From Bacteroidaceae bacterium (GTDB taxonomy: Bacteria; Bacteroidota; Bacteroidia; Bacteroidales; Bacteroidaceae), in assembly GCA_017645305.1 (NCBI GenBank), contig JAGCPD010000009.1, positions 84,007-148,006 on the forward strand: DNA of 64,000 nucleotides, read 5' to 3'. Positions 1 to 64,000 of the stretch are shown here, piece by piece. Numbering within the stretch: position 1 is the first letter of the stretch; the number at the start of each line of letters is the position of its first letter. Made by a program: the position numbers and the translations under genes. A model generated the notes under the pieces. The model did no database searches and was not told where the DNA came from. It saw only the letters and a program-made list of their open reading frames with translations.

Positions 1-1431
1 TTCGAACGTCCAGGATGGCTGCGTCTGAGGACATCGGAAACAGTTTCTCGCTTGACACAAGCCCGCAATATGTTGACACAGCGCATCTTTGCTTTTGAAA
101 ATTCATCATCGGTAGGTACCGTGCGTATGGATGTCAGCAACCTGCATGAAGGCGACCACGCCGGCATTTGCATCTTCCAGGATCCCTATGCAATGCTTGC
201 CGTACGTGTCAAGGACGGTCAGAAGCAGTTGGTATGGCGGCAAGACACTTTGCGCGTACACAGTGACTTTACTCCTACGGAACAGGTAGAGACGGTTGAT
301 ATCAATGATGTTGTCTATCTGCGTGCTACCGTATCTTACTCCACCAGCAAGACGCAGTTCTACTATTCGCTTGACAATGTCACCTATCACCCCATAGGCG
401 GTGAGACATCGCTCAGTTTTAGCCTGACGGTCTTCGTGGGAGCACGTTTCGGCCTCTTCTGCTATGCCACACGGAATGAAAGTGAAGGCTATGCCGACTT
501 TGACTGGTTCTCGACCGAGAAGGACTTCGACGAGTCTTATTACTTCCCAGACACCTTCGAGGGCTACAATCAGGATATGCTTACGGCAGACTCCCTTATC
601 CTGGAAAAAGAGAGCTATGAGATTATGACCGGCAACAGCACACCGCTTGAGCTGAAGGCTATTTTCCGAGACGGTCATACCGAGGAAGTTGCAGCTAAGG
701 CCCAATATTCCTATAGTTCTGACGGTATCATCAGTGCTGCACGCGGTCGTTTGCGTGGTCTGAAGGAAGGAAACGTAGAGGTGGAGGCATCCTACAAGGA
801 TCCTATGGGTAATATCCTGACAGCAAACTTCTCTGTGCACTCCTCTTTCTTCCCCTTCGGCAAGGAATTTATCACAACGAACTTCTTCGGAGAGGGCACC
901 TACAGCGAGAAGAGTCATATTTTCAGGCCCAGCCAATACGGTCAGATGGGTTGGCAATATACCGATGGTGCCGACTGGAGCGACTATAAATACCTGGTTA
1001 TCAATCTTTCACGTGCCCAGACCTGTAGTGCACACCTGAATATCTTCACAGCCAACAGTATCTGGAGTGACTGTTGCGAATCTCCCGGCTTTGGCTCCAG
1101 AAAGCAGATTGTAGTGAACCTTCAGGAGGCTAAATACACCTCAGGCGATAAGACGGGACAGCCCCTTGACCTGAAGAACATACGTATTGTATGCTTCTGG
1201 GGTAGTGGAAACGGGACAATTATTGTCGATACCATGTATTTGACCAATAACGATGACTATTCGCAGGAAGAGCCCGATGCTATCGAAGTGGCTGAGGCTC
1301 AGTCTGCTAAGGTTGACGTATATTCCATCCACGGTGTCTGTCTGCGCCGTCAGGTTGATGTACGGAAAGCCCTGCAGGGGCTGCCCTCCGGCATCTACAT
1401 TGTAGGCGGGAAGAAATACACTGTGAATTAA
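1..1431 (+). CDS. GH43-type glycoside hydrolase, C-terminal part (5' end outside window)
   Basis: The frame is open from base 1, so the gene begins upstream; TTG/ATG codons near base 52 are internal. The first ~170 codons read as the beta-sandwich domain that follows the propeller in GH43 beta-xylosidase/arabinofuranosidase enzymes (PGWLRLRT, ARNMLTQR, then 'GDHAGICIFQD' and 'RFGLFCYA' strands). A bacterial Ig-like segment follows (about residues 180-265), then a carbohydrate-binding-like sandwich (about 270-400). The end (VDVYSIHG...LPSGIYIVGGKK) resembles the secretion/sorting tail of Bacteroidota secreted proteins. Inference: an exported hemicellulose-degrading enzyme. The catalytic propeller is not visible, so substrate cannot be called. 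The DUF2147 gene starts 22 bases downstream. Confidence 0.82.
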   Translation, partial: FERPGWLRLRTSETVSRLTQARNMLTQRIFAFENSSSVGTVRMDVSNLHEGDHAGICIFQDPYAMLAVRVKDGQKQLVWRQDTLRVHSDFTPTEQVETVDINDVVYLRATVSYSTSKTQFYYSLDNVTYHPIGGETSLSFSLTVFVGARFGLFCYATRNESEGYADFDWFSTEKDFDESYYFPDTFEGYNQDMLTADSLILEKESYEIMTGNSTPLELKAIFRDGHTEEVAAKAQYSYSSDGIISAARGRLRGLKEGNVEVEASYKDPMGNILTANFSVHSSFFPFGKEFITTNFFGEGTYSEKSHIFRPSQYGQMGWQYTDGADWSDYKYLVINLSRAQTCSAHLNIFTANSIWSDCCESPGFGSRKQIVVNLQEAKYTSGDKTGQPLDLKNIRIVCFWGSGNGTIIVDTMYLTNNDDYSQEEPDAIEVAEAQSAKVDVYSIHGVCLRRQVDVRKALQGLPSGIYIVGGKKYTVN

Positions 1432-1453
1432 ATCTGTGTAAAAAAGTAACGTT

Positions 1454-1891
1454 ATGATTAGAAGGTTATTATTGAGCGTCTTGCTGTGTGCAACATGTTT
1501 GTGCCCTGTATTTGCCCAAGCCGACAAGATTGTTGGCGAGTATCAGTGTGTGCATAATGGTGTGGATTCCAGGATTAAGATTTTCAAATACTCTGACGGC
1601 TACAGGGCTCAGTGTGTATGGGTGTCAAACCTGAAGAAGGAGGACGGCACGCTGAGAAGGGACGTTAAGAACCCTGATCCGGCCAAGAGAAACATTACCA
1701 ACGACAAGATAGTCCTGATAGACAAGGTGAAGTTCGACGGTAAGGATACCTGGAAGGACGGTAAGATCTACGACCCCACCCGGGGAAGGTATTTTACGGT
1801 AACTTTAAGTTTTAAGGACGAGAATACTTTGGCAGTAAGAGGCTCTGTAGCCTTTATTGGAAAGTCCGTTTATTGGAAAAAACTGAAGTAA
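1454..1891 (+). CDS. DUF2147 secreted protein
   Basis: A 145-residue protein with a clear signal peptide (MIRRLLLSVLLCATCLCPVFA). The mature part has the DUF2147 pattern: GEYQC near the start, NPDPAKRN in the middle, then 'DGKIYDPTRGRYF' and a final 'LAVRGSVAFIGKSVYW' strand. Members are small extracytoplasmic beta-rich proteins, possibly ligand binding, of unknown function. The gene sits 22 bases after the GH43 gene and 6 bases before radA, so it may be transcribed with either. Length is normal for the family. Confidence 0.85.
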   Translation: MIRRLLLSVLLCATCLCPVFAQADKIVGEYQCVHNGVDSRIKIFKYSDGYRAQCVWVSNLKKEDGTLRRDVKNPDPAKRNITNDKIVLIDKVKFDGKDTWKDGKIYDPTRGRYFTVTLSFKDENTLAVRGSVAFIGKSVYWKKLK

Positions 1892-1897
1892 ACGGTT

Positions 1898-3310
1898 ATG
1901 GCCAAGGATAAGACCATATTTGTTTGCGACTATTGCGGACAGGAAAGTCTGAAGTGGGTGGGTAAATGCCCTTCGTGTGGCCGATGGAACAGCATGAAGG
2001 AATTCAAGGCCCCCTCTAACTCCCTTTCTCACTCTAAGGGGAAAACCTATTCAGGTGCTCAAGGACGTGAGGAAGGAGCACCCGTTCCTGTGCGTGACAT
2101 CGTGGCCGATTCCGAGCCTCGTATCAATATGGGCGATTCTGAATTGAATCGTGTTCTGGGAGGCGGATTGGTGCCCGGCAGTCTGGTGCTGCTGGGAGGA
2201 GAGCCGGGAATAGGCAAGAGCACACTGGTCTTGCAGACCGTCCTCCGGCTGGAAGATAAAAGGGTATTGTATGTAAGTGGCGAGGAAAGTGCCAGGCAGA
2301 TAAAGCTAAGGGCAGACAGGCTGAAGCCTCACCCTCAATCCCTTTCCGGGAGAGAGGAGAGCACGGACTCCGACTTGTTAATCCTTACAGAAACCTCGCT
2401 GGAACATATTTATACGCAGATTGAAGAGACAAAGCCAGACCTGGTGGTCATTGACTCTATTCAAACCATCCAGACAGAAACGGTGGAAAGCAGTCCAGGC
2501 AGTCTCAGCCAGATTCGTGAGTGTGCTGCCAGTTTGCTCAAGTATGCCAAGAGCGGCGGTGTAAGCATTATTCTTATTGGTCATATTACTAAAGAAGGAA
2601 CGCTGGCAGGTCCAAAGGTGCTGGAACATATTGTGGATGCCGTTTTGCAGTTCGAGGGCGACCAGCACTATATGTACCGCATTCTCAGGAGCATAAAAAA
2701 CCGTTTCGGAAGTACCAGTGAGTTGGGAATCTACGAGATGAAGCACGACGGGCTCCGCCAGGTCTCCAATCCCAGCGAATTGCTCCTTACCGATGACAGG
2801 GAAGGGCTTTCAGGCATTGCCATTGCCTGCGCGATAGAGGGTGTCAGGCCTTTTATGATAGAGACCCAGGCTTTGGTCAGCACCGCAGCCTACGGAACAG
2901 CCCAGCGCAGCACAACGGGGTATGAAAGCCGCAGGCTGAATATGCTTTTGGCAGTCCTGGAGAAGCGTGTGGGCTTCAAACTGGCCACAAAGGATGTTTT
3001 CCTGAATATTGCAGGCGGGTTGCGTGTAACAGACCCCGCTTTGGATTTGGCTGTCATAGCGGCTGTTCTCAGCAGTAACGGAGATATGCCGATTGATACG
3101 GATGTCTGTGTAACGGGCGAGGTTGGGTTGAGCGGAGAGATACGTCCCGTCTCGCGCATAGAACAGAGAATTGCAGAAGCGCAGAAACTGGGATTCCAGC
3201 GTATGCTCATCCCTTCCCATAACTTTAAGGGAATTGATACAAAGCAGTATAAAATAGAGATTGTACCTGTCCGCAGAGTTGCCGAAGCCGTTCGCGAACT
3301 GTTTGGTTAG
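1898..3310 (+). CDS. radA: DNA repair protein RadA (Sms)
   Basis: A 470-residue RadA, the RecA-like helicase that promotes branch migration in recombinational repair. Seen: N-terminal zinc finger with C10, C13, C24 and C27; Walker A (GGEPGIGKST) near residues 100-109; the RadA-specific KNRFG motif near 267; and a C-terminal Lon-protease-like domain with 'GEVGLSGEIRPV'. Length is slightly long because of two low-complexity inserts, around residues 38-50 and 145-157. Both derive from C/G-rich imperfect palindromes at about 2011-2043 and 2329-2370. The ATG lies 6 bases after DUF2147. Confidence 0.96.
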   Translation: MAKDKTIFVCDYCGQESLKWVGKCPSCGRWNSMKEFKAPSNSLSHSKGKTYSGAQGREEGAPVPVRDIVADSEPRINMGDSELNRVLGGGLVPGSLVLLGGEPGIGKSTLVLQTVLRLEDKRVLYVSGEESARQIKLRADRLKPHPQSLSGREESTDSDLLILTETSLEHIYTQIEETKPDLVVIDSIQTIQTETVESSPGSLSQIRECAASLLKYAKSGGVSIILIGHITKEGTLAGPKVLEHIVDAVLQFEGDQHYMYRILRSIKNRFGSTSELGIYEMKHDGLRQVSNPSELLLTDDREGLSGIAIACAIEGVRPFMIETQALVSTAAYGTAQRSTTGYESRRLNMLLAVLEKRVGFKLATKDVFLNIAGGLRVTDPALDLAVIAAVLSSNGDMPIDTDVCVTGEVGLSGEIRPVSRIEQRIAEAQKLGFQRMLIPSHNFKGIDTKQYKIEIVPVRRVAEAVRELFG

Positions 3311-3340
3311 TCACAAATTCAGAAAATACCAGCGTGCTTT

Positions 3341-3372
3341 TTTGGCAAATTCAGCGGAAGTGTGTATATTTG
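3341..3372 (+). promoter_or_regulatory. Bacteroidota-type promoter for the secreted protein at 3402
   Basis: TTTG at 3341-3344, 20 bases, then TATATTTG at 3365-3372 fits the -33 TTTG / -7 TAnnTTTG consensus of the Bacteroidota primary sigma factor. It lies just after the radA stop and about 30 bases before the ATG, which supports the short start at 3402 over an upstream in-frame start at 3261. Confidence 0.75.
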
Positions 3373-3401
3373 CACTCAAAAGAGATAAATCTATACTTGA
3401 A

Positions 3402-3974
3402 ATGAAGAAAATATTGAGTTCTTGTCTGCTGCTCCTGATGGTTCAGGCTGCCAGTGCTTATGAGGTTTCAGTATCAATGCTCCAGGTTAATGACAGCACC
3501 TGGAATTTTAATGTTTGCTTAGGAGAGAACGATATGGATTTCACCGCCTTCCAGATGGATGTGGCACTGGAGGGAGAGGCCGATGTTCCCGAGGCAAGTC
3601 TGACTTGCGACAGCTTGTTGTCTAATCACGACCTGATGTTGGGAACTCCCAAAGGTAAGTTCAGGATTATCGCCTTTAGCAAGTCCAGCACTCCTTTTAA
3701 GAGTCAGAACGGCAGTCTGATGTCGTTTACCGTAAAGGGTAATCCCAGCACTGTCAGCATAGACAAGATTCTGTTTGTTGAGCCCAATGCTACTTCCCAT
3801 CCTGCTGAGGACGTAACAGCCATAACGGTAGAGGATCCTACTGCCATAATGGGGGTTGCTGCGGCATCAAGCAAGAAAATTGAAGGTGCCTATGACCTCA
3901 CAGGTCGCAAGGTTACACACCGCAAGAACGGTGCCGTGTTTGTTATTGACGGCAAGAAGGTCTTGGTGAAATAA
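3402..3974 (+). CDS. Small secreted protein with sorting-like C-terminal tail
   Basis: A 190-residue protein with signal peptide MKKILSSCLLLLMVQAASA. The mature part is beta-rich (FQMDVALEGEADVPEASL...GSLMSFTVKG), like the cohesin-type sandwich domains common in Prevotella secreted proteins; this fold call is inference from pattern only. The C-terminus (YDLTGRKV...AVFVIDGKKVLVK) is the short tail shared with the large secreted protein at 14173-16920 and the GH43 fragment. The start is chosen because a good promoter lies directly upstream. Function unknown. Confidence 0.75.
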   Translation: MKKILSSCLLLLMVQAASAYEVSVSMLQVNDSTWNFNVCLGENDMDFTAFQMDVALEGEADVPEASLTCDSLLSNHDLMLGTPKGKFRIIAFSKSSTPFKSQNGSLMSFTVKGNPSTVSIDKILFVEPNATSHPAEDVTAITVEDPTAIMGVAAASSKKIEGAYDLTGRKVTHRKNGAVFVIDGKKVLVK

Positions 3975-3987
3975 CGGTTCACTTAGA

Positions 3988-5592
3988 CTAACCGCCTAAG
4001 TAGGCAGCGCAGGCTTCTGCACAGCGTTCGCCATCTACTCCGGCACTTACGATACCACCTGCATAGCCGGCTCCTTCTCCGCAAGGGAAGAGTCCGGCTA
4101 TTCTTATGTGCTGCAGCGTTTCGGCATTACGGACAATTCGCACAGGACTGCTGGTTCGTGTCTCCACACCTATTACGGTAGCCTCGTTGGTAAGAAAACC
4201 GTGTTTCTGTCTGCCCCATATCTTAAAGGCCTCTCTGAGTCTGCTGCTCACAAAGCTGGGCATCCAGAAGTGTAGCGGACTGGCCAGTAATCCTGGTGCG
4301 TAGGAGGATGGGTTGAGGTCGGCCGAGAGACGGCCGTTTACAAAATCTGCCATCCTTTGTGCAGGTGCAGTCTGTTTCCGGTTTCCCTGCAGCCAGCATT
4401 GTTTCTCCATTTCTTCCTGAAAATGCATCATCGAGAGAGCCTCACATGACTCTCCTCCTTGGGGGAGTAGCAGGGGGACATCTTCAGGCCTTATCTCCAC
4501 CACCATTCCGCTGTTGCTCCATTTGCCGGCGCGGTTGCTGGGGCTCATACCGTTTACCACAATTTGTTCTGGTCCGCTTGCGGCAGGTACGACGAATCCC
4601 CCCGGACACATACAGAAGCTATAGACACCGCGACCTTCCACCTGCTGAACCATACTGTATTCAGCTGCAGGAAGCCAATTCCCCCGTCCCTGCCTGCTGT
4701 GGTATTGAATCTGGTCTATCAGTGCGGCAGGATGCTCCAGACGCACGCCTACGGCTATTCCTTTGGCTTCTATCTCAATGTCGTTGTCAGAGAGCCAGCG
4801 ATAGACATCGCGTGCAGAATGGCCTGTAGCCAGAATTACGGGACCGTAATAGGTTAGCGTGGAGCGGTTAGCGGTTAGCGTAGAGTGGTTGTCGTTCCTT
4901 CCTACCGCTTCAATGCCTACAATTTTGTCGTCCTTAATGAGGAGCCCCGTCATTTTAGTTTGGAAGTGTACTTCTCCGCCACATTTCAGGATGGTGTTAC
5001 GCATATTTTCAATCACACGGGGCAGTCGGTCTGTTCCAATGTGCGGATGTGCATCCACCAGAATGTTGGGACTGGCACCATGCTGTACAAAAATGTTCAG
5101 GATTCTCTCGCTGTTGCCGCGCTTCTTGCTGCGCGTATATAGCTTGCCGTCGCTATAGGCTCCGGCTCCACCTTCGCCAAAGGAATAGTTGCTCTCAGGA
5201 TTTACCTGTTGTTCAGGGCGGATACGTGCAAGGTCTTTCTTCCTTTCATGCACGTCTTTTCCGCGCTCTATTACTATGGGGCGCAGTCCCAATTCTATGA
5301 GTCTCAGCGCTGCAAACAGTCCGCCAGGTCCTGCTCCGACAACAATTACTTCAGGCCTGCCGCTGACATCGTGGTATTCGATGGGTGTGTACAGAAGCTC
5401 TTCAGGTTCCTCATTTATGTAAATCCTTATGGTCAGGTTTACGTAAATGGTGCGCTGGCGGGCGTCGATACTGCGTTTCAATACCCTTATGGCTTGGGCC
5501 TTTATACCTTCATTTTGCAGGAGGTATGCCTTGATACTTTGTTCGTTGTATGCCTCTTGAGGCAGGATTCTGAGGTTGAGTTCGCGTGTCAT
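3988..5592 (-). CDS. NAD(P)/FAD-dependent oxidoreductase (uncharacterised FAD dehydrogenase family)
   Basis: A 534-residue flavoprotein. An N-terminal ~80-residue cap precedes a dinucleotide-binding motif GAGPGG at residues 86-91 with 'ALRLIELGLRPIVIERG'. Further family marks are 'NYSFGEGGAGAYSDGKLYTR', 'VILATGHSARD' and the C-terminal 'LFPCGEGAGYAGGIVSA'. It belongs to the cytosolic FAD-dependent dehydrogenase group (COG2509 type); the substrate is not known. Between 'EIRPEDVP' and 'MMHFQEEMEKQCW' is an apparent insertion (LLLPQGGESCEALS) encoded by a G-rich palindrome at 4449-4479. It is a single gene facing convergently towards the gene at 3402. Confidence 0.9.
   Translation of the reverse strand: MTRELNLRILPQEAYNEQSIKAYLLQNEGIKAQAIRVLKRSIDARQRTIYVNLTIRIYINEEPEELLYTPIEYHDVSGRPEVIVVGAGPGGLFAALRLIELGLRPIVIERGKDVHERKKDLARIRPEQQVNPESNYSFGEGGAGAYSDGKLYTRSKKRGNSERILNIFVQHGASPNILVDAHPHIGTDRLPRVIENMRNTILKCGGEVHFQTKMTGLLIKDDKIVGIEAVGRNDNHSTLTANRSTLTYYGPVILATGHSARDVYRWLSDNDIEIEAKGIAVGVRLEHPAALIDQIQYHSRQGRGNWLPAAEYSMVQQVEGRGVYSFCMCPGGFVVPAASGPEQIVVNGMSPSNRAGKWSNSGMVVEIRPEDVPLLLPQGGESCEALSMMHFQEEMEKQCWLQGNRKQTAPAQRMADFVNGRLSADLNPSSYAPGLLASPLHFWMPSFVSSRLREAFKIWGRQKHGFLTNEATVIGVETRTSSPVRIVRNAETLQHIRIAGLFPCGEGAGYAGGIVSAGVDGERCAEACAAYLGG
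4449..4479. repeat. G-rich palindromic element inside the FAD oxidoreductase gene
   Basis: The plus strand reads TCCTCCTTGGGGGAG, a short linker, then GGGGG. The reverse complement of a stretch inside the GH35 gene (49046-49080) has the same layout: TCCCCCTTGGGGGA, five bases, GGGGG. It is in frame and adds about a dozen residues at a point where the family usually continues directly. Confidence 0.45.
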
Positions 5593-5661
5593 ACATTAAT
5601 AATGTATAGCAAAAGTATAAATAAATTCTATTTTTTCGTCTTCTAATTAGAAAAATATTAT

Positions 5662-5669
5662 TACTTTTG
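5662..5669 (+). promoter_or_regulatory. -7 element for the thrA operon
   Basis: TACTTTTG fits the TAnnTTTG -7 consensus and lies 33 bases before the thrA ATG. No convincing -33 TTTG is visible. An in-frame ATG at 5667 overlaps this element, so 5703 is preferred as the start. Confidence 0.6.
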
Positions 5670-5702
5670 CACAGGTTTTGTATAAGATTAGTTAGCAAAG
5701 GG

Positions 5703-8126
5703 ATGAAAGTACTTAAATTTGGCGGAACATCCGTAGGTTCTGCAGAAAGTATTCTGAATGTAAAAAAGATTGTAGAAGGTCAGGACGAGCCCGTAATAGT
5801 AGTGGTAAGTGCACTGGGCGGAATCACAGACAAACTTATAAAGACCAGCCAGATGGCTGTAGAAGGCGACTCTCAGTATCAAAAGAGTTTTTTTGAGATT
5901 GCCGAGCGTCATGAAGAGATGATTAAGGCCGTCATTCCTGCGGGCAAAGAGCGTGACACGCTGGTGGCTGTTGTAAGGGAGAGTCTTGAGGAACTGAGAA
6001 GCATCTATCAGGGTGTGTATCTGATTCGTGATTTAAGTCCGAAGACCTCAGCCGCTATCGTCAGCTACGGTGAGCGTATCAGTACCCGTATTGTAGCTAC
6101 CCTGATAGAAGGGGCAGAATGGTTTGACAGCCGTGATTTCATAAAGACCGAGATAAAGCAGGGCAGGAAACGCCTGGCAACGGAAATTACCAACAAGCTT
6201 GTTCGTCAGAACTGGAAGACGTTGCCCAAAATCAGTATCGTCGGCGGATTCATCAGTACAGATGCCGAGAGCGGAGAGATTACCAATTTGGGCAGGGGCG
6301 GAAGCGACTATACCGCCAGTATTATTGCGGCAGCCCTGGATGCCAGCGTGTTGGAAATCTGGACCGATGTTGACGGATTCATGACAGCCGACCCCCGTGT
6401 TATCAGCACAGCCTATGTCATCCCCGAGTTGAGTTACGTCGAGGCTATGGAGCTTTGCAACTTCGGTGCAAAGGTTGTCTATCCTCCCACCATATATCCC
6501 GTTTGCATCAAGAATATTCCCATACTCATCAAGAACACCTTTAACCCAGACGCTCCGGGCTCTATAATAAAGGATGTAGTGAAGGACGATAAGCGAAGCA
6601 TCAAGGGTATCAGCAGTATCAAGGGTACTTCACTTATCACAGTCTCCGGTTTGTCTATGGTGGGAGTGATTGGTGTGAACCGTCGCATCTTTACCTGTCT
6701 GGCGGAGAATGGCATCAGCGTGTTTATGGTCAGCCAGGCCAGTTCCGAGAACAATACCAGCATCGGTGTGCAGGATGTTGATGCCGAAGAGGCTTGCCGT
6801 GTATTGAACCTGGAGTTCCAGAAAGAGATAGAAGACGGTGCTATGTTCCCGATGATAGCAGAGAAGGGGCTGGCTACCGTTGCTGTCGTGGGCGAGAATA
6901 TGAAGCATACGCCCGGTATCGCAGGTAAGCTGTTCGGTACGTTGGGGCGTAGCGGTATCAGCGTTATTGCCTGTGCACAGGGTGCCAGCGAGACCAACAT
7001 CTCATTTGTCATCAACCAGAATTATTTGCGTAAGGCGCTGAATGTTATCCACGATTCCTTTTTCCTGAGCGAGTTTCAGGTGCTTAATATCTTCATCTGC
7101 GGCGTGGGAACCGTCGGAGGCAGCCTTATAGAGCAGATACACCAGCAGCAGGAAAAGCTGAAACGTGAGCTTCGCCTGAAACTCAATGTGGTTGGAATAG
7201 CCAGCGGACATAACGCTATGTTCCGTCGCGAGGGATTGCCGCTGGATAATTTCCGTGAGCGTCTGCGTCAGGCAGAACCCAGCAACATACAGCGTTTGCA
7301 CGACGAGGTGATAGGAATGAACATCTTTAACAGCGTCTTTGTAGATTGTACTGCCAGCGAGGAAGTTGCGGGCCTGTACAAGGATTTCCTTACGCACAAC
7401 ATTAACGTGGTGGCAGCCAACAAGATAGCCGCCAGCAGCGATTATGCCAACTACAGCGAACTAAAGCATATAGCCCAGAAGCGAGGGGTTAAGTTCCTCT
7501 TCGAGGCTAACGTGGGGGCAGGCTTGCCCATTATACGTACCATCAACGACCTTTGCAACTCAGGTGATAAGATCCTGCGTATAGAGGCTGTCCTGAGCGG
7601 CACGTTGAATTTCATCTTCAATACCATCAGCAAGGATATTCCTTTCAGTAAGACGGTGGAGATGGCAAAGGCCGAAGGCTACAGCGAGCCAGACCCCCGT
7701 GTAGATCTTAGCGGAAAGGATGTAGTCCGCAAACTGGTGATACTTGCCCGCGAGGCCGGTTATGAGATTAATCAGGAGGATGTAGAGGCTAAGCTGTTCA
7801 TTCCCCAGCGTTTCTTTGACGGAAGCATAGAGGATTTCTGGAAGAACCTTCCCTCTTTGGATGCCGACTTCGAGGCCCGTCGTGCCGTCCTTGAAAAGGA
7901 AAACAAGGTATGGCGCTTCGTTGCCAAGTTTGAGAACGGCAAGGCCAGCGTGTCACTCGGAGAGTTCAGTCGCGATCACTCGTTCTATGTGCTCGAGGGT
8001 TCCAATAATATTGTACTTCTTACCACAGAGCGTTACAACGAGTATCCTATGCTCATTCAGGGATACGGTGCAGGAGCCAGTGTTACGGCAGCCGGTGTCT
8101 TTGCAGATATCATGAGCCTGGCCTAA
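5703..8126 (+). CDS. thrA: Bifunctional aspartokinase / homoserine dehydrogenase
   Basis: An 807-residue fusion catalysing steps 1 and 3 from aspartate towards threonine and methionine. The aspartokinase part starts MKVLKFGGTSVGS, with the ATP/aspartate motif KFGGTS at 5-10 and 'LGRGGSDYTA' near 200. Two ACT-type regulatory segments follow ('ISVFMVSQASSENN', 'ISVIACAQGASETNIS'). Homoserine dehydrogenase begins near residue 460 with 'FICGVGTVGGS' for NAD(P) binding and contains 'LSGTLNFIFN' and 'AKAEGYSEPDPR'. Length matches E. coli ThrA. The ACT domains imply threonine feedback. It is the first gene of thrA-apgM-thrC. Confidence 0.97.
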   Translation: MKVLKFGGTSVGSAESILNVKKIVEGQDEPVIVVVSALGGITDKLIKTSQMAVEGDSQYQKSFFEIAERHEEMIKAVIPAGKERDTLVAVVRESLEELRSIYQGVYLIRDLSPKTSAAIVSYGERISTRIVATLIEGAEWFDSRDFIKTEIKQGRKRLATEITNKLVRQNWKTLPKISIVGGFISTDAESGEITNLGRGGSDYTASIIAAALDASVLEIWTDVDGFMTADPRVISTAYVIPELSYVEAMELCNFGAKVVYPPTIYPVCIKNIPILIKNTFNPDAPGSIIKDVVKDDKRSIKGISSIKGTSLITVSGLSMVGVIGVNRRIFTCLAENGISVFMVSQASSENNTSIGVQDVDAEEACRVLNLEFQKEIEDGAMFPMIAEKGLATVAVVGENMKHTPGIAGKLFGTLGRSGISVIACAQGASETNISFVINQNYLRKALNVIHDSFFLSEFQVLNIFICGVGTVGGSLIEQIHQQQEKLKRELRLKLNVVGIASGHNAMFRREGLPLDNFRERLRQAEPSNIQRLHDEVIGMNIFNSVFVDCTASEEVAGLYKDFLTHNINVVAANKIAASSDYANYSELKHIAQKRGVKFLFEANVGAGLPIIRTINDLCNSGDKILRIEAVLSGTLNFIFNTISKDIPFSKTVEMAKAEGYSEPDPRVDLSGKDVVRKLVILAREAGYEINQEDVEAKLFIPQRFFDGSIEDFWKNLPSLDADFEARRAVLEKENKVWRFVAKFENGKASVSLGEFSRDHSFYVLEGSNNIVLLTTERYNEYPMLIQGYGAGASVTAAGVFADIMSLA

Positions 8127-8152
8127 ATGTCCGTTATCCATAAACCATTCGA

Positions 8153-9379
8153 ATGAAACATCTTATTATTTTAGGCGATGGTATGGCCGATTGGGCTGTA
8201 CCGCAGCTGGGTGGAAATACACTTCTTCAGTATGGCCGTACGCCACACCTTGACTGGTTGGCCCGACACGGTAGGAACGGTCTTCTTAAGACTGTCCCGG
8301 AGGGCTTTCATCCTGGTAGCGAGGTTGCCAACAGCAGTATTCTGGGATATGACCAGCATCTGGTTTACGAAGGCCGCGGCCCCCTTGAGGCTGCCAGTAT
8401 AGGCGTAAAACTGGAGCCGGGCGACCTAGCTATGCGTTGCAATCTGGTTTGTTTGGAGGGCGACCTGCTCAAGAATCATTCCTGCGGCCGTTTGGAAACC
8501 GAGGAGGCCGATGTGCTTATCCGTTTCCTGCAGGAAAAGTTGGGTAACCAGCGCGTACACTTCTATACAGGTGTCCAGTACCGTCATCTTTTGGTGATAA
8601 AGGGAGGCAACAAGCATCTTAACTGTACGCCTCCGCACGATATTCCCTTGAAACTCTGGAGGGAGAACCTTCCCAGTGCCTCTTCCGAGGGAGGGGGAGA
8701 GAGTACTGCTGCTTTGCTTATTGATTTGATTCTCAAGAGTCAGCAGTTGCTCAAAGACCATCCGCTAAACATAGCGCGTCAGCAGCAGGGATTGGACCCA
8801 GCCAACTGCATCTGGCCCTGGGGTGGGGGATACAGGCCCCAGATGGTGCCCCTTACCACCACCTATCCTCAAATACGTAAAGGCTCCGTTATAACAGCAG
8901 TCGATTTGATTCGCGGTATCGGTATCTATGCCGGTTTGCGTGTGATAGACGTTAAGGGTGCCACAGGACTGTGGGATACCAACTACGAGGGAAAAGCCCA
9001 GGCCGCCATTCAGGCACTCAGGGAGGGCGACGATTTTGTGTATGTCCATGTTGAGGCCAGCGATGAGGCTGGGCACGATGGTAACCTGGAACTCAAGCTG
9101 CAGACCATAGAGCATTTAGACAGCAGGCTGGTAGCTCCTGTTCTGGAGGCAATTCCTTCGCTTCAGGAGGAGGTCGCCATAGCCGTATTGCCTGATCATC
9201 CCACACCCGTCGCTCATCGTACCCACACGGCAGAGCCCGTCCCCTTCTGCATTTACTATCCGGGCATAGAGCCTGACAGTGTGCAGACATTCGATGAGGT
9301 GGCGGCGCGCAAAGGTTCATACGGTTGTCTTGAAGGAAATCAGTTTATCCAGATTTTTATGAAATCTGGCCAAGATTAA
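8153..9379 (+). CDS. apgM: Cofactor-independent phosphoglycerate mutase-like protein, probable homoserine kinase
   Basis: A 408-residue member of the alkaline-phosphatase superfamily, archaeal-type iPGM branch. Seen: MKHLIILGDGMADW with metal-binding Asp9, the active-site serine region 'GSEVANSSILGYD' (about 60-72), and distal metal ligands in 'HVEASDEAGHDG' and 'VLPDHPTPVAHRTHT'. Known: the Bacteroidota subgroup found beside thrC in genomes lacking ThrB is proposed to be the homoserine kinase. The gene lies 26 bases after thrA and 97 before thrC; no ThrB-type GHMP kinase is in the window. So the context fits step 4 of threonine synthesis (inference). A Ser/Gly-rich insert near residues 175-185 is encoded by a G-rich stretch. 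Confidence 0.9.
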   Translation: MKHLIILGDGMADWAVPQLGGNTLLQYGRTPHLDWLARHGRNGLLKTVPEGFHPGSEVANSSILGYDQHLVYEGRGPLEAASIGVKLEPGDLAMRCNLVCLEGDLLKNHSCGRLETEEADVLIRFLQEKLGNQRVHFYTGVQYRHLLVIKGGNKHLNCTPPHDIPLKLWRENLPSASSEGGGESTAALLIDLILKSQQLLKDHPLNIARQQQGLDPANCIWPWGGGYRPQMVPLTTTYPQIRKGSVITAVDLIRGIGIYAGLRVIDVKGATGLWDTNYEGKAQAAIQALREGDDFVYVHVEASDEAGHDGNLELKLQTIEHLDSRLVAPVLEAIPSLQEEVAIAVLPDHPTPVAHRTHTAEPVPFCIYYPGIEPDSVQTFDEVAARKGSYGCLEGNQFIQIFMKSGQD

Positions 9380-9462
9380 TTATTAATTATTAATTGTTAA
9401 TTGTTAATTGTTAATTGTTAATTCGTTTTCGTTATCGTTAATCATTCGCTAACCGCTAACCC
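9376..9462 (+). repeat. Low-complexity intergenic repeat (TTAATTGTTAATT / GCTAACC units)
   Basis: Tandem TTAATTATTAATTG-type units are followed by TTCGTTTTCGTTATCG and then CGCTAACCGCTAACC. The same three blocks recur at 13681-13808 and 23699-23922, and the CGAAAAC-type block also at 18521-18540 and 21901-21925. Lies between apgM and thrC. Confidence 0.8.
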
Positions 9463-9476
9463 CAAATAAAATAATT

Positions 9477-10805
9477 ATGAATTACTATAGTACAAACGGA
9501 AAAGCTCCTCTTGCAACGCTTCAGAAAGCAGTTGTAAAGGGATTGGCAGAAGACAAGGGGCTCTATATGCCCCAAAGTATCAAACCCCTACCACAGTCGT
9601 TCTTCGACAAGATACATGACCTCACCTTTCAGGAGATAGCCTATCAGGTGGCTGACTGTTTCTTTGGCGAGGATGTCGAGGCTGATGCGTTGCGCAGGAT
9701 TGTCAACGACACCCTTTCCTTCGATGTCCCTCTGGTAAAGGTTTCCGACCCCAAAGGAGAAGGACAGAAGGGAGCCATTTATAGTTTGGAACTCTTTCAC
9801 GGTCCTACGTTGGCCTTCAAGGATGTGGGCGCACGCTTCATGGCGCGATTATTGCGTTACTTTGCTCCCGCCAGCGGTGGGAAAAAAGTGAACGTACTGG
9901 TAGCCACCAGTGGCGATACAGGCTCTGCCGTTGCCAACGGATTCCTGGGCGTAGAGGGTATTCACGTGTATGTCCTCTATCCCAAGGGCAAGGTAAGTCC
10001 CATTCAGGAATGCCAGTTCACCACCTTGGGACAGAATATTACTGCCATCGAGGTAGATGGTGTCTTCGACGATTGCCAGGCGCTTGTCAAGAGTGCCTTT
10101 ATCGACAAGGATTTGACTGACCACATGCAGCTCACCTCTGCCAACAGTATCAATGTGGCACGTTTCCTGCCCCAGAGCTTCTATTATTTCTATGCCTATG
10201 CGCAACTGAAGAAGTTAGGGCTTGCTGATAACGTGGTGGCATGTGTGCCAAGCGGAAACTTCGGCAACCTCTGTTCTGCGCTCTTCGGCAAGCGTATGGG
10301 TCTGCCCGTAAAGCGTTTCATTGCCGCCAATAATGAGAACGATGTCTTCTACTATTACCTAATGACAGGCTCGTACTACCCAAAGAGAAGTATGCAAACC
10401 ATTGCCAACGCTATGGATGTGGGCGACCCCAGCAATTTTGCCCGTATTTACGACCTCTATGGACGTAGCCATGAAGCCATCTGTGCCGATATTTCAGGTG
10501 CTACCTATACAGACGAGCAGATTGCCTATACTATGCGCCAGTGTCTCTGCGAGACAGGCTATCAGCTTGACCCTCATGGTGCCTGTGGCTACCGTGCTTT
10601 GCAAGAGGGATTATGTGAAGGTGAGGTTGGCTTCTTCCTCGAGACCGCTCATCCAGCCAAGTTCAAGCAGGTGGTGGATGAAATCTGCGATACCGACATA
10701 GAAATTCCTGCCCGCCTGCAAGCCTTTATGCAGGGTAAGAAGCAGAGCGTCGGCATGAGTAAGAATTTTGCTGACTTCAAGGCTTATTTGCTGAAGCAGC
10801 AATAG
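9477..10805 (+). CDS. thrC: Threonine synthase
   Basis: A 442-residue fold-type II PLP enzyme that converts O-phosphohomoserine to threonine. It starts MNYYSTNGKAPLATLQKAV, as in the bacterial/yeast long form. The PLP lysine is K115 in 'TLAFKDVGARF'. Substrate and phosphate loops show as 'TSGDTGSAVANG', 'SANSINVARFLPQ' and 'VPSGNFGNLCS'. It is the third gene of the threonine operon. Its last 29 bases overlap the 3' end of trmO on the other strand, an unusual tail-to-tail overlap without room for a terminator. Confidence 0.97.
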   Translation: MNYYSTNGKAPLATLQKAVVKGLAEDKGLYMPQSIKPLPQSFFDKIHDLTFQEIAYQVADCFFGEDVEADALRRIVNDTLSFDVPLVKVSDPKGEGQKGAIYSLELFHGPTLAFKDVGARFMARLLRYFAPASGGKKVNVLVATSGDTGSAVANGFLGVEGIHVYVLYPKGKVSPIQECQFTTLGQNITAIEVDGVFDDCQALVKSAFIDKDLTDHMQLTSANSINVARFLPQSFYYFYAYAQLKKLGLADNVVACVPSGNFGNLCSALFGKRMGLPVKRFIAANNENDVFYYYLMTGSYYPKRSMQTIANAMDVGDPSNFARIYDLYGRSHEAICADISGATYTDEQIAYTMRQCLCETGYQLDPHGACGYRALQEGLCEGEVGFFLETAHPAKFKQVVDEICDTDIEIPARLQAFMQGKKQSVGMSKNFADFKAYLLKQQ

Positions 10806-11481
10806 GCTGTGCCTCGGTTACTGTGGCTTTTCCGTCAGCAACACGGAACTTCACCTCGTAGCCGGCAAACTCTAAGGCATAGATGCGTTCAGGGTCCTGC
10901 TGGTAGTGGGGACGGGGGTCGGCAGCCAGTACGCCACGCAGCGCTTCCCGTCTTTCGGCATCAAACAGATTTGCAATATCAGACGGAATCTCTACTTCCA
11001 GAGGTTCCGTCTTTTGGTTTTGCTCCTCGGCAAATCCGCCTCGTGCGTCAGGGTGGGAATCGGTAAAGGGCAGGTAAGGTTTAATGTCCAGAATGGGTGT
11101 CCCGTCCATCAGGTCGGCCCCTTCCACCTCTATCACGGGCCCTTCGGGTGTCTGCAACTCAATCTTTGTGATGCGTACCGAAGAAAGCCCTATGCTGTTA
11201 GGCCGGAAAGGGCTCCTTGTTGCCCATACCCCCATACGCTGGTTACCTCCCAAGCGCGGAGGGCGCACCGTAGGGCTCCATCCGTCATCCTCCCTGTGTG
11301 CCTCCGAGAAGTCCCACAGCAGCCAGATGTGCGAGAAGCCTTCCAGGCCCCGCAACGCCTCGGCATTGCGGAATTCCGGTTCAAAAACGATGCGTCCCTT
11401 CAGTCCCTTTACCAGTCCGCTCTGACGCGGAACGCCGAACTTGGTCTTGAAGTCGGTATGTATCTTGGCAACTGTCTTCAT
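10777..11481 (-). CDS. trmO: tRNA m6t6A37 methyltransferase TrmO (TsaA family)
   Basis: A 234-residue protein of the TsaA/TrmO family, which methylates N6 of t6A37 in tRNA using S-adenosylmethionine. Seen: 'IHTDFKTKFGVPRQSGL', 'SHIWLLWDFSE', 'MGVWATRSPFRPNSIGLSSV' (the family signature) and 'GADLMDGTPILDIKPYLPF'. A C-terminal extension follows the core barrel, as in E. coli YaeB. ClpB lies 20 bases upstream on the same strand, so the two are probably co-transcribed. Confidence 0.92.
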   Translation of the reverse strand: MKTVAKIHTDFKTKFGVPRQSGLVKGLKGRIVFEPEFRNAEALRGLEGFSHIWLLWDFSEAHREDDGWSPTVRPPRLGGNQRMGVWATRSPFRPNSIGLSSVRITKIELQTPEGPVIEVEGADLMDGTPILDIKPYLPFTDSHPDARGGFAEEQNQKTEPLEVEIPSDIANLFDAERREALRGVLAADPRPHYQQDPERIYALEFAGYEVKFRVADGKATVTEAQPIAASANKP

Positions 11482-11501
11482 CTTTCCCTGCCTCCAGTCG
11501 T

Positions 11502-13634
11502 TTATCCTATGGCGTTGCGGAATGTAAGGTGATTATCCTCGACATCCACCTCAATGGGAATGTTTTGTTGAAGCGTTCCGCCCAGCATAGCCTTGCTCAG
11601 GTCGTTCAGCAGCAGGCGCTGTATGGCACGTTTCACAGGCCGTGCACCGAAGTCGGGGTCGTAGCCCTCCCTTGCCAGCAGTTCTATGGCAGGTTCCGTC
11701 ACCTTCAGCTTCACGTTGTTCTGCTCCAGCATCTTGGCAATGCCGTTGATCTGCAGACGTACCACCTGTTTAATCTCGCCCTGTGTAAGCGGATGGAAGA
11801 CAATCGTCTCATCTATACGGTTCAGGAACTCAGGTCGGATGGTCTGGCGCAGCAGCTGCAGCACCTCCTGCTTCGTCTCCTCCAGCTTCTCGGTAGGTGC
11901 ATTGGCAAAGAGCTGGCTTCCCAGGTTGCTGGTCATGATGATGATGGTGTTCTTGAAGTTCACCGTACGTCCCTTCGAGTCAGTCAGCCTGCCGTCGTCC
12001 AGCACTTGCAGCAGCGTGTTGAAGACATCCGGGTGAGCCTTCTCAATCTCATCGAAGAGCACCACCTGATACGGCTTACGCCTTACGGCCTCCGTCAGCT
12101 GTCCGCCCTCGTCGTAGCCCACATATCCTGGCGGGGCACCAATCAGACGCGTCACGCTGAACTTCTCCTGGTACTCACTCATATCTATACGCGTCATCAT
12201 GCTCTCATCGTTGAACAGGTAGTCAGCCAGCGCCTTAGCCAGCTCCGTCTTACCCACACCCGTAGTACCCAGGAAGATAAAGGAGCCTATGGGTCGCTTG
12301 GGGTCCTGCATACCGGCACGACTGCGCCTTACGGCATCGCTCACGGCCTGTATGGCCTCGTCCTGCCCGATTACACGCTTGTGCAGTTCCTCCTCCAGGT
12401 GCAGCAGTTTCTCGCGTTCGCTCTGCATCATCTTTCTTACGGGTATTCCCGTCCAGCGGCTTACCACATCGGCAATGTCGTCAGCCGTCACCTCCTCCTT
12501 TAGCATAGCCTCACTGCCCTGAGCCTCTTTCAGTTGCTGTTGTGTAGCCTCAATGTCCTTCTCCAGCTGCTGCAGCTTGCCGTAGCGAATCTCAGCCACC
12601 TTGGCATAGTTGCCCTCGCGTTCAGCCCTTTCAGCCTCGAACTTCAGGGTTTCTATCTGCTGTTTGTTCTGCTGTATGTGGTTCAGCAGGTTCTTCTCGC
12701 CCTGCCATTTCTGTTTGAAGTGGTTTTCCTGCTCCTGCAGTTCCGCAATCTCCTTGTTCAGGGCCTCCAGTTTAGGCTGGTCCCCCTCGCGCTTGATGGC
12801 CTCACGCTCAATTTCCAGTTGCTTCAGCCTACGGCTTATCTCATCCAGTTCCTCAGGCACCGAGTCGCGTTCCATACGCAGCTTGGCGGCTGCCTCGTCC
12901 ATCAGGTCAATAGCTTTGTCAGGCAGGAAACGTTCCGTAATGTATCGCGTAGAGAGTTCCACAGCCGCAATGATGGCATCATCCTGGATACGTACGTGGT
13001 GATGGTTCTCATAGCGCTCCTTCAGACCACGCAGGATGCTGATGCTGGCCAGACGGTCCGGCTCATCCACCATTACGGTCTGGAAGCGTCGCTCCAGTGC
13101 CTTATCCACCTCAAAGTACTTCTGGTATTCGTCCAGCGTGGTAGCACCGATGCTGCGCAGTTCGCCTCTGGCCAGGGCAGGTTTCAGGATGTTGGCGGCA
13201 TCCATAGCGCCCTCGCTCTTGCCGGCACCCACCAGCGTGTGAATCTCATCTATGAACAGGATAATGTTACCCTCGCTCTGAACCACCTCGTTTACAACGC
13301 CCTTTAGACGCTCCTCAAACTCACCCTTGTATTTGGCTCCAGCTACCAGAGCACCCATATCCAGGCTGTATAGCTGTTTCTCCTTCAGGTTCTCAGGCAC
13401 ATCGCCCCTGAGGATACGGTGTGCAAGTCCCTCCACAATAGCGGTCTTACCGGTACCCGGTTCACCTATCAGTATGGGGTTGTTCTTTGTACGTCGCGAG
13501 AGGATCTGCAGCACACGCCTTATCTCCTCGTCCCTTCCTATTACGGGGTCCAGCTTGCCGGCACGTGCCTCATCCACAAGGTTTCTTGCAAACTGTTGCA
13601 GGAAACTATTTTGATTGTTGTTCTGTTTCATCAT
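11502..13634 (-). CDS. clpB: ClpB-type AAA+ disaggregase lacking the N-terminal domain
   Basis: A 710-residue Clp/Hsp100 ATPase. The first AAA+ module begins almost at once (Walker A GEPGTGKT at 58-65, '[12 protein letters not shown]'). A ~120-residue coiled-coil middle domain (about 255-380) marks ClpB rather than ClpA/C, and the second AAA+ module has '[16 protein letters not shown]' and '[13 protein letters not shown]'. ClpB is normally about 860 residues with a ~150-residue N-domain; here none is encoded, because upstream of the ATG there is only AGGAG, then a 17-A run (minus strand). Known: N-less ClpB forms remain disaggregases but handle substrates differently. No ClpP-binding loop was recognised. 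Confidence 0.93.
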
Positions 13635-13920
13635 ATTCTTCTCCTTTCCTTTTCTTTTTTTTTTTTTTTTTCTTTATTTTAATGAACCGCTAACCGCTAA
13701 CCCTTTTTTCAATTAACAATTAATAATTAACAATTAACCTCTCCAAAATAGTTTTGGTTTTCGTTTTGGTTTTCGTTAAATTTCGCTAACCGCTAACCGC
13801 TAACTGATAGCCGTTCAACAGAAGTACAACAAACCTCGTGCAACTTGTTTGTTATCAGACAAATTGGCGTTTTTTGCGTCATTTTGGCAAGTCAGACGGG
13901 TTGTGAGGTAGTATAAAACA
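13635..13920. repeat. Intergenic region with modular low-complexity repeat
   Basis: Starts with a 17-T run (13655-13671), then ACCGCTAACCGCTAACC, AATTAACAATTAATAATTAAC, CCAAAATAGT, TTTTGGTTTTCGTTTTGG and more GCTAACC units up to about 13808. Read on the minus strand these are the same blocks, in the same order, as at 23850-23922, including ACTATTTTGGA. No gene or RNA is seen; 13809-13920 shows nothing recognisable. Confidence 0.75.
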
Positions 13921-13961
13921 AAAAGGCAAGCCCGAACCCTTTGGTTCCAAGCTTGCCTTTT
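13921..13961 (-). terminator. Intrinsic terminator after the 57-residue peptide gene
   Basis: AAAAGGCAAGC (13921-13931) pairs with GCTTGCCTTTT (13951-13961). An inner GAACC/GGTTC stem closes a short loop, and on the minus strand the stem ends in a T run. It ends the operon 16920-13980. Confidence 0.8.
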
Positions 13962-13979
13962 CTGAAGCCTATGGCTCAA

Positions 13980-14153
13980 TTACCATTCTTCGTCCCAAAC
14001 GCTCTTGTTATTGATAACACCTTTCGTCAGGATTTCAGTGTCGCTTTCAAGTTGATTACCTTCAGAATTATCAAGCACTACACTTGTCTGCAATACAGCG
14101 TGCTTAACATGCAGCGTAACGACTATTGTCTCTGGACTTATATATTTTTTCAT
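13980..14153 (-). CDS. 57-residue peptide of unknown function
   Basis: It starts MKKYISPETIVVTLHVKH and ends NKSVWDEEW. An in-frame start 14 codons upstream exists, but the ATG at 14153 has a perfect AAAGGAGGAAATAATT ribosome site in front and lies 19 bases after the stop of the secreted-protein gene. Small 'MKKYISPE...' proteins with an acidic, Trp-containing C-terminus recur in Prevotella-type genomes next to secreted proteins (my recollection); no function is known to me. No signal peptide or membrane segment. Length, strong ribosome site and own terminator argue for a real gene. Confidence 0.7.
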   Translation of the reverse strand: MKKYISPETIVVTLHVKHAVLQTSVVLDNSEGNQLESDTEILTKGVINNKSVWDEEW

Positions 14154-14172
14154 AATTATTTCCTCCTTTGGT

Positions 14173-16920
14173 TTAGAATAAGACTTTTTTTCCATTCACG
14201 ATGTATAAGCCCTTAGTCGGCTTCTGAACGCGGCGGCCGCTGAGGTCGTAAACAGCTCCATTTTCAATTTCCAATTTTCCATTTTCCATTGCATTAATGC
14301 CAGTTGCGTCATCATCGTCATCGTCGAAGACAAATGTAAAGCCCTTGGTACCGCCACCGCCAATTTCCATGTAAGCCTTGCCTGCGGGAACGGTTACGTC
14401 GCTCTTTACGAGATAGAAGCCAATCTTTCCTTCGTTATCACCATCCTTACCAACACCTAAACCATAAATGGTAGAACCGTCACCTGTAACAGAGCCGTCA
14501 GATGCTTCGAGAAGGTTGCCGGAAACGTCGTCTGCTGCCGTCGTGATAACTGGGAGATAATAAGTTCCAGCGTCAGCCTTTACGACTATTGGCTCATCAG
14601 CGGGAATATTAGACACCTCAGTCAGCGTCACTGTGCTTGCACCTGTGGCTGTAGCAATGTAAGCCTTTACACCTGATGGGAGGGTAACCTTACCCGTTGT
14701 TGTGTAAGTTGTATAGCCAGCAGTACCAACAGTCACTGACTCGCAGCCCTTTAAAGAGAAATTACCTAATGCGACATTACCGCTGCTCTTAGTGGTGTAA
14801 ATCCACTTGAGGTAACGTGTCGTAGCGGGAATATTTGTGAATGTTTCGGTAGCCTTTGAGCCTAGTTCTGTATAACTCTTCAAATCTGTATAACTTGAAC
14901 CGTCAGCAGAATACTGAACTTTGAATGTACCACCAGAGAAACTATTACCCTGAATATCATACTTTAGTTCGCCAGGGGCTTCATTAATCCTTAAAATGAG
15001 ATTATCATCCGTATTATCAAATTTAAGTTTTGGAGATGAACCATAATCAGTACCAAGAGCAGACTGGGTCATACCTGTTGGGAGACTGCCCTTCCCACTA
15101 TCGAAACTAAATGGCAGATTTGCATAGTCGCGAACCGTATATGTTGCAGAAGCAACCTCGCTGTTTGCCATACCATCTTTTGCGGCAATAGCCTTAATCG
15201 TTTGATTGGCGTTTATGGTAAGTGAACTGCTATAAACGGAACTGCTTGTTGTGGGAGTTGTACCATTGGTGGTGTAATATATTGTGGCACCATCGGTAGC
15301 ACAGCTCAAAGAAACACTTGTTCCCTTATCTACGATACCTTCTGAAACTGAGAACGTAGGTGTTGCGCAAGGTGCAGCAATGGTATAAGAAGCACTTGCC
15401 ACCTCACTGTCAGTCAATCCGTCCTTCACTGCGATAGCCTTAACGGTTGTGGCGGCGGTGATAGTTGGCTTGCTAGCGGGGTTATATGCTGTGCTGCTTG
15501 ATGTGGGAGTAGAGCCATCTGTAGTGTAGTAGATGCTGGCACCCTCCGTTGCACAGGTAATGGTTACCTTTGTTCCAGAGGCAACGGCACCACTGGCAGG
15601 AGAGATACTGGGAGTAGCAACAACTGTAAGCGCTGCCTGAACACCCTCCAACACGATGTCGTCAATACGTACATTGCTACTTGTGGTTGTGGTAAATACG
15701 ATAGTAATATTTTCAGTTGACGTTGTAACACCTTTAAATGTTACAGTATGTGTATCTTTTGAACTAAAGGTCAAGCCGTCACCTTCGTTTTCTTCACCAT
15801 CTACGGTAATGCCGTCTGTGGTGGTCTTTACATTAACATCAACAGCATTTGATTTGAATGTCAGAGTCAAATCACCAGAGTAACCATAGGTAGGATAAAG
15901 AAGGGGAATCGTGGCAGAGAATGTTCCAGAACTCTTACCCACAAGCAGCTCGGGTGAAGTGCCACCAGCAATTACTGCTTCATAGATTTTTGTTGTACCA
16001 CTTCCATCGGTACAAGCATAAGAATAAGTACCACCATCAGGCACATCATCAGCAGAATAGCCTGAGAAATCCTCACTCCAAATTGTTTCGAGGTCGGGAT
16101 CTTTATTGGTAACCGTCATTTCATAAGTATCAGAGCTGGATTTATAGGTATCGGCAACACCAGCATAGGAGGCTGTAAAGGTAACTGTTCCAGCACCAAC
16201 AAGGGTCACAGCGCCAGTGCTAGAATTAATAGTTGCAACTTCATCATTATCTCCGCTCCAAGTAACAGAGGCTTCGGGTACAGCCGCAGCAGGAGAACCA
16301 TAGGTTACAGAGGCTGCTAAAGAGCCAGCATCGGTACTGACGAATTTATTTGTGTTAGTGATGCCAGCATCGGATATCGTCGTGGTGGTAGTTGCACCTG
16401 ACGAAACAGCTTCGTAGGTATAAGTTATATAATATGCCTTAACACCTTTAGAAATTCCTGTTACAGTCACAGTCACAACAGTTCCAGTTTGTGCTTTAGT
16501 TGAAGAAACCGTAACATCAGAAGTCCCACTCAAAGAGCCGCTTCCAACAGTCGTGTCACCGACTTTCAAGGTAACAGTACCAGCCGTACTATCGAAGCCA
16601 CCAAATTTTGCACTAAAAGCTTTTACATTTACGTCAGCAGCAGCAATCGTGGCTGTGAATGTTATGCTTGTCGCGGGTTTTTTTGAAGAACCTATTTGTG
16701 CATAGCTTGTGTTTGGCGTAAAAGATGTTGTTCCTACAGTTGTAACACTCCATGTTTTACTTTGACTGTCTGAACCAGATACACTTGCATCATTAACATT
16801 TAAGCTTCCTGTTCCGGAACCGAAATTAATAATTCCAGTAGTATCCGCCCAAACAGAATTTGCCCCCCCCACTACCAGGGCGCATAGCAGGAGCATTGTT
16901 TTTAGTAGTTTTTGTTTCAT
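14173..16920 (-). CDS. Large secreted multidomain beta-sandwich protein
   Basis: A 915-residue exported protein with signal peptide MKQKLLKTMLLLCALVVGGANSVWA. In order: a beta-rich N-terminal domain; a Big_2-type Ig segment ('ATINSSTGAVTLVGAGTVTF', about 215-265); a sandwich domain (about 285-425); and two chitobiase/hexosaminidase C-terminal-type repeats, each with 'ATxGASIYYTTDGSTPT' and 'IKAIAVKDGLTDSEVAS' features (about 435-600). Another sandwich domain and a 'YDLSGRRV...GLYIVNGKK' sorting-like tail follow. No catalytic motif is seen, so adhesin or glycan-binding protein is the best guess. A run of D residues (DDDDDD) precedes the tail. Confidence 0.82.
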   Translation of the reverse strand: MKQKLLKTMLLLCALVVGGANSVWADTTGIINFGSGTGSLNVNDASVSGSDSQSKTWSVTTVGTTSFTPNTSYAQIGSSKKPATSITFTATIAAADVNVKAFSAKFGGFDSTAGTVTLKVGDTTVGSGSLSGTSDVTVSSTKAQTGTVVTVTVTGISKGVKAYYITYTYEAVSSGATTTTTISDAGITNTNKFVSTDAGSLAASVTYGSPAAAVPEASVTWSGDNDEVATINSSTGAVTLVGAGTVTFTASYAGVADTYKSSSDTYEMTVTNKDPDLETIWSEDFSGYSADDVPDGGTYSYACTDGSGTTKIYEAVIAGGTSPELLVGKSSGTFSATIPLLYPTYGYSGDLTLTFKSNAVDVNVKTTTDGITVDGEENEGDGLTFSSKDTHTVTFKGVTTSTENITIVFTTTTSSNVRIDDIVLEGVQAALTVVATPSISPASGAVASGTKVTITCATEGASIYYTTDGSTPTSSSTAYNPASKPTITAATTVKAIAVKDGLTDSEVASASYTIAAPCATPTFSVSEGIVDKGTSVSLSCATDGATIYYTTNGTTPTTSSSVYSSSLTINANQTIKAIAAKDGMANSEVASATYTVRDYANLPFSFDSGKGSLPTGMTQSALGTDYGSSPKLKFDNTDDNLILRINEAPGELKYDIQGNSFSGGTFKVQYSADGSSYTDLKSYTELGSKATETFTNIPATTRYLKWIYTTKSSGNVALGNFSLKGCESVTVGTAGYTTYTTTGKVTLPSGVKAYIATATGASTVTLTEVSNIPADEPIVVKADAGTYYLPVITTAADDVSGNLLEASDGSVTGDGSTIYGLGVGKDGDNEGKIGFYLVKSDVTVPAGKAYMEIGGGGTKGFTFVFDDDDDDATGINAMENGKLEIENGAVYDLSGRRVQKPTKGLYIVNGKKVLF

Positions 16921-16987
16921 AATGATATATATTTTAGGTTATAAATTAAGTTCTCTTTTCAATTCCCGTTTTGGGATTTCTCGCCCC

Positions 16988-17017
16988 CAAAATTACAAAA
17001 AAGTGTTGAGAGCGCAA
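16988..17017 (-). promoter_or_regulatory. Promoter of the large secreted protein gene
   Basis: On the minus strand TTTG (17017-17014), 18 bases, then TAATTTTG (16995-16988) matches the TTTG/TAnnTTTG consensus. The 5' UTR would be about 60 bases. Confidence 0.65.
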
Positions 17018-17254
17018 AATAAAAATCGATTTATTTTTCTCTTTTTTTCACCTGCCTTTGCCAGAATCGCAAAAGACATGCTTTTCGGAAAAGTGTCACA
17101 CGTGTCAAAGTGGTCAAGGCTGCGATTAAGTGAGTGTAGAGCCAACTTGTCCTACCTATGCCGAGCGTAAGCAGGCTCGCCAAAATGACCGCGACAGTGC
17201 AAAAAAATCTGGAAAAAAATCAAGAAAAAATCGTACACCGCAATGAGCGTGCCG

Positions 17255-17375
17255 TACCTTTGCACTATGAAAAGGCAAGGGTTAAGGCGGTGCGTTAAGG
17301 GAAAATAGTGCTACTCCTAAAGGAAAATTTTGCAGCCCTTAAGGGGAGCAAAAATCCCCTTTACAGGGGATTCTT
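17255..17375 (+). ncRNA. Possible small RNA
   Basis: TACCTTTG (17255-17262) is a good -7 element, but no -33 TTTG is visible. About 100 bases later AATCCCC (17353-17359), loop TTTACA, GGGGATT (17366-17372) forms a terminator-like hairpin, though the following T run is weak. The only reading frame between them is 13 codons (MKRQGLRR...). Nothing downstream on this strand could use the promoter. Confidence 0.25.
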
Positions 17376-17559
17376 GAATGAAAAATGAAAGAGTGAAAAG
17401 TGAAAAATGATAATTAGAGAAAATATTTGACGTTTTGGTAAAGTTTAATGTTTAAAGTGTAATGTTTAATGTCAGTTTTAAAGTTTAAAGTTTATGAGCA
17501 GTTTTTAATGGCTCTGTCCGAAAAGCCTGTTGAAATCATCATCTGCAATGCGCATAATG

Positions 17560-18024
17560 TCATTGATTTTTCCGAATCAGTTCATCAGCGCGAATGATAA
17601 GATATTTCAATTCGTTGCGTGCTTTGGACTCATCTAGAATCGAGAAGCCAACTTTTGTAAAAAGACCATCTCCATTTTTATTATAGACAACCTGCGTCAC
17701 AGGGACTCTTTCGATACCAAACCTATCCGTAATATTTTTTGTGGATGCGAGTTTAATATCCAATGTATAATAGTCAGCAAGTTCAGGGTAATTTTCGTAC
17801 ATAAATAATAATACACGCCGTTTATATATTAACGAGGGATAGCATGAACTCATATCGTAGGTAATAACTAAGGGACGGTTAAGCTGACTTAACAACTCTT
17901 TGTATTGTTGTTCTGTTGTAATTTTGGGTAAATCGCGTACTGTCAGCGAACTTGTTTGTGCTTGCGTGCAAAAATTTATCATGCATAATACCGCAATGCA
18001 TGTGAGGATTCTTTTAATGTACAT
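17560..18024 (-). CDS. Secreted thioredoxin-fold-like protein without a CxxC motif
   Basis: A 154-residue protein with a signal peptide (MYIKRILTCIAVLCMINFCTQA). The rest has a thioredoxin-like pattern: 'RPLVITYDMSSCYPS' at the usual active-site strand, 'YYTLDIKLASTKNITDRFGIERVPVTQVVYNKNG' with the cis-Pro position VP, then a final helix. Only one cysteine remains where CxxC would be, so it is probably not an oxidoreductase. The fold call is inference. It stands alone, with no terminator recognised. Confidence 0.65.
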   Translation of the reverse strand: MYIKRILTCIAVLCMINFCTQAQTSSLTVRDLPKITTEQQYKELLSQLNRPLVITYDMSSCYPSLIYKRRVLLFMYENYPELADYYTLDIKLASTKNITDRFGIERVPVTQVVYNKNGDGLFTKVGFSILDESKARNELKYLIIRADELIRKNQ

Positions 18025-18593
18025 AGTTGTGATGCTTTGATGTTAAAAAATGAAATTAAATAGGGAATTAAATAAGGGAGGTAGCCGGTCGCAGGCTGGC
18101 TGGACGGTAGTCCCTCTTTTACTTCCGAAAGTGCTGTAAAAGAATAACAATGCTTTTCATACCTTATATAATTTAGAACCTCTCACATGGGGGAGAGGCG
18201 TCCCCGTATTATTGTTTATTGATGCCACTGGTTGAATAATCTTTTGCAAAGGAACCACAAAAGGAGCAAAATAAAGCCCAAACGTTTGAATCGTATGAGC
18301 CGTATGTTACATGAGTTTCACGAATTTATACCCCCAAATGTTAAAAATGAGGGGAAAATGAAACTTTTTTATAAAATAATTTGGTTTATAAAATAAACTT
18401 GTTTACCTTTGCAGCGCAATCCGGATGAAAAGCGTCTTTCCTGAACTTACTGCAGAAGGGGAGGGGAGGGGCTTGGTTTTAGACTTTAGGCGTTAGACGT
18501 TAGACTTTAGTAACCAAAACGAAAACGAAAACCAAAAATCGTTCAGGTTCAGAGTTTTGTCGTTGAGTATTTAAACTTAAAATGTAAGAAAAA
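18025..18593. other. 569-bp intergenic region
   Basis: Between divergent genes. Holds a CCTCTC/GAGAGG hairpin at 18179-18198 resembling the G-rich palindrome found in coding regions elsewhere, the promoter at 18380-18411, and, within the ~175-base leader of the 18594 gene, the GGCGTTAGACTTTAGTAACC and AACGAAAACGAAAACC low-complexity blocks (18487-18540). No gene is seen. Confidence 0.6.
18380..18411 (+). promoter_or_regulatory. Promoter of the membrane protein/wHTH operon
   Basis: TTTG (18380-18383), 20 bases, then TACCTTTG (18404-18411): an exact fit to the Bacteroidota consensus. It predicts a long leader to the ATG at 18594. Confidence 0.75.
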
Positions 18594-19232
18594 ATGGAAG
18601 AGAACAACATTTTGACTGCTGAGCGCAGTCTGGAAATCATTCGTGAGTCAATTGAGCGCAGCCAGCGTACGATAACCAGAAATTCGGCCTTGCCGCAGAT
18701 ATGGTGGGGTGTCTGCGTTGTGGTATTTTCATTTATCATTGCCTATCTGTGGGCCAATCACGGCGGACCGAGCTGGAATGCTCTATGGGCAGTTATGTGG
18801 TTGGTTGGCTACGTAGGCAACAGGATGATTGACAAGAAGAAAGAAACTGTCCCCACAACCTTTGTGGGCAAGACCATCGGCTATGTTTGGGCTACATTCG
18901 GAATGTTCTGCGGAGGACTCGGACTTATGTTTTGCTTAATAGGCAAGGGAATCCTGCCTTTGGAACTGATTATGCCCAAAGTGTATGTATTCGGCTGCAT
19001 TACGAGCATCATCTCCCTGTGCTTCGGAATGGGAACGGCCATAACGGGACTTATCATCCGTAACCGCATCATTCAGATTTGCGGCTTCATCGCGGGTTTG
19101 GGCGGCTTCTTCGGTGCCCTGCATTTTCCCGGTCACGAACAGCTTTATGTGATGGCAGTTGTAGCAGTCATAGGCCTCATTGTTCCCGGAGTGTTGATTG
19201 AATTACAGAACCAAAAAGTAAGGAGAGCGTAA
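18594..19232 (+). CDS. Multi-pass membrane protein, unknown function
   Basis: A 212-residue protein with about six hydrophobic segments (for example 'VCVVVFSFIIAYLWAN', 'ALWAVMWLVGYVG', 'GYVWATFGMFCGGLGLMFCLIG', 'VMAVVAVIGLIVPGVLIELQ') after a ~35-residue polar N-terminus containing 'SLEIIRESIERSQRTI'. It is followed after 2 bases by a winged-helix regulator gene; membrane-protein/wHTH pairs of this kind are common in Bacteroidota and usually co-regulated. No family motif that I can name. Confidence 0.8.
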   Translation: MEENNILTAERSLEIIRESIERSQRTITRNSALPQIWWGVCVVVFSFIIAYLWANHGGPSWNALWAVMWLVGYVGNRMIDKKKETVPTTFVGKTIGYVWATFGMFCGGLGLMFCLIGKGILPLELIMPKVYVFGCITSIISLCFGMGTAITGLIIRNRIIQICGFIAGLGGFFGALHFPGHEQLYVMAVVAVIGLIVPGVLIELQNQKVRRA

Positions 19233-19234
19233 CT

Positions 19235-19522
19235 ATGTTCCAGCCATTAGACCCATTATTGCACGCTGAGTTGCGACTGGCCATTATGTCGCTGCTTATC
19301 AGTGCCGACGAGGCGGAGTTCCCCTACATAAAGGAGCAGACGGGAGCTACGGCAGGCAACCTGAGTGTGCAGGTGGATAAACTGTCGGCAGCCGGTTACA
19401 TAGAGGTGGAAAAGACCTTCAAGGGTAAGCGCCCCTGTACCATCTGCCGCATCACCGATAACGGAAGACAGGCATTTGAGGCTTACGTGAAAGCCCTGAA
19501 AAGCTACCTGAAGGTGAAGTAA
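19235..19522 (+). CDS. Winged helix-turn-helix transcriptional regulator
   Basis: A 95-residue one-domain regulator. The pattern 'LRLAIMSLLISADEAEFPYIKEQTGATAGNLSVQVDKLSAAGYIEVEKTFKGKRPCTICRITDNGRQAFEAY' is the short MarR/ArsR-like wHTH family: helix, recognition helix around 35-50, and wing at 58-70. No sensor domain, so it may respond through dimerisation or through its membrane partner encoded immediately upstream. The pair ends at a strong terminator 10 bases downstream. Confidence 0.88.
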   Translation: MFQPLDPLLHAELRLAIMSLLISADEAEFPYIKEQTGATAGNLSVQVDKLSAAGYIEVEKTFKGKRPCTICRITDNGRQAFEAYVKALKSYLKVK

Positions 19523-19531
19523 GGCCAGAAA

Positions 19532-19570
19532 AAGAAAGATGTGCGGGATTTGCTCCTGCACATCTTTCTT
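19532..19570. terminator. Bidirectional-type terminator
   Basis: AAGAAAGATGTGC (19532-19544) and GCACATCTTTCTT (19558-19570) form a perfect 13-bp stem with a 13-base loop. It lies between convergent genes and could serve both. Confidence 0.85.
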
Positions 19571-19594
19571 GTGTTATAAACCAGGGTGTGGTGA

Positions 19595-20566
19595 TTAGTC
19601 TTCCCAACCTAATGCGCTGGCACCAAGAACGGCAGCGTTGGCGTTCATGAGACCAGAAACCAAGAACTTAGCCTTGCCCTTGAAGATCTTCAGTACGGCA
19701 TTGTCATAAGCTTCCTTGATGGGATTCATAATCAGGTCGCCAGCCTTGCAGAGACCGCCGAAGAAGATGAATGCCTCGGGACTGGAGAAGGCTGCGAAAT
19801 CGGCACAAGCCTCGCCCAGCATCTTGCCTGTGAACTGGAAAATCTCGTTTGCAACCTCGTCGCCCTTGCTGGCAGCGATACTTACGTCCAGAGACTCAAT
19901 CTCCTCGAGGGGCTTCTCGCGCAGGAGGGATGGACGGTCAGTAGTGCTCAGAATCTCGCGTGCTGTACGTGCAACACCTGTGGCAGAGCAGTATGCTTCT
20001 AAGCAGCCGGAACGGCCACAACCGCAGGGACGGCCGTTAGCTGTGCGGTCCATGATAACATGACCCAGCTCGCCGGCAAAACCATCGCTTCCATATACCA
20101 GCTGGCCGTTGATAACGATACCGCTACCAACACCGGTACCCAGGGTGATGACGATGAAGTTCTTCATTCCGCGTGCTGCACCGTATGCCATCTCGCCCAT
20201 AGCAGCAGCATTGGCATCGTTAGTCAGCTTAACGGGAATGCCCGTCTTTTCCTTAAACATATCTGCCAGGGGTACAACGCCGTTATGAGCCCAGGGAAGA
20301 TTGGGGGCAAACTCGATGGTACCATTGTAGTAGTTACCGTTGGGAGCACCGATACCAATACCCTGAACCTGATCTGCGCCGCCAATCTGGGCAAGCAAAG
20401 GCTTCAGGCACTCTACACCGGCCTCTACGAACTCTTCGGCAGTCTTGTACTGCTGGGTCTTGATAGAATTCTCGCCTACTACTTCTCCACGGGCGTTAAC
20501 TACGCCGAATACGGTGTTTGTGCCACCCAGGTCAACACCAATCACATAAGGTTTTACTTTGTCCAT
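19595..20566 (-). CDS. glk: ROK-family glucokinase
   Basis: A 323-residue sugar kinase producing glucose-6-phosphate from glucose and ATP in the cytoplasm. Seen: phosphate-1 motif 'DLGGTNTVFGVV' (about 11-22), 'GAPNGNYYNG', the catalytic Asp in 'LTNDANAAAMGE', 'TLGTGVGSGIV', and the ROK zinc motif 'CGCGRSGCLEAYCS'. Length is typical. Other ROK hexokinases cannot be fully excluded. It stands alone, with TACCTTTG about 50 bases upstream. Confidence 0.92.
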   Translation of the reverse strand: MDKVKPYVIGVDLGGTNTVFGVVNARGEVVGENSIKTQQYKTAEEFVEAGVECLKPLLAQIGGADQVQGIGIGAPNGNYYNGTIEFAPNLPWAHNGVVPLADMFKEKTGIPVKLTNDANAAAMGEMAYGAARGMKNFIVITLGTGVGSGIVINGQLVYGSDGFAGELGHVIMDRTANGRPCGCGRSGCLEAYCSATGVARTAREILSTTDRPSLLREKPLEEIESLDVSIAASKGDEVANEIFQFTGKMLGEACADFAAFSSPEAFIFFGGLCKAGDLIMNPIKEAYDNAVLKIFKGKAKFLVSGLMNANAAVLGASALGWED

Positions 20567-20617
20567 AAAGTTGTGAGTTTATGAGTTTATAAGTTTGTTG
20601 AGTTTTTAAGTTTAGGA

Positions 20618-20625
20618 CAAAGGTA
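20618..20625 (-). promoter_or_regulatory. -7 element of the glucokinase gene
   Basis: The minus strand reads TACCTTTG; a weak TTG lies about 21 bases further upstream. The leader (20567-20610) contains GAGTTTATAAGTTT low-complexity units. Confidence 0.55.
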
Positions 20626-20706
20626 TGCATTTTCTGCCGAGAAACACAATTTTTACGTCGAAAATCTATGAAAAGTCAATAAAATGTGCGAAATTTGCAG
20701 CGTTAT

Positions 20707-21360
20707 ATGATGTTCATACATTCTGTAGATGTTATAGACCTGATGCTGAGGGGTCTTGTAATCGGGATTATTGCAAGTGCTCCGATGGGTCCGGTGGGTA
20801 TTCTGGTTGTACAGCGTACCCTGAAGAAGGGCCGTCTGTATGGGTTTGCAACCGGTGTCGGTGCCGCCGTCAGTGATATAGTATATGCTATCGTAACGGG
20901 TTTGGGCATGGGACTGGTGCTGGATTTCATAGAGAAGCCTTCCACCATGCTTTATCTGCGTCTGGGCGGCAGCGTAATGCTTTTCCTGTTCGGACTTTGG
21001 ATGTTCAAGTCGAAACCCACGGCTCCGCACACACCGAGCGGCAAACTGGGCTCGTTTACACATAACGGGTTTACGGGTTTCCTGCTAACGCTCAGCAATC
21101 CCCTGATAGTGTTCCTTTTTGTGGCGCTTTTTGCCCGCTTTAACTTTGTGGTTCCCAATCATCTGTGGGAGCAGACGCTGGGCTATGCCGCCATCTTTGG
21201 CGGTTCCCTGTTATGGTGGGCTTGCCTGACAAGTGCCTTGAGAACCATGAAGGCACGTCTGCAGATGGAGTCGATAAATATCTTCAACCGCCTTCTGGGT
21301 ACGTTGGTTATGGCTGTCTCGGGCATAGGGTTCATTTTGACTGTTATGGGTAAATTATGA
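20707..21360 (+). CDS. LysE-family amino acid exporter
   Basis: A ~217-residue inner-membrane protein with six hydrophobic segments. The LysE/RhtB signature is 'GLVIGIIASAPMGPVGILVVQRTLKKGRLYGFATGVGAAVSDIVYA', with 'LTLSNPLIVFLFVALFARF' in the middle. Export of an amino acid or a similar small molecule is expected; the substrate is unknown. A GTG start 7 codons upstream (20686) is possible, but ATG at 20707 or 20710 fits the family better. It overlaps the next gene by ATGA. Confidence 0.88.
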   Translation: MMFIHSVDVIDLMLRGLVIGIIASAPMGPVGILVVQRTLKKGRLYGFATGVGAAVSDIVYAIVTGLGMGLVLDFIEKPSTMLYLRLGGSVMLFLFGLWMFKSKPTAPHTPSGKLGSFTHNGFTGFLLTLSNPLIVFLFVALFARFNFVVPNHLWEQTLGYAAIFGGSLLWWACLTSALRTMKARLQMESINIFNRLLGTLVMAVSGIGFILTVMGKL

Positions 21361-21890
21361 TAGTAGCAGAGAAACTCAGGAAGCAGAATATCTCGGCTTA
21401 CATAATATATATGTTCCAGGTGGAGGATATCATCCGTGCCTACGGGCTGGATGTGGAACGTATCTGCAACGAGTACCTGCCCCGTTTCCAATACACAGAG
21501 GAGCAGATAGCCGCCCAGCGCGACTGGTATGCGGGCCTGATAAGGATGATGCAGGAGGAAGGAGTGCAGGAGAGCGGACACGTACAGGTGGTTAAGAATA
21601 CGTTGCTGTTGATGGCCGACAGACACCAGGAGCTTTTGGCCGACCCCAAGCAGCCTTTCTATAGCGCCGCCTATTACAAGTCTTTGCCTTACATTGTGGA
21701 GCTGAGGAGCCGTGGTATGGGAAAGGAGAAGAACGAGATAGAAAACTGTGTGGATGCCATATACGGTGCCACCGTGCTGAAGATGCAGGGGCGCGAGCTT
21801 TCCGAGCAGACCAAACAGGCGCTGCAGCCTATCAGCCGCCTGCTGGAGATGCTGAGCCAGCTGTATAGTGGTTTAGACTTTAGGCGTTAG
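21357..21890 (+). CDS. DUF4924 family protein
   Basis: A 177-residue soluble, helical protein starting MIVAEKLRKQNISAYIIYMFQVEDIIRAYG, which matches DUF4924, a family essentially limited to Bacteroidota. Function unknown. Translationally coupled to the LysE exporter (4-base overlap). The last codons, 'DFRR', run into the TTTAGACTTTAGGCGTTAG repeat, so the C-terminus is formed by repeat sequence. Confidence 0.85.
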   Translation: MIVAEKLRKQNISAYIIYMFQVEDIIRAYGLDVERICNEYLPRFQYTEEQIAAQRDWYAGLIRMMQEEGVQESGHVQVVKNTLLLMADRHQELLADPKQPFYSAAYYKSLPYIVELRSRGMGKEKNEIENCVDAIYGATVLKMQGRELSEQTKQALQPISRLLEMLSQLYSGLDFRR

Positions 21891-22072
21891 GCTTTAGACT
21901 TTAGTAACGAGAACGAAAACCAAAACCGGCGGCTCATCGAAATATCGTAATAACGTAATAACGAAATAACGACATAACTAAAAAAAGGCCGCCGACGAAG
22001 ACGGAAAAGGGTTAGCGGTTTAGACTTTAGGCTTTAGACTTTAGGCGTTAGACTTTAGTAACGAGAACGATG
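21880..22072. repeat. Composite intergenic repeat before prfC
   Basis: TTTAGACTTTAGGCGTTAGGC and AACGAGAACGAAAACC blocks, then the 77-bp element, then GGGTTAGCGG and two more TTTAGACTTTAGGC runs up to about 22 bases before prfC. Confidence 0.8.
21922..21998. repeat. 77-bp repeat element, copy 1
   Basis: 76 of 77 bases match 23752-23828. CGGCGGC (21927-21933) is complementary to GCCGCCG (21988-21994). The interior is built of TAATAACG-like units. The two copies flank prfC in direct orientation. Confidence 0.85.
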
Positions 22073-22095
22073 TGGCAATTATACAAATAAGATAA

Positions 22096-23697
22096 ATGAA
22101 CGCAGAAATAGAAAGAAGAAGAACGTTTGCCATTATCTCGCATCCTGATGCGGGTAAGACAACCCTTACCGAGAAGCTGTTGCTCTTTGGAGGACAGATT
22201 CAGGTGGCAGGCGCGGTAAAAAGCAATAAAATCAAGAAAACGGCTACCAGTGACTGGATGGAGATAGAGAAACAGCGTGGTATCTCTGTTACAACCAGCG
22301 TGATGGAGTTCGACTACGAGGGATATAAGGTTAATATCCTGGACACCCCGGGTCACCAGGACTTTGCCGAGGATACCTTCCGCACCCTGACGGCTGTTGA
22401 CAGCGCTATCATCGTGGTGGATGGGGCAAAGGGTGTTGAGGCGCAGACACGTAAGCTGATGACGGTCTGCCGTATGCGCAAGACTCCGGTTATCATCTTT
22501 GTAAACAAGATGGACCGCGAGGGAAAGGACCCCTTCGACCTGCTGGACGAGCTGGAGGAGGAACTGAAGATTAAGGTGCGTCCGCTAAGCTGGCCCATCA
22601 ATCAGGGTATGCGTTTCAAGGGCGTGTATAATATCTATGAGCAGAACCTGAACCTGTTCACGCCCAACAAGCAGAAAGTGACTGAAAAGTTCAGCGTGGA
22701 GCTCGATTCTGTCGAGCTTGACAACGCTGTGGGCGAGGATGATGCCGCAAAGCTGCGTGAGGACCTGGAGATGATAGAGGGCGTCTATCCAACCGTAGAG
22801 GAGGTGATTGGCGTTTCTGAAAACGGTACGTCGGCTTATCTGGATGCCGAGGTGGCTCCCGTATTCTTCGGCTCTGCCCTTAACAACTTCGGCGTTCAGG
22901 AATTGCTGGACTGCTTTGTGAAGATTGCTCCCTATCCGCGTCCCACAACGGCCGAAGAGCGTGAGGTGAAGCCTGAGGAGGGCAAATTCACCGGCTTTAT
23001 CTTCAAGATTACGGCAAACATAGACCCCAACCATCGCAGTTGTATTGCCTTCTGCAAGGTATGCTCGGGCAAGTTCGTACGTAACGCTCCGTATCTGCAT
23101 GTCAGAAACGGCAAGACGGTGCGATTCAGCAGCCCTACCCAGTTTATGGCACAGCGCAAGGAGACCATCGACGAGGCGTGGCCTGGAGACATCGTGGGTT
23201 TGCCGGACAACGGCATCTTTAAGATTGGCGATACGCTGACAGAGGGTGAGCAGCTGCATTTCCGCGGACTGCCTTCATTCTCGCCTGAAATGTTCAAGTA
23301 CATAGAGAATGCCGACCCCATGAAGACCAAGCAGTTGGAGAAAGGTATCAGCCAGCTGATGGACGAGGGTGTGGCACAGCTCTTTGTCAATCAGTACAAC
23401 AACCGCAAGATTATAGGTACGGTGGGGCAGTTGCAGTTCGAGGTTATACAATACCGCCTGGAGAACGAATACAATGCCAAGTGCCGATGGGAGCCCGTGA
23501 GCCTGTACAAGGCTTGCTGGATAGAGTGCGAACCGGGCTACGAGGCTGAGTTGGAGCAGTTCAAGAAGCGCAAGTACCAGTATCTGGCCAAAGACCGTGA
23601 GGGCAGGGATGTGTTCCTGGCTGACAGCGGTTACGTGCTTAGTATGGCTCAGCAGGATTTTAAACATATAAAGTTCCATTTTACCAGTGAGTTTTAA
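22096..23697 (+). CDS. prfC: Peptide chain release factor 3
   Basis: A 533-residue translational GTPase that recycles RF1/RF2 after termination. G1 '[15 protein letters not shown]' (about 16-30), switch region '[13 protein letters not shown]', G3 '[12 protein letters not shown]', and G4 '[10 protein letters not shown]' are all seen, with RF3-specific '[13 protein letters not shown]' and '[16 protein letters not shown]' later. Length is normal. It is a lone gene bracketed by two copies of the 77-bp repeat. Confidence 0.97.
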
Positions 23698-23698
23698 C

Positions 23699-23922
23699 GA
23701 AAACGGGTTAGCGGTTAGTGGTTAGCGGTTAGCGAGGGAAAAACGAAAACGAAAACCGGCGGCTCATCGAAATATCGTAATAACGTAATAACGAAATAAC
23801 GACATAACAAAAAAAAGGCCGCCGACGAGAACGAAAACGAAGACGAAAACGAAGACGAAAACGAAAACTATTTTGGAAGGGTTAGCGGTTAATTGTTAAT
23901 TATTAATTGTTAATTGTTAATT
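23699..23922. repeat. Composite intergenic repeat after prfC
   Basis: GGGTTAGCGGTTAG units, ACGAAAACGAAAACC, the 77-bp element, then ACGAAGACGAAAACG runs, ACTATTTTGGAAGGG, and finally TTAATTGTTAATTATTAA up to the tsaC ATG. This is the fullest example of the modular repeat in the window. Confidence 0.85.
23752..23828. repeat. 77-bp repeat element, copy 2
   Basis: Differs from copy 1 by one base, a T/A change in the A-rich run before GGCCGCCGACGA. It has the same inverted CGGCGGC/GCCGCCG ends. Confidence 0.85.
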
Positions 23923-24492
23923 ATGAACTGTGAAATTGACATAAAGAATGCTGTGGATGTGCTGCGTAAGGGTGGCGTTATCCTTTATCCTACAGACACT
24001 ATCTGGGGTATAGGCTGCGATGCCACCAATCCGGATGCCGTGCGTCGTGTCTATGAGATAAAGAAGCGCGAGGACAGCAAGGCACTCATCTGTCTGGTAG
24101 ATAGTGCCAACCGTATGCAGCGCTATTTCCGTAACGTCCCTGATGTGGCGTGGGACTTGGTGGATTATGCAACCACGCCCCTGACGCTGATTCTGGACGA
24201 TGCCGTAAACATAGCTCCCAACCTGTTGGCCGAGGACGGCAGCCTGGGAATAAGGGTAACGCACGAGGAGTTCAGCCGCCAGATTTGCTACAGGTTCCAG
24301 AAGGCTATTGTCAGTACCAGTGCCAATGTGAGCGGAGAGCCTTCACCACAGAACTTCTACGAGGTTTCTGACGAGATAAAGAATCAGGTGGATTATATTG
24401 TCAATTTCCGCAGGGGAGAAAAGACTAAGGCTCAGCCGAGCAGAATAGTAAAACTGACAAAGAACGGCGAGGTTAAGGTAATAAGAGGATAG
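23923..24492 (+). CDS. tsaC: Threonylcarbamoyl-AMP synthase (TsaC/YwlC/Sua5 family)
   Basis: A 189-residue YrdC-domain enzyme that makes threonylcarbamoyl-AMP for t6A37 in tRNA. Seen: 'GGVILYPTDTIWGIGCDATNPDAVRRVYEIKKRE', then 'LTLILDDA', 'LGIRVTHEEF' and 'STSANVSGEPSPQNF'. Short form without the Sua5 tail. The ATG at 23923 is preferred to an in-frame TTG three codons earlier, which lies in repeat sequence. TrmO, encoded at 10777-11481, modifies the same nucleotide further. The ClC gene follows after 2 bases. Confidence 0.93.
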   Translation: MNCEIDIKNAVDVLRKGGVILYPTDTIWGIGCDATNPDAVRRVYEIKKREDSKALICLVDSANRMQRYFRNVPDVAWDLVDYATTPLTLILDDAVNIAPNLLAEDGSLGIRVTHEEFSRQICYRFQKAIVSTSANVSGEPSPQNFYEVSDEIKNQVDYIVNFRRGEKTKAQPSRIVKLTKNGEVKVIRG

Positions 24493-24494
24493 GA

Positions 24495-26285
24495 ATGGGA
24501 AAGAAAGGCAGAGATACTATGGCTTATGTACTGCGCTGGCGTCGCAGACATCTGAACGACAATCGGTTTATGCTTGTTGTCAGTTTCTTCGTAGGTATCT
24601 TTACTGCCTGTGCAGGACTGCTTCTGAAGTGGCTTATCTCGCAGATAGAGCATCTGCTGACCCAGAGCTTCGTTGCATCAACAGCCAACTGGCTTTATCT
24701 GGTGTATCCTATTATAGGTATATGGCTTACAATGCTCTTTATCCGTTATGTGGTTCGTGACGACATCAGTCACGGAGTAACCAAGATTCTCTTTGCCATT
24801 GCGCGAAAACAGAGTCAGATAAAGGAGCATAATACATGGTCGTCAGTTGTGGCCAGTGCCATAACCATCGGCTTTGGAGGCAGTGTGGGAGCCGAGGCCC
24901 CCATAGTGCTTACCGGTAGTGCCATAGGCAGCTCCCTGGGCCGTATATTCCGTTTGAGCAGTAAGCAGATGATGCTGCTTGTAGGCTGCGGAGCGGCAGG
25001 CGCTGTAGCGGGTATCTTCAAGGCACCCATAGCCGGACTTGTGTTTGTGCTGGAGGTGCTGATGATAGACCTTACGATGACCAGCCTTCTTCCTTTGCTG
25101 GTGAGCTGTGTAACGGCAGCGGCCCTTACCTTTGCGGTATCCGGGATAAATCCCATCTTTGAGTTCCATCTTCAGGATGCTTTCGTGGTTGAAAGGCTTC
25201 CGGCTTATGTGGCGTTGGGAGGGGTGTGCGGATTGGTTGCACTCTACTTCACAAGAACGATGAACATGCTGGAAGGCGTGTTCCGCAAACTGCAGAACAG
25301 GTATCAGAAGCTGGCGCTGGGAGCCGTAATACTGAGTCTGCTGATTTATCTGTTCCCCTCGTTGTACGGCGAGGGTTACGACCTTATCTCGCTGCTGCTG
25401 AACGGAACAGGCGAGGCCGACTGGAATACGGCAATGAACCGTTCTCTGTTCTATGGCAGTGATTATCTGCTGGTTTACCTTTTCCTGATAATCGTCTTTA
25501 AGGTATTTGCTTCTACGGCCACCAACGGCGGCGGAGGCTGTGGCGGTATCTTTGCTCCCAGCCTGTTCCTCGGTTGTGTCTGCGGCTTTGTCTTCTGCCG
25601 TATGTGGAATATATACGATGTGCTGGGCTTGCAGATTCCGGAACGCAACTTTGCCATGTTGGGAATGTGCGGACTTATGAGCGGCGTTATGCACGCACCG
25701 CTTACGGGTATCTTCCTGATTGCCGAGCTGACAGGCGGCTACCAGCTTTTCATGCCCTTGATGGTGGTGTCTGTGATGGCTTACCTGACCATAAAAGCCT
25801 TTGAGCCTCATAGCATCTATGCAATGCGTCTGGCACAGCGAGGCGACTTGCTTACGCATCATACAGACAAGTCAATCCTTACGCTTATGAGTATGGACAG
25901 CGTTATTCAGCATTACGAGAACGTTCTGTATCCCGATATGACGCTGGGCGATGTTGCCATTCAGGTGAGCAACAGCAAGAACCACGTGTTCCCTGTTGTG
26001 AACAGGCAGATGCAGTTTGTGGCAGCAGTCTATCTGGATGATATCCGCCACCTTATTTTCCGCTCCGAGCTGTACCGTCAGTTTACGGTGGCTCAATTGA
26101 TGAACAAGCCGGAGGCTATCCTTAAGGTTAACGATTCTATGGATGTCGTTGTCTCGACGTTCGACCGTACCCACGCCTGGACCCTTCCCGTCGTTGATGA
26201 TGATGGCGTTTTTGTGGGCTTTATCCGTAAGAGTTCTGTGCTTACGGTTTATCGCCAGTTGCTGGCCGACCTTTCTACAGATTAA
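24495..26285 (+). CDS. ClC-type chloride channel/antiporter with CBS domains
   Basis: A 596-residue membrane protein. The ClC core (about 25-440) shows 'GFGGSVGAEAPIVLTGSAIGS' (the GxEGP-type selectivity segment with the gating Glu), 'AGAVAGIFKAPIAGLVFVLEVL', and 'NGGGGCGGIFAPSLFLG'. Two CBS domains occupy about 460-590 and may bind adenine nucleotides. Whether it is a channel or a H+/Cl- exchanger is not certain. It overlaps the 3' end of the ComEC gene by 11 bases, tail to tail. Confidence 0.93.
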   Translation: MGKKGRDTMAYVLRWRRRHLNDNRFMLVVSFFVGIFTACAGLLLKWLISQIEHLLTQSFVASTANWLYLVYPIIGIWLTMLFIRYVVRDDISHGVTKILFAIARKQSQIKEHNTWSSVVASAITIGFGGSVGAEAPIVLTGSAIGSSLGRIFRLSSKQMMLLVGCGAAGAVAGIFKAPIAGLVFVLEVLMIDLTMTSLLPLLVSCVTAAALTFAVSGINPIFEFHLQDAFVVERLPAYVALGGVCGLVALYFTRTMNMLEGVFRKLQNRYQKLALGAVILSLLIYLFPSLYGEGYDLISLLLNGTGEADWNTAMNRSLFYGSDYLLVYLFLIIVFKVFASTATNGGGGCGGIFAPSLFLGCVCGFVFCRMWNIYDVLGLQIPERNFAMLGMCGLMSGVMHAPLTGIFLIAELTGGYQLFMPLMVVSVMAYLTIKAFEPHSIYAMRLAQRGDLLTHHTDKSILTLMSMDSVIQHYENVLYPDMTLGDVAIQVSNSKNHVFPVVNRQMQFVAAVYLDDIRHLIFRSELYRQFTVAQLMNKPEAILKVNDSMDVVVSTFDRTHAWTLPVVDDDGVFVGFIRKSSVLTVYRQLLADLSTD

Positions 26286-27423
26286 AATCCTCCCGTCCCC
26301 ATTTGATGTGGCTTCTGGCAATGATGCACAGCAGTAGCATATAGACCAGGCAAACCTGCCACCAGCTGGGATACAGGTCTGTTATGGTGGCGTACGGAAT
26401 GCCGGCTGCCGTTTTCACAATTCCGTTTTGTAGCGTAATGGCTGTGTTCAGCAACCATGTGAGGCATCCTACGGGAGCCAGCAGTACCATCAGTCCCAAA
26501 TAGATAATCACGGTGGTAAGCGGGATTAATATTGTACTGACAAGGGCTCCTGCCAACGGAAGGGTGTGGAAGTAAAAGATGCTCAGCGGTGCTGTCCCTA
26601 ATTGGGCGACAACCGACAACAGCAGCATTTCCGCGATTATATTCTGTAGCCCCAAAGCCCTCTTTAGGGGCTGGTATAAGGCAATAATGAAAAACACTGC
26701 CAAGAAAGAGAGCTGGAAGCCGATGCCGAATAGGGCGCTGGGACTGAACAGTAGTATGGCTAAGGCACTCAGCGCCAGTATGTGCAGGGGAGGGGTGTCG
26801 TTTTGTGCCAGGGTGGCAATGGTGGCAAAAGAGAACATGATGGTGGCCCTTACCAGCGATATGGGCATTCCCGCTACAAAGGCATAGCCCCAGATTGTAA
26901 GCAGAATGGGTGGCAGCCAAAACCATTTCCATTCGCTAAAACGGATACGCCTGACAAAGAATATGTATAATAATCCGTATATGATGCCTAAGTGCATTCC
27001 GCTAAGGGCCAGCAGATGCGAGACACCTGCCTGTGCATAGCTCCTGCGTGTTTCTTTGTCAAGTTCCGTTTTATTGCCCAGGAGCAAAGCTGAGCTTAAG
27101 GACAGGGCCTCGTCGCCCAGCCCGGCTTTGTGCAACCGTTCTGTCAGCAATTGCTGCTGCTCCTGTGCTTTCTCGCAGACAGTGTTGTAAAGTGGGTTTT
27201 CGGGCGGCATCTCCTTCTCCATCCCTATGCGTGCCATTCCCAATGTTATCCAGAACAGAAAGAGCAAGGCATCAGCTGCGTATGTTTTTTTCCTTAGCAG
27301 CATACCGGCCGTCAGTAAGGCAACGGAAGCACATAAAAAGTAAATGCCGGGGAGCGGGTTCCCCAGCATAATACCTATTATATATAAAAGCGTAGCCCAT
27401 ATCAGGGGCTGTCTTATAATCAT
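26275..27423 (-). CDS. ComEC/Rec2-type competence membrane protein, short form
   Basis: A 382-residue multi-pass protein carrying the Competence domain. The signature 'AGVSHLLALSGMHLGIIYGLLYIFF' is followed by 'FVAGMPISLVRATIMFSFATIA' and 'FGIGFQLSFLAVFFIIAL'. Full ComEC proteins are about 650-800 residues with an N-terminal OB-type domain and a C-terminal metallo-beta-lactamase domain; both are absent here. It could be a reduced ComEC needing a partner or not a DNA channel at all. Its start overlaps the rpe stop by ATGA, so it is translationally coupled. Confidence 0.85.
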   Translation of the reverse strand: MIIRQPLIWATLLYIIGIMLGNPLPGIYFLCASVALLTAGMLLRKKTYAADALLFLFWITLGMARIGMEKEMPPENPLYNTVCEKAQEQQQLLTERLHKAGLGDEALSLSSALLLGNKTELDKETRRSYAQAGVSHLLALSGMHLGIIYGLLYIFFVRRIRFSEWKWFWLPPILLTIWGYAFVAGMPISLVRATIMFSFATIATLAQNDTPPLHILALSALAILLFSPSALFGIGFQLSFLAVFFIIALYQPLKRALGLQNIIAEMLLLSVVAQLGTAPLSIFYFHTLPLAGALVSTILIPLTTVIIYLGLMVLLAPVGCLTWLLNTAITLQNGIVKTAAGIPYATITDLYPSWWQVCLVYMLLLCIIARSHIKWGREDFNL

Positions 27424-28064
27424 AAGGCGCTTAACTGTGCGCAGGCTTCTGACGGGTTGGGGGCCTTGAAGATATAGTTTCCGGCTACCAGCACGTCGGC
27501 ACCGGCTTCTTTCAGCAGTTTGCCCGTTTGGGTGTTGACACCGCCGTCAATCTCTATCAGGGCTTTGCTTCCCGTCTCGTTTATCAGCTTACGCAGTTCT
27601 TTTACCTTTGTTGTCGTATGTGGTATGAACTTCTGGCCGCCGAAGCCAGGGTTCACACTCATCAGCAGTACCAAGTCAACATCTTCTATGATATCCTGCA
27701 GCACACTAACCGGTGTGGCAGGGTTCAGTGTTACGCCTGCCTTCATGCCAGCCTCATGAATCTGGCCTATCACACGATGAAGATGGGTACATGCCTCGTA
27801 GTGAACGTTCATAATATAGGCTCCCAGGTCTTTCACCTCCTGTACAAATTTCTCAGGCCGGACAATCATCAGGTGAACGTCCAGCGGTTTCTTGCACAGC
27901 TTGGCAACATGTTTCAGGACGGGGAAGCCAAAAGAGATGTTGGGGACGAAAACGCCGTCCATAACATCCAGATGCAACCAGTCTGCAGAACTTTGGTTGA
28001 GCCATTCCATTTCGCCTTTCAGGTCGGCAAAATCAGCCGCTAACAGCGAGGGAGACACTATCAT
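27420..28064 (-). CDS. rpe: Ribulose-phosphate 3-epimerase
   Basis: A 214-residue TIM-barrel enzyme of the pentose phosphate pathway. Seen: 'SPSLLAADFADLKGEM', 'LHLDVMDGVFVPNISFG' with metal-binding His and Asp, 'VHLMIVRPEKF', 'LMSVNPGFGGQKFI' and 'IEIDGGVNTQT'. Length is normal. First gene of an rpe-comEC unit. Confidence 0.96.
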   Translation of the reverse strand: MIVSPSLLAADFADLKGEMEWLNQSSADWLHLDVMDGVFVPNISFGFPVLKHVAKLCKKPLDVHLMIVRPEKFVQEVKDLGAYIMNVHYEACTHLHRVIGQIHEAGMKAGVTLNPATPVSVLQDIIEDVDLVLLMSVNPGFGGQKFIPHTTTKVKELRKLINETGSKALIEIDGGVNTQTGKLLKEAGADVLVAGNYIFKAPNPSEACAQLSAL

Positions 28065-28187
28065 GCTAATAGAGCTTTATGCAAGTTAGGAACTGGGGAC
28101 GGTAAGTGCGCGCAAATTGGCGAATGCGTGCTAAGACTGCAGTGCTTGGTTGAAAATAAGGAAGAGGTAAAGCTTGTTCCATAGGCA

Positions 28188-28243
28188 CGAATCGGAAAGT
28201 TTATATTTGCTTGGTATCTTTACAAATAAAACGTTCCGATTCG
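28188..28243. promoter_or_regulatory. Long-spaced inverted repeat upstream of rpe
   Basis: CGAATCGGAA (28188-28197) and TTCCGATTCG (28234-28243) are perfect 10-base arms with a 36-base spacer. The spacer contains TATATTTG on the plus strand. It lies between the sigma factor gene and rpe; it may be an operator, but no target is proven. Confidence 0.4.
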
Positions 28244-28259
28244 GTAAAATATTGTGCTA

Positions 28260-28289
28260 ATGGCATTATTTTTATCCAACTAATGCCAT
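28260..28289 (-). terminator. Terminator overlapping the end of the sigma factor gene
   Basis: ATGGCATTA (28260-28268) and TAATGCCAT (28281-28289) are perfect 9-base arms that include the last codons and stop of the sigma factor gene. The loop is A/T rich. Confidence 0.55.
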
Positions 28290-28862
28290 ATTGTGCTGCT
28301 GCACCAGTTTTCTGAGATTAATGAGTGCGTATCTCATACGGCCCAGCGAGGTGTTGATGCTTACGCCGGTTTTCTCGGCAATCTCCTTGAAACTCAGGTC
28401 TTCGTAGAAACGCAGGATAATAACCTCGCGCTGAACCTCGGGCAGATAATCCAGCATCTTACGTATCTGGTCGGCTTTCTGCTGCTCGATGATGTTTGTC
28501 TCAACGCCCACTTCGCTCAGCCGTATGTCGTTGAGAATGTTGGGCGAGAATTTCTCCTGGGTAATCAGCTTTCCTGATTCCGTCTCGCGTGAAGAGTCGA
28601 TAATCAGGTTGTGGGCTATACGAATGAGCCAGGCACTGAACTTTCCGGTTGTCTGATACTTGTGTCCGCGAATGGCTATAATGGCACGCGTGAAGGTTTC
28701 CTGGAAAATATCATTTGCCCGTTCCTCTTCTTTTACAAGGAAGAGAATATAGGAGAAAACATAATTCTGATGACGCTGTAACAACTCGTCAAAAGCATTA
28801 TCATTACCATTCTCATACAACTCTACCAACTCATAGTCGGTGCTTGTACTTAGATTCTTCAT
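28272..28862 (-). CDS. Sigma-70 family RNA polymerase sigma factor (ECF type)
   Basis: A 196-residue sigma factor. Region 2: 'DELLQRHQNYVFSYILFLVKEEERANDIFQETFTRAI' with the core-binding Asp/Gln-Glu pattern. Region 4: 'LPEVQREVIILRFYEDLSFKEIAEKTGVSINTSLGRMRYALINLRK', a clear helix-turn-helix. Region 3 is absent. No anti-sigma gene is adjacent, unlike the FecI/FecR-type PUL sigma factors of Bacteroidota, so this is likely a stand-alone regulator. Confidence 0.93.
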   Translation of the reverse strand: MKNLSTSTDYELVELYENGNDNAFDELLQRHQNYVFSYILFLVKEEERANDIFQETFTRAIIAIRGHKYQTTGKFSAWLIRIAHNLIIDSSRETESGKLITQEKFSPNILNDIRLSEVGVETNIIEQQKADQIRKMLDYLPEVQREVIILRFYEDLSFKEIAEKTGVSINTSLGRMRYALINLRKLVQQHNMALVG

Positions 28863-28995
28863 TACGCTAGTTTTAATAGTTTACGTGTAATGTTTCTCTA
28901 TAGGCAATGTTCGTTTTAACGGGTTATTTTTATAATTGCAAATGCAAAGTAAACACTTTTTTAGCAATCTGCCAAATTTTTTATTGTTTTTTTAC

Positions 28996-29955
28996 TTATA
29001 AGGTCCATCCTTCGGTGTGTGCTCCACGCAGAAAGTCTGTAATCTGCATACGTTTTTTGCCGGAAACCTGCACTTCTGTAAAATAAAGGTATCCGTCAGG
29101 AAGTGCTGCGCGCAGGTAGGTCTTGCCGTCAGTTTGCAAGGCAGGCTCATTTAAGCCCGTCTGTGCTTTTTCTTTCTTGGCACGGAAGATTTTCATCACC
29201 ATTTCTTTCCCGTCCTGCGTGTGCAGTGTCGTCCATGCAGCAGGGTAGGGGCTCAGGCCCCTGACAAAATTATAAACCTGCTCAGGGTCTGTCCACCTAA
29301 TCTCGCATGTTTCCTTGAAGATTTTGGGTGCAGGACGCAAAGGCTCGTCTGTCATGAACTGACTCTGGTCTGTGGCTTCGGCTTTCCCTTCGGCTATCAG
29401 ATCTACCGTCCTCTGAACCAAGTCTGCTCCCTGAATCATCATGCGGTCATGAATATCCTCCAGACAATCCTCTTCTCCTATGGGAATGCGCTCTTGCAGG
29501 ATGATGCGCCCTGTGTCTATGTCCTCGTCAAGGAAGAAAGTGGTAATTCCCGTTTCCTTGTCACCGTTGATGATAGCCCAGTTGATGGGCGCAGCACCCC
29601 GGTATTGGGGCAGCAGGGCAGCGTGCAGGTTAAAGGTTCCCAAGCGTGGCATCCCCCATACCACCTGAGGCAGCATCCTGAAGGCAACGACAATCTGAAG
29701 GTCAGCTTTAAGATTCCTCAAAGCATTTAGGAATTCCTCGTCTTTCAGTTTCTCTGGCTGAAGGACGGGAATGTTGTGGCTGACGGCATATTGTTTAACC
29801 GGACTTGACTGCAGTACATCATGGTGTCTGCCAATGGCCTTATCAGGCATAGTCACTACTCCCACCACGTTATATCCGTTATCCACCAGTTTTGCCAAAG
29901 AGGGAACGGCAAAGTCCGGCGTCCCCATAAACACAATTCTCAGGTCTTTCTCCAT
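28996..29955 (-). CDS. fmt: Methionyl-tRNA formyltransferase
   Basis: A 319-residue enzyme that formylates initiator Met-tRNA using 10-formyl-THF. 'RIVFMGTPDFAVPSLAKL' begins the Rossmann domain; 'NLHAALLPQYRGAAPINWAIINGDKETGITTFFLDEDIDTG' carries the catalytic Asn/His/Asp set; a C-terminal beta-barrel (about 205-319) binds tRNA. The reading frame extends 24 codons upstream, but that stretch covers a strong promoter, so the start at 29955 (MEKDLRI) is chosen. Confidence 0.95.
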   Translation of the reverse strand: MEKDLRIVFMGTPDFAVPSLAKLVDNGYNVVGVVTMPDKAIGRHHDVLQSSPVKQYAVSHNIPVLQPEKLKDEEFLNALRNLKADLQIVVAFRMLPQVVWGMPRLGTFNLHAALLPQYRGAAPINWAIINGDKETGITTFFLDEDIDTGRIILQERIPIGEEDCLEDIHDRMMIQGADLVQRTVDLIAEGKAEATDQSQFMTDEPLRPAPKIFKETCEIRWTDPEQVYNFVRGLSPYPAAWTTLHTQDGKEMVMKIFRAKKEKAQTGLNEPALQTDGKTYLRAALPDGYLYFTEVQVSGKKRMQITDFLRGAHTEGWTL

Positions 29956-29972
29956 CTCATTCAAATTTTGCA

Positions 29973-30003
29973 CAAAGTTACGAATAAGTGAGCGGAATAC
30001 AAA
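29973..30003 (-). promoter_or_regulatory. fmt promoter with conserved spacer
   Basis: On the minus strand TTTG (30003-30000), 19 bases, TAACTTTG (29980-29973). The spacer ends CGCTCACTTATTCG, closely matching the other promoters at 30090-30110 and 30148-30168. Confidence 0.75.
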
Positions 30004-30089
30004 ATAAATCTTTATTTTTATTCCCAAACGTGAGGACTCCGCCTGCGCCTGAGCACCTACTGGAGCGCAAGAAGTTCGAGATATAATCT

Positions 30090-30112
30090 CAAAGTTACGG
30101 ATAAGTGAGTGA
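30090..30112 (-). promoter_or_regulatory. Second promoter-like element upstream of fmt
   Basis: The minus strand reads CACTCACTTATCCG then TAACTTTG (30097-30090). No -33 TTTG at the right distance, but the spacer is nearly the same as in the fmt promoter. Confidence 0.45.
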
Positions 30113-30137
30113 AAAAGGAAAATAAAAGCCTTTTTAT

Positions 30138-30168
30138 TTTGTATTGTTCTCGCTTAATCGTAATTTTG
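30138..30168 (+). promoter_or_regulatory. Promoter of the 30198 sensor gene
   Basis: TTTG (30138-30141), 19 bases, TAATTTTG (30161-30168); the spacer ends TCTCGCTTAATCG. The ATG follows 29 bases later. Confidence 0.75.
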
Positions 30169-30197
30169 CAGTGTTGATTGTCTAAAATAGGAATATT

Positions 30198-31577
30198 ATG
30201 AATAAGAAAACCGTTGTTTTATTTGTCAGCATAATGCTGTGCTGCACATTGGTAAATGCACAGACAAACGAGTTGTGGCAGCGTGCCGAGAACGAGGCTG
30301 CAGCCGGACGCTATAAAGAGGCTTTTGAGCATCTGCGTAACATAGAACAGCAGATTGCCTCTAACTCGAAGCTGGATGCCAAGGGAAAGGCTGCCGGGCG
30401 ATACAAGACTTCGCGCATTAGAATGAATATGTACATGAAGATGCGCAGGAGCGAGAGCGCGATGGAACATCTGGAGAAGATGGAGCGCTTTGCCAATGCA
30501 TCGGGTGACGAGGAAGTTAAGAGCGACCTTCTGTATAACAAGGCTATCTTCTACTATTCCTTTGGAAAGACGGAGAAGGGTAACGAGGTCTTTAAGGAGA
30601 TGTCGGCCAGACTTACGGCTCAGAAGGAGTATGACAAGGTGGACGATGCCTATCAGAAGCTTATTGAGGGCGGTAGAAAGTCGGGCAACGCCAGTATGGT
30701 GGCACAGGCGTACAGCCAATATGTTGCCTGGAAGGATTCTGCTGCCACACTTAAGCTGGCCGATGTGTCCGGTGCCCTGAAGGAGCAGATAAAGGCTGGT
30801 GAGGCTACGATAGCAGATATGGATAGCAAGCTGGCTTCCCGCAGGGGGATCATTATTGCCCTGTGCATCCTGACGGTTGTGTTAGTGGCTGCATTGGTGA
30901 TTGGAGCCCTGTTGGTTCTGCGCCTTTTGCTTCTCACGCGCAAGCAGAAGAAGACCATCCGCCTTTTGGGCGAGAACATTGCGCTGAAGGCCAAGTTCAC
31001 CAGCAACATATCAGCACAGTTGACGCCGGCATTGCAGAAACTGGACAGCAGTCAGGCTGAGGTAAGGGCATTGCTGGATTTCTCGAACCATATACAGATG
31101 CTCTCGCAGTTGGAGGCCGGAATGGGTACGGCTGTGGAGACAGAGGAGATAAGTCTGCCTGCCTTCTGCGATGAAATAATGAGTCAGATTCGCGGCAAGG
31201 AGAAGAACGGTGTAATCCTGAACGCGGAAGCGCCCAAGATGAGTGCTCCGTTCAACCGCGAGTATGTATCCCACATTCTGCTGCATCTGCTTAACAATGC
31301 CCTGTACTATACGCCCGAGGGCGGACACATCCGTCTGGAATTCAAAAAGAGGAGTGTGCATAAGTACCAGTTCATTGTATCAAATACGGGGCCTGTTATC
31401 CCCGAGGAGAAGCGCGAGGATGTCTTCAAGCCCTTCCTGGAGGTCCGCGACCTTACCGTTGGCGACGGCCTGGGTCTGCCCATCTGTCAGCAGATGGCCA
31501 TAAGAATGAACGGTGACCTTGCCATCGACCCCGAGTTTACCAAAGGCACCCGCTTTGTGCTCAGCATTAATGCGTAA
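30198..31577 (+). CDS. Histidine-kinase-like protein lacking the phospho-acceptor His
   Basis: A 459-residue membrane protein. Signal sequence (1-22), a helical TPR-like extracytoplasmic domain (about 25-210), one long hydrophobic segment (217-246), then a kinase-like region. The position equivalent to the H-box reads 'KFTSNISAQLTPALQKL': the usual His is Ala273. The ATPase domain keeps 'HLLNNALYYTPEGG' and 'GDGLGLPIC', but the G1 Asp is Asn ('SNTGP'). It may bind nucleotide without autophosphorylating. No response regulator is adjacent. The M60 peptidase gene follows after 22 bases. Confidence 0.82.
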   Translation: MNKKTVVLFVSIMLCCTLVNAQTNELWQRAENEAAAGRYKEAFEHLRNIEQQIASNSKLDAKGKAAGRYKTSRIRMNMYMKMRRSESAMEHLEKMERFANASGDEEVKSDLLYNKAIFYYSFGKTEKGNEVFKEMSARLTAQKEYDKVDDAYQKLIEGGRKSGNASMVAQAYSQYVAWKDSAATLKLADVSGALKEQIKAGEATIADMDSKLASRRGIIIALCILTVVLVAALVIGALLVLRLLLLTRKQKKTIRLLGENIALKAKFTSNISAQLTPALQKLDSSQAEVRALLDFSNHIQMLSQLEAGMGTAVETEEISLPAFCDEIMSQIRGKEKNGVILNAEAPKMSAPFNREYVSHILLHLLNNALYYTPEGGHIRLEFKKRSVHKYQFIVSNTGPVIPEEKREDVFKPFLEVRDLTVGDGLGLPICQQMAIRMNGDLAIDPEFTKGTRFVLSINA

Positions 31578-31599
31578 ATGTTAACTAAAAAATAATATT

Positions 31600-34500
31600 A
31601 TGAAAGAAAAGAAATTTACATCATTTGTCAGGTTGCTGCTGACACTTTATGTCTGTTTCACAGCCACACATCTGTGGGCTGACACGGAAATTCATGTTGA
31701 AACGGCAGGAACCCTATCTACCTTGCTACCCACCAGTGATGCGAAGCTAAAGGTTACCGGCTCTATCAACGGTTCGGATATCAAATACATCCGTTCCCTG
31801 GTAACAGCAGGTACGGTAACGTCCCTCGACTGGTCGGAAGTCCGCATCGTAAGCGGCGGAGAGGCCTACTACGGCTCTTTTACCACAGCAAACGACGTGA
31901 TTGGCGAACAGATGTTCTACGAGTGCTCGAAGCTTCAGACAATGATTCTGCCCACCACCATAACCAACATCCAGACCAATGCCTTCGCACGCACGGGTCT
32001 TAAGGCCATTGACATTCCAAACTCGGTAACGCGGGTTGGCGGTGATGCATTTGCCTATTGCAGTTCGCTGGAAACCGTTGTCATCGGCAGGAAAGTAAAG
32101 CAGATGGACCAGGGCGTGTTCTGGAGCTCGAACGTCAAGAATGCCTACGTAAAACCCACCATACCCCCTACGATAGGAGCCTATATGTTCGTCTCGACCG
32201 TCAAGGTCTATGTCTATACGGGAGTGTTAGCCGAATACAAGGCCTCCAACTGGAAAGATTTTACCATCACCGGCGGGTTGGAGAACACCTATCCGATGGA
32301 GGAAGACCCCAATACTGTTGCCAAGGCCCTGTGCGGCAATTTCTTTGAGGATGCTGCCTGCACACAGCTGAAGCCCGAATACCAGGCTATGAGCGACGAG
32401 GAACTGACTGCCGCCCTGACCGGGGTGGGTATGCCGGAATTGATGATAACCACAGCCTTGAAGATAAAGAACAACAGCTGGGCTGCCTATGAGCAAGACT
32501 TCCGCATTCACAGCTACAAGCCTTACAGCGATGCCACCTACTGGAACAACAAGATGATGAGCTCGGGCGGTTCATACATGGGTAACCCGACAGGTATCTA
32601 TGCCAAGGAAGACGGTGACGAGATCTTTGTATTTGTGGATAGCGATGTGCCCAGCGATGCTACGCTCTATTTTGCCGGATGCGTGGAGAACCAGCTCATC
32701 TATAGTGCCCAGACAGGCACAAAGCTGGAAAAGGGCCTGAATATCATTGACGGTGTTAAGAATGCCCTCTACTATATCGTTTATACAGCCGACACGAAGT
32801 CGATGAAAAAAACATTGAGCGAATGGCCCAACATAAAGATTCATGTGGAAGGCGGTGTGGTAAACGGCTACTATGACGTAAGCCGCCGCAGCGATGCAGA
32901 CTATAAGGCCCTGCTGAAGGCTGCCACCCTGAACCGCTTTACCGTCAGGGGCGGGGAGTCACTCTTCCACCTAAAGACCGCTTCCTTCAAGACCGTATTC
33001 CCCAACACCATAGACAAGAGCATCTGCTGGTATGACAGTGTGGCTGTCTGGGAGAAGGAACTGATGGGTATGGCAGAGAGTGTTGCCTCGGGCAAGAGGG
33101 CAGGCTATCCCTGGTACCTGACTGGCGGCGAGGCTATCTTCCCTATCTATTACAACAACCCGAACTTTGCCATCGAAGGCGAGCCGGAGGACGCCGGCTA
33201 TGCTAACTCGAGCGCTTACAGAGTTTCCTTTAATGGCATCGACTGCATACGTAACTGCCTGAATGCCCTGAATCCCGATATGGACGACTGGTGCGCAGGT
33301 CACGAGTGCGGACATAACAACCAGAGGGCTATCAATGTGGAGGGCTGTACCGAGGCTTCGAACAACGTCTTCTCTAACCTGGTACGCTATTTGGACGGAC
33401 TGAACTCGTCCGGCGGCTCTACGCTCTCTACCGTTATGGAAGAGTATGCCCGTCGCGAACCCTTCTACTACAGGGATGTGAACAGCCGTCTGCGTTTCTA
33501 CTGGGACCTCTACCTCTATTATCATCTGGGACAGAAGAACACATCGTTCTATCCCGAACTCTTCAAGGCATTGCGCAAAGACCCGTTGGTTCTTTACAAC
33601 AGCACAAACAACAACAACGGCGGACTGAAGTTTGTCCGCAAGGTCTGCGAAGTGGCTCAGGAAGACCTGACGGACTTCTTTGACATCTGGGGATTCTTCG
33701 AGCCCATAAAGAGCGGTTCCATCATCGAGGATTACGGCAATCATCCCATAGCCGTCACAAGAAGCAACATCAGCAGCACAAAAGCCAAGATTGCACAATA
33801 CGAGAAGAAGAACCGCGAGATTATCTTTGTGGAAGACCGTGCGGACTATGTGCTCTCGACAGGGTTCCTGCAGGCTGCTGGCAAGAAGCGCAACGGTTCA
33901 GACCAGGTAGGGCAGTGCGGCGAACTGGGACAGTTTACCAGCTATCTGCCAGGAGGCTGCGAACCGTCGGAATACGTATATTTCAAGTCTGACTCGCTCT
34001 ATGCAATGGAGGGCAAAGGCGGACTGGGCTTCCTGATGCTGGACGAGGAGAACAATATCAAGTATGCTTCCAACGCTAAGAACCTATGCATCCCCACCAG
34101 CGTAGGCAATGACTTCACCATCTATTCATACGATGCCGACGGTTCACTGCACGAGGTTACCAAGGCAGGAGAAGGCACGGTGTATGTGCAGCTTGCTACT
34201 GCAGGAAGTCTGAAGAGAAAGCTGGAGAACGATCAGGTCATCAAGCTGATTGTCAGCGGACCGATAAATACAACGGACATCAGCTATATGAAGCAGCTCA
34301 TCAACAACGAGAACCTTCAGGCCATAGACATAGAAAAGGCAACCAGAATCACCATGTTAAGTGCCAGCACCTTCTCGGGCATTAAGAAGCTTGTTTCCAT
34401 AAAGCTGCCCCTGACACTTACCAGTATCGGTTCCAATGCATTCTCTAACTCAGGAATCAGATTCATAGAGATTCCCGACAAGGTAACTTCTGTCGGCGGT

Positions 34501-34911
34501 GATGCCTTTGCCTATTGCAACTCACTGACATCCGTACTTATCGGTAAGAATGTTAAAACGATGGACCAAGGCGTTTTCTACGGCTCTGCCGTCAAGGAAG
34601 CCTATGTCAAGCCTCTTACCCCGCCAACCCTGAACGGAGTCAGCGACTATCTCTTCTCTGGCAACAAACGTACCATCCACGTCTATTCCAATGTTTTGGA
34701 TAAGTACATTGCTGCAGGGTGGGACCGCTTTGGCACGTTAGTAGGCGATTTGGAAAACTGCGAGATTATCACAACTCCTGTTCAGGCTCCTATGGCTGAT
34801 ACGAAGAGCATTCTGGAGGACAGTCCTATCTATAACCTGCAGGGTATGCGTGTAAACAGCCAGAAACCAGGAAACATCTACATTCAGAACGGCAAGAAAT
34901 TCCGTTATTGA
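31600..34911 (+). CDS. Secreted M60-like metallopeptidase with BspA-type LRRs (copy 1)
   Basis: A 1103-residue exported protein. Signal peptide (about 1-28); LRR_5/BspA repeats (about 40-215, 'IPNSVTRVGGDAFAYCSSLETVVIG'); a beta-rich domain; the M60/enhancin-like peptidase with the zinc motif HECGHNNQ at 568-575 and a downstream Glu in 'INVEGCTE'; a C-terminal domain; LRR_5 again (about 900-1040); and a sorting-like tail ('YNLQGMRV...GNIYIQNGKK'). Known M60 enzymes cleave mucin-type glycoproteins. It probably acts at or outside the cell surface. A paralogue follows after 38 bases. Confidence 0.92.
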   Translation: MKEKKFTSFVRLLLTLYVCFTATHLWADTEIHVETAGTLSTLLPTSDAKLKVTGSINGSDIKYIRSLVTAGTVTSLDWSEVRIVSGGEAYYGSFTTANDVIGEQMFYECSKLQTMILPTTITNIQTNAFARTGLKAIDIPNSVTRVGGDAFAYCSSLETVVIGRKVKQMDQGVFWSSNVKNAYVKPTIPPTIGAYMFVSTVKVYVYTGVLAEYKASNWKDFTITGGLENTYPMEEDPNTVAKALCGNFFEDAACTQLKPEYQAMSDEELTAALTGVGMPELMITTALKIKNNSWAAYEQDFRIHSYKPYSDATYWNNKMMSSGGSYMGNPTGIYAKEDGDEIFVFVDSDVPSDATLYFAGCVENQLIYSAQTGTKLEKGLNIIDGVKNALYYIVYTADTKSMKKTLSEWPNIKIHVEGGVVNGYYDVSRRSDADYKALLKAATLNRFTVRGGESLFHLKTASFKTVFPNTIDKSICWYDSVAVWEKELMGMAESVASGKRAGYPWYLTGGEAIFPIYYNNPNFAIEGEPEDAGYANSSAYRVSFNGIDCIRNCLNALNPDMDDWCAGHECGHNNQRAINVEGCTEASNNVFSNLVRYLDGLNSSGGSTLSTVMEEYARREPFYYRDVNSRLRFYWDLYLYYHLGQKNTSFYPELFKALRKDPLVLYNSTNNNNGGLKFVRKVCEVAQEDLTDFFDIWGFFEPIKSGSIIEDYGNHPIAVTRSNISSTKAKIAQYEKKNREIIFVEDRADYVLSTGFLQAAGKKRNGSDQVGQCGELGQFTSYLPGGCEPSEYVYFKSDSLYAMEGKGGLGFLMLDEENNIKYASNAKNLCIPTSVGNDFTIYSYDADGSLHEVTKAGEGTVYVQLATAGSLKRKLENDQVIKLIVSGPINTTDISYMKQLINNENLQAIDIEKATRITMLSASTFSGIKKLVSIKLPLTLTSIGSNAFSNSGIRFIEIPDKVTSVGGDAFAYCNSLTSVLIGKNVKTMDQGVFYGSAVKEAYVKPLTPPTLNGVSDYLFSGNKRTIHVYSNVLDKYIAAGWDRFGTLVGDLENCEIITTPVQAPMADTKSILEDSPIYNLQGMRVNSQKPGNIYIQNGKKFRY

Positions 34912-34949
34912 TTTCTTGGAAGTAAAAAGAGGGAGTAAAAAGACACACA

Positions 34950-37900
34950 ATGAGACGCAATAAAGGTATGATAAAAGCGCTGCTTACGGGCATTGCCTTT
35001 CTCTGTTCATTGAGTGTGTGGTCTGTGACCGAAGTGAATGTTACAAAGGCAGGGACACTCTCTGCCCTTGTGCAGGACATTGAAATAGAGAAATCGCTCA
35101 AGCTGACCGGCTCAATCAACGGTACCGATGTCAAGTTTGTACGTGAGCTGGTGGTTGCAGGAAAGGTGACCTCGCTGGATTTGTCTGAGGTACGGATTGT
35201 AAAGGGCGGAGAGGCATACCACGAGGACTATACCACCGCGAACGACGTTTTGGGCGACTATATGTTTGCGGACTGTTCCAGGCTCACGACAGTTCTACTG
35301 CCAACGACAATAACCTCTATCGGCAGGTATGCCTTCTCTAAGACGGGGCTCAGGGAGGTTGACATACCCAATAGCGTAACACGTCTGGGAGGTGCCTGCT
35401 TCGCCGACTGTAATTCCCTGACCAAGGTGGTTATCGGCAGCAGGGTATCCAAGTTGGAGCAGGCTGTGTTCTACAACTCGTCGGCTATCAAATACGCCAA
35501 TGTGAAGCCCAAGACACCGCCTTCCTTAGATGCCTATATCTTCACAGCTAGACCCACCATACGTGTCTATCAAAGCGTGCTGGACGATTATAAGGGCTCA
35601 ACATGGAGCCAGTACGGTAGCATCGTAGGAACACTGGACAGGTATTATCCTGATGAGGATGTTGACTCCAGCGCCATCGTCAATGAGCAGGCTGGTACCT
35701 GGTTCGACGATGTTGCCTGCACCCAATTGAAGGATACGTACAAGTCTATGACTGACGAGGAGCTGACTGCTGCTATGACGGAGGGCGGTATGCCGTCGTT
35801 CATGATTGCCATCGCCCTGAAGCTGAAGAATGCGGACTGGGCTGCATACGAGCAGGACTTCCGCATCCACAGTTACAAGGCCTACAGCGATGCCGGCTAC
35901 TGGAACGGCAAGCTACGCAGCACGGGCGGCTCCTTCATGGGTAATCCTACAGGCATCTATACCAAAAGCTATGAACCGCTCTATGTCTTTGTTGATGCTG
36001 ATGTGCCCGCCAATGCCACCCTGTACATTGCCGGTTGTTCAGGAAACGAACTGGTGACAAGCGCCAAGCAAGGCAAGATGCTGAAGAAGGGCTTGAATAT
36101 AGTCGAGGGTAAGGAGAATGCGCTTTTCTACATTCTTTATACGGCTGATACGCAGAAAAAGACCAAGACCCTGAGCGAGTGGCCCGAGATGAAGATTCAC
36201 ATTGAGGGCGGTCTGGTAAATGGCTATTACGATGTGGCCCGTCAGAGCGATGACGACTACAAGGCGCTGCTAAAGGCTGCCAAATACGAGCGTTTTACTG
36301 TCAAGGGCGGACAGTCGCTTTTTAACTTCAAGACAAGCACCTACCGTACCGTATGGCCTTCTACTATTGACAAGAGCATTTGCTGGTTCGACAGCCTGAC
36401 CGTGTGGGAGAAGGAACTTATGGGTATATGCGAGTCGGTGGCTACTGGCAAGAGGGTAGGGGCTCCGTTCTACCTGGCTGGCGGCGAGGCAATCTTCCCT
36501 CTCTACTACAACAATCCCAACTTTGCGATAGAGGGCGAGGAGTCTGACGGCGGTTTCGCCAACTCTGCCTCTTACCGTACGTGCTACAATTCTACGGGCT
36601 GCGTCCGCAGTTCATTTGATGTAAGCCGTACGGCGGACTTCGACGAATGGTGTGCGGCACACGAGTGCGGACACAACAATCAGGGTGCCATTACCGTAGA
36701 GGGCGGTACGGAGGTTAGCAATAACCTCTTCTCCAACTTCATTCGCTATCATTCAGGCCTCGTTACAACAAGCGGTGCTTCACTGGCAACCGTTATGGAT
36801 GAATATTCGAGACATGAGCCGTTCTTTACTCGTCCCCTTGACAGTCAGATGCGTATGTACTGGCAGCTCTACCTCTACTACCATCTGGCGCAGAAGAACA
36901 CCTCGTTCTATCCTACGCTCTTTAAGAAGCTGCGTGAGGATCCGTTGACATTGTATAGCTCCAACACAGGATGTCTGAAGTTTGTGCGCAAGGTGTGCGA
37001 GGTGGCACAGGAAGACCTTACTGATTTCTTTACCGTTTGGGGATTCTTTGAGCCGCTTACCAACTATACTGTCAATGATTACGGTGCACACAGCATGACG
37101 GTCAGGAAAACTGATATCAACAACACGCTGGCGGAGATTGCCAAGTATCCCGTCAAAAACCGCGAGATACTGTTTATAGAAGACCGTGTTGAAAATGTAC
37201 CTACGACAGACTTCCTCACTACAGCTGGACAGAAGCGCCGCAACTCAGAGTTGGTCGGACAGTGTGGCAATGTGGGGCAGTTCACCGACTTCCTGCCTGG
37301 TGTAGCCAAACCTTCTGAGTACAGTTATCTGCAGGCAGACTCGCTTTATGCTCTTGACGGGGCCGGAGGTCTGGGCTTCCTGATGCTGGATGAGGAGGGC
37401 AAACTGAAGTATGCTGCCAATAGCAGGAACTTCTGCATCCCCACCAGTATAGGCGAGGACTTTACCCTTTATTCGTACGACGAGGGGGGCGTGCTGCGTG
37501 AGATTCCAAAGGCAGGAGACGGTGCAGAGCGCGTGGAAATGCTAAGCGCAGGATCGCTCTCCAGAAAGCTTTCTGACAAGGCTATCAAGGCTATCATCAG
37601 CGGCAATATCAACGGTACTGACGTCAAGTACCTGCGTCAGCTCCTCACAGAGGGAAATCTGGCATCTATCGACCTGACAGAAGCAAAAATTGTTACAGGC
37701 GGCACAGCCTATTACCAAACCTACAAGACTTCTGCCAATACTATGGGTACCTATATCTTTGATCATTTCAAGCAGCTTGCCTCTATACGCCTGCCTTTGA
37801 AGCTTACCACGATAAGTGAACATTCCTTCCGTGCGTTAGGAATAAGAATGATTGAGATTCCGGATGCTGTAACCTCCATTGGACTTGAAGCCTTTGGCGA

Positions 37901-38288
37901 TTGCAGTATGCTCTCAACCGTTATTATAGGCCAGAAGATGAAGACGATAAGCCAGGGAGTCTTCTACAATTCTCCCGTCAAGGATGTTTATGTTAAAGCC
38001 CTTACGCCTCCAACCCTTTCGGATTATGTTTTCAACAGCCATCCTACGATTCATGTCTATGCGAGTGTCCTTGACAACTATCAGGCATCAAACTGGGCAA
38101 AATTCGGCACCATAGTGGGCGATTTGGAGGATTTCATTGATGGCATAGAGACTATCGGAGAGGAACTTCCCCAAGGGGATAGTGAGTCGTTGGCTCCCGT
38201 TTACAACCTGCACGGGATTCAGGTCACCACCCTCCAACCAGGTACTATCTATATTAGAAACGGCAGGAAGTTTATGTTCAAGCCATAG
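34950..38288 (+). CDS. Secreted M60-like metallopeptidase with BspA-type LRRs (copy 2)
   Basis: A 1112-residue tandem paralogue with the same layout: signal peptide, LRR_5 block, M60 core with HECGHNNQ at 571-578 and 'ITVEGGTE', second LRR_5 block, and a 'YNLHGIQV...GTIYIRNGRK' tail. It is very similar to copy 1 over the catalytic core ('GGEAIFP.YYNNPNFAIEGE') and more different in the LRRs and loops before HExxH, which suggests divergence in target recognition. Transcription appears to end at the strong hairpin 34 bases downstream. Confidence 0.92.
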   Translation: MRRNKGMIKALLTGIAFLCSLSVWSVTEVNVTKAGTLSALVQDIEIEKSLKLTGSINGTDVKFVRELVVAGKVTSLDLSEVRIVKGGEAYHEDYTTANDVLGDYMFADCSRLTTVLLPTTITSIGRYAFSKTGLREVDIPNSVTRLGGACFADCNSLTKVVIGSRVSKLEQAVFYNSSAIKYANVKPKTPPSLDAYIFTARPTIRVYQSVLDDYKGSTWSQYGSIVGTLDRYYPDEDVDSSAIVNEQAGTWFDDVACTQLKDTYKSMTDEELTAAMTEGGMPSFMIAIALKLKNADWAAYEQDFRIHSYKAYSDAGYWNGKLRSTGGSFMGNPTGIYTKSYEPLYVFVDADVPANATLYIAGCSGNELVTSAKQGKMLKKGLNIVEGKENALFYILYTADTQKKTKTLSEWPEMKIHIEGGLVNGYYDVARQSDDDYKALLKAAKYERFTVKGGQSLFNFKTSTYRTVWPSTIDKSICWFDSLTVWEKELMGICESVATGKRVGAPFYLAGGEAIFPLYYNNPNFAIEGEESDGGFANSASYRTCYNSTGCVRSSFDVSRTADFDEWCAAHECGHNNQGAITVEGGTEVSNNLFSNFIRYHSGLVTTSGASLATVMDEYSRHEPFFTRPLDSQMRMYWQLYLYYHLAQKNTSFYPTLFKKLREDPLTLYSSNTGCLKFVRKVCEVAQEDLTDFFTVWGFFEPLTNYTVNDYGAHSMTVRKTDINNTLAEIAKYPVKNREILFIEDRVENVPTTDFLTTAGQKRRNSELVGQCGNVGQFTDFLPGVAKPSEYSYLQADSLYALDGAGGLGFLMLDEEGKLKYAANSRNFCIPTSIGEDFTLYSYDEGGVLREIPKAGDGAERVEMLSAGSLSRKLSDKAIKAIISGNINGTDVKYLRQLLTEGNLASIDLTEAKIVTGGTAYYQTYKTSANTMGTYIFDHFKQLASIRLPLKLTTISEHSFRALGIRMIEIPDAVTSIGLEAFGDCSMLSTVIIGQKMKTISQGVFYNSPVKDVYVKALTPPTLSDYVFNSHPTIHVYASVLDNYQASNWAKFGTIVGDLEDFIDGIETIGEELPQGDSESLAPVYNLHGIQVTTLQPGTIYIRNGRKFMFKP

Positions 38289-38321
38289 GAAATCCCAATC
38301 CCTGCATCAGGAAAATAAAGA

Positions 38322-38363
38322 AGTGCCCCCCGAAAGTCGGATACAGAACTTTCGGGGGGCACT
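38322..38363. terminator. Strong terminator hairpin
   Basis: AGTGCCCCCCGAAAG (38322-38336) and CTTTCGGGGGGCACT (38349-38363): a perfect 15-bp stem with a 12-base loop. It lies between the convergent M60 operon and the chaperone-like module. No T run directly follows on the plus strand. Confidence 0.75.
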
Positions 38364-38527
38364 ATACTTATTGAACGTTAATATGTGTAAGAACCAACTT
38401 TTTTCACCTCCTCAACTAGGTATATGGCGGAAATGAGTGATTCTATTTCTTGGAACTCATCTGCCGAGTGAACAGAGAATACAATACTGCATGTGACAAT
38501 TTTGTCTCTTGTTTTACCAAGTATGTC

Positions 38528-40150
38528 CTATCCTGTAATGAAACCGATGGAACGCCGCTCGTCTTGGATGTTCTCCAAGCGTTTTCTCATTTTTTCATAA
38601 TATTGTTGGGTTTCGCGGCTTGTTCGTGGCTTGGTCTGTCGTACCACTTGTTCTATTAACTCCTGGTCTATGTCGGTGTTAGTACGCGATGCATTCAGTG
38701 CTGCTTGATCGCACACGAAGGCTATCTCGCTGGCAATATAGTCTTTTGTAAGTGCTGCCAAACGACCATAGTTGATGTCATCACTGCAAGGCCGGTTAGC
38801 GAGATGTATTCTGAAAAGACCCTCACGGGCAGTAGAATCAGGCATTGGCACATACACGATGTGGTCCATACGACCTCTACGCAGAACGGCGGGGTCAATA
38901 AGTTCGGGCTGGTTGGTTGTGGCAATGACGAACACGCGATCCTGCCCGCAGTTATTCAGCTGAGTCAACAGTTCGTTAACCTCGCCCGAAAGATTTGCAT
39001 TGTGGTGTTCGATACGTTTCGATGCTATTGCCTCGAACTCATCGAAACACAATACAGTAGGTGCATTGGCACGAGCCTCTTCAAACAACATGCCAATCTT
39101 TTCCTGGGTACCATGTATATAAGTGCTAGCCAAATCGGACGACTTCACAAACCTGTAATTGTATTTTGCTTCTTCGGAAAACCGTTCGGCAATGAATGTC
39201 TTGCCGCATCCTGGAGGACCATAGAGAAGCATTCCGTTGGGGATGTTCAGCTTATAACGCTTAGCCCGTTCTTGGTCACGCAGTACATAGAGCACACTCT
39301 CGTTGAGTAATGTCTTTAGTTCCTCCATGCCCGCAACGTCGGCAAAACCATTACCCTTAGGTCTGTTATTTTGGTGTGCACTGTTTCCCAGAAGGGAGGA
39401 GCCTTCCAACGATGTCACGTCTATGTCAATAGTCCCCAAAATGCTCTTTATCATTTCGTCGGCACTGCTAAAGCCGTTGTCGTTGAGCGCTTTTGCTATT
39501 ACTGCCAGCAATTGTTGATCCATTCCGGTTGGCATCACATTTGGCATCCGGGGCGGATGCTGTGCCTCCATTCCGAAACAAAGTCGGTAGAGCAAGGAGC
39601 CAACATCGTGTAGGTCGGCCCTTATTTCGGATTCTGTTACCGGCTTACATTGCAGGCCAAAGCCCGAAAGCCTGATATCAGTCAATTGTCCGGTGAGATC
39701 AAGCAAAATGCTTTTCGTGGAAATGTGTCCGTGGACGACAGGTTGTGGCAGTGTGTGCAGTTGGCGAAGAAGGCGTAGGAGTGTGAGTGTAATCTGTCGT
39801 GTATCCTCAACCTTCATGTTTGGCAGGCGCTTGAGGTGTGCTTCCAGTGTCTCGCAGCTTACGAACTGGGTGATTATGTAACTGAAATGCTGCTGTCCCA
39901 TGTCAAAGGAGCCAGCATCCTCGTAGGCACACACATTAGGGTGGGATATGCATCGGCGCATGGCGATGACCTTCACCTCGCCCAGTTCATCAATGGAATC
40001 AGCTGGTAGCAGGTCGTGGTTGTATAGGGTCAGGAAGTGTAGCCTACGTTGTTCGTCACGCACGCGGTAGGTTTCCGAATAGCTGTCCTGTGCCTGTGGG
40101 AATACTACCGTATAACGGTTATCAATAATCTGGTCCTTTTCAAATTTCAT
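38528..40150 (-). CDS. Pseudokinase-AAA+ ATPase fusion
   Basis: A 540-residue protein. Residues 1-235 read as a protein kinase fold, but catalytic residues are gone: the VAIK lysine region is 'LHFLTLYNHD', HRD is 'HGHIS' (140-144) and DFG is 'GFG' (163-165). Residues 265-500 are a classical AAA domain of the FtsH/p97/spastin type: Walker A GPPGCGKT (311-318), pore loop YIHG (344-347), Walker B 'VLCFDEFEAI' with D370/E371, and arginine fingers in 'LRRGRMD' (423-429). Last gene of the four-gene module, 33 bases after Hsp70. Inference: an unfoldase or remodeller targeted by its pseudokinase domain. Confidence 0.88.
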   Translation of the reverse strand: MKFEKDQIIDNRYTVVFPQAQDSYSETYRVRDEQRRLHFLTLYNHDLLPADSIDELGEVKVIAMRRCISHPNVCAYEDAGSFDMGQQHFSYIITQFVSCETLEAHLKRLPNMKVEDTRQITLTLLRLLRQLHTLPQPVVHGHISTKSILLDLTGQLTDIRLSGFGLQCKPVTESEIRADLHDVGSLLYRLCFGMEAQHPPRMPNVMPTGMDQQLLAVIAKALNDNGFSSADEMIKSILGTIDIDVTSLEGSSLLGNSAHQNNRPKGNGFADVAGMEELKTLLNESVLYVLRDQERAKRYKLNIPNGMLLYGPPGCGKTFIAERFSEEAKYNYRFVKSSDLASTYIHGTQEKIGMLFEEARANAPTVLCFDEFEAIASKRIEHHNANLSGEVNELLTQLNNCGQDRVFVIATTNQPELIDPAVLRRGRMDHIVYVPMPDSTAREGLFRIHLANRPCSDDINYGRLAALTKDYIASEIAFVCDQAALNASRTNTDIDQELIEQVVRQTKPRTSRETQQYYEKMRKRLENIQDERRSIGFITG

Positions 40151-40183
40151 CGAATCAATTATGCATTATATATTAATTTCACG

Positions 40184-42739
40184 TCAGCTCAACAGTCCGT
40201 TGCAGGGCTTCTCTTTCATGACAAGTTTTACTTCGTTTTTGTTGTCGTCAGACGATGACGAACTGTCAGATTCTTTTTCTTCTTCCTTGATTCTCAGGTC
40301 AAACAACAGATCTAAAAGCGGGTCAAGTCTTGCTTTGGTCGGTTTGTCCTTCACTATCTCCAGTGCCTTGTCGATGGCTTTACGGGCCTTCTCGGCATCG
40401 CGCCATTTGTAAGATTCGTAGTGTATATCAAAATGATAGACCCAGCTAACATAGTTACGAAGGATTTCTAACGAGCGCATAAACTGTTTTATGTTGACTA
40501 AAAGCAGGTTTGCCATCCTTACGTCTGCACTTTCCTTCACTTCTTTCACCTGCAATTCCAACTGATGAACTTTCATCTGAGAATACCCGTCGCCGTATGT
40601 TTCCTGTAACATTGCCAGTTTGCGCATGGTTGTTTCTAACTGGTACTGTACCCGCTGCCATTCGGTACTTCCTTCAAGGGCTTCTATCTTACGCAGTATC
40701 TCCTTTAAGTGTTGCAGCACGGCCTTTTTCTCCTGACTGTTACGATTTTCTTCTTCCACTTGCTGTAGCTGCTGTCTCAATGACTCGATGTCGGTGTAGC
40801 CATCCTGACTCAGAATGTACAGACATTTGTAGGCACTTGCAATGTCGGTAGTGATTCGGCTTACAGCCTCTTCCATCGACTGCTTCTTGTTGGTAGGCAG
40901 TTCCTTTTTAATCGTAACATCGGATTCGGGCAAATATACTTCCAAGGTCATCTGTTCCGAACGGTCTGCTTTTATTGTTACTTCTACCATGCTGCCCACT
41001 GGAACTAATTGCGGAACTTCATCACCGGTAACAACCACGTCGGCTACCCATTCATACAGATAAGACCGCATACCCTTTTGGTAGTCATCGGCCTGATACA
41101 CAGGAATGGTCAGAATGTCTGAGGCTATTCCCGGTCGCAGTATGCTGGTGGTGCGTCGGTCGCGTATCACACCTACGGCTGGCAATGGCTTGTTCTTCTC
41201 CAATCCTATTAAGGGAAGGAACACTCCGTCCTGCTTTTGGTCGTTCCACACCGAAATGCCAATGTGGTATGGCAGTATGGCGCTTCCTACTTTTGTGCCT
41301 TGTTGCACTACGAACTGCTCAGGCAGACATTTTATAACATTACCTTCACGGTCAGAAGCCTTCACCTGGAACGTGTTGGGCCGGCCCTTTTCCAATTGGA
41401 TGGTAACAACCCGTCCATTAGGTGTTACCTCTATGCGCCCGCTGCTCCAAGCCCCATCGCTACGGCTTAGCTCTACATTAAGTGTTATGTCTTTGGGAGT
41501 GCGTAGGCTCACCCAGTCTGTCAGTTCTACTGTGGTGGGTTCGTAGCCGATGTCTATCAGCACGGCATCTGCATCTTCTCTACTGTCGTTTACCATCTCT
41601 GCAGGCATGTCCAGTGTGGAGGCATAGAGGGCTGCACCCCTGGCCACTACCGTCATGGGGTCTATGTCGGCATTAGCTACAGGAGCTACTTGCTTTTCCA
41701 GCATCTGATGGATAAGGGGCAAGCGCGTGGGGCCACCCACAAGGATAATCTGACTAACCTGACTGCCTTTTAAGTTGTTGCGTCTAAGCAATGTGAGACA
41801 GATGTCAACAGCTTTCTGAAAAATGGGGCGCATTACTTCGAAGGCTTGCTGCCGGGTAATGGTAAGATCTATCTCCATTTCTTCACCGTCATCATCTGCC
41901 CCCAGGTCGCCTAAATTCGACAACACATCCTCGCTCTGCTTGTATGAGAGTTGTATCTTTGCCTCCTCGGCGTATGTCTTCAGCGCATCACGTAGCTGTT
42001 CGTGCTTCTGTGGGTCACCCAAGATGTTGGACAGTGAGTAGCGGGAACCTAAGTGTGGCAACAGAATATTATCTACGATGGCATAGTCTATGTTTTTGCC
42101 ACCCAGATAGTTGTCGCCTTCTGTATCTATCACCTGTACAATGCCCTCCTCAACTTTTAGCAGTGCAGCATCGAAGGTGCCTCCACCGAAGTCGAATACC
42201 AGCCACAGGCCATTTTTCTGTTTGTTGCTCAGTCCATAGGCCATGGCAGCGGCAATGGGCTCCTGTAGTAGTTGGCAATGTTCAAATCCAGCCAAACGTG
42301 CCGCCTCTATGGTGGCAGTCTTCTGGTTTACAGTGAACTTTGCCGGCACAGTGATGACGGCAGCACGCGGTATGTCGTCATTTACATAGGAGCGCAGCGT
42401 TTGCAACACCATTGCCGACAGTTCTTCCGATGTGTAATCGCGTTGCATGTTCTCACTATGATAGATGGTATCAGTACCCATAGTGCGCTTAAACTCTATA
42501 TAAGTGTTCGATGCATTCGCCTGCCATGTATGCGTTGCCCTGAGTTTATCCTGCTTCATGTCGTTGTAGGCACTGTCACCCACTTTTGCACTCTTTCGCC
42601 GTGTAAACGACACACACGATGGCATCACTTCACGCAGCGTATCGGTGCGAAGGATGACTGGCTCGCCATTCTCCATCCTGCAGATGGACGAATTGGTGGT
42701 ACCCAGGTCTATTCCATAATCTATTCTTAGTCTAACCAT
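40184..42739 (-). CDS. Hsp70-family chaperone with long helical C-terminus
   Basis: An 851-residue DnaK-like protein. The actin-fold ATPase (1-380) has 'YGIDLGTTNSSICRMENGEP', 'VFDFGGGTFDAALLKVE' and 'IILVGGPTRLPLIHQML'. A substrate-binding-like beta domain follows (about 390-520), then unusual beta and coiled-coil segments to 820, with an acidic/serine run (ESDSSSSSDD) and no EEVD-type tail. Housekeeping DnaK is about 640 residues, so this is a specialised paralogue. Its neighbours encode GrpE-like and J-like partners, which supports a dedicated chaperone team (inference). Confidence 0.92.
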   Translation of the reverse strand: MVRLRIDYGIDLGTTNSSICRMENGEPVILRTDTLREVMPSCVSFTRRKSAKVGDSAYNDMKQDKLRATHTWQANASNTYIEFKRTMGTDTIYHSENMQRDYTSEELSAMVLQTLRSYVNDDIPRAAVITVPAKFTVNQKTATIEAARLAGFEHCQLLQEPIAAAMAYGLSNKQKNGLWLVFDFGGGTFDAALLKVEEGIVQVIDTEGDNYLGGKNIDYAIVDNILLPHLGSRYSLSNILGDPQKHEQLRDALKTYAEEAKIQLSYKQSEDVLSNLGDLGADDDGEEMEIDLTITRQQAFEVMRPIFQKAVDICLTLLRRNNLKGSQVSQIILVGGPTRLPLIHQMLEKQVAPVANADIDPMTVVARGAALYASTLDMPAEMVNDSREDADAVLIDIGYEPTTVELTDWVSLRTPKDITLNVELSRSDGAWSSGRIEVTPNGRVVTIQLEKGRPNTFQVKASDREGNVIKCLPEQFVVQQGTKVGSAILPYHIGISVWNDQKQDGVFLPLIGLEKNKPLPAVGVIRDRRTTSILRPGIASDILTIPVYQADDYQKGMRSYLYEWVADVVVTGDEVPQLVPVGSMVEVTIKADRSEQMTLEVYLPESDVTIKKELPTNKKQSMEEAVSRITTDIASAYKCLYILSQDGYTDIESLRQQLQQVEEENRNSQEKKAVLQHLKEILRKIEALEGSTEWQRVQYQLETTMRKLAMLQETYGDGYSQMKVHQLELQVKEVKESADVRMANLLLVNIKQFMRSLEILRNYVSWVYHFDIHYESYKWRDAEKARKAIDKALEIVKDKPTKARLDPLLDLLFDLRIKEEEKESDSSSSSDDNKNEVKLVMKEKPCNGLLS

Positions 42740-42815
42740 TGGTATTATTACTATTCATTATTCACTTTTTTCTCCCTCTCTCTACAAAGGAGGGGTAGGG
42801 ATTCTCTTTTGCATT

Positions 42816-43163
42816 TTAAAGTGGCTGACTTACAGTTACCTCTGCCACCTGTATCATTTGTCCCTGGTAGTTTACTTGAGGTCTCACTACACTTGTAATA
42901 CGGGGAGCCTCTTCGGGAGCCATTTGCTCGTCTATCACAAAGCGGGCCATTACCCTCATACCATCTGTGTATGACTGACCTAACATGTTGACTATCTCGT
43001 AGCCGTATGCTTGCAGTGTTGTTTTCATGCGTTCCACACATTGACTAAGTTGTTTATAGCCGCGTACATCGGGCTGCATGTGTATCAGGTTTGCCTCCAT
43101 GCGATTTAACTCGTTGGCAATAGCCAATGGCAGGTTGTGATTCATGTTGTCAGTATTGTTCAT
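42816..43163 (-). CDS. Small GrpE-like protein, probable nucleotide exchange factor
   Basis: A 115-residue protein with an N-terminal helix (about 10-50) and a beta-rich C-terminus: 'LQAYGYEIVNMLGQSYTDGMRVMARFVIDEQMAPEEAPRITSVVRPQVNYQGQMIQVAEVTVS'. The pattern of 'P.I..V..P.....G.....A.V.V' resembles the GrpE beta-wing. Placement beside an Hsp70 gene supports a nucleotide-exchange role; sequence alone makes this tentative. Its start overlaps the end of the upstream gene by 14 bases. Confidence 0.7.
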   Translation of the reverse strand: MNNTDNMNHNLPLAIANELNRMEANLIHMQPDVRGYKQLSQCVERMKTTLQAYGYEIVNMLGQSYTDGMRVMARFVIDEQMAPEEAPRITSVVRPQVNYQGQMIQVAEVTVSQPL

Positions 43164-44619
43164 GTTCGTTTGTTGTTGTGTCTGTAACTTCAGTTGTATC
43201 CATTTGTTCCACCGGCAAATCTGTCGCTATTTCCTGATCTATTGGCAGAGAGGATGCCAGCGAGTCTGGCATGATAGTATTGATGGTATCGTCCTGCAAT
43301 CGATTCTGTATCGGTGGTTTCTGAAGGACCACTTTCTGGGATGGTAATTTGAATATCTCTTTTCTTATTGAGTCTATCGAAATACGTTTTCCCTGAATCA
43401 TAATGTAGCCGTCACCGTCTTCATCTATTATTCTAATAGGATCCGAGGCTTTCGTCGGTGGTACGAATGGGTATGTTTTTGAGGGTATGACATATCCAGG
43501 TGTAGGATCGTATCTCTCTATTTTCGGCTTATATGAATGTGAGTTATACTCATATGATGAAACTTTCCTTTCGCATGTTTGACATGCTCTGGCTAAACCT
43601 AATAGAACAAAGAAACCTACTCCAACTTTGCACCAGATGTCAAATAGGCCATTAACACAACCATTGGAGCCAAACTCAATTTTTGGGGGCTTATTATTAA
43701 TCAGGTATAGTACACTCCATAACTCATATCGGTCTAGATCGTTCACGTTGATATATCGTAAAACTTCATTCATAACCTCTGCTGCCCATACGAGCGCGCT
43801 CTTGCTGTTGACTAATTTTGTGTATGCGTGGATAGCGTCAATCAGGGGCCTTGCTGCCTCGTTTGAATAATACGAACTTGTAAATGAATCGTTACCCAGT
43901 AAGTTTCGCAATGCCTCAACACGACTTATCTCGTTGACCATCCTGTCTATTTCCTTTCTTAATAGTAAAGCATCGGTAGTCCCAGTGTGCTTCAGGCGGT
44001 CAATGGCTTCTTCCAAGGCCAACTTGTGTCGGTTCACCAATATGTGTTTCATCTCGCTACTCCACATCTCTTCTGGGAAGTAGAAAAGCAATTCATGAGA
44101 TTGTGGGTTGTTAGCTTCCGGGGATGACTTTATCACCTCGTTCATGAACTGCCGAAACCCTGTAAGGTTACCATCGAAGTATTGGGTGGCTTTTGTTGCA
44201 ATTTCAAGCCAGTCATCGGTCAGAACGGCTAATAGCAATAGGTTCTTCTGTGCAGCATGGTCGGTACGCTTCCGCCACAGGCGACAAACATCTTCTATAC
44301 AATAGTTATTCAGCAGTTTGATGGCTTCCTGTTCGTCCTGAACATGATTACAGTCCCGTTCGAACCAGAAGAGACTATAACGGTCACGGTCTGCAGACAA
44401 TGTCAGTTCTGCCTGGGCTTTTGCCAATTGTTCTTCCGTTACGTCAGACAAAGGTGATAGCAATGGTAGTCCGTTCAGCCACAATGGCAACAGAACCCTT
44501 TGCCCCACATGGGCATAGGCTCGCAGTTGCGCCTTGTTCTGCTCTATCTCGCGCAAGCTGGCATTGGCAAAAACGCCAAGCACACGCAACGGATTATTGT
44601 CTATTAACAGAATTCTCAT
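43150..44619 (-). CDS. Membrane protein with degenerate J-like N-terminal domain
   Basis: A 489-residue protein. The N-terminus 'NPLRVLGVFANASLREIEQNKAQLRAYAHVGQ' followed by 'DRDRYSLFWF' follows the helix pattern of Bacteroidota J-like domains but has no HPD tripeptide. A helical middle region (about 100-330), one membrane segment ('VGVGFFVLLGLARAC', about 335-352), and a C-terminal part with 'DEDGDGYI', like an EF-hand loop, and a low-complexity Asp/Thr tail. First gene of the module, downstream of a strong promoter. It probably anchors the Hsp70 system at the membrane (inference). Confidence 0.75.
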   Translation of the reverse strand: MRILLIDNNPLRVLGVFANASLREIEQNKAQLRAYAHVGQRVLLPLWLNGLPLLSPLSDVTEEQLAKAQAELTLSADRDRYSLFWFERDCNHVQDEQEAIKLLNNYCIEDVCRLWRKRTDHAAQKNLLLLAVLTDDWLEIATKATQYFDGNLTGFRQFMNEVIKSSPEANNPQSHELLFYFPEEMWSSEMKHILVNRHKLALEEAIDRLKHTGTTDALLLRKEIDRMVNEISRVEALRNLLGNDSFTSSYYSNEAARPLIDAIHAYTKLVNSKSALVWAAEVMNEVLRYINVNDLDRYELWSVLYLINNKPPKIEFGSNGCVNGLFDIWCKVGVGFFVLLGLARACQTCERKVSSYEYNSHSYKPKIERYDPTPGYVIPSKTYPFVPPTKASDPIRIIDEDGDGYIMIQGKRISIDSIRKEIFKLPSQKVVLQKPPIQNRLQDDTINTIMPDSLASSLPIDQEIATDLPVEQMDTTEVTDTTTNEHEQY

Positions 44620-44693
44620 TTGTTAGCGCTTTCAGATTCAACATCGGGAAGCTGTGAACCCTCATTTTACATTACCATCTCCTTTAACTGCGG

Positions 44694-44725
44694 CAAAGAT
44701 ATATTTATTTCATGATTTGCCCAAA
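44694..44725 (-). promoter_or_regulatory. Promoter of the chaperone-like module
   Basis: On the minus strand TTTG (44725-44722), exactly 20 bases, TATCTTTG (44701-44694). Start of transcription about 67 bases before the first ATG. It is of housekeeping type; no heat-shock element is visible. Confidence 0.8.
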
Positions 44726-44888
44726 TTCACCCATAATTATATTTTATTAGAAATTCAATTAAGATTTACTTCATGTTCAAGACTTTTCTTTCTTTATGTC
44801 TATAGAGTTCTCAAAGTAACCATTTCTGTTATTTTATATGGATAACCACTCAACTTTTCTTGCTTCGTAGGCTTCCGGCAATACCATC

Positions 44889-45110
44889 TTACCCAACACA
44901 GACCTGTCTCAAAAACGACCGTTTTACGGTGGGGATGGCATAACTCCGTCCTTGCAAGCCTACGCCCTGTCCCCATATCGCACCAAAGCGATTGTAGGCA
45001 AGACGTGCTGCGCCACCCCCATGAGCGCCAGCAAGGTTACTGCCGAACACAAAAATCTCATTCGGTTTCAGTTCCGATATCCTTTCGGGAGTATATTCTC
45101 TGTTGTACAT
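44889..45110 (-). pseudogene. Truncated conserved protein (FVFGSNLAG family)
   Basis: 73 codons. The first ~60 residues (YTPERISELKPNEIFVFGSNLAGAHGGGAARLAYNRFGA...SYAIPT) match, as I recall, a Bacteroidota protein normally about 130 residues or longer. After SYAIPT the sequence changes to 'VKRSFLRQVCVG' and stops. No continuation of the family is seen in any frame to 44640. The glycine-rich loop resembles macrodomain ligand loops, but this is only a resemblance. Probably a 3'-truncated remnant. Confidence 0.6.
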
Positions 45111-45126
45111 AATTCTTTTCTTTTTA

Positions 45127-45828
45127 TTAAAACTCTAATCTGAAGCCTTTTGATTTCATTTCCTTATACTTATCTGGATTAAAGTGATATTGTACAGGAA
45201 TAACTCTGGCTGTATTCTTTGGACGTTCACAGGTCTCTTCCAGCAATCCCAGTTTAAGCATCTTGTTTGCAAAGTTCCTGCGGTCGAAGTGAACTTCAAG
45301 GATTGCCTCGTACAGGGCTTGTAACTGTGGCATGGTGAATGTTTCTGGTAACAATTCAAAGCCAATGGGCTGGAAATGAATTTGCTCCTTCAGACGTTTG
45401 AGTGCTACCCGGAGAATTTTCTCATGGTCGAAAGCTAATTGCGGAATATCGCCTATGGGGTACCATTGCGCATTTCTTGCATCATCACCGCCTTTTACGG
45501 ATCCTTTCTGTACCAAAGCATAATATGCAATGGTAATGACTCGTCCTCGGGGATCTCTGTTGACATCTGAAAAACATCCCAGTTGTTCCAGGAAGTCCTT
45601 CTCCACATTAAATTCGGTTTCCTCTTTCAGCTCACGAAGAGCTCCTGTCTCTGTTGTTTCATCCATCTTAAGGAATCCGCCCGGGAATGCCCAACATCCC
45701 TTAAAGGGGTCGATGCCACGCTCAACGAGCAGCACCGACAACCCATCCTTGACATCATAACCAAATATTACGCAGTCCGTTGTTACCGACGGACGTGGAT
45801 ACTCATATGTATAAGAACCTTTTTCCAT
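45127..45828 (-). CDS. Nudix hydrolase with C-terminal winged helix (NrtR-like)
   Basis: A 233-residue protein. The N-terminal Nudix domain has an intact box, 'GFLKMDETTETGALRELKEET' split as G-x5-E-x7-REL-x-EET (about 52-72). The C-terminal ~75 residues ('FTMPQLQALYEAILEVHFDRRNFANKMLKLGLLEET') are the winged-helix DNA-binding part found in NrtR/AraR-type regulators. Known members sense ADP-ribose or sugars and control NAD or pentose genes. Because the box is intact, it may also hydrolyse a nucleoside diphosphate. It lies 16 bases upstream of the truncated gene and near an ADP-ribosylglycohydrolase. Confidence 0.88.
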   Translation of the reverse strand: MEKGSYTYEYPRPSVTTDCVIFGYDVKDGLSVLLVERGIDPFKGCWAFPGGFLKMDETTETGALRELKEETEFNVEKDFLEQLGCFSDVNRDPRGRVITIAYYALVQKGSVKGGDDARNAQWYPIGDIPQLAFDHEKILRVALKRLKEQIHFQPIGFELLPETFTMPQLQALYEAILEVHFDRRNFANKMLKLGLLEETCERPKNTARVIPVQYHFNPDKYKEMKSKGFRLEF

Positions 45829-46094
45829 TATTTATTTTTTACTTTTTTTCTTTTCACTTCAGTTTGTCGTCTCCCATCAGGAAGAATAATTCAGCATCAA
45901 ACCAATATCTGCGGCAAGTGCGTCAATAGCCACTTTCATCAAGCATTTGAGATTACAGCCCCAGATACTACCAACCTGAAAATTGTTCCTGAATAAGTAA
46001 TTATATAATCATCGTTAATAAAAAGACTCTAATAAAAATGTACAGAAAAGATATGGAATCAATATAATCAGGTATAAAAGCTTGTGTATTTACT

Positions 46095-47648
46095 TCAACT
46101 GACGTGTTCTGAAAGATGATTGTCAGTAACATAGTAAATCACACGGTTGGCCTTGATATTCACTCCTTTACACGGGTTCAGCAGTTTAAAGCTTACCTTG
46201 TGGGTGCCATCCTTCAGGTCATAGTTCCAGTAGATGGCATCAGCGGTACGTTTGTTGAAGTTGGAGCAAAGTGAAACCACGCGGTCCGTTTTTCCATCTA
46301 CAGTTACTTCAAGCTGTGCTTCGTAAGAGGTATCGGAACAACTGATGTTGCCATATACCACTATTCCGCAACCGTTAAAGCTGAAGGTGTTCTGCTCCGC
46401 ATCATCCGTGCCAAGATACTGTATTCCCGATGTGAGCAGGTGCGGAGAAATCCCCATAAACCCCTGTTCCATACGTACGCTCTTCGGCTTCTGTACCTTT
46501 ATCGTTACATTCCCGTCTTTCACTTTGCCGCCGTTCCGCTCAATCATCCTCAGGGCAAGGTCATAGACCATCTTGTATGTGTCATTCAGTGATATTTTCA
46601 TATATGCGAAATTGCGGTCTTCCACTTCCCGCAGGTTGGGCATCCATTTTTCAGGTATGTTGCTATAGCCCAGCATTGTTGCCAGCACTCCGGCAGCTGA
46701 CGAGGGGTTGCAGTCAGAGTCCTGTCCGCAGCGTGTAGCTATCTCCATTGTCTTTCCGAAATCGCCCTGCCCGTAGAGCAGTCCCATGGCTACGTATGCG
46801 CTGTTCATCGTGGCATCGATGTTCCCCGGAGCCAGTATCAGCTCAGGACATCCCAAATCTTCACTGTACATCTGGTTATACAGGTTCCAGGCACGTTTCC
46901 AGTCGGTCGGATTTTCGTGATACCATTTCACCACACTGTCCAGTCTTTTTCGGAACCGGCTTCCCTTGGGGATGGTCTGCAGTGCCTTCTCCACAATGGT
47001 TGCCACATCGTTCTCAACAAATGCCAGGGCATACATGGCTCCGATGAACACACCGCCATACCATCCGTCTCCGTAGTTCATGATGTGTCCTATCTTATCA
47101 GATATTTCCGATGCAGCATTAGGCATTCCTGGCGACATTAGCCCCGCATAGTCAGACTCTATCTGATAGTCGATGCAGTCTGCGTGGGGGTTGTTCTTCC
47201 AGTAACCCGATTCGGGCGGCATCAGTCCATGGAGCACGTTGTAACGCCCCTGTTGGTTGGCGTGCCACAAAGGGTAGGGGGCATAGGCAAAAGCTGTGGC
47301 AAACGAGTCGGCAGGAGCATCCAGCCCCAGTCGCGTAAATACCTCGACAAATGTCAGATCCATATAGACATCGTCAAACAAGCTTGGCGCATTGTCGAAA
47401 TACCCCTTTAGATGATGCTCGGGATATGTAATTTCCACATCATCGGGAATCATTACACCGCGATAGCAGAACTCTGTGGGGCCGCCGTAGGCACAGCCTA
47501 TTGTCTGACCGGCCCAACCGCCCTTTATCTTGTCCAACAGTACACTCTTCGTGAGGGTTACGGTACCCTCTTTTTTTGCAATGAGTGCAATCGGAATGAA
47601 GAGCAACAGTAGCAGCCAGCAGAGTCTGGGATGTGGAATGAATCTCAT
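46095..47648 (-). CDS. Secreted ADP-ribosylglycohydrolase-family protein
   Basis: A 517-residue exported protein (signal sequence about 1-24). The ADP-ribosylglycohydrolase fold shows 'LDKIKGGWAGQTIGCAYGG' (about 36-54), 'DDVYMDLTFVEVF', and 'CGQDSDCNPSSAAGVLATMLGY' with the metal-binding Asp pair. The last ~130 residues form a beta-sandwich with 'FSFNGCGIVVYG', perhaps carbohydrate binding. Family members with this layout in Bacteroidota sit beside glycoside hydrolases, and a glycan rather than protein ADP-ribose substrate is likely (inference). Third gene of the GH30-GH35 operon, 11 bases after GH35. Confidence 0.88.
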   Translation of the reverse strand: MRFIPHPRLCWLLLLLFIPIALIAKKEGTVTLTKSVLLDKIKGGWAGQTIGCAYGGPTEFCYRGVMIPDDVEITYPEHHLKGYFDNAPSLFDDVYMDLTFVEVFTRLGLDAPADSFATAFAYAPYPLWHANQQGRYNVLHGLMPPESGYWKNNPHADCIDYQIESDYAGLMSPGMPNAASEISDKIGHIMNYGDGWYGGVFIGAMYALAFVENDVATIVEKALQTIPKGSRFRKRLDSVVKWYHENPTDWKRAWNLYNQMYSEDLGCPELILAPGNIDATMNSAYVAMGLLYGQGDFGKTMEIATRCGQDSDCNPSSAAGVLATMLGYSNIPEKWMPNLREVEDRNFAYMKISLNDTYKMVYDLALRMIERNGGKVKDGNVTIKVQKPKSVRMEQGFMGISPHLLTSGIQYLGTDDAEQNTFSFNGCGIVVYGNISCSDTSYEAQLEVTVDGKTDRVVSLCSNFNKRTADAIYWNYDLKDGTHKVSFKLLNPCKGVNIKANRVIYYVTDNHLSEHVS

Positions 47649-47659
47649 GATATCAGCTA

Positions 47660-50128
47660 TTAATACAGGTATATTCTCACGTCCTTGGCACTGCCTGGGG
47701 CACCTTGTTCAGCACGTGGCAGGTACTCGATGCCCATGAGTTGCTGTTCGGAACCGAGGTCGATGACCAGCAGGTGGGGCGTGGAGGTTCCTTTCTCTGT
47801 CTGCCAGTAGGTGCTCTCCTGAAGGTCATATACTTTGTCGCCGAGGTGATTGCCGTTTTCGTCCTCGCTGTCGGCATACTTCACCGTCCAGGGTTCGCGG
47901 CTGATGCGCTCACTTGGTTTGCTGAGGGCATAAAGCTCGGCTATGGCTGTCACATCACCTTCCTTTTGCGTGCTCTGAACCTCGATGGCAAGGTAGCGTC
48001 CGCGATAGAAACTCTTGAAGTTGAGTGTCTGCCAGCCGTTGCCTGCCTTCAGTTGTCCCTCGAACACTGGATTTCGTGAATTGAGGTCGGGCTTGTCGCC
48101 GGGGTTGTTGTGCTTGTTGTTCTTCTCGAGCTGGAGCTTGTTGAGCTCAGGCTCAGCCTGACCCCAAACGACGCGCTCTGTTGGGCCTGCAATGTCGAGG
48201 ACAATCACCTCGTTCCTGCCCTTCTTCAGCCAGCAGCCGGGGATGTAGAGTGTCTGCTGTGGACCGATGCTCCAGATGCGGCCCATGGCGTGTCCGTTCA
48301 CCCAGACTTGTCCCTTGCCCCAGGTCTCGAAGTTGAGGAAGGTGTCGCCCACCTTCTTGAGGTCGAAGTAGCCGCGATAGTAGCCGCGCCCGAAGATAAG
48401 GTCATCGGCTTCCCTCGCAACTCTGAAACCGCGTCCGATTGCACCAGCATTCAGCATCTCGCGGGTAGTGGGCTTGGTTTGTTGCTTCTCAAATGCCTTT
48501 ACAGCCACCTCGTAAGTGTCGGGAATGCGTAGCTGGTCCCACTTCGTAGGCGTATAGACAACCTCCGTCTTATCTACGTCTCCAACGTGCGAACTGACGC
48601 TTGTCGTGATGGTCGGGTTGCCTATCAGTCCCTTGAAGTCCTTGATGGCACGACCGAAGTTGATGCGTCCCATGCCTTCCACAAGGATTTGCAGCTCTTG
48701 GCTCTGCTTGATGGCAGGCAGGGTGAGTGTCCTTTCGTTCTTCACTCGGTCAATCTTGCCCATGTATTTGCCGTCGATGAAGACCTGCGCGAAGTCGTGG
48801 GCTTCGAGTGTGAGTGTCGTCTGGCTCGCAGAGAGGTTTTTGCCTACCTGGGGAATATCTGGCAAGCGCGTACAATAAAGCACTGCACCCCAACCCATGT
48901 CCATCTCCTCGAAGATCTGCGGCGTACCTTCGTGCCAACGGCCTTCGTACTGGAAGTCCATGCCGTTATAGAGCGGCGCGAACTCCGTCAGCTCGAACTT
49001 GGGGACGGTGATGATGGGATTGGGAGCTTTGGGAACAGCAGGCAGAGCCCCCTTCCGTCCCCCAAGGGGGAAACCTCTCTGGTCATACTTCTCCATCATC
49101 TTGCGGAGTTCCCAGAACTTGGGTGTGGCGAGGCCCCACTCGTTGATGGGAGCATCGTAGTCGTAGCTCGTCACGTCGGGCGCAAAGCCGGGGCTGTTGG
49201 CGCCTGCCCAGTGGCCGAAGCTGGTGCCGCCGTGGGTCATGTAGAGGGAGAAGGAGATGCCCTTCGAGAGCATTTCGTCCATGCCCTCCACCATGTCCTT
49301 GGCGGGACGTGTCTCGTGGTGAGCACCCCACTTGTCGAACCATCCGCTCCAGAACTCGGAACACATCTTGGGGGCATTGGGGCGCAGCTGGCCAAGGCGG
49401 CGGAACTGCTCGTCGATGTTGGCGCCTGTGCCGAAGTTCATCGTCCATGTGAGGTCGTCGAGGCCGTTCTTCTCGAAGTTAGAAGACCAGTCGCATTGGA
49501 AGAGCGACAGCTCCTTGCCGTAGATGCCGCGCAGACAATCACGGATTTCTGAGACGTAGGGCTTGTCCTCGCCATAGGAGCCGTATTCGTTCTCCACCTG
49601 CATCATGATGATGGGGCCGCCGTTCTGGATGGTGAGAGGCTTCAGCTGCTCGCCCACCTTCTCCTCGAAGAGCTTCACACGCTCCATGAAGTAGGGGTCG
49701 CGTTCGCGGAGCTTGATGTCCTTCTTCTTCAGGAGCCACCAAGGCAGACCGCCCATCTCCCACTCTGCACAGACGTAAGGACCAGGACGGACGATGACAT
49801 ACATGCCGTTCTTCTGGGCAATGCGGCAGAACTCGGCCACGTCGTTGTTGTCGGTAAAGTTGAACTCGCCCTCCTTCTGTTCGTGGATGTTCCAGAAGAT
49901 GTAGATGCACACAGCGTTCATGCCCAGGGCTTTGCACATCTGTATGCGGTGCTCCCAATAGGGACGCGGGATGCGAGGATAATGCACTTCGGCTGCCTTC
50001 ACAATGAAGGGTTCACCGTTGAGGAGAAATGTCTTGTCTCCGACTGTAAAAGTACCAGGTTTGGTGTCAGCTAAAGCTATCGAGGTTATCAGTGCAAATA
50101 GCGTCAGAATGGATAGAATTTTCTTCAT
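47660..50128 (-). CDS. GH35 beta-galactosidase, secreted
   Basis: An 822-residue enzyme with signal peptide MKKILSILTLFALITSIALA. The GH35 barrel has acid/base E181 in 'QVENEYGSYG' and nucleophile E258 in 'MCSEFWSGWFDKWG'. Accessory beta domains follow (about 400-650), and the C-terminus (about 690-822) is an F5/8-type or NPCBM-like sandwich. It hydrolyses terminal beta-galactose. Between the barrel and the next domain is an apparent insert ('QRGFPLGGRKGALPAV') encoded by a G-rich palindrome (49046-49080). Placed between GH30 and ADP-ribosylglycohydrolase genes. Confidence 0.95.
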   Translation of the reverse strand: MKKILSILTLFALITSIALADTKPGTFTVGDKTFLLNGEPFIVKAAEVHYPRIPRPYWEHRIQMCKALGMNAVCIYIFWNIHEQKEGEFNFTDNNDVAEFCRIAQKNGMYVIVRPGPYVCAEWEMGGLPWWLLKKKDIKLRERDPYFMERVKLFEEKVGEQLKPLTIQNGGPIIMMQVENEYGSYGEDKPYVSEIRDCLRGIYGKELSLFQCDWSSNFEKNGLDDLTWTMNFGTGANIDEQFRRLGQLRPNAPKMCSEFWSGWFDKWGAHHETRPAKDMVEGMDEMLSKGISFSLYMTHGGTSFGHWAGANSPGFAPDVTSYDYDAPINEWGLATPKFWELRKMMEKYDQRGFPLGGRKGALPAVPKAPNPIITVPKFELTEFAPLYNGMDFQYEGRWHEGTPQIFEEMDMGWGAVLYCTRLPDIPQVGKNLSASQTTLTLEAHDFAQVFIDGKYMGKIDRVKNERTLTLPAIKQSQELQILVEGMGRINFGRAIKDFKGLIGNPTITTSVSSHVGDVDKTEVVYTPTKWDQLRIPDTYEVAVKAFEKQQTKPTTREMLNAGAIGRGFRVAREADDLIFGRGYYRGYFDLKKVGDTFLNFETWGKGQVWVNGHAMGRIWSIGPQQTLYIPGCWLKKGRNEVIVLDIAGPTERVVWGQAEPELNKLQLEKNNKHNNPGDKPDLNSRNPVFEGQLKAGNGWQTLNFKSFYRGRYLAIEVQSTQKEGDVTAIAELYALSKPSERISREPWTVKYADSEDENGNHLGDKVYDLQESTYWQTEKGTSTPHLLVIDLGSEQQLMGIEYLPRAEQGAPGSAKDVRIYLY
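49046..49080. repeat. G-rich palindromic element inside the GH35 gene
   Basis: The minus strand reads TTTCCCCCTTGGGGGA, five bases, then GGGGGCTC: the same layout as the element in the FAD oxidoreductase gene (4449-4479). Confidence 0.45.
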
Positions 50129-50167
50129 TTTTATGATTAGTTTAAGATTTTTCCGGGGTAAAGTTAA

Positions 50168-51676
50168 TTATTTTTCTACAAAGGTGGAAATGCTACGGGC
50201 AGAAAGTTGCGTTTTTCCTTTGCAAATGCCTACGGGTTTCAGATTTTCGCTTTCTGCATCGCTGGTACGGTAAATCTGCCAGCTGCATTTTTTCTTGTCA
50301 GAGAAGCTGAGCTGAAGGTCCTGTGTCAGGTCACTATAGTTTATGCAGACGCAGACCCACTTCCCGTCTTGGTTCTGATAGGCAGAAACCATCAGACCAT
50401 AGGGGTCTTCCTTCTTCTTGCTGCTGATTTCATGTCTGACGGCACCGGGACGGATAAACCTACTGTAGTTACCCAACGCCCAAAGCAACTTAGAGTCCCG
50501 GGCACGCTGCTCCTTATCATATACGCGGATAAGTCCGTCCTTGTAGTCACCACCGCAGGCACGCCACCACGACCAGCTTTCTGCATCGGCATACGTAAGG
50601 TCGTGATGAATGATACGAGCCACATAGAGGGCGGTTTTCATGCTGAAGTCGTACTTCTGTCCTCCGCCAATCTCTTTGTCGTTGCTCATGATACAGATTT
50701 CCGTCTGCCAGAATCTTATACCGGCCTTTTTACATTCATCGCGGAGTTGCCGGCGTATTTTTTTCATATAAGGTACGGGTGTATTGGTCCAGTAGCTGTG
50801 AGCAGCCATCAGATGGGGTACATTGGGCAGGTTGCCCACATAGGTTTGGATGCTGTCTGGCGAGAAGAAGGTGCTGATGGCGTGGCCGCGTTGCCAGTCG
50901 GTCTGATGGATACCTAAGAGACAGCGAAGGTCGCTTGACTCGTCAACCAGAATCTGTGTACGCAGGCCCGTCTCTGTAAGTGCCTTGCTTGTCTCTCGTA
51001 CCAGTCGGGCTATCTCGCGATGAGTGGCAGGTGATCCCTCCTGCTTGGGTCCTAACCAGTTCCAGCTGCCGTCGGGCTCATTCACCGGACAAAGGTAGTC
51101 AAATCGGATGCCCTCATGCTCTTCCAGTCCTTTGAGGGATGTTGCCATAAAGCGAGCAAAATCGTCATAGCAGTCATCTTTCAGGTTAATGGTGCCGCCC
51201 CTCCCTGTATTGGTGGCAAGGCCGTTCAGTGTGAAATAGACGGGAGCCGAGTTCAGAAACGCCAGAAAATGAGGAACGCCGCGTTGTTTGGCCAGTCGCA
51301 GGAATTTACGTTGCCCAGGCTGTTTTGTCCAGTCGTAAGTGCCATCCTTTGTCAGGAAGCATTCTGTCCGTGTGCCCGGATTAATCTGGGATTCCCTGCC
51401 TTGTTCTGCGCTGCCGGCTCCCAGGTTGAAACGCCAGACCGAGAGTCCGATGCCTTTGGGCTGTCCTTGTGCATCGTTCTCTGTGGAGAAGAGCCAGTCG
51501 GCAATCTTCTCTTGTTCTTCCTCGCTGTCCCAAAGACCGATGAACTGCATGGACCACGCATCAGAGGCTCCAAAGTGACGGATTGTCTGGCATGGCCGGT
51601 TTGTTTCGATAATATAGTCGGTAGCCCGGCAGACCGCTGTCAGGGTAATAAGAACAAGTAACCAGTAGTATCTCAT
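50168..51676 (-). CDS. GH30 glycoside hydrolase, secreted (endo-beta-1,6-galactanase-like)
   Basis: A 502-residue enzyme with a short signal sequence (MRYYWLLVLITLTAVCRA). The GH30 barrel: 'QTIRHFGASDAWSM', acid/base E200 in 'CPVNEPDGSWNW', nucleophile E326 in 'FWQTEICIM', then the side beta domain. The pattern 'ASDAW' and 'NEPDGSWNW' resembles endo-beta-1,6-galactanases (GH30_5) more than glucosylceramidases. With GH35 next, type II arabinogalactan side chains are a likely substrate (inference). An in-frame TTG at 51697 falls on the promoter, so ATG 51676 is preferred. Confidence 0.88.
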   Translation of the reverse strand: MRYYWLLVLITLTAVCRATDYIIETNRPCQTIRHFGASDAWSMQFIGLWDSEEEQEKIADWLFSTENDAQGQPKGIGLSVWRFNLGAGSAEQGRESQINPGTRTECFLTKDGTYDWTKQPGQRKFLRLAKQRGVPHFLAFLNSAPVYFTLNGLATNTGRGGTINLKDDCYDDFARFMATSLKGLEEHEGIRFDYLCPVNEPDGSWNWLGPKQEGSPATHREIARLVRETSKALTETGLRTQILVDESSDLRCLLGIHQTDWQRGHAISTFFSPDSIQTYVGNLPNVPHLMAAHSYWTNTPVPYMKKIRRQLRDECKKAGIRFWQTEICIMSNDKEIGGGQKYDFSMKTALYVARIIHHDLTYADAESWSWWRACGGDYKDGLIRVYDKEQRARDSKLLWALGNYSRFIRPGAVRHEISSKKKEDPYGLMVSAYQNQDGKWVCVCINYSDLTQDLQLSFSDKKKCSWQIYRTSDAESENLKPVGICKGKTQLSARSISTFVEK

Positions 51677-51694
51677 TTCGCATTGTTTTTGCTG

Positions 51695-51702
51695 CAAAGA
51701 TA
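51695..51702 (-). promoter_or_regulatory. -7 element of the GH30-GH35 operon
   Basis: The minus strand reads TATCTTTG, 18 bases before the ATG; no TTTG at -33. This rules out the longer TTG start of the GH30 gene. Confidence 0.6.
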
Positions 51703-51793
51703 CTGATTTTTACAAAATATTATAGGAAGAGGTTAAAAAAAAGTCCTCGGATGCTTACATATCGTCATATTACGCAGCATCCTCATCCCCAAA

Positions 51794-51835
51794 AAACTCC
51801 CGGCAACTGCCATGCAGACAGTTTGTCGGGAGTTT
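51794..51835 (-). terminator. Terminator after the amidase gene
   Basis: AAACTCCCG (51794-51802) and CGGGAGTTT (51827-51835) with an extra imperfect inner stem. On the minus strand the hairpin is followed by TTTTTT. Confidence 0.8.
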
Positions 51836-51858
51836 CAGATAAGGTTTAGAATGTCTTT

Positions 51859-52275
51859 CTACGGCTGTAAGTCCTGATACTCCTTGGCCGCATCAAAGCA
51901 AGGGCATGATTTGTTGCTGAAGATACTGTGACTTACAATGATGGCTTTGGGATATTTCTTCTTCAACTCTTTCAGCAGATATAGCATGGCCTCTTTTTGC
52001 TCAGGGGTGCGGGTATCTGCTGCTTTGCCGTTTTCATCAAGGCCTCCTTCGTAGCAGATTCCCAGCGAATGGCGGTTATGGTTCAGGCAGTGAGCGCCAA
52101 CCATCTCCTCAGGCCGGCCTACCTCTATCTCGCCGGAACGCCTTACCACATAATGGTAGCCACAGCCGTTAGCCCATCCTTTGGCCAGATGCCATTCGTT
52201 AATCTGCTCCACGGAACTTGTCTGAAATGGCATTACTGCACTGCAGTGGATGATAAGCAAAGTAATTATTCTCAT
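51859..52275 (-). CDS. N-acetylmuramoyl-L-alanine amidase, T7-lysozyme type
   Basis: A 138-residue enzyme of the amidase_2/PGRP fold. 'LLIIHCSAV' gives the first zinc His (about 10), 'GYHYVVRRSGEIEVGRP' the conserved Tyr region, and 'VSHSIFSNKSCPCFDA' the second His and Cys ligands. It has no signal peptide. Cleaves the MurNAc-L-Ala bond if active. It is the last gene of lipoprotein-HU-amidase, a set that recurs in Bacteroidota and looks phage derived (recollection). Confidence 0.88.
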   Translation of the reverse strand: MRIITLLIIHCSAVMPFQTSSVEQINEWHLAKGWANGCGYHYVVRRSGEIEVGRPEEMVGAHCLNHNRHSLGICYEGGLDENGKAADTRTPEQKEAMLYLLKELKKKYPKAIIVSHSIFSNKSCPCFDAAKEYQDLQP

Positions 52276-52289
52276 GAGTTCAAGTAGGC

Positions 52290-52877
52290 TTAATCTTCAA
52301 TAGGTTCATCGCCACCGTTGTTGTCGTCGCCAGAGTCATTGTTGTCGTTGTTGTCGTTGTCGTTGTTGTCACCGGTATTGTCGCCGGTATTGTCACCAGT
52401 GTTGTCGCCAGTGTTGTCGCCGGCAGAACCATTGTTGTCAGTGGTCTGTTCACCGTTGCCATTCTGTTCTTCGTCATCGTCGTCCTCCTTTTCAGTCAGC
52501 ATGTTTACCAGATGTACGTTGCTGTTTATCAGGTCGCGCAGCTTTTTGGTCTGACGGAACTTTACGCTGATGCGCTTAACGGCCTTTGCACCCGCATCCT
52601 CTTCGTCTTCAACAGCCTTGGCGTTTACCGAAAGGTACAGATGGCCCAGATTGGGCAGTTCCAGGGTGTGGCCGTTCAGCAGGAACTGCTTAATCTGCTG
52701 ACTGAGCGCATAGAATGCGGAAGACATCTGAGCCTTGGGGATGCCGCTGTTCTCTGAGCATAGTTCGATAATTTCCTCAGCATGGAGAACGCTGTAACGT
52801 TCATTAGAAGTCAGGAAGAATTCACTGTCCTTGAAACCGATGCGCTGTTGGCGCGTTTTTAAATTAATTTGTCCCAT
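52290..52877 (-). CDS. HU-like DNA-binding protein with GDNT-repeat tail
   Basis: A 195-residue protein. The first ~120 residues have the Bacteroidota HU-like pattern ('SVLHAEEIIELCSENSGIPKAQMSSAFYALSQQIKQFLLNGHTLELPNLGHLYLSVNAKA'), an HU/IHF fold with a basic segment 'KRISVKFRQTKKLRDLI'. The tail is acidic and disordered, with GDNT in tandem and Asp/Asn runs. Start chosen at MGQINLK; the frame is open 24 codons further but within the upstream lipoprotein gene. Overlaps that gene by 19 bases. Confidence 0.85.
   Translation of the reverse strand: MGQINLKTRQQRIGFKDSEFFLTSNERYSVLHAEEIIELCSENSGIPKAQMSSAFYALSQQIKQFLLNGHTLELPNLGHLYLSVNAKAVEDEEDAGAKAVKRISVKFRQTKKLRDLINSNVHLVNMLTEKEDDDDEEQNGNGEQTTDNNGSAGDNTGDNTGDNTGDNTGDNNDNDNNDNNDSGDDNNGGDEPIED
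52365..52424. repeat. 12-bp coding tandem repeat (GDNT)
   Basis: Five near-identical 12-base units (TTGTCRCCRGTR-like on the plus strand) encode the GDNT tail of the HU-like protein. Likely to vary in number between strains. Confidence 0.8.
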
Positions 52878-53269
52878 AGTAGTTTTATTTTTAGTGTTAT
52901 TTTTATAATAATGATGGTTACGACTGTTGCCAGTATGACGCGAAGCCATGTCCTGACAGTTGTTAGAATCCCCGCTGGTGAGCGGACCTTCGGCTCGACG
53001 ATTCTCACGGTGTCGGTCTGGATGACTGTCAGCGTGTCATGTATCAATGTCACCCGTTCCCTCCACTTTGTCTCCCGCTGTATGATCCTTACTGTGTCGG
53101 CCTTTTCGCGGATGAGAACCAGAACCGAATCACGTTCTATGATTGTATCTGTCCTTTCCACTGTTGCCGTCCGTCCCTCGTAACTGTAATTGGTTATCCG
53201 GGGTGTCCTGCAGGCTGCTGTCAGCAGGCAGAGGGCAAACATTAGCGTGAGTCTCCTATACATCTTCAT
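52859..53269 (-). CDS. Small lipoprotein with C-terminal membrane segment
   Basis: A ~136-residue protein starting MKMYRRLTLMFALCLLTAACRT, a lipoprotein signal with lipobox LTAAC. A polar, Thr/Arg/Glu-rich middle ('TDTIIERDSVLVLIREKADTVRIIQRETKWRERV') is likely extended, and a hydrophobic segment (ILATVVTIIIIKITL) lies at the C-terminus. A frame extension of 17 codons upstream exists but lacks the signal. It could span between two membranes like a spanin, but this is speculation. First gene of the lipoprotein-HU-amidase set. Confidence 0.7.
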   Translation of the reverse strand: MKMYRRLTLMFALCLLTAACRTPRITNYSYEGRTATVERTDTIIERDSVLVLIREKADTVRIIQRETKWRERVTLIHDTLTVIQTDTVRIVEPKVRSPAGILTTVRTWLRVILATVVTIIIIKITLKIKLLWDKLI

Positions 53270-53413
53270 ATATACCTCCTTTCTGTTTTTTGTGGTTTGT
53301 AATTTCGTTTGTAACATCACCCGGGTTCTGATGTTTTACACCACAAAATTACTTCAGAAAGGAAGCGTTAGAAAGTCTTTGGAAAATCGGGTTTCCGGGA
53401 TGGAAACAAAAAG

Positions 53414-53441
53414 AGTAGTTACGTATGACTACATAACTACT
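53414..53441 (-). terminator. Terminator after the 53490 gene
   Basis: AGTAGTTA (53414-53421) and TAACTACT (53434-53441) form a stem; on the minus strand it runs into CTTTTTG. Confidence 0.65.
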
Positions 53442-53489
53442 TCAGAAACTTCAGTTATATATAAAAAAGGTATATTCTCCCCTATGGGC

Positions 53490-54965
53490 TTACTCTCCTT
53501 TCCACCGTTTCACTTCAGCGTATTTTTTACTTCCATGGAAAGTCTTAAGAATCGTCTGGAAATCCGAATGGATGCTGCTTTTGAGGTCAGAGACTGTCAT
53601 CTTTCCTTTCAACATCTTCTCGCGGAAAGCGCCGAAGTCCTTGGTAAGCCGGTTATAGAATGTCCTTTCCGTACACCTGACGGGGATTTCGGACTCTATA
53701 GTGAAAAAGTCAAAAAAGGGCTTCTTGCCGCTTTCATAGGATTTGCTGTTTATCAGGCGGTCTTTTTCCAGGGCCATGAACAGAAATGCCAGCAATGCAG
53801 CCTCGTCCTGGAACTTACCGGTTAGTTTCAATTTTGCATCTTTGCCAAAGAATTGCTGATGTACTTCATAGAAACAGTCTGACAGTTTTTCCTCATCAAC
53901 GACCCCAAGGAAAATGGGTGACTGCCGCTCCTTCTTTTTCTTTATTTTCCCTATTTCGTCTGCCACATACTGTATTTGCGCTTCAATCGTCAGGTACGAG
54001 CCAAGCTCCGCATCCGTCATTCTCGCAAGTTCCCCGTCCCCGTCAGAAGAAAGGTGAATGTTGTTCAGCCTTTCATACAGTTCCTGTCCCAGATGAGCCT
54101 TTCCCCAATCTGTGTTAATGCTGATGGGCTTAATGCCGAACTTCTTAAGGAATTCCTCCTTGGTATTCCTCAGTTTGTTATACTTTTCTTTCAGCAGGCT
54201 TTCTTTCTGCCTGTTTGTCGTCAGTTCCTTTTCTTTATAGTCGTCCAATATCTGAGCCTCCAGATAGTCGCGGTTTGCCTGCCACTTCTCTGTGTGGCAG
54301 AAAGCATTAAGTGTGTTCTGGTAAAGTCTGCCGAAGTCGTTGAAGCTGGCTGTGGCATGGGAGGGGATGGAGAGTAATATCATGCTGTCAAGAAGCGCAT
54401 AGGCTTGCCGTCGGAAATCGCCCGGGACGTCATCGTAAATACTGATGTGATGGTTCAGTTCCCATTCCTCGCATTTTTCCATGGCAAGTTTTTTCAGGCG
54501 TGAATCCTTCCTTACTTCATCCAGCCATTCCATCAGCAGTCTGAATCTTGTAATCAGCCGTTTCTTGCCGAAATCCAGCAAGATGGAGTTTTCCTCGAAG
54601 GCGCATTTCAGTAATTCATCCGCTGCCTTGATAAACTTTTCAATGTTCTTTACCCGATTGTTGTTTGTGTTCAGGAAACGCCGGAACACATCGCACTGTT
54701 CATCACGTATTACCTGCCCGCGGGTGTCATAGACATCCTTCACCATATCTAATGCGCGGTACAACTTGTATCCAAGGTACTGCAGGGTGCAGATACGCTC
54801 GTCATCCGCATCTGCCCCAAACCATTGGAACAACCCGAAGATGGTTGGAATGACCTTCGACAGATAATCACACATTTTTCCATAGCTACCCTCTGTCATC
54901 TGAGTACCTGGCAAGGACGAAACGGGATCCTCCCATTTGCCCCAATTGTCGTTAATCGTTCTCAT
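53490..54965 (-). CDS. Large soluble protein of unknown function
   Basis: 491 residues, no signal peptide or membrane segment. Mostly helical, with a long charged coiled-coil stretch (about 235-290, rich in K/E/N) in the middle and a C-terminal block 'CTERTFYNRLTKDFGAFREKMLKGKMTVSDL' that may be a winged-helix-like domain. I do not recognise the family. It stands alone, with a promoter about 150 bases upstream and its own terminator. It lies between the amidase/HU set and the divergent LytTR locus. Confidence 0.75.
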   Translation of the reverse strand: MRTINDNWGKWEDPVSSLPGTQMTEGSYGKMCDYLSKVIPTIFGLFQWFGADADDERICTLQYLGYKLYRALDMVKDVYDTRGQVIRDEQCDVFRRFLNTNNNRVKNIEKFIKAADELLKCAFEENSILLDFGKKRLITRFRLLMEWLDEVRKDSRLKKLAMEKCEEWELNHHISIYDDVPGDFRRQAYALLDSMILLSIPSHATASFNDFGRLYQNTLNAFCHTEKWQANRDYLEAQILDDYKEKELTTNRQKESLLKEKYNKLRNTKEEFLKKFGIKPISINTDWGKAHLGQELYERLNNIHLSSDGDGELARMTDAELGSYLTIEAQIQYVADEIGKIKKKKERQSPIFLGVVDEEKLSDCFYEVHQQFFGKDAKLKLTGKFQDEAALLAFLFMALEKDRLINSKSYESGKKPFFDFFTIESEIPVRCTERTFYNRLTKDFGAFREKMLKGKMTVSDLKSSIHSDFQTILKTFHGSKKYAEVKRWKGE

Positions 54966-55116
54966 ATTACAGACTTTTGTCGTGAAACATTCCAGCCCTC
55001 ACTCGCACTATTGTCCTGTCTGGTGTAGCGAATGGTGTTGTACGTACGAGGCGGAGGACATTTCCTTGGGAAGTTCCGAACGATGTAACGCTCCGGATTA
55101 TTGTCTCGTTTCTATG

Positions 55117-55147
55117 CAAATTTAACATAAATGGGTGTATCATCCAA
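55117..55147 (-). promoter_or_regulatory. Promoter of the 53490 gene
   Basis: The minus strand reads TTGG (55147-55144), 19 bases, TAAATTTG (55124-55117). The -33 is imperfect. Confidence 0.5.
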
Positions 55148-55250
55148 GCTATACTATGCCTATTGTCTGAAGGGGGTGGTTTTAATTGATTTATATCAAG
55201 GTCAGAGGCGCGTTTCAGGCCCAAAAATGGCCCCGAAAAAGCCGTTATAG

Positions 55251-55329
55251 AAACACTTAAGTATTTCTTTCAAAACACTTAAGTATTACTCCAGAAACAC
55301 TTAACTGTTTTTGACAAAACACTTAAGTG
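55251..55329 (+). repeat. Four direct repeats at an exact 22-bp period, putative LytTR operator array
   Basis: AAACACTTAAGTA begins at 55251, 55273, 55295 (as AAACACTTAACTG) and 55317 (AAACACTTAAGTG). The 9-10 bases between cores are not conserved. The period is about two helical turns, so all sites face one side of the DNA. Known LytTR proteins bind pairs of 9-bp direct repeats with about 12-bp spacers (21-22-bp period), and the minus strand of the core (TAAGTGTTT) partly fits their consensus. Confidence 0.75.
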
Positions 55330-55456
55330 ATTTTTTTTGCCCTTTTTTACCCCTGATTTTTGCTCATTTTTGGTACTGAAACAGGGGAAAAAGCCCCAAA
55401 TCATGCACTCTTTTGTAATTTTTGTTGAAAAAATGTGAAAGATTTAAAAATTTTTA

Positions 55457-55464
55457 TATCTTTG
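55457..55464 (+). promoter_or_regulatory. -7 element of the LytTR locus
   Basis: TATCTTTG, 37 bases before the ATG at 55501. No good TTTG 19-20 bases upstream, which would suit an activator-dependent promoter. It lies 128 bases after the last 22-bp repeat. Confidence 0.65.
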
Positions 55465-55500
55465 CACTTGACTCTGGAAAAAGATTCAAAAAAGACTATT

Positions 55501-55872
55501 ATGGAATACCTGTTTTTAAACTCTCGCGACGAATTGCTTCGCATAGACATTTCCCGCATCGTGTATTTCGAGGCAGACGGAAACTACACGAACATCTATT
55601 TGTGCAACAAGTTGAAAGGGACAGTCTGCATGAACCTTGCCCGTATGCAGGAGGCACTCACTGCACAGCTAAAGGAAAAGGCTACCCGCTTTGCCCGTAT
55701 CGGCAAAAGCTATATCGTCAACCTCAATTATGTCTATTCCATCCAGTTACTTAAGCAACGTCTGGTCTTGAGCGACCAGGCCACCTTTGCCTTCCAGATA
55801 GCCGTTTCTAAAGAGGCACTGAAGACATTGCGTGAATTATATCTTAATAACGGCAAACAGAAACATAAATAA
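55501..55872 (+). CDS. Stand-alone LytTR DNA-binding regulator
   Basis: A 123-residue protein consisting of a LytTR domain only: 'MEYLFLNSRDELLRIDISRIVYFEADGNYTNIYL', then 'LARIGKSY'-type strand 'RFARIGKSYIVNLNYVYSI' and 'QIAVSKEALKTLREL'. There is no receiver domain, so it is not a classical phospho-regulated LytR/AlgR protein. An in-frame start at 55435 lies upstream of the promoter -7 element and is rejected. Likely controls its own locus through the 22-bp repeat array (inference). The FHA gene follows after 14 bases. Confidence 0.92.
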   Translation: MEYLFLNSRDELLRIDISRIVYFEADGNYTNIYLCNKLKGTVCMNLARMQEALTAQLKEKATRFARIGKSYIVNLNYVYSIQLLKQRLVLSDQATFAFQIAVSKEALKTLRELYLNNGKQKHK

Positions 55873-55886
55873 ATAATAATATAGGA

Positions 55887-56591
55887 ATGATAGAAGCTAT
55901 AATAGGACGCCAGCACGGTACCAATTGCTTACTAATGGTAATTGGGGGGCAGGGCTATGCCCTCAGTGGTAACGGAACAGTGCCGAAAACAGTAAGCAGT
56001 TCGCATTGCAAATTGACTGTCGATGACAATGGGACATGGAAGCTTTCCAACATCAAGGCCGAGCTTGACACCTTTGTTGATGGATTGCAGATTGACACCA
56101 AACGGGTATCTCCCAGCAGTCGCGTGGAATTGGGAGCAAACCACTTTGTCCTGAACATGCACAAAGTGGAATCAGTCATAAGACAACTGCAACCAGCGGT
56201 CTTCTCTCTCCGCCCGTTAGAACAGATTTGGAAGAACTACGACGATGAGAAGCTCCAGATGCAGAATAAAGAAATGAAGATAGCCAATTTCCAGCGCCTT
56301 CAGGGAGCACTCAGTATGTCTGCCATGCTTTTCGGCTTTATTCCACAGTTGGGAGTCTTCCGCTGGGTTATTATGGGATTGGCTCTGCTGATTGCCATTT
56401 TCTTCTTTGTTCGCGGAAGCATGGTGTCCAACTCCCTTCCCATGAAACTGAAGAAACTGAATGATAAATTTGAGGCAGAATACCTCTGTCCCAACCCTCA
56501 GTGCCCCCGTTTCTTGGGCTATAGACCATACAATCAGCTCCAGTATGACAGGGGCTGTCCACTCTGTCAATGCAGGTACACAAACACCTAA
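55887..56591 (+). CDS. FHA-domain membrane protein with zinc-ribbon-like C-terminus
   Basis: 234 residues. The N-terminal ~95 residues form an FHA-like domain: 'IGRQHGTNCLLM', 'VSSSHCKLTVDDNGTWKLSNI' with the SxxH motif, and 'DTFVDGLQID' at the last loop. FHA domains bind phosphothreonine. Two hydrophobic segments follow (about 145-180), then a cytoplasmic tail with Cys pairs 'CPNPQCPRF' and 'CPLCQCRY', like a small zinc ribbon. With two to three Ser/Thr kinases in the locus, it is a probable phospho-reader (inference). Confidence 0.85.
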   Translation: MIEAIIGRQHGTNCLLMVIGGQGYALSGNGTVPKTVSSSHCKLTVDDNGTWKLSNIKAELDTFVDGLQIDTKRVSPSSRVELGANHFVLNMHKVESVIRQLQPAVFSLRPLEQIWKNYDDEKLQMQNKEMKIANFQRLQGALSMSAMLFGFIPQLGVFRWVIMGLALLIAIFFFVRGSMVSNSLPMKLKKLNDKFEAEYLCPNPQCPRFLGYRPYNQLQYDRGCPLCQCRYTNT

Positions 56592-56745
56592 AACAGGCAC
56601 TTATCCTTCAAACGCCATATTTCATACATTAAACAACAGTACTTATCCAGTATGCTTTGCAGGATTTGCGTGGTTCGGAAAGAAGTCAGACCTTTGCAGT
56701 GCAATTCAGCAAAAAAACGAGTACTAACAAAAAACAAAAAAAGTC

Positions 56746-57474
56746 ATGAAAACTGAAAACATGAATCAAGTAGAGAGTTTGAACCAGAGTGTCAATCCCT
56801 CAGAAGAGAAGAATGAAAAGTATGGAAAGGCACGCGAAGCCGCAGTCGGCACTATGGGTGGCGTTGTTGGTGGTGCAGCAGGTGCTGCAATTGGCAGTGT
56901 CATTGCGCAGGAAGCCGGTGCGAAGGAACCTGTTGAAGAACCTGTGAATCCTGTGGTTGATCCTGACCCAGTTCCTGTGAAGCCCGAGCCTGCTCGGCAC
57001 CAACCGGAAAGACCCGTTACACCAGAGGAGCCAGAAAAGCCGGAAGAGCCCGTTAAGCCGGATGAGCCTGTTAAGCCAGAAGGACCCGATACACCAGATG
57101 AGCCTGTTACGCCGGAAGGACCCGATACGCCGGATGAGCCTGTTACGCCGGAAGGACCCGAGGTTCAGGTTCTCGGATACGAAGCTATTCAGACTGAGGA
57201 TGGTGGCACGATGCAGTTAGCTGCTGTCAGTGTTAACGGTGAGGTTGTACAATTGGCCGAGGTAACAGGCGACGATATTGTTGATTTCGCTGGTATGGAT
57301 GTTAACCAAGACGGGAAAATCTCAGAGAATGAGATTCTCGATGTCTCAAACGAGGGTATATCCATGCAGGCACTCCACAATGCCTATCAGGAAACTCAGA
57401 GTACCGCCCAGAATACCGACATCGGTGAGCCGGACTATATCAACGACGGTAATGTGGATGATTATATGGCTTAA
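56746..57474 (+). CDS. Glycine-zipper, Pro/Glu-repeat and EF-hand-like protein
   Basis: 242 residues. A charged N-terminus, then a glycine zipper 'GTMGGVVGGAAGAAIGSVIA' (about 38-57) that may insert in a membrane or oligomerise. Next is a PEKPEEPVKPDEP-type repeat (about 85-145) with two 36-base DNA repeats at 57074-57145. The C-terminal ~95 residues include one EF-hand loop 'DVNQDGKISENE' that could bind Ca2+. No signal peptide. Not a family I can name; it is encoded between the FHA and LRR genes and is probably co-transcribed. Confidence 0.78.
   Translation: MKTENMNQVESLNQSVNPSEEKNEKYGKAREAAVGTMGGVVGGAAGAAIGSVIAQEAGAKEPVEEPVNPVVDPDPVPVKPEPARHQPERPVTPEEPEKPEEPVKPDEPVKPEGPDTPDEPVTPEGPDTPDEPVTPEGPEVQVLGYEAIQTEDGGTMQLAAVSVNGEVVQLAEVTGDDIVDFAGMDVNQDGKISENEILDVSNEGISMQALHNAYQETQSTAQNTDIGEPDYINDGNVDDYMA
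57074..57145 (+). repeat. Two 36-bp coding repeats
   Basis: Two 36-base units encoding PEGPDTPDEPVT differ at only a few third positions. They are part of a longer decayed PEEPxKP series and are likely unstable in copy number. Confidence 0.75.
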
Positions 57475-57495
57475 CATAATTCTGAAAGGTAAGTT

Positions 57496-58572
57496 ATGAA
57501 ACGCTATATCATTTCCTCTGTCATGGCTACCCTGATGGGAGCCATGACAGCCACAGCCCACGATTTCAGTGCTACATTTGGCGGACAGAGAATCTATTTC
57601 AATATTACCGATACACTCCAGAAGACCGTAGAGATAACCTATAAAGGCAGTATCACAGCCCATGCTGCGCCCGAGGTGAAGGGTTCTCTGGCCATACCTG
57701 TCACCGTGCACCATCTCAATCAGGTGTTCACCGTCGCATCCATCGGTGCCAAGGCATTCGCCGGTGCATCCGGCCTTACGGACGTTGTCATACCTTCGTC
57801 CATCCGGCAGATTGGCGACTTTGCCTTCGAACGGTGTACTGCCCTCCGCAGTATTGTATTTCCCGGTTCAAAGCCTGCGATGGGGCAGGGAATCTTCTTC
57901 CTGTGCAAAAGCCTGCAGAATATCTCACTGGGTAGCGACTGGACGGAGATTAACTTCAGTATGTTCCGTTGGAGCGACAGCCTTCAGACGGTGACCGTTC
58001 CCTCCCGGCTGACACGCATTCAGGGGCTGAAGACACTACGTTCGCTCACCACCATTCAGGTGGATGCCAACAACCCGTCCTATTCTGCCATTGACGGTGT
58101 ACTTTACAACAAGCAGCAGACCCGTCTGCTCTGTGTGCCGCGTGCCGCCAAGGGTGCTTTGGTTGTTCCCGAGGGTGTAACAGAGGTAATGTGGGGTTCC
58201 CTTATTGACTGCCCCGCCATCACCGCTGTCGATTTCCCTGCATCGCTTACCGTTCTTTCTTTCCGCGAACTGAGCCGTATGCCTCTTCTCAAATCCATCA
58301 CCCTGCGCGGAGAACGTGTGCTTGCCACTGCCAGCCTGAACGGATGTGACACCACTCTCTTTGTGGTCAGTAGTCCGGATGTGCAGCTGCTGGTTCCCAA
58401 GAAAATGCAGAAAGCTTACAGCAAGGCCCTCGGCCTGTCAGAGGCGGAGTTTACCGAGATTGCCGCACATAAGCCGCAGGGCTATGCCGAGGCAACGGCT
58501 TCCGTACCTTATTTCATACGTAAGGAGCAGATGATTAAAGAGAAAAACATCAGACAGATTTCCACCAAATAA
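57496..58572 (+). CDS. Secreted BspA-type leucine-rich repeat protein
   Basis: 358 residues with a signal peptide (MKRYIISSVMATLMGAMTATA). LRR_5/BspA repeats from about 65 to 290: 'IGAKAFAGASGLTDVVIPSSIRQIGDFAFERCTALRSIVFPG', 'LRSLTTIQVDANNPSYSAIDGVLYNKQQTRLLCVPRA', and others. BspA-type LRRs mediate binding to proteins or surfaces. No sorting tail, and the C-terminus is basic ('KEKNIRQISTK'). It is in the run of genes from LytTR to the first kinase. Confidence 0.9.
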   Translation: MKRYIISSVMATLMGAMTATAHDFSATFGGQRIYFNITDTLQKTVEITYKGSITAHAAPEVKGSLAIPVTVHHLNQVFTVASIGAKAFAGASGLTDVVIPSSIRQIGDFAFERCTALRSIVFPGSKPAMGQGIFFLCKSLQNISLGSDWTEINFSMFRWSDSLQTVTVPSRLTRIQGLKTLRSLTTIQVDANNPSYSAIDGVLYNKQQTRLLCVPRAAKGALVVPEGVTEVMWGSLIDCPAITAVDFPASLTVLSFRELSRMPLLKSITLRGERVLATASLNGCDTTLFVVSSPDVQLLVPKKMQKAYSKALGLSEAEFTEIAAHKPQGYAEATASVPYFIRKEQMIKEKNIRQISTK

Positions 58573-58586
58573 AAGAGCATAGCATC

Positions 58587-59006
58587 ATGAAACGATATAT
58601 CATTTTTACCATCACTATGTTGATGGCATTCTGTACAACATCCTTTGCACAGAATCAGACCGATACCCTCCGTACTCGTGTCCGCATGACAGAACTGACC
58701 ATGAAGCGCACTCAGTTGAAACAGCGCATCCAGGCAGAAGACAAGAAGCGTAACAGCCAGATTGCCGATGTGGCACCCGGACAGATGGAACTTATCAACC
58801 TGCGTCAGGACTCGCTCTGCCTGGCACTTCGTTCGCAGCTCACTGAAGTGGAGTTGGAGATTACGGAGCTAAGTTCTGTAGTGCCGGGAAATGACAACAC
58901 GGTTTCCTCTGCACCTCAGGGCACAGCATCTGTACAGCAGCTCGTGCAGTCGTTCAGACAGAACCGTCCCGTCAGGAAGGACGAGGAAATACAGAGAATG
59001 GAATAA
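58587..59006 (+). CDS. Small secreted coiled-coil protein
   Basis: 139 residues with a signal peptide (MKRYIIFTITMLMAFCTTSFA). The mature part is charged and helical with heptad-like patterns ('RMTELTMKRTQLKQRIQAEDKKRNSQIADV', 'LRSQLTEVELEITELS'). It probably oligomerises in the periplasm. Unknown family. Spacing to neighbours is 14 and about 33 bases, consistent with one operon. Confidence 0.78.
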   Translation: MKRYIIFTITMLMAFCTTSFAQNQTDTLRTRVRMTELTMKRTQLKQRIQAEDKKRNSQIADVAPGQMELINLRQDSLCLALRSQLTEVELEITELSSVVPGNDNTVSSAPQGTASVQQLVQSFRQNRPVRKDEEIQRME

Positions 59007-59039
59007 ATATATAATATAATAATGTATAGCAGGCGCATC

Positions 59040-60503
59040 ATGTTATCACAATCACTGAAAGAAGGCAGCCTCCTTCAGGAAGGCAAATACAGAATCGAAC
59101 GTAGCTTGGGGCAGGGAGGCTTCGGCATCACCTATCTGGCCATTCAGGACATTCTGGATCGCAAGGTGGCAATTAAGGAATTCTTTTTCCGCGACTATTG
59201 CGAACGTGACGGAGATACGTCGCACGTCACCTTGGGCACACAGTCTAACAAGGAAACCGTAGAACGTTTCCTCGGCAAGTTCATCAAGGAGGCACGTACC
59301 ATCTCCAAGCTGCATCACCCCGCCATTATCTCCATCTATGACATCTTCCGCGAGAACGGAACGGCCTATTATGTGATGGAGTACATAGAGGGGGAGTCTC
59401 TTGGCGATATGGTGAAGCGGCGTGGTGCCCTGCCACAGGCCGAGGCCCTGTCCTATATCCGCAGCGTAGGCGATGCGCTCACCTACATCCACCAGCGCAA
59501 CATCAACCACCTGGATGTGAAGCCCAGCAACATCATGCTGCGCCGTATGGATAACCAGATTGTGCTCATAGACTTTGGCGTTGCCAAGCAGTACGACGAG
59601 CAGACCAAGGAGGGAACCACCACCACTCCCGTGGGTATCAGTCACGGCTATTCACCTGCCGAGCAATACAAGAAGAACGGGGTACAGACATTCTCGCCCC
59701 AGTCTGATGTCTATGCCCTGGCTGCCACGCTGTTCAAGCTGCTCACGGGACAGACACCTCCTGAAGCCACGGAGATTCCAGATGTGGGCTTGCCCGTCGA
59801 GGAACTCAGACAGAAAGGTGTTTCGGAGTCTGTTATCAGCGCTATTGAGAATGCTATGAAGCCCCGCAGAAGTCGTACGCAGAGCGTGGCAGAATTCATT
59901 GCCAATCTGGATAAAGTGAAGGATGATACCAACGATGGGGACGACGACGTGACAGACGTGATAGGTTTTGAAGAGCCGAAACCTGCTCCAACTCCCAAAC
60001 CGAAACCCACTCCAATTCCCAAGCCCCAACCTGCTCCAACTCCAAAGCCGAAGTCTGGAAACTTATGGATTTATGCAGCAGTCATCGTGGGTCTGGTGTT
60101 GGGCGTACTCTTGTGGCAGAAGCCATGGGAACATAATACCGGTGAACAGCATGAAGAGAAGGTTATCACGGAAGTCTCTAATAAGTCCCTCCGTATTCCG
60201 CTGGGTCAGTGCACCTATACCGGTGAAGTGGATTCTCTGGGTGTTCCCCATGGTGAGGGCGAAGCACGCTTCACGGACGGCCGTACATATAAGGGCACCT
60301 TTGTTCATGGCGTTGCAGAGGGAGAGAAGTCTCTCTTTGTATATGAGAACGGTGATACATACGAAGGCTCGTTCCGTAAGAATGGCTTCAATATGGGACG
60401 CTATACCATCAAGGAGGACGGAAGCTACTTTATAGGAACCTTCAAAGACGGCAATCCCAACCAAGGCAGTTGGTATGATAAGTCAGGTAAAAAAATTGAG
60501 TAA
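59040..60503 (+). CDS. Transmembrane Ser/Thr protein kinase with MORN repeats
   Basis: ~487 residues. An apparently active kinase (1-280): glycine loop 'LGQGGFG', K46 in 'VAIKEFF', 'HLDVKPSN' with D159, 'LIDFGVAK', and 'SPAEQY'. Then a PKPxP linker, one membrane segment ('LWIYAAVIVGLVLGVLLW'), and an extracytoplasmic C-terminus with about three MORN repeats ('GEARFTDGRTYKGTFVHG', 'YENGDTYEGSFRKNG'). An ATG at 59022 is also in frame, but 59040 aligns with the starts of the sister kinases. Confidence 0.92.
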   Translation: MLSQSLKEGSLLQEGKYRIERSLGQGGFGITYLAIQDILDRKVAIKEFFFRDYCERDGDTSHVTLGTQSNKETVERFLGKFIKEARTISKLHHPAIISIYDIFRENGTAYYVMEYIEGESLGDMVKRRGALPQAEALSYIRSVGDALTYIHQRNINHLDVKPSNIMLRRMDNQIVLIDFGVAKQYDEQTKEGTTTTPVGISHGYSPAEQYKKNGVQTFSPQSDVYALAATLFKLLTGQTPPEATEIPDVGLPVEELRQKGVSESVISAIENAMKPRRSRTQSVAEFIANLDKVKDDTNDGDDDVTDVIGFEEPKPAPTPKPKPTPIPKPQPAPTPKPKSGNLWIYAAVIVGLVLGVLLWQKPWEHNTGEQHEEKVITEVSNKSLRIPLGQCTYTGEVDSLGVPHGEGEARFTDGRTYKGTFVHGVAEGEKSLFVYENGDTYEGSFRKNGFNMGRYTIKEDGSYFIGTFKDGNPNQGSWYDKSGKKIE

Positions 60504-60510
60504 AAGAATA

Positions 60511-60570
60511 ATTTAACTTCCTATTTAACTCCCCATTTAACTTCCCATTTAACTCCCCATTTAACTCCAT
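60511..60570 (+). repeat. Five 12-bp tandem repeats
   Basis: ATTTAACTYCCY repeated five times without gaps between the MORN kinase gene and the first SUMF1 gene. No promoter element lies in front of the SUMF1 gene here. Confidence 0.85.
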
Positions 60571-60596
60571 TCTACTTAAATAACACATAGATTATC

Positions 60597-61457
60597 ATGA
60601 AAGCGAAACTATATTATTTTCTTCTTCTCCTTATTATGGCATGTCTGCCCCAACTTGTCTTTGCACAGGCCAGTGGCGGTGCCATAAAGAGACCGGTCAA
60701 GAAACCAACCACCACCACCGCTCCTGCAAAACCGAATAAACCAACTCCCAAACCCACGATAACTACTAATTCTGACTATTCGCAGACGATTAGTTTCAAG
60801 GGTGTTTCGTTTAAGATGATAAGAGTTGACGGCGGCATCTTCACTATGGGAGCTACTTCGGAGCAGGGCTATGATGCCTACAGCGATGAGAAGCCCACAC
60901 ATCAGGTAACGCTATCTACTTATTACATAGGTGAGACTGAGGTGACCCAGGCATTATGGGAGGCCGTGATGGGCAGCAACCCCAGTTATTTCAAAGGTGC
61001 AAACCGTCCCGTAGAGAACGTCGGCTGGAACGAATGCCAGACGTTCATCAGCAAGTTGAACTCCATTACAGGTAAGAAATTCCGCCTGCCCAAGGAAAAG
61101 GAGTGGGAGTATGCCGCCAAGGGTGGCAGCAGGAGCCACGGTTATGAGTATAGCGGAAGCAATGAGATCAATGATGTGGCTTGGTATGATAGTAATGCTT
61201 GTGATGGTGTAGGCTCAAATAGCCCTGACTATGGAACACACAATGTAAAGACCAAGAAGCCGAATGAACTTGGTATCTACGACATGAGCGGGAACGTGTA
61301 TGAGTGGTGTGAGGATTTGTACGACTCTTCGGGCTCTTACCGCGTTCGCCGTGGTGGCAGCTGGGACTACGGCGCCAGGGGCTGCCGTGTGTCTAACCGG
61401 GACAGCAGCACGCCTGTCTACCGGAGCTACTTCCTTGGGCTGCGCCTTGCCCTATAG
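60597..61457 (+). CDS. Secreted SUMF1/FGE-fold protein with DGR-type variable C-terminus (copy 1)
   Basis: 286 residues. Signal peptide (MKAKLYYFLLLLIMACLPQLVFA), a Pro/Lys/Thr linker (to about 60), then a formylglycine-generating-enzyme-type fold: 'GGIFTMGATSE', 'IGETEVTQALWEAVMG', 'NRPVENVGWNECQTFI', 'RLPKEKEWEYAAKGG', 'NELGIYDMSGNVYEWCED', 'RRGGSWDYGARGCRVSNRD' and 'GLRLAL'. This C-type-lectin-like fold is a common target of diversity-generating retroelements. Codons 61338-61436 form the variable region. The FGE catalytic Cys pair was not identified, so a binding role is likelier than sulfatase maturation. Confidence 0.9.
   Translation: MKAKLYYFLLLLIMACLPQLVFAQASGGAIKRPVKKPTTTTAPAKPNKPTPKPTITTNSDYSQTISFKGVSFKMIRVDGGIFTMGATSEQGYDAYSDEKPTHQVTLSTYYIGETEVTQALWEAVMGSNPSYFKGANRPVENVGWNECQTFISKLNSITGKKFRLPKEKEWEYAAKGGSRSHGYEYSGSNEINDVAWYDSNACDGVGSNSPDYGTHNVKTKKPNELGIYDMSGNVYEWCEDLYDSSGSYRVRRGGSWDYGARGCRVSNRDSSTPVYRSYFLGLRLAL
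61338..61436 (+). other. Putative DGR variable region 1
   Basis: 33 codons. Aligned without gaps to 63656-63754 there are 29 differing bases, while the 6 codons before and 7 codons after are identical. Changes fall at first (16) and second (11) codon positions, with 2 at the third, and nearly all variable codons are NNC. That is what adenine-to-any-base change of AAC codons in a template would give. Confidence 0.85.
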
Positions 61458-61580
61458 CTCATTATGTTAAATAGTACAGGCATTTCCGATTGAAGAAACA
61501 TCAGTATAATCAACATAAAAACAATGCAATCACTTGAGTCCGGCAGTCTCTTGCAAGGAGGCAAATACAGAATAGAAAGG
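61437..61580 (+). repeat. Direct repeat spanning SUMF1 stop and kinase start (copy 1)
   Basis: Nearly identical to 63755-63898: the last SUMF1 codons, the 66-base spacer and the first ~19 kinase codons, with only a few base changes. It shows that the SUMF1-kinase cassette was duplicated. Confidence 0.9.
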
Positions 61581-62882
61581 GTCTTAGGCCAAGGCGGCTT
61601 CGGTATCACATACAGTGCCGTTCAGGTGGCTTTGAACCGTCGGGTAGCCATCAAGGAGTTCTTCATGAAAGAATACTGCGAGCGTGATGCAAACACCTCA
61701 CATGTCACTGTGGGAACCTCCGGCGGAGCACAGGAGGTAAAGCGCTTCAAGGAGAAGTTCCTGAAAGAGGCCTCCTTGATAGCTCAGTTTGATAATCCTC
61801 ATATTGTCCGCATCCATGACATCTTTGAAGAGAACGGCACAGCCTATTATGTGATGGAGTTCCTGGAAGACCGATGGAATGAGTTCGCAAAGGACCGCAC
61901 ATCTTTGGAACAATCCCTGAACATTATCCGTCAGGTGGGTGAAGGGCTGAGCTATATTCATGCCCAGAATGTGCTGCATCTGGATGTGAAGCCCGGCAAC
62001 ATCATGTTCCGCAAGGACTGTTCCGTGCTCATAGACTTCGGCATCAGCAAGCGTTACGATAGCGAGGGCGGACAGACCAGTACTACACCCGTTGGCATCA
62101 GTAAGGGATTTGCGCCTTTGGAGCAATACAATCAGGGCGTTCAGAAGTTCCAGCCTGCAACGGATGTCTATTCATTAGGGGCAACACTCTATAAACTGCT
62201 GACAGGAGAGACACCGCCCGAGGCATCGGATGTGATGAACTATGGCCTTCCCACAGACGTTTTGCAGGCCAGGCATGTTCCCGAGAGGATTATCTCTGCC
62301 ATCCAGAAAAGCATGGAGCCAAGAGTGGGGCAGCGATACCAAAGTGTGGAGGAATTCCTTGAAGCTATTGATAGCTTTATATATACAGTTGCATGGACAA
62401 AGAATACCGTACAGGAGAACCTAAGAAGAAACAAAGATGAAGAGACCTTTGTTTATGAATTAAATCCTGGAGCAGATAATAATGAAAGTAAATCTGAGGA
62501 TAACAAAAAGAAGGGAGAAAAATTTTTAGAAGACAATAAAATGAAAGAAGGTGTATTTGTCTTGCCAAGTGGCGTACAATATAAAATTATAACACAAGGT
62601 TCAGGACAAAAACCTTCAAAAGAATCTATAGTCACAGTAAATTTTGAATCCAAACTTATTGACGGAACAGTCCTTCAAAGTAGCTTTACTCTTAACGAAC
62701 CAGTAACTTTCCGTTGTAATGACGTAATTGAAGGATGGAAAGAAGCATTAACCCACATGCCTGTTGGTTCCACATGGGAAGTCTATATACCACAAGAACT
62801 TGCATATGGAGACAGGGTGTATAAAAATATAAAACCATTCTCAATGTTAATTATTAAAACAGAATTGATTGGCGTAAATTAA
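61524..62882 (+). CDS. Ser/Thr protein kinase fused to an FKBP-type prolyl isomerase
   Basis: 452 residues, no membrane segment. Kinase domain (1-280): 'LGQGGFG', K44 in 'VAIKEFF', 'HLDVKPGN' with D154, 'LIDFGISK', 'APLEQY'. After a charged linker (about 295-330) comes 'KKGEKFLEDNKMKEGVFVLP', like the FKBP/FklB N-terminal helix, and an FKBP core: 'SGVQYKIITQGSGQKP', 'VTVNFESKLIDGTVLQSS', 'GWKEALTHMPVGSTWEVYIP' and 'LAYGD'. Base composition turns A/T rich from about 62385, unlike the kinase part. The sister kinase at 59040 has MORN repeats instead, so the C-terminal module has been exchanged. Confidence 0.92.
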   Translation: MQSLESGSLLQGGKYRIERVLGQGGFGITYSAVQVALNRRVAIKEFFMKEYCERDANTSHVTVGTSGGAQEVKRFKEKFLKEASLIAQFDNPHIVRIHDIFEENGTAYYVMEFLEDRWNEFAKDRTSLEQSLNIIRQVGEGLSYIHAQNVLHLDVKPGNIMFRKDCSVLIDFGISKRYDSEGGQTSTTPVGISKGFAPLEQYNQGVQKFQPATDVYSLGATLYKLLTGETPPEASDVMNYGLPTDVLQARHVPERIISAIQKSMEPRVGQRYQSVEEFLEAIDSFIYTVAWTKNTVQENLRRNKDEETFVYELNPGADNNESKSEDNKKKGEKFLEDNKMKEGVFVLPSGVQYKIITQGSGQKPSKESIVTVNFESKLIDGTVLQSSFTLNEPVTFRCNDVIEGWKEALTHMPVGSTWEVYIPQELAYGDRVYKNIKPFSMLIIKTELIGVN

Positions 62883-62928
62883 ATTGATATTTTCTCTTTC
62901 TTCAAGCAATAGAATATAGAATTGTCCA

Positions 62929-62936
62929 TACCTTTG
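62929..62936 (+). promoter_or_regulatory. -7 element of the second SUMF1-kinase cassette
   Basis: TACCTTTG, 29 bases before the ATG at 62966; no -33 TTTG. It suggests the second cassette can be expressed separately from the first. Confidence 0.6.
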
Positions 62937-62965
62937 CACCAGCAAACAAAAATTCATAGATTATC

Positions 62966-63775
62966 ATGAAAGCGAAACTATATTATTTTCTTCTTCTCCT
63001 TATTATGGCATGTCTGCCACTGTCTTCGTACGCCCAGGCCAGTGGCGGTGCAATAAAGAGACCGGTCAAGAAGCCAACCACTACCGCTCCTGCTAAGCCG
63101 GCAAGAACGGCACAACCTGCAAAACCAAGCAGGCCAACAGTCAATAACACCCCCGTCTCCTACCAGACCATCACCACCAATGGCGTATCTTTTAAGATGA
63201 TTCGTATAGAGGGACAAGGAACCCCGTTCTATATTGGTGAAACAGAGGTAACCCAGGCACTATGGGAGGCCGTTATGGGCAGCAACCCCAGCCGTTTCAA
63301 AGGTGCGAACCGTCCTGTAGAACAAGTGAGTTGGAATGATTGTAAAGAGTTTATTAGCCGCTTGAACTCCATTACAGGTAAGAAATTCCGCCTGCCCAAG
63401 GAAAAGGAGTGGGAGTATGCCGCCAAGGGTGGCAGCAGGAGCCACGGTTATGAGTATAGCGGAAGCAATGAGATCAATGATGTGGCTTGGTATGACAAGA
63501 ATGCCTGTTATTGCGGCTCCAGCAATCAAAATTCCAATCATCCTGACTATGGAACACACAATGTAAAGACCAAGAAGCCGAATGAACTTGGTATCTACGA
63601 CATGAGCGGGAACGTGCATGAGTGGTGTGAAGATTTGTACGACTCTTCGGGCTCTGGCCGCGTGTACCGTGGTGGCGGCTGGGACGACTTCGCCAGGTGC
63701 TGCCGTGTGTCGTACCGGTACTACTTCTCGCCTGACCTCTGGTTCAGCAACCATGGGCTGCGCCTTGCCCTATAG
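62966..63775 (+). CDS. Secreted SUMF1/FGE-fold protein with DGR-type variable C-terminus (copy 2)
   Basis: 269 residues, paralogue of the 60597 gene with near-identical signal peptide and a longer Pro/Ala/Lys linker. The first FGE strand segment with GxFxMG is missing: 'KMIRIEGQGTPF' runs straight into 'YIGETEVTQ', so about 25 residues are lost. The middle is otherwise close to copy 1 ('RLPKEKEWEYAAKGGSRSHGYEYSG' region nearly unchanged). The C-terminus 'YRGGGWDDFARCCRVSYRYYFSP' differs strongly from copy 1 only inside the variable region. Followed after 66 bases by the next kinase. Confidence 0.9.
   Translation: MKAKLYYFLLLLIMACLPLSSYAQASGGAIKRPVKKPTTTAPAKPARTAQPAKPSRPTVNNTPVSYQTITTNGVSFKMIRIEGQGTPFYIGETEVTQALWEAVMGSNPSRFKGANRPVEQVSWNDCKEFISRLNSITGKKFRLPKEKEWEYAAKGGSRSHGYEYSGSNEINDVAWYDKNACYCGSSNQNSNHPDYGTHNVKTKKPNELGIYDMSGNVHEWCEDLYDSSGSGRVYRGGGWDDFARCCRVSYRYYFSPDLWFSNHGLRLAL
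63656..63754 (+). other. Putative DGR variable region 2
   Basis: Counterpart of 61338-61436, same length, no gaps. Variable codons here include GGC, TAC, GAC, TTC, TGC, CTC, AGC and AAC at aligned sites, all reachable from AAC by changing only its adenines. TCG at codon 31 (ACG in copy 1) and TGG (CGG) also fit changes of a template A. Confidence 0.85.
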
Positions 63776-63898
63776 CTCATTATGTTAAATAGTACAGGCA
63801 TTTCCGATTGAAGAAACATCAGTATAATCAATATAAAAACAATGCAATCACTTGTGTCCGGCAGTCTCTTGCAAGGAGGCAAATACAGAATAGAACGG
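63755..63898 (+). repeat. Direct repeat spanning SUMF1 stop and kinase start (copy 2)
   Basis: Second copy of 61437-61580; see that entry. Confidence 0.9.
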
Positions 63899-64000
63899 GT
63901 CTTAGGCCAGGGTAGTTTCGGTATCACCTATCTTGCTACAACCAAATTGACAATGATGGGTGAACTCGGCAGGATGGAAACAACGGTAAATGTTGCCATC
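63842..64000 (+). CDS. Ser/Thr protein kinase, N-terminal part (runs off the window)
   Basis: 53 codons are visible. It begins MQSLVSGSLLQGGKYRIERVLGQGSFG, almost the same as the kinase at 61524, and reaches 'VNVAI' just before the expected Lys. After 'ITYLA' it has a longer beta2-beta3 loop ('TTKLTMMGELGRMETT') than its sisters. The C-terminal module is unknown. It confirms the order SUMF1 then kinase for a second cassette. Confidence 0.88.
   Translation, partial: MQSLVSGSLLQGGKYRIERVLGQGSFGITYLATTKLTMMGELGRMETTVNVAI

What the first reader, a model, noticed from the sequence alone, without database searches (positions are those of the whole stretch)
61338..63754. Two DGR-type variable regions in paired SUMF1-fold proteins
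Seen: the two SUMF1 genes align without gaps over their last 46 codons. Codons 1-6 and 40-46 are identical, but codons 7-39 (61338-61436 and 63656-63754) hold 29 differing bases: 16 first, 11 second and 2 third codon positions. Normal divergence or relaxed selection would favour third positions. Variable codons are nearly all NNC (TAC, GGC, CGC, GAC, TTC, AGC, TGC, CTC, GTC, AAC), as if made from AAC codons mutated only at adenines. Known: adenine-specific mutagenic retrohoming by diversity-generating retroelements acts on C-type-lectin/FGE folds at exactly this C-terminal place. No reverse transcriptase, Avd or template repeat is in the window.
Basis: partly seen in the sequence, partly recalled or inferred. 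Interest (0 to 1): 0.95.

Follow-up and report, generated by a model that had tools for sequence, protein, structure and literature searches.

The report
Orphan retroelement-rewritten lectin-fold gene tails
Two neighbouring bacterial genes for lectin-fold (SUMF1-type) proteins are almost identical just before a 33-codon tail whose differences fall mostly where a template repeat of related bacteria has an adenine, so the tails were likely rewritten by a diversity-generating retroelement, for which no template was found in the assembled genome.

Summary
The DGR reading is supported. Four other genomes of the genus carry SUMF1-type template repeats (TRs); two of them carry complete cassettes (target, HRDC gene, reverse transcriptase, TR) whose adjacent target differs from its TR at 17 of 36 and 11 of 30 adenines and at 0 of 75 and 0 of 81 other bases. 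G020's TR has A at 25 of 29 window differences and 7 of 88 identical positions (p=3e-15); 0 of 171 pairs of conserved SUMF1 tails look like this. In the window's genome (90% complete; its contig ends inside the array) no such TR was found, and the one reverse transcriptase found sits beside another protein. The regions are best filed as remote or orphan DGR targets, as described in Treponema denticola, not as a complete DGR. A new detail: the four TRs carry AGCTC at the stop codon, five targets in the same genomes AGTTY, suggestive of IMH*/IMH; both window genes carry the TR form and may be locked.

The parts
59022..60503 (+). Ser/Thr protein kinase 1 (Pkinase domain; C-terminal transmembrane-like and MORN-like repeats, by eye), upstream of VP1
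   Evidence: Pfam PF00069 E 9e-42
60597..61457 (+). VP1: SUMF1/FGE-fold target protein, 286 aa, signal-peptide-like N-terminus (by eye)
   Evidence: Pfam PF03781 E 1.3e-40; best solved relative T. denticola variable protein 1, 2y3c, E 3.2e-33
61332..61460 (+). TR-homologous unit around VR1: starts GGCTCT, ends TAG CTC
   Evidence: Alignment to the G020 and G027 templates; identity stops at about these borders
61338..61436 (+). Variable region VR1 (33 codons)
61456..61460 (+). Post-stop element AGCTC (the form of the four templates; 17 of 30 stop-ending genus tails have AGTTY)
61524..62882 (+). Ser/Thr protein kinase 2 fused to an FKBP prolyl isomerase domain
   Evidence: Pfam PF00069 E 2.5e-35, PF00254 E 5.9e-19
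62966..63775 (+). VP2: SUMF1/FGE-fold target protein, 269 aa, signal-peptide-like N-terminus (by eye)
   Evidence: Pfam PF03781 E 5.9e-32; AlphaFold model (mean pLDDT 73) matches 2y3c first, TM 0.51; the VR itself has pLDDT under 50
63650..63778 (+). TR-homologous unit around VR2: starts GGCTCT, ends TAG CTC
63656..63754 (+). Variable region VR2 (33 codons)
63774..63778 (+). Post-stop element AGCTC
63842..64000 (+). Start of a third kinase-like gene (first 24 residues nearly the same as kinase 2), cut off by the end of the contig (window end = contig end)
   Evidence: translation; contig length

Best explanation
The two SUMF1 genes carry C-terminal variable regions that were likely written by mutagenic retrohoming of a diversity-generating retroelement of the SUMF1-target/HRDC/reverse-transcriptase/template class. 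Shown: the tails differ mainly at positions where relatives' templates have adenine, with silent sites kept; complete cassettes of this class exist in two other genomes of the genus, and adenine-biased TR/VR pairs in four. Inferred: a reverse transcriptase copied a template RNA, misread its adenines, and the cDNA replaced the 3' ends of these remote targets; each target is exported and presents a variable ligand-binding face, and the kinase encoded next to it may be its signalling partner. No template or cognate cassette was found in the assembly: either it was lost (leaving frozen tails, slightly favoured) or it lies in the missing ~10%, perhaps beyond the contig end.
For: 29 differences, 16/11/2, in an otherwise homogenised stretch. 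G020's TR has A at 25 of 29 differing and 7 of 88 identical positions, p=2.9e-15; the G027, G109 and G017 TRs give 25, 22 and 24 of 29. Within-genome A versus non-A mismatches over 111 bases: G027 adjacent target 17/36 v 0/75, G109 11/30 v 0/81, G020 (VR on another contig) 21/32 v 2/79, G017 22/36 v 4/75. Cassettes: G027 SUMF1 target, HRDC (PF00570 E 6.2e-7), RT, TR; G109 the same order (its HRDC-like gene by similarity to that of G027, E 9e-28). The G027 RT falls in phrog_1423; both RTs have IGNLTSQ and YMDD (that IGxxxSQ marks DGR RTs is recalled). Empirical null: 0 of 171 conserved-tail pairs, and 1 of 213 pairs with 20-39 differences among 76 tails of loci L041-L121 (two loci of one MAG), reach A>=0.80 with third positions <=0.15. 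Nearest solved structure is T. denticola variable protein 1.
Against: No TR in the own genome by two patterns and BLASTN (BLASTN with the G020 template did not even return the two VRs, so that call alone is weak); no cognate RT and no HRDC accessory (one RecQ-sized hit, E 9e-4). 4 of 29 differences are at non-A bases of the G020 TR. TR20 also differs from each window VR at 11 of 79 non-A bases, 10 of 11 (VR1) and 8 of 11 (VR2) at third positions (species divergence assumed). A foreign-template test alone is unspecific: 16 of 20 conserved, non-hypervariable tails also pass at p<1e-3. Two remote G027 VRs are less clean (23/36 v 7/75; 13/36 v 9/75). Both window VRs carry the TR-type AGCTC. No strain or read data were available.
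Confidence: 0.85

Rival explanations
1. The tails were imported or shuffled by homologous recombination among many SUMF1 paralogues, with no DGR acting in this lineage.
For: Flanks are homogenised (1 and 2 differences in 45 and 38 codons) and database proteins P0001/P0002 carry the two tails swapped between bodies, so tails do exchange or are mis-assembled.
Against: Recombination among ordinary diverged tails would bring silent differences; only 2 of 29 are third-position, and 25 of 29 coincide with adenines of an independent template. Conserved-tail pairs show 63% third-position differences. It could still move tails that a DGR wrote earlier.
Confidence: 0.08
2. Diversifying selection on ordinary point mutations in a ligand-binding loop.
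For: Differences are mostly non-synonymous (18 of 20 codons) and lie at the C-terminus of a lectin-fold domain.
Against: 9 codons differ at both first and second base while third bases stay C; selection does not target adenines of a template repeat in other genomes; cassettes whose adjacent target has 0 non-A mismatches exist.
Confidence: 0.03
3. The genome's one reverse transcriptase found (contig C13, beside a different variable-type protein) diversifies the SUMF1 tails in trans.
For: It falls in the same RT family (phrog_1423 E 7.5e-94), matches BPP-1 brt and has IGNLTSQ; relatives of it, such as that of G063 (60% identity), carry adenine-specific TR/VR pairs.
Against: No TR was found near it, nor a SUMF1-type TR elsewhere in the assembly; it is distant from the SUMF1-class RT of G027 (32% identity over residues 18-151).
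Confidence: 0.04

Closest known systems
Treponema denticola TvpA DGR (PMC4891356, passages seen)
   Same: FGE/SUMF1-fold targets, HRDC accessory gene, several remote targets, and isolates that hold targets but neither RT nor TR, called likely leftovers by the authors; T. denticola variable protein 1 (2y3c) is the closest solved structure.
   Different: Different phylum; the window's targets alternate with Ser/Thr kinase genes, share homogenised flanks, and carry a TR-type post-stop element.
Cyanobacterial DGRs with kinase-fused remote variable proteins (PMC7517822, passages seen)
   Same: Remote C-type-lectin variable proteins linked to Ser/Thr kinases.
   Different: There kinase and lectin domains are often fused in one protein; here they are neighbouring genes and the targets look exported (by eye).
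Thiohalocapsa PB-PSB1 DGRs (PMC10907252, passages seen)
   Same: Several targets, incomplete loci, and diversification in trans inferred from perfect non-adenine matches.
   Different: There templates and RTs are in the genome and population data show activity; here neither is available.
Prosthecochloris aestuarii plasmid pPAES01 cassette (NC_011061)
   Same: FGE target, HRDC and RT genes in a row.
   Different: Also has avd and a second FGE gene; sits on a plasmid typed as conjugative. Its TR/VR was not examined.

Membership tests
Complete diversity-generating retroelement | Template repeat matching the variable region except at adenines, in the same genome | tested here: not met
   None found in the 90%-complete assembly; present in four other genomes of the genus
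Complete diversity-generating retroelement | Cognate DGR reverse transcriptase | tested here: inconclusive
   One RT found, of the DGR-like family but at another locus without a detectable TR; contig ends inside the array
Complete diversity-generating retroelement | Accessory gene (Avd or HRDC) | tested here: inconclusive
   HRDC accessory: only a RecQ-sized hit in G000; Avd not searched
Complete diversity-generating retroelement | Mutagenic retrohoming activity | not testable with these tools
   Needs strains, reads or an assay
Remote/orphan DGR target gene of the SUMF1 (TvpA) type | C-type-lectin/FGE-fold protein | tested here: met
   PF03781; 2y3c best in sequence and fold search
Remote/orphan DGR target gene of the SUMF1 (TvpA) type | Variable region at the extreme 3' end, bordered by TR homology | tested here: met
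   Repeat borders GGCTCT...TAGCTC against relatives' templates
Remote/orphan DGR target gene of the SUMF1 (TvpA) type | Variation confined to positions where the template has adenine | tested here: inconclusive
   25 of 29 differing sites are A in a relative's template; the species' own template is unknown
Remote/orphan DGR target gene of the SUMF1 (TvpA) type | IMH-like element at the 3' border in its target form | tested here: inconclusive
   Window has AGCTC, the form of the four templates; 17 of 30 stop-ending genus tails have AGTTY. That these are IMH/IMH* is my inference, and one base may not decide
Complete SUMF1-HRDC-RT-TR cassettes of relatives G027 and G109 | Target, accessory, RT and adjacent TR with adenine-only mismatches | tested here: met

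The most novel reading that the evidence does not exclude
In this genus, kinase-SUMF1 gene arrays are standing repertoires of lectin-fold sensors that itinerant DGR cassettes (phage- or plasmid-borne) rewrite in trans and then decay, leaving orphan tails that keep shuffling between paralogue bodies; a single T/C base just after the stop codon (AGTTC versus AGCTC) marks a tail as rewritable or locked.
Probability: 0.2. Interest if true: 0.75.

Novelty: new member of a known kind. Interest (0 to 1): 0.5.

Why it matters
A large metagenomic DGR survey states that its approach misses DGRs acting on remote targets (PMC8144416, passage). Here a probably rumen/gut Bacteroidales genus (inferred from named relatives) shows adenine-specific SUMF1 tails in genomes where no RT was found (G020 and G017), accessory-gene remnants beside several targets, and a candidate 3' recognition element. 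That gives a concrete, testable case of how cell-encoded DGRs are gained and lost, and of whether orphan variable proteins keep a job after the mutator is gone.

Tried and rejected
Foreign-template Fisher test as a census tool: 34 of 55 genus tails pass at p<1e-3, but so do 16 of 20 conserved tails, so it was dropped as evidence of DGR origin; the pairwise-difference null replaced it. A stem-loop after the variable region, described for BPP-1, is not consistent here: 5 of 33 sequences (templates included) have a perfect stem of 6 or more within 70 bases against 2.9 expected from shuffles, and the window has none; folding 12 such stretches gave z-scores from -2.0 to 1.6. A TR/VR scan of 120 of the first 121 loci (all but L001) found no SUMF1-type template: the hits at L027, L041, L046, L063, L087, L089 and L118 were printed (nine of them) and are ordinary or simple repeats. 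An RT search by phmmer with the C13 RT in those 121 loci (E<=1e-4) found only that RT itself; a more distant RT could be missed. TR for the C13 RT: none found. G059 has a decayed half-template beside another variable-type gene. The homologue search scored 7999 candidates, 5625 passed, 120 were listed. The 55-tail set came from selected loci of 28 genomes, not from all 54 with a match; tails that do not fit the fixed-length pattern were left out. The comparison tails of loci L041-L121 are from named genomes and one viral contig; some may belong to the same genus, which the tools do not tell.
Full report
WHAT IS THERE. The window is the last 64 kb of contig C35 of a 3.47-Mb, 90%-complete assembly; the contig ends exactly at the window's end. 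Its last 5 kb hold an alternating array: kinase 1 (59022-60503), SUMF1-fold protein VP1 (60597-61457), kinase 2 with an FKBP domain (61524-62882), VP2 (62966-63775), and the start of a third kinase-like gene cut off by the contig end. Upstream are LytTR, FHA and leucine-rich-repeat genes.

THE OBSERVATION. One search confirms 29 differing bases (16/11/2) in 33 codons with identical borders. One search gives the within-gene control: an older diverged part of the two genes (45 codons) has 32 differences with the ordinary third-position bias (7/4/21); a later stretch of 45 codons has 1 difference, one of 38 codons has 2, then the variable region has 29, then the last 6 codons 0. (A short stretch of unequal length between the 45- and the 38-codon stretch was not compared.) The tails thus stayed or became different inside a homogenised stretch.

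THE TEMPLATE IN RELATIVES. A pattern predicted from the window (AAC at the variable codons) hit 3 of 139 genomes of the genus (G020, G027, G017); reading beside the RT of G109 showed a fourth template, and BLASTN with the G020 template returned these four plus a decayed half-template in G059. G027 and G109 each carry a co-directional cassette: SUMF1 target, HRDC-type protein, reverse transcriptase, template. A viral contig of IMG/VR (L211) has the same gene order and a similar template, and a Prosthecochloris plasmid has FGE, HRDC, avd and RT genes in a row. Mismatches at adenines versus other bases over 111 bases: G027 adjacent target 17/36 v 0/75; G027 remote targets 23/36 v 7/75 and 13/36 v 9/75; G109 11/30 v 0/81; G020, target on another contig, 21/32 v 2/79; G017 22/36 v 4/75.

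LINKING THE WINDOW. At the 29 sites where the two window tails differ, the G020 template has A at 25; at the 88 identical sites, at 7 (p=2.9e-15). The identical bases equal that template at 75 of 88. The four exceptions are two third positions and two others. Template homology starts at GGCTCT and ends at TAGCTC in both genes. As a null, pairs of conserved SUMF1 tails (19 sequences, 171 pairs) were scored the same way: none approaches the window's 86% at template adenines and 7% third positions. Among all 76 comparison tails of loci L041-L121, 1 of 213 pairs with 20-39 differences does (none of 13 pairs with 10-19 and of 1153 with 40-59); both its loci come from one Lentimicrobiaceae MAG. Among 55 genus tails 5 of 144 pairs with 20-39 differences do, the window pair included.

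RESULTS AGAINST. A single tail compared with a foreign template is not diagnostic, because conserved SUMF1 tails pass too (16 of 20 at p<1e-3). In the own assembly no SUMF1-type template was found, and one RT, on contig C13, of a DGR-like family but beside a different variable-type protein and without a detectable template. Relatives of that RT do have adenine-specific repeats.

ORPHANS AND DECAY. RVT_1 was sought in 25 of the 54 genomes with SUMF1 matches: in 14 of 25 none was found, including G020 and G017, which keep a template. Fragments similar to the HRDC accessory lie just downstream of SUMF1 targets in G011 (E 3e-34, open), G020, G017, G106 and G022 (E 4e-6 to 1e-4, three of these four with stops), with no RT reported beside them (positions compared). 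The template of G017 follows what reads like the end of an RT gene (by eye). This resembles the T. denticola isolates with targets but no RT or TR. All these assemblies are incomplete, so absence is not proof. The window's targets are followed by kinase genes, and no HRDC fragment was reported there.

A POST-STOP ELEMENT. All four templates carry AGCTC at the stop codon (one base shifted in G017); the targets that end there in the same genomes (G020 1, G027 2 of 3, G109 1, G017 1) carry AGTTC or AGTTT. Of 30 genus tails with a stop at that place (25 others run on and were set aside) 17 have AGTTY, against 1 of 30 (46 set aside) of loci L041-L121 (p=8e-6); related sequences inflate this number. 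In BPP-1 the target's IMH is nearly identical to the template's IMH* (PMC12875486, passages). I infer the same roles here. Both window genes have AGCTC, the template form, as does one target of G088. That would make them poor recipients; it conflicts somewhat with the recent look of the variation, and I cannot resolve this. A BPP-1-like stem-loop is not consistently present.

HOW IT LIKELY WORKS. Inferred: template RNA, error-prone cDNA, replacement of the 3' end of several remote SUMF1 genes; the proteins, exported judging by their N-termini (by eye), present a variable surface like the T. denticola protein (2y3c is the best match; the model's variable loop is low-confidence) and may signal through the adjacent kinases. 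Kinase relatives were seen in 9 of 141 other loci examined, many of them too short to show neighbours.

NOVELTY. Remote FGE targets, HRDC cassettes, orphan targets and kinase-linked lectin targets are all in print (passages seen). Searches for DGR with Prevotella, FGE, kinase or HRDC terms listed 10, 5 and 5 papers, none of whose titles or abstract starts describes this array; no search was run for the post-stop element; subscription papers and preprints were not searched. Hence a new member of a known kind, with the orphan pattern and the AGTTY/AGCTC element as the parts I did not meet in the passages seen.

Noticed in passing
P0001, P0002 (database proteins; longest contigs 105,338 and 117,835 bases): Same two bodies as VP2 and VP1 but with the two tails exchanged, including a Y/H codon 13 codons upstream of the variable region: recombination or repeat-induced mis-assembly.
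   Followed up: partly
L001:1288-3717 (G000 contig C13): A second, different DGR-like locus: a variable-type protein (FISUMP-like by recall; no Pfam match) 54 bases before a DGR-family RT, without a detectable template repeat; the relative in G063 keeps one.
   Followed up: partly
L122-L153 and L174-L210 (mostly RT loci of the genus): TR/VR pairs with 0 non-A mismatches in 60 bases at many other RT loci, of several target types: the genus seems rich in DGRs.
   Followed up: no
L041 and L042 (Lentimicrobiaceae MAG SIG106): Two SUMF1 tails of one MAG with an adenine-site difference profile like the window's (22 differences, 82% at G020-TR adenines).
   Followed up: no
L211:4589-8250 (IMG/VR contig IMGVR_UViG_3300042402_007908): Viral contig with an Ig-SUMF1 target, HRDC, RT and template in a row; the template resembles that of the genus and differs from its VR only at adenines over 60 bases.
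   Followed up: partly
window 55435-58572: LytTR regulator, FHA protein and BspA-type leucine-rich-repeat protein upstream of the kinase-SUMF1 array, suggesting a phospho-signalling island.
   Followed up: partly
P0031, P0079 and others: SUMF1 relatives fused to TIR domains (PF01582/PF13676) with similar tails, recalling TIR and lectin DGR targets in print.
   Followed up: no
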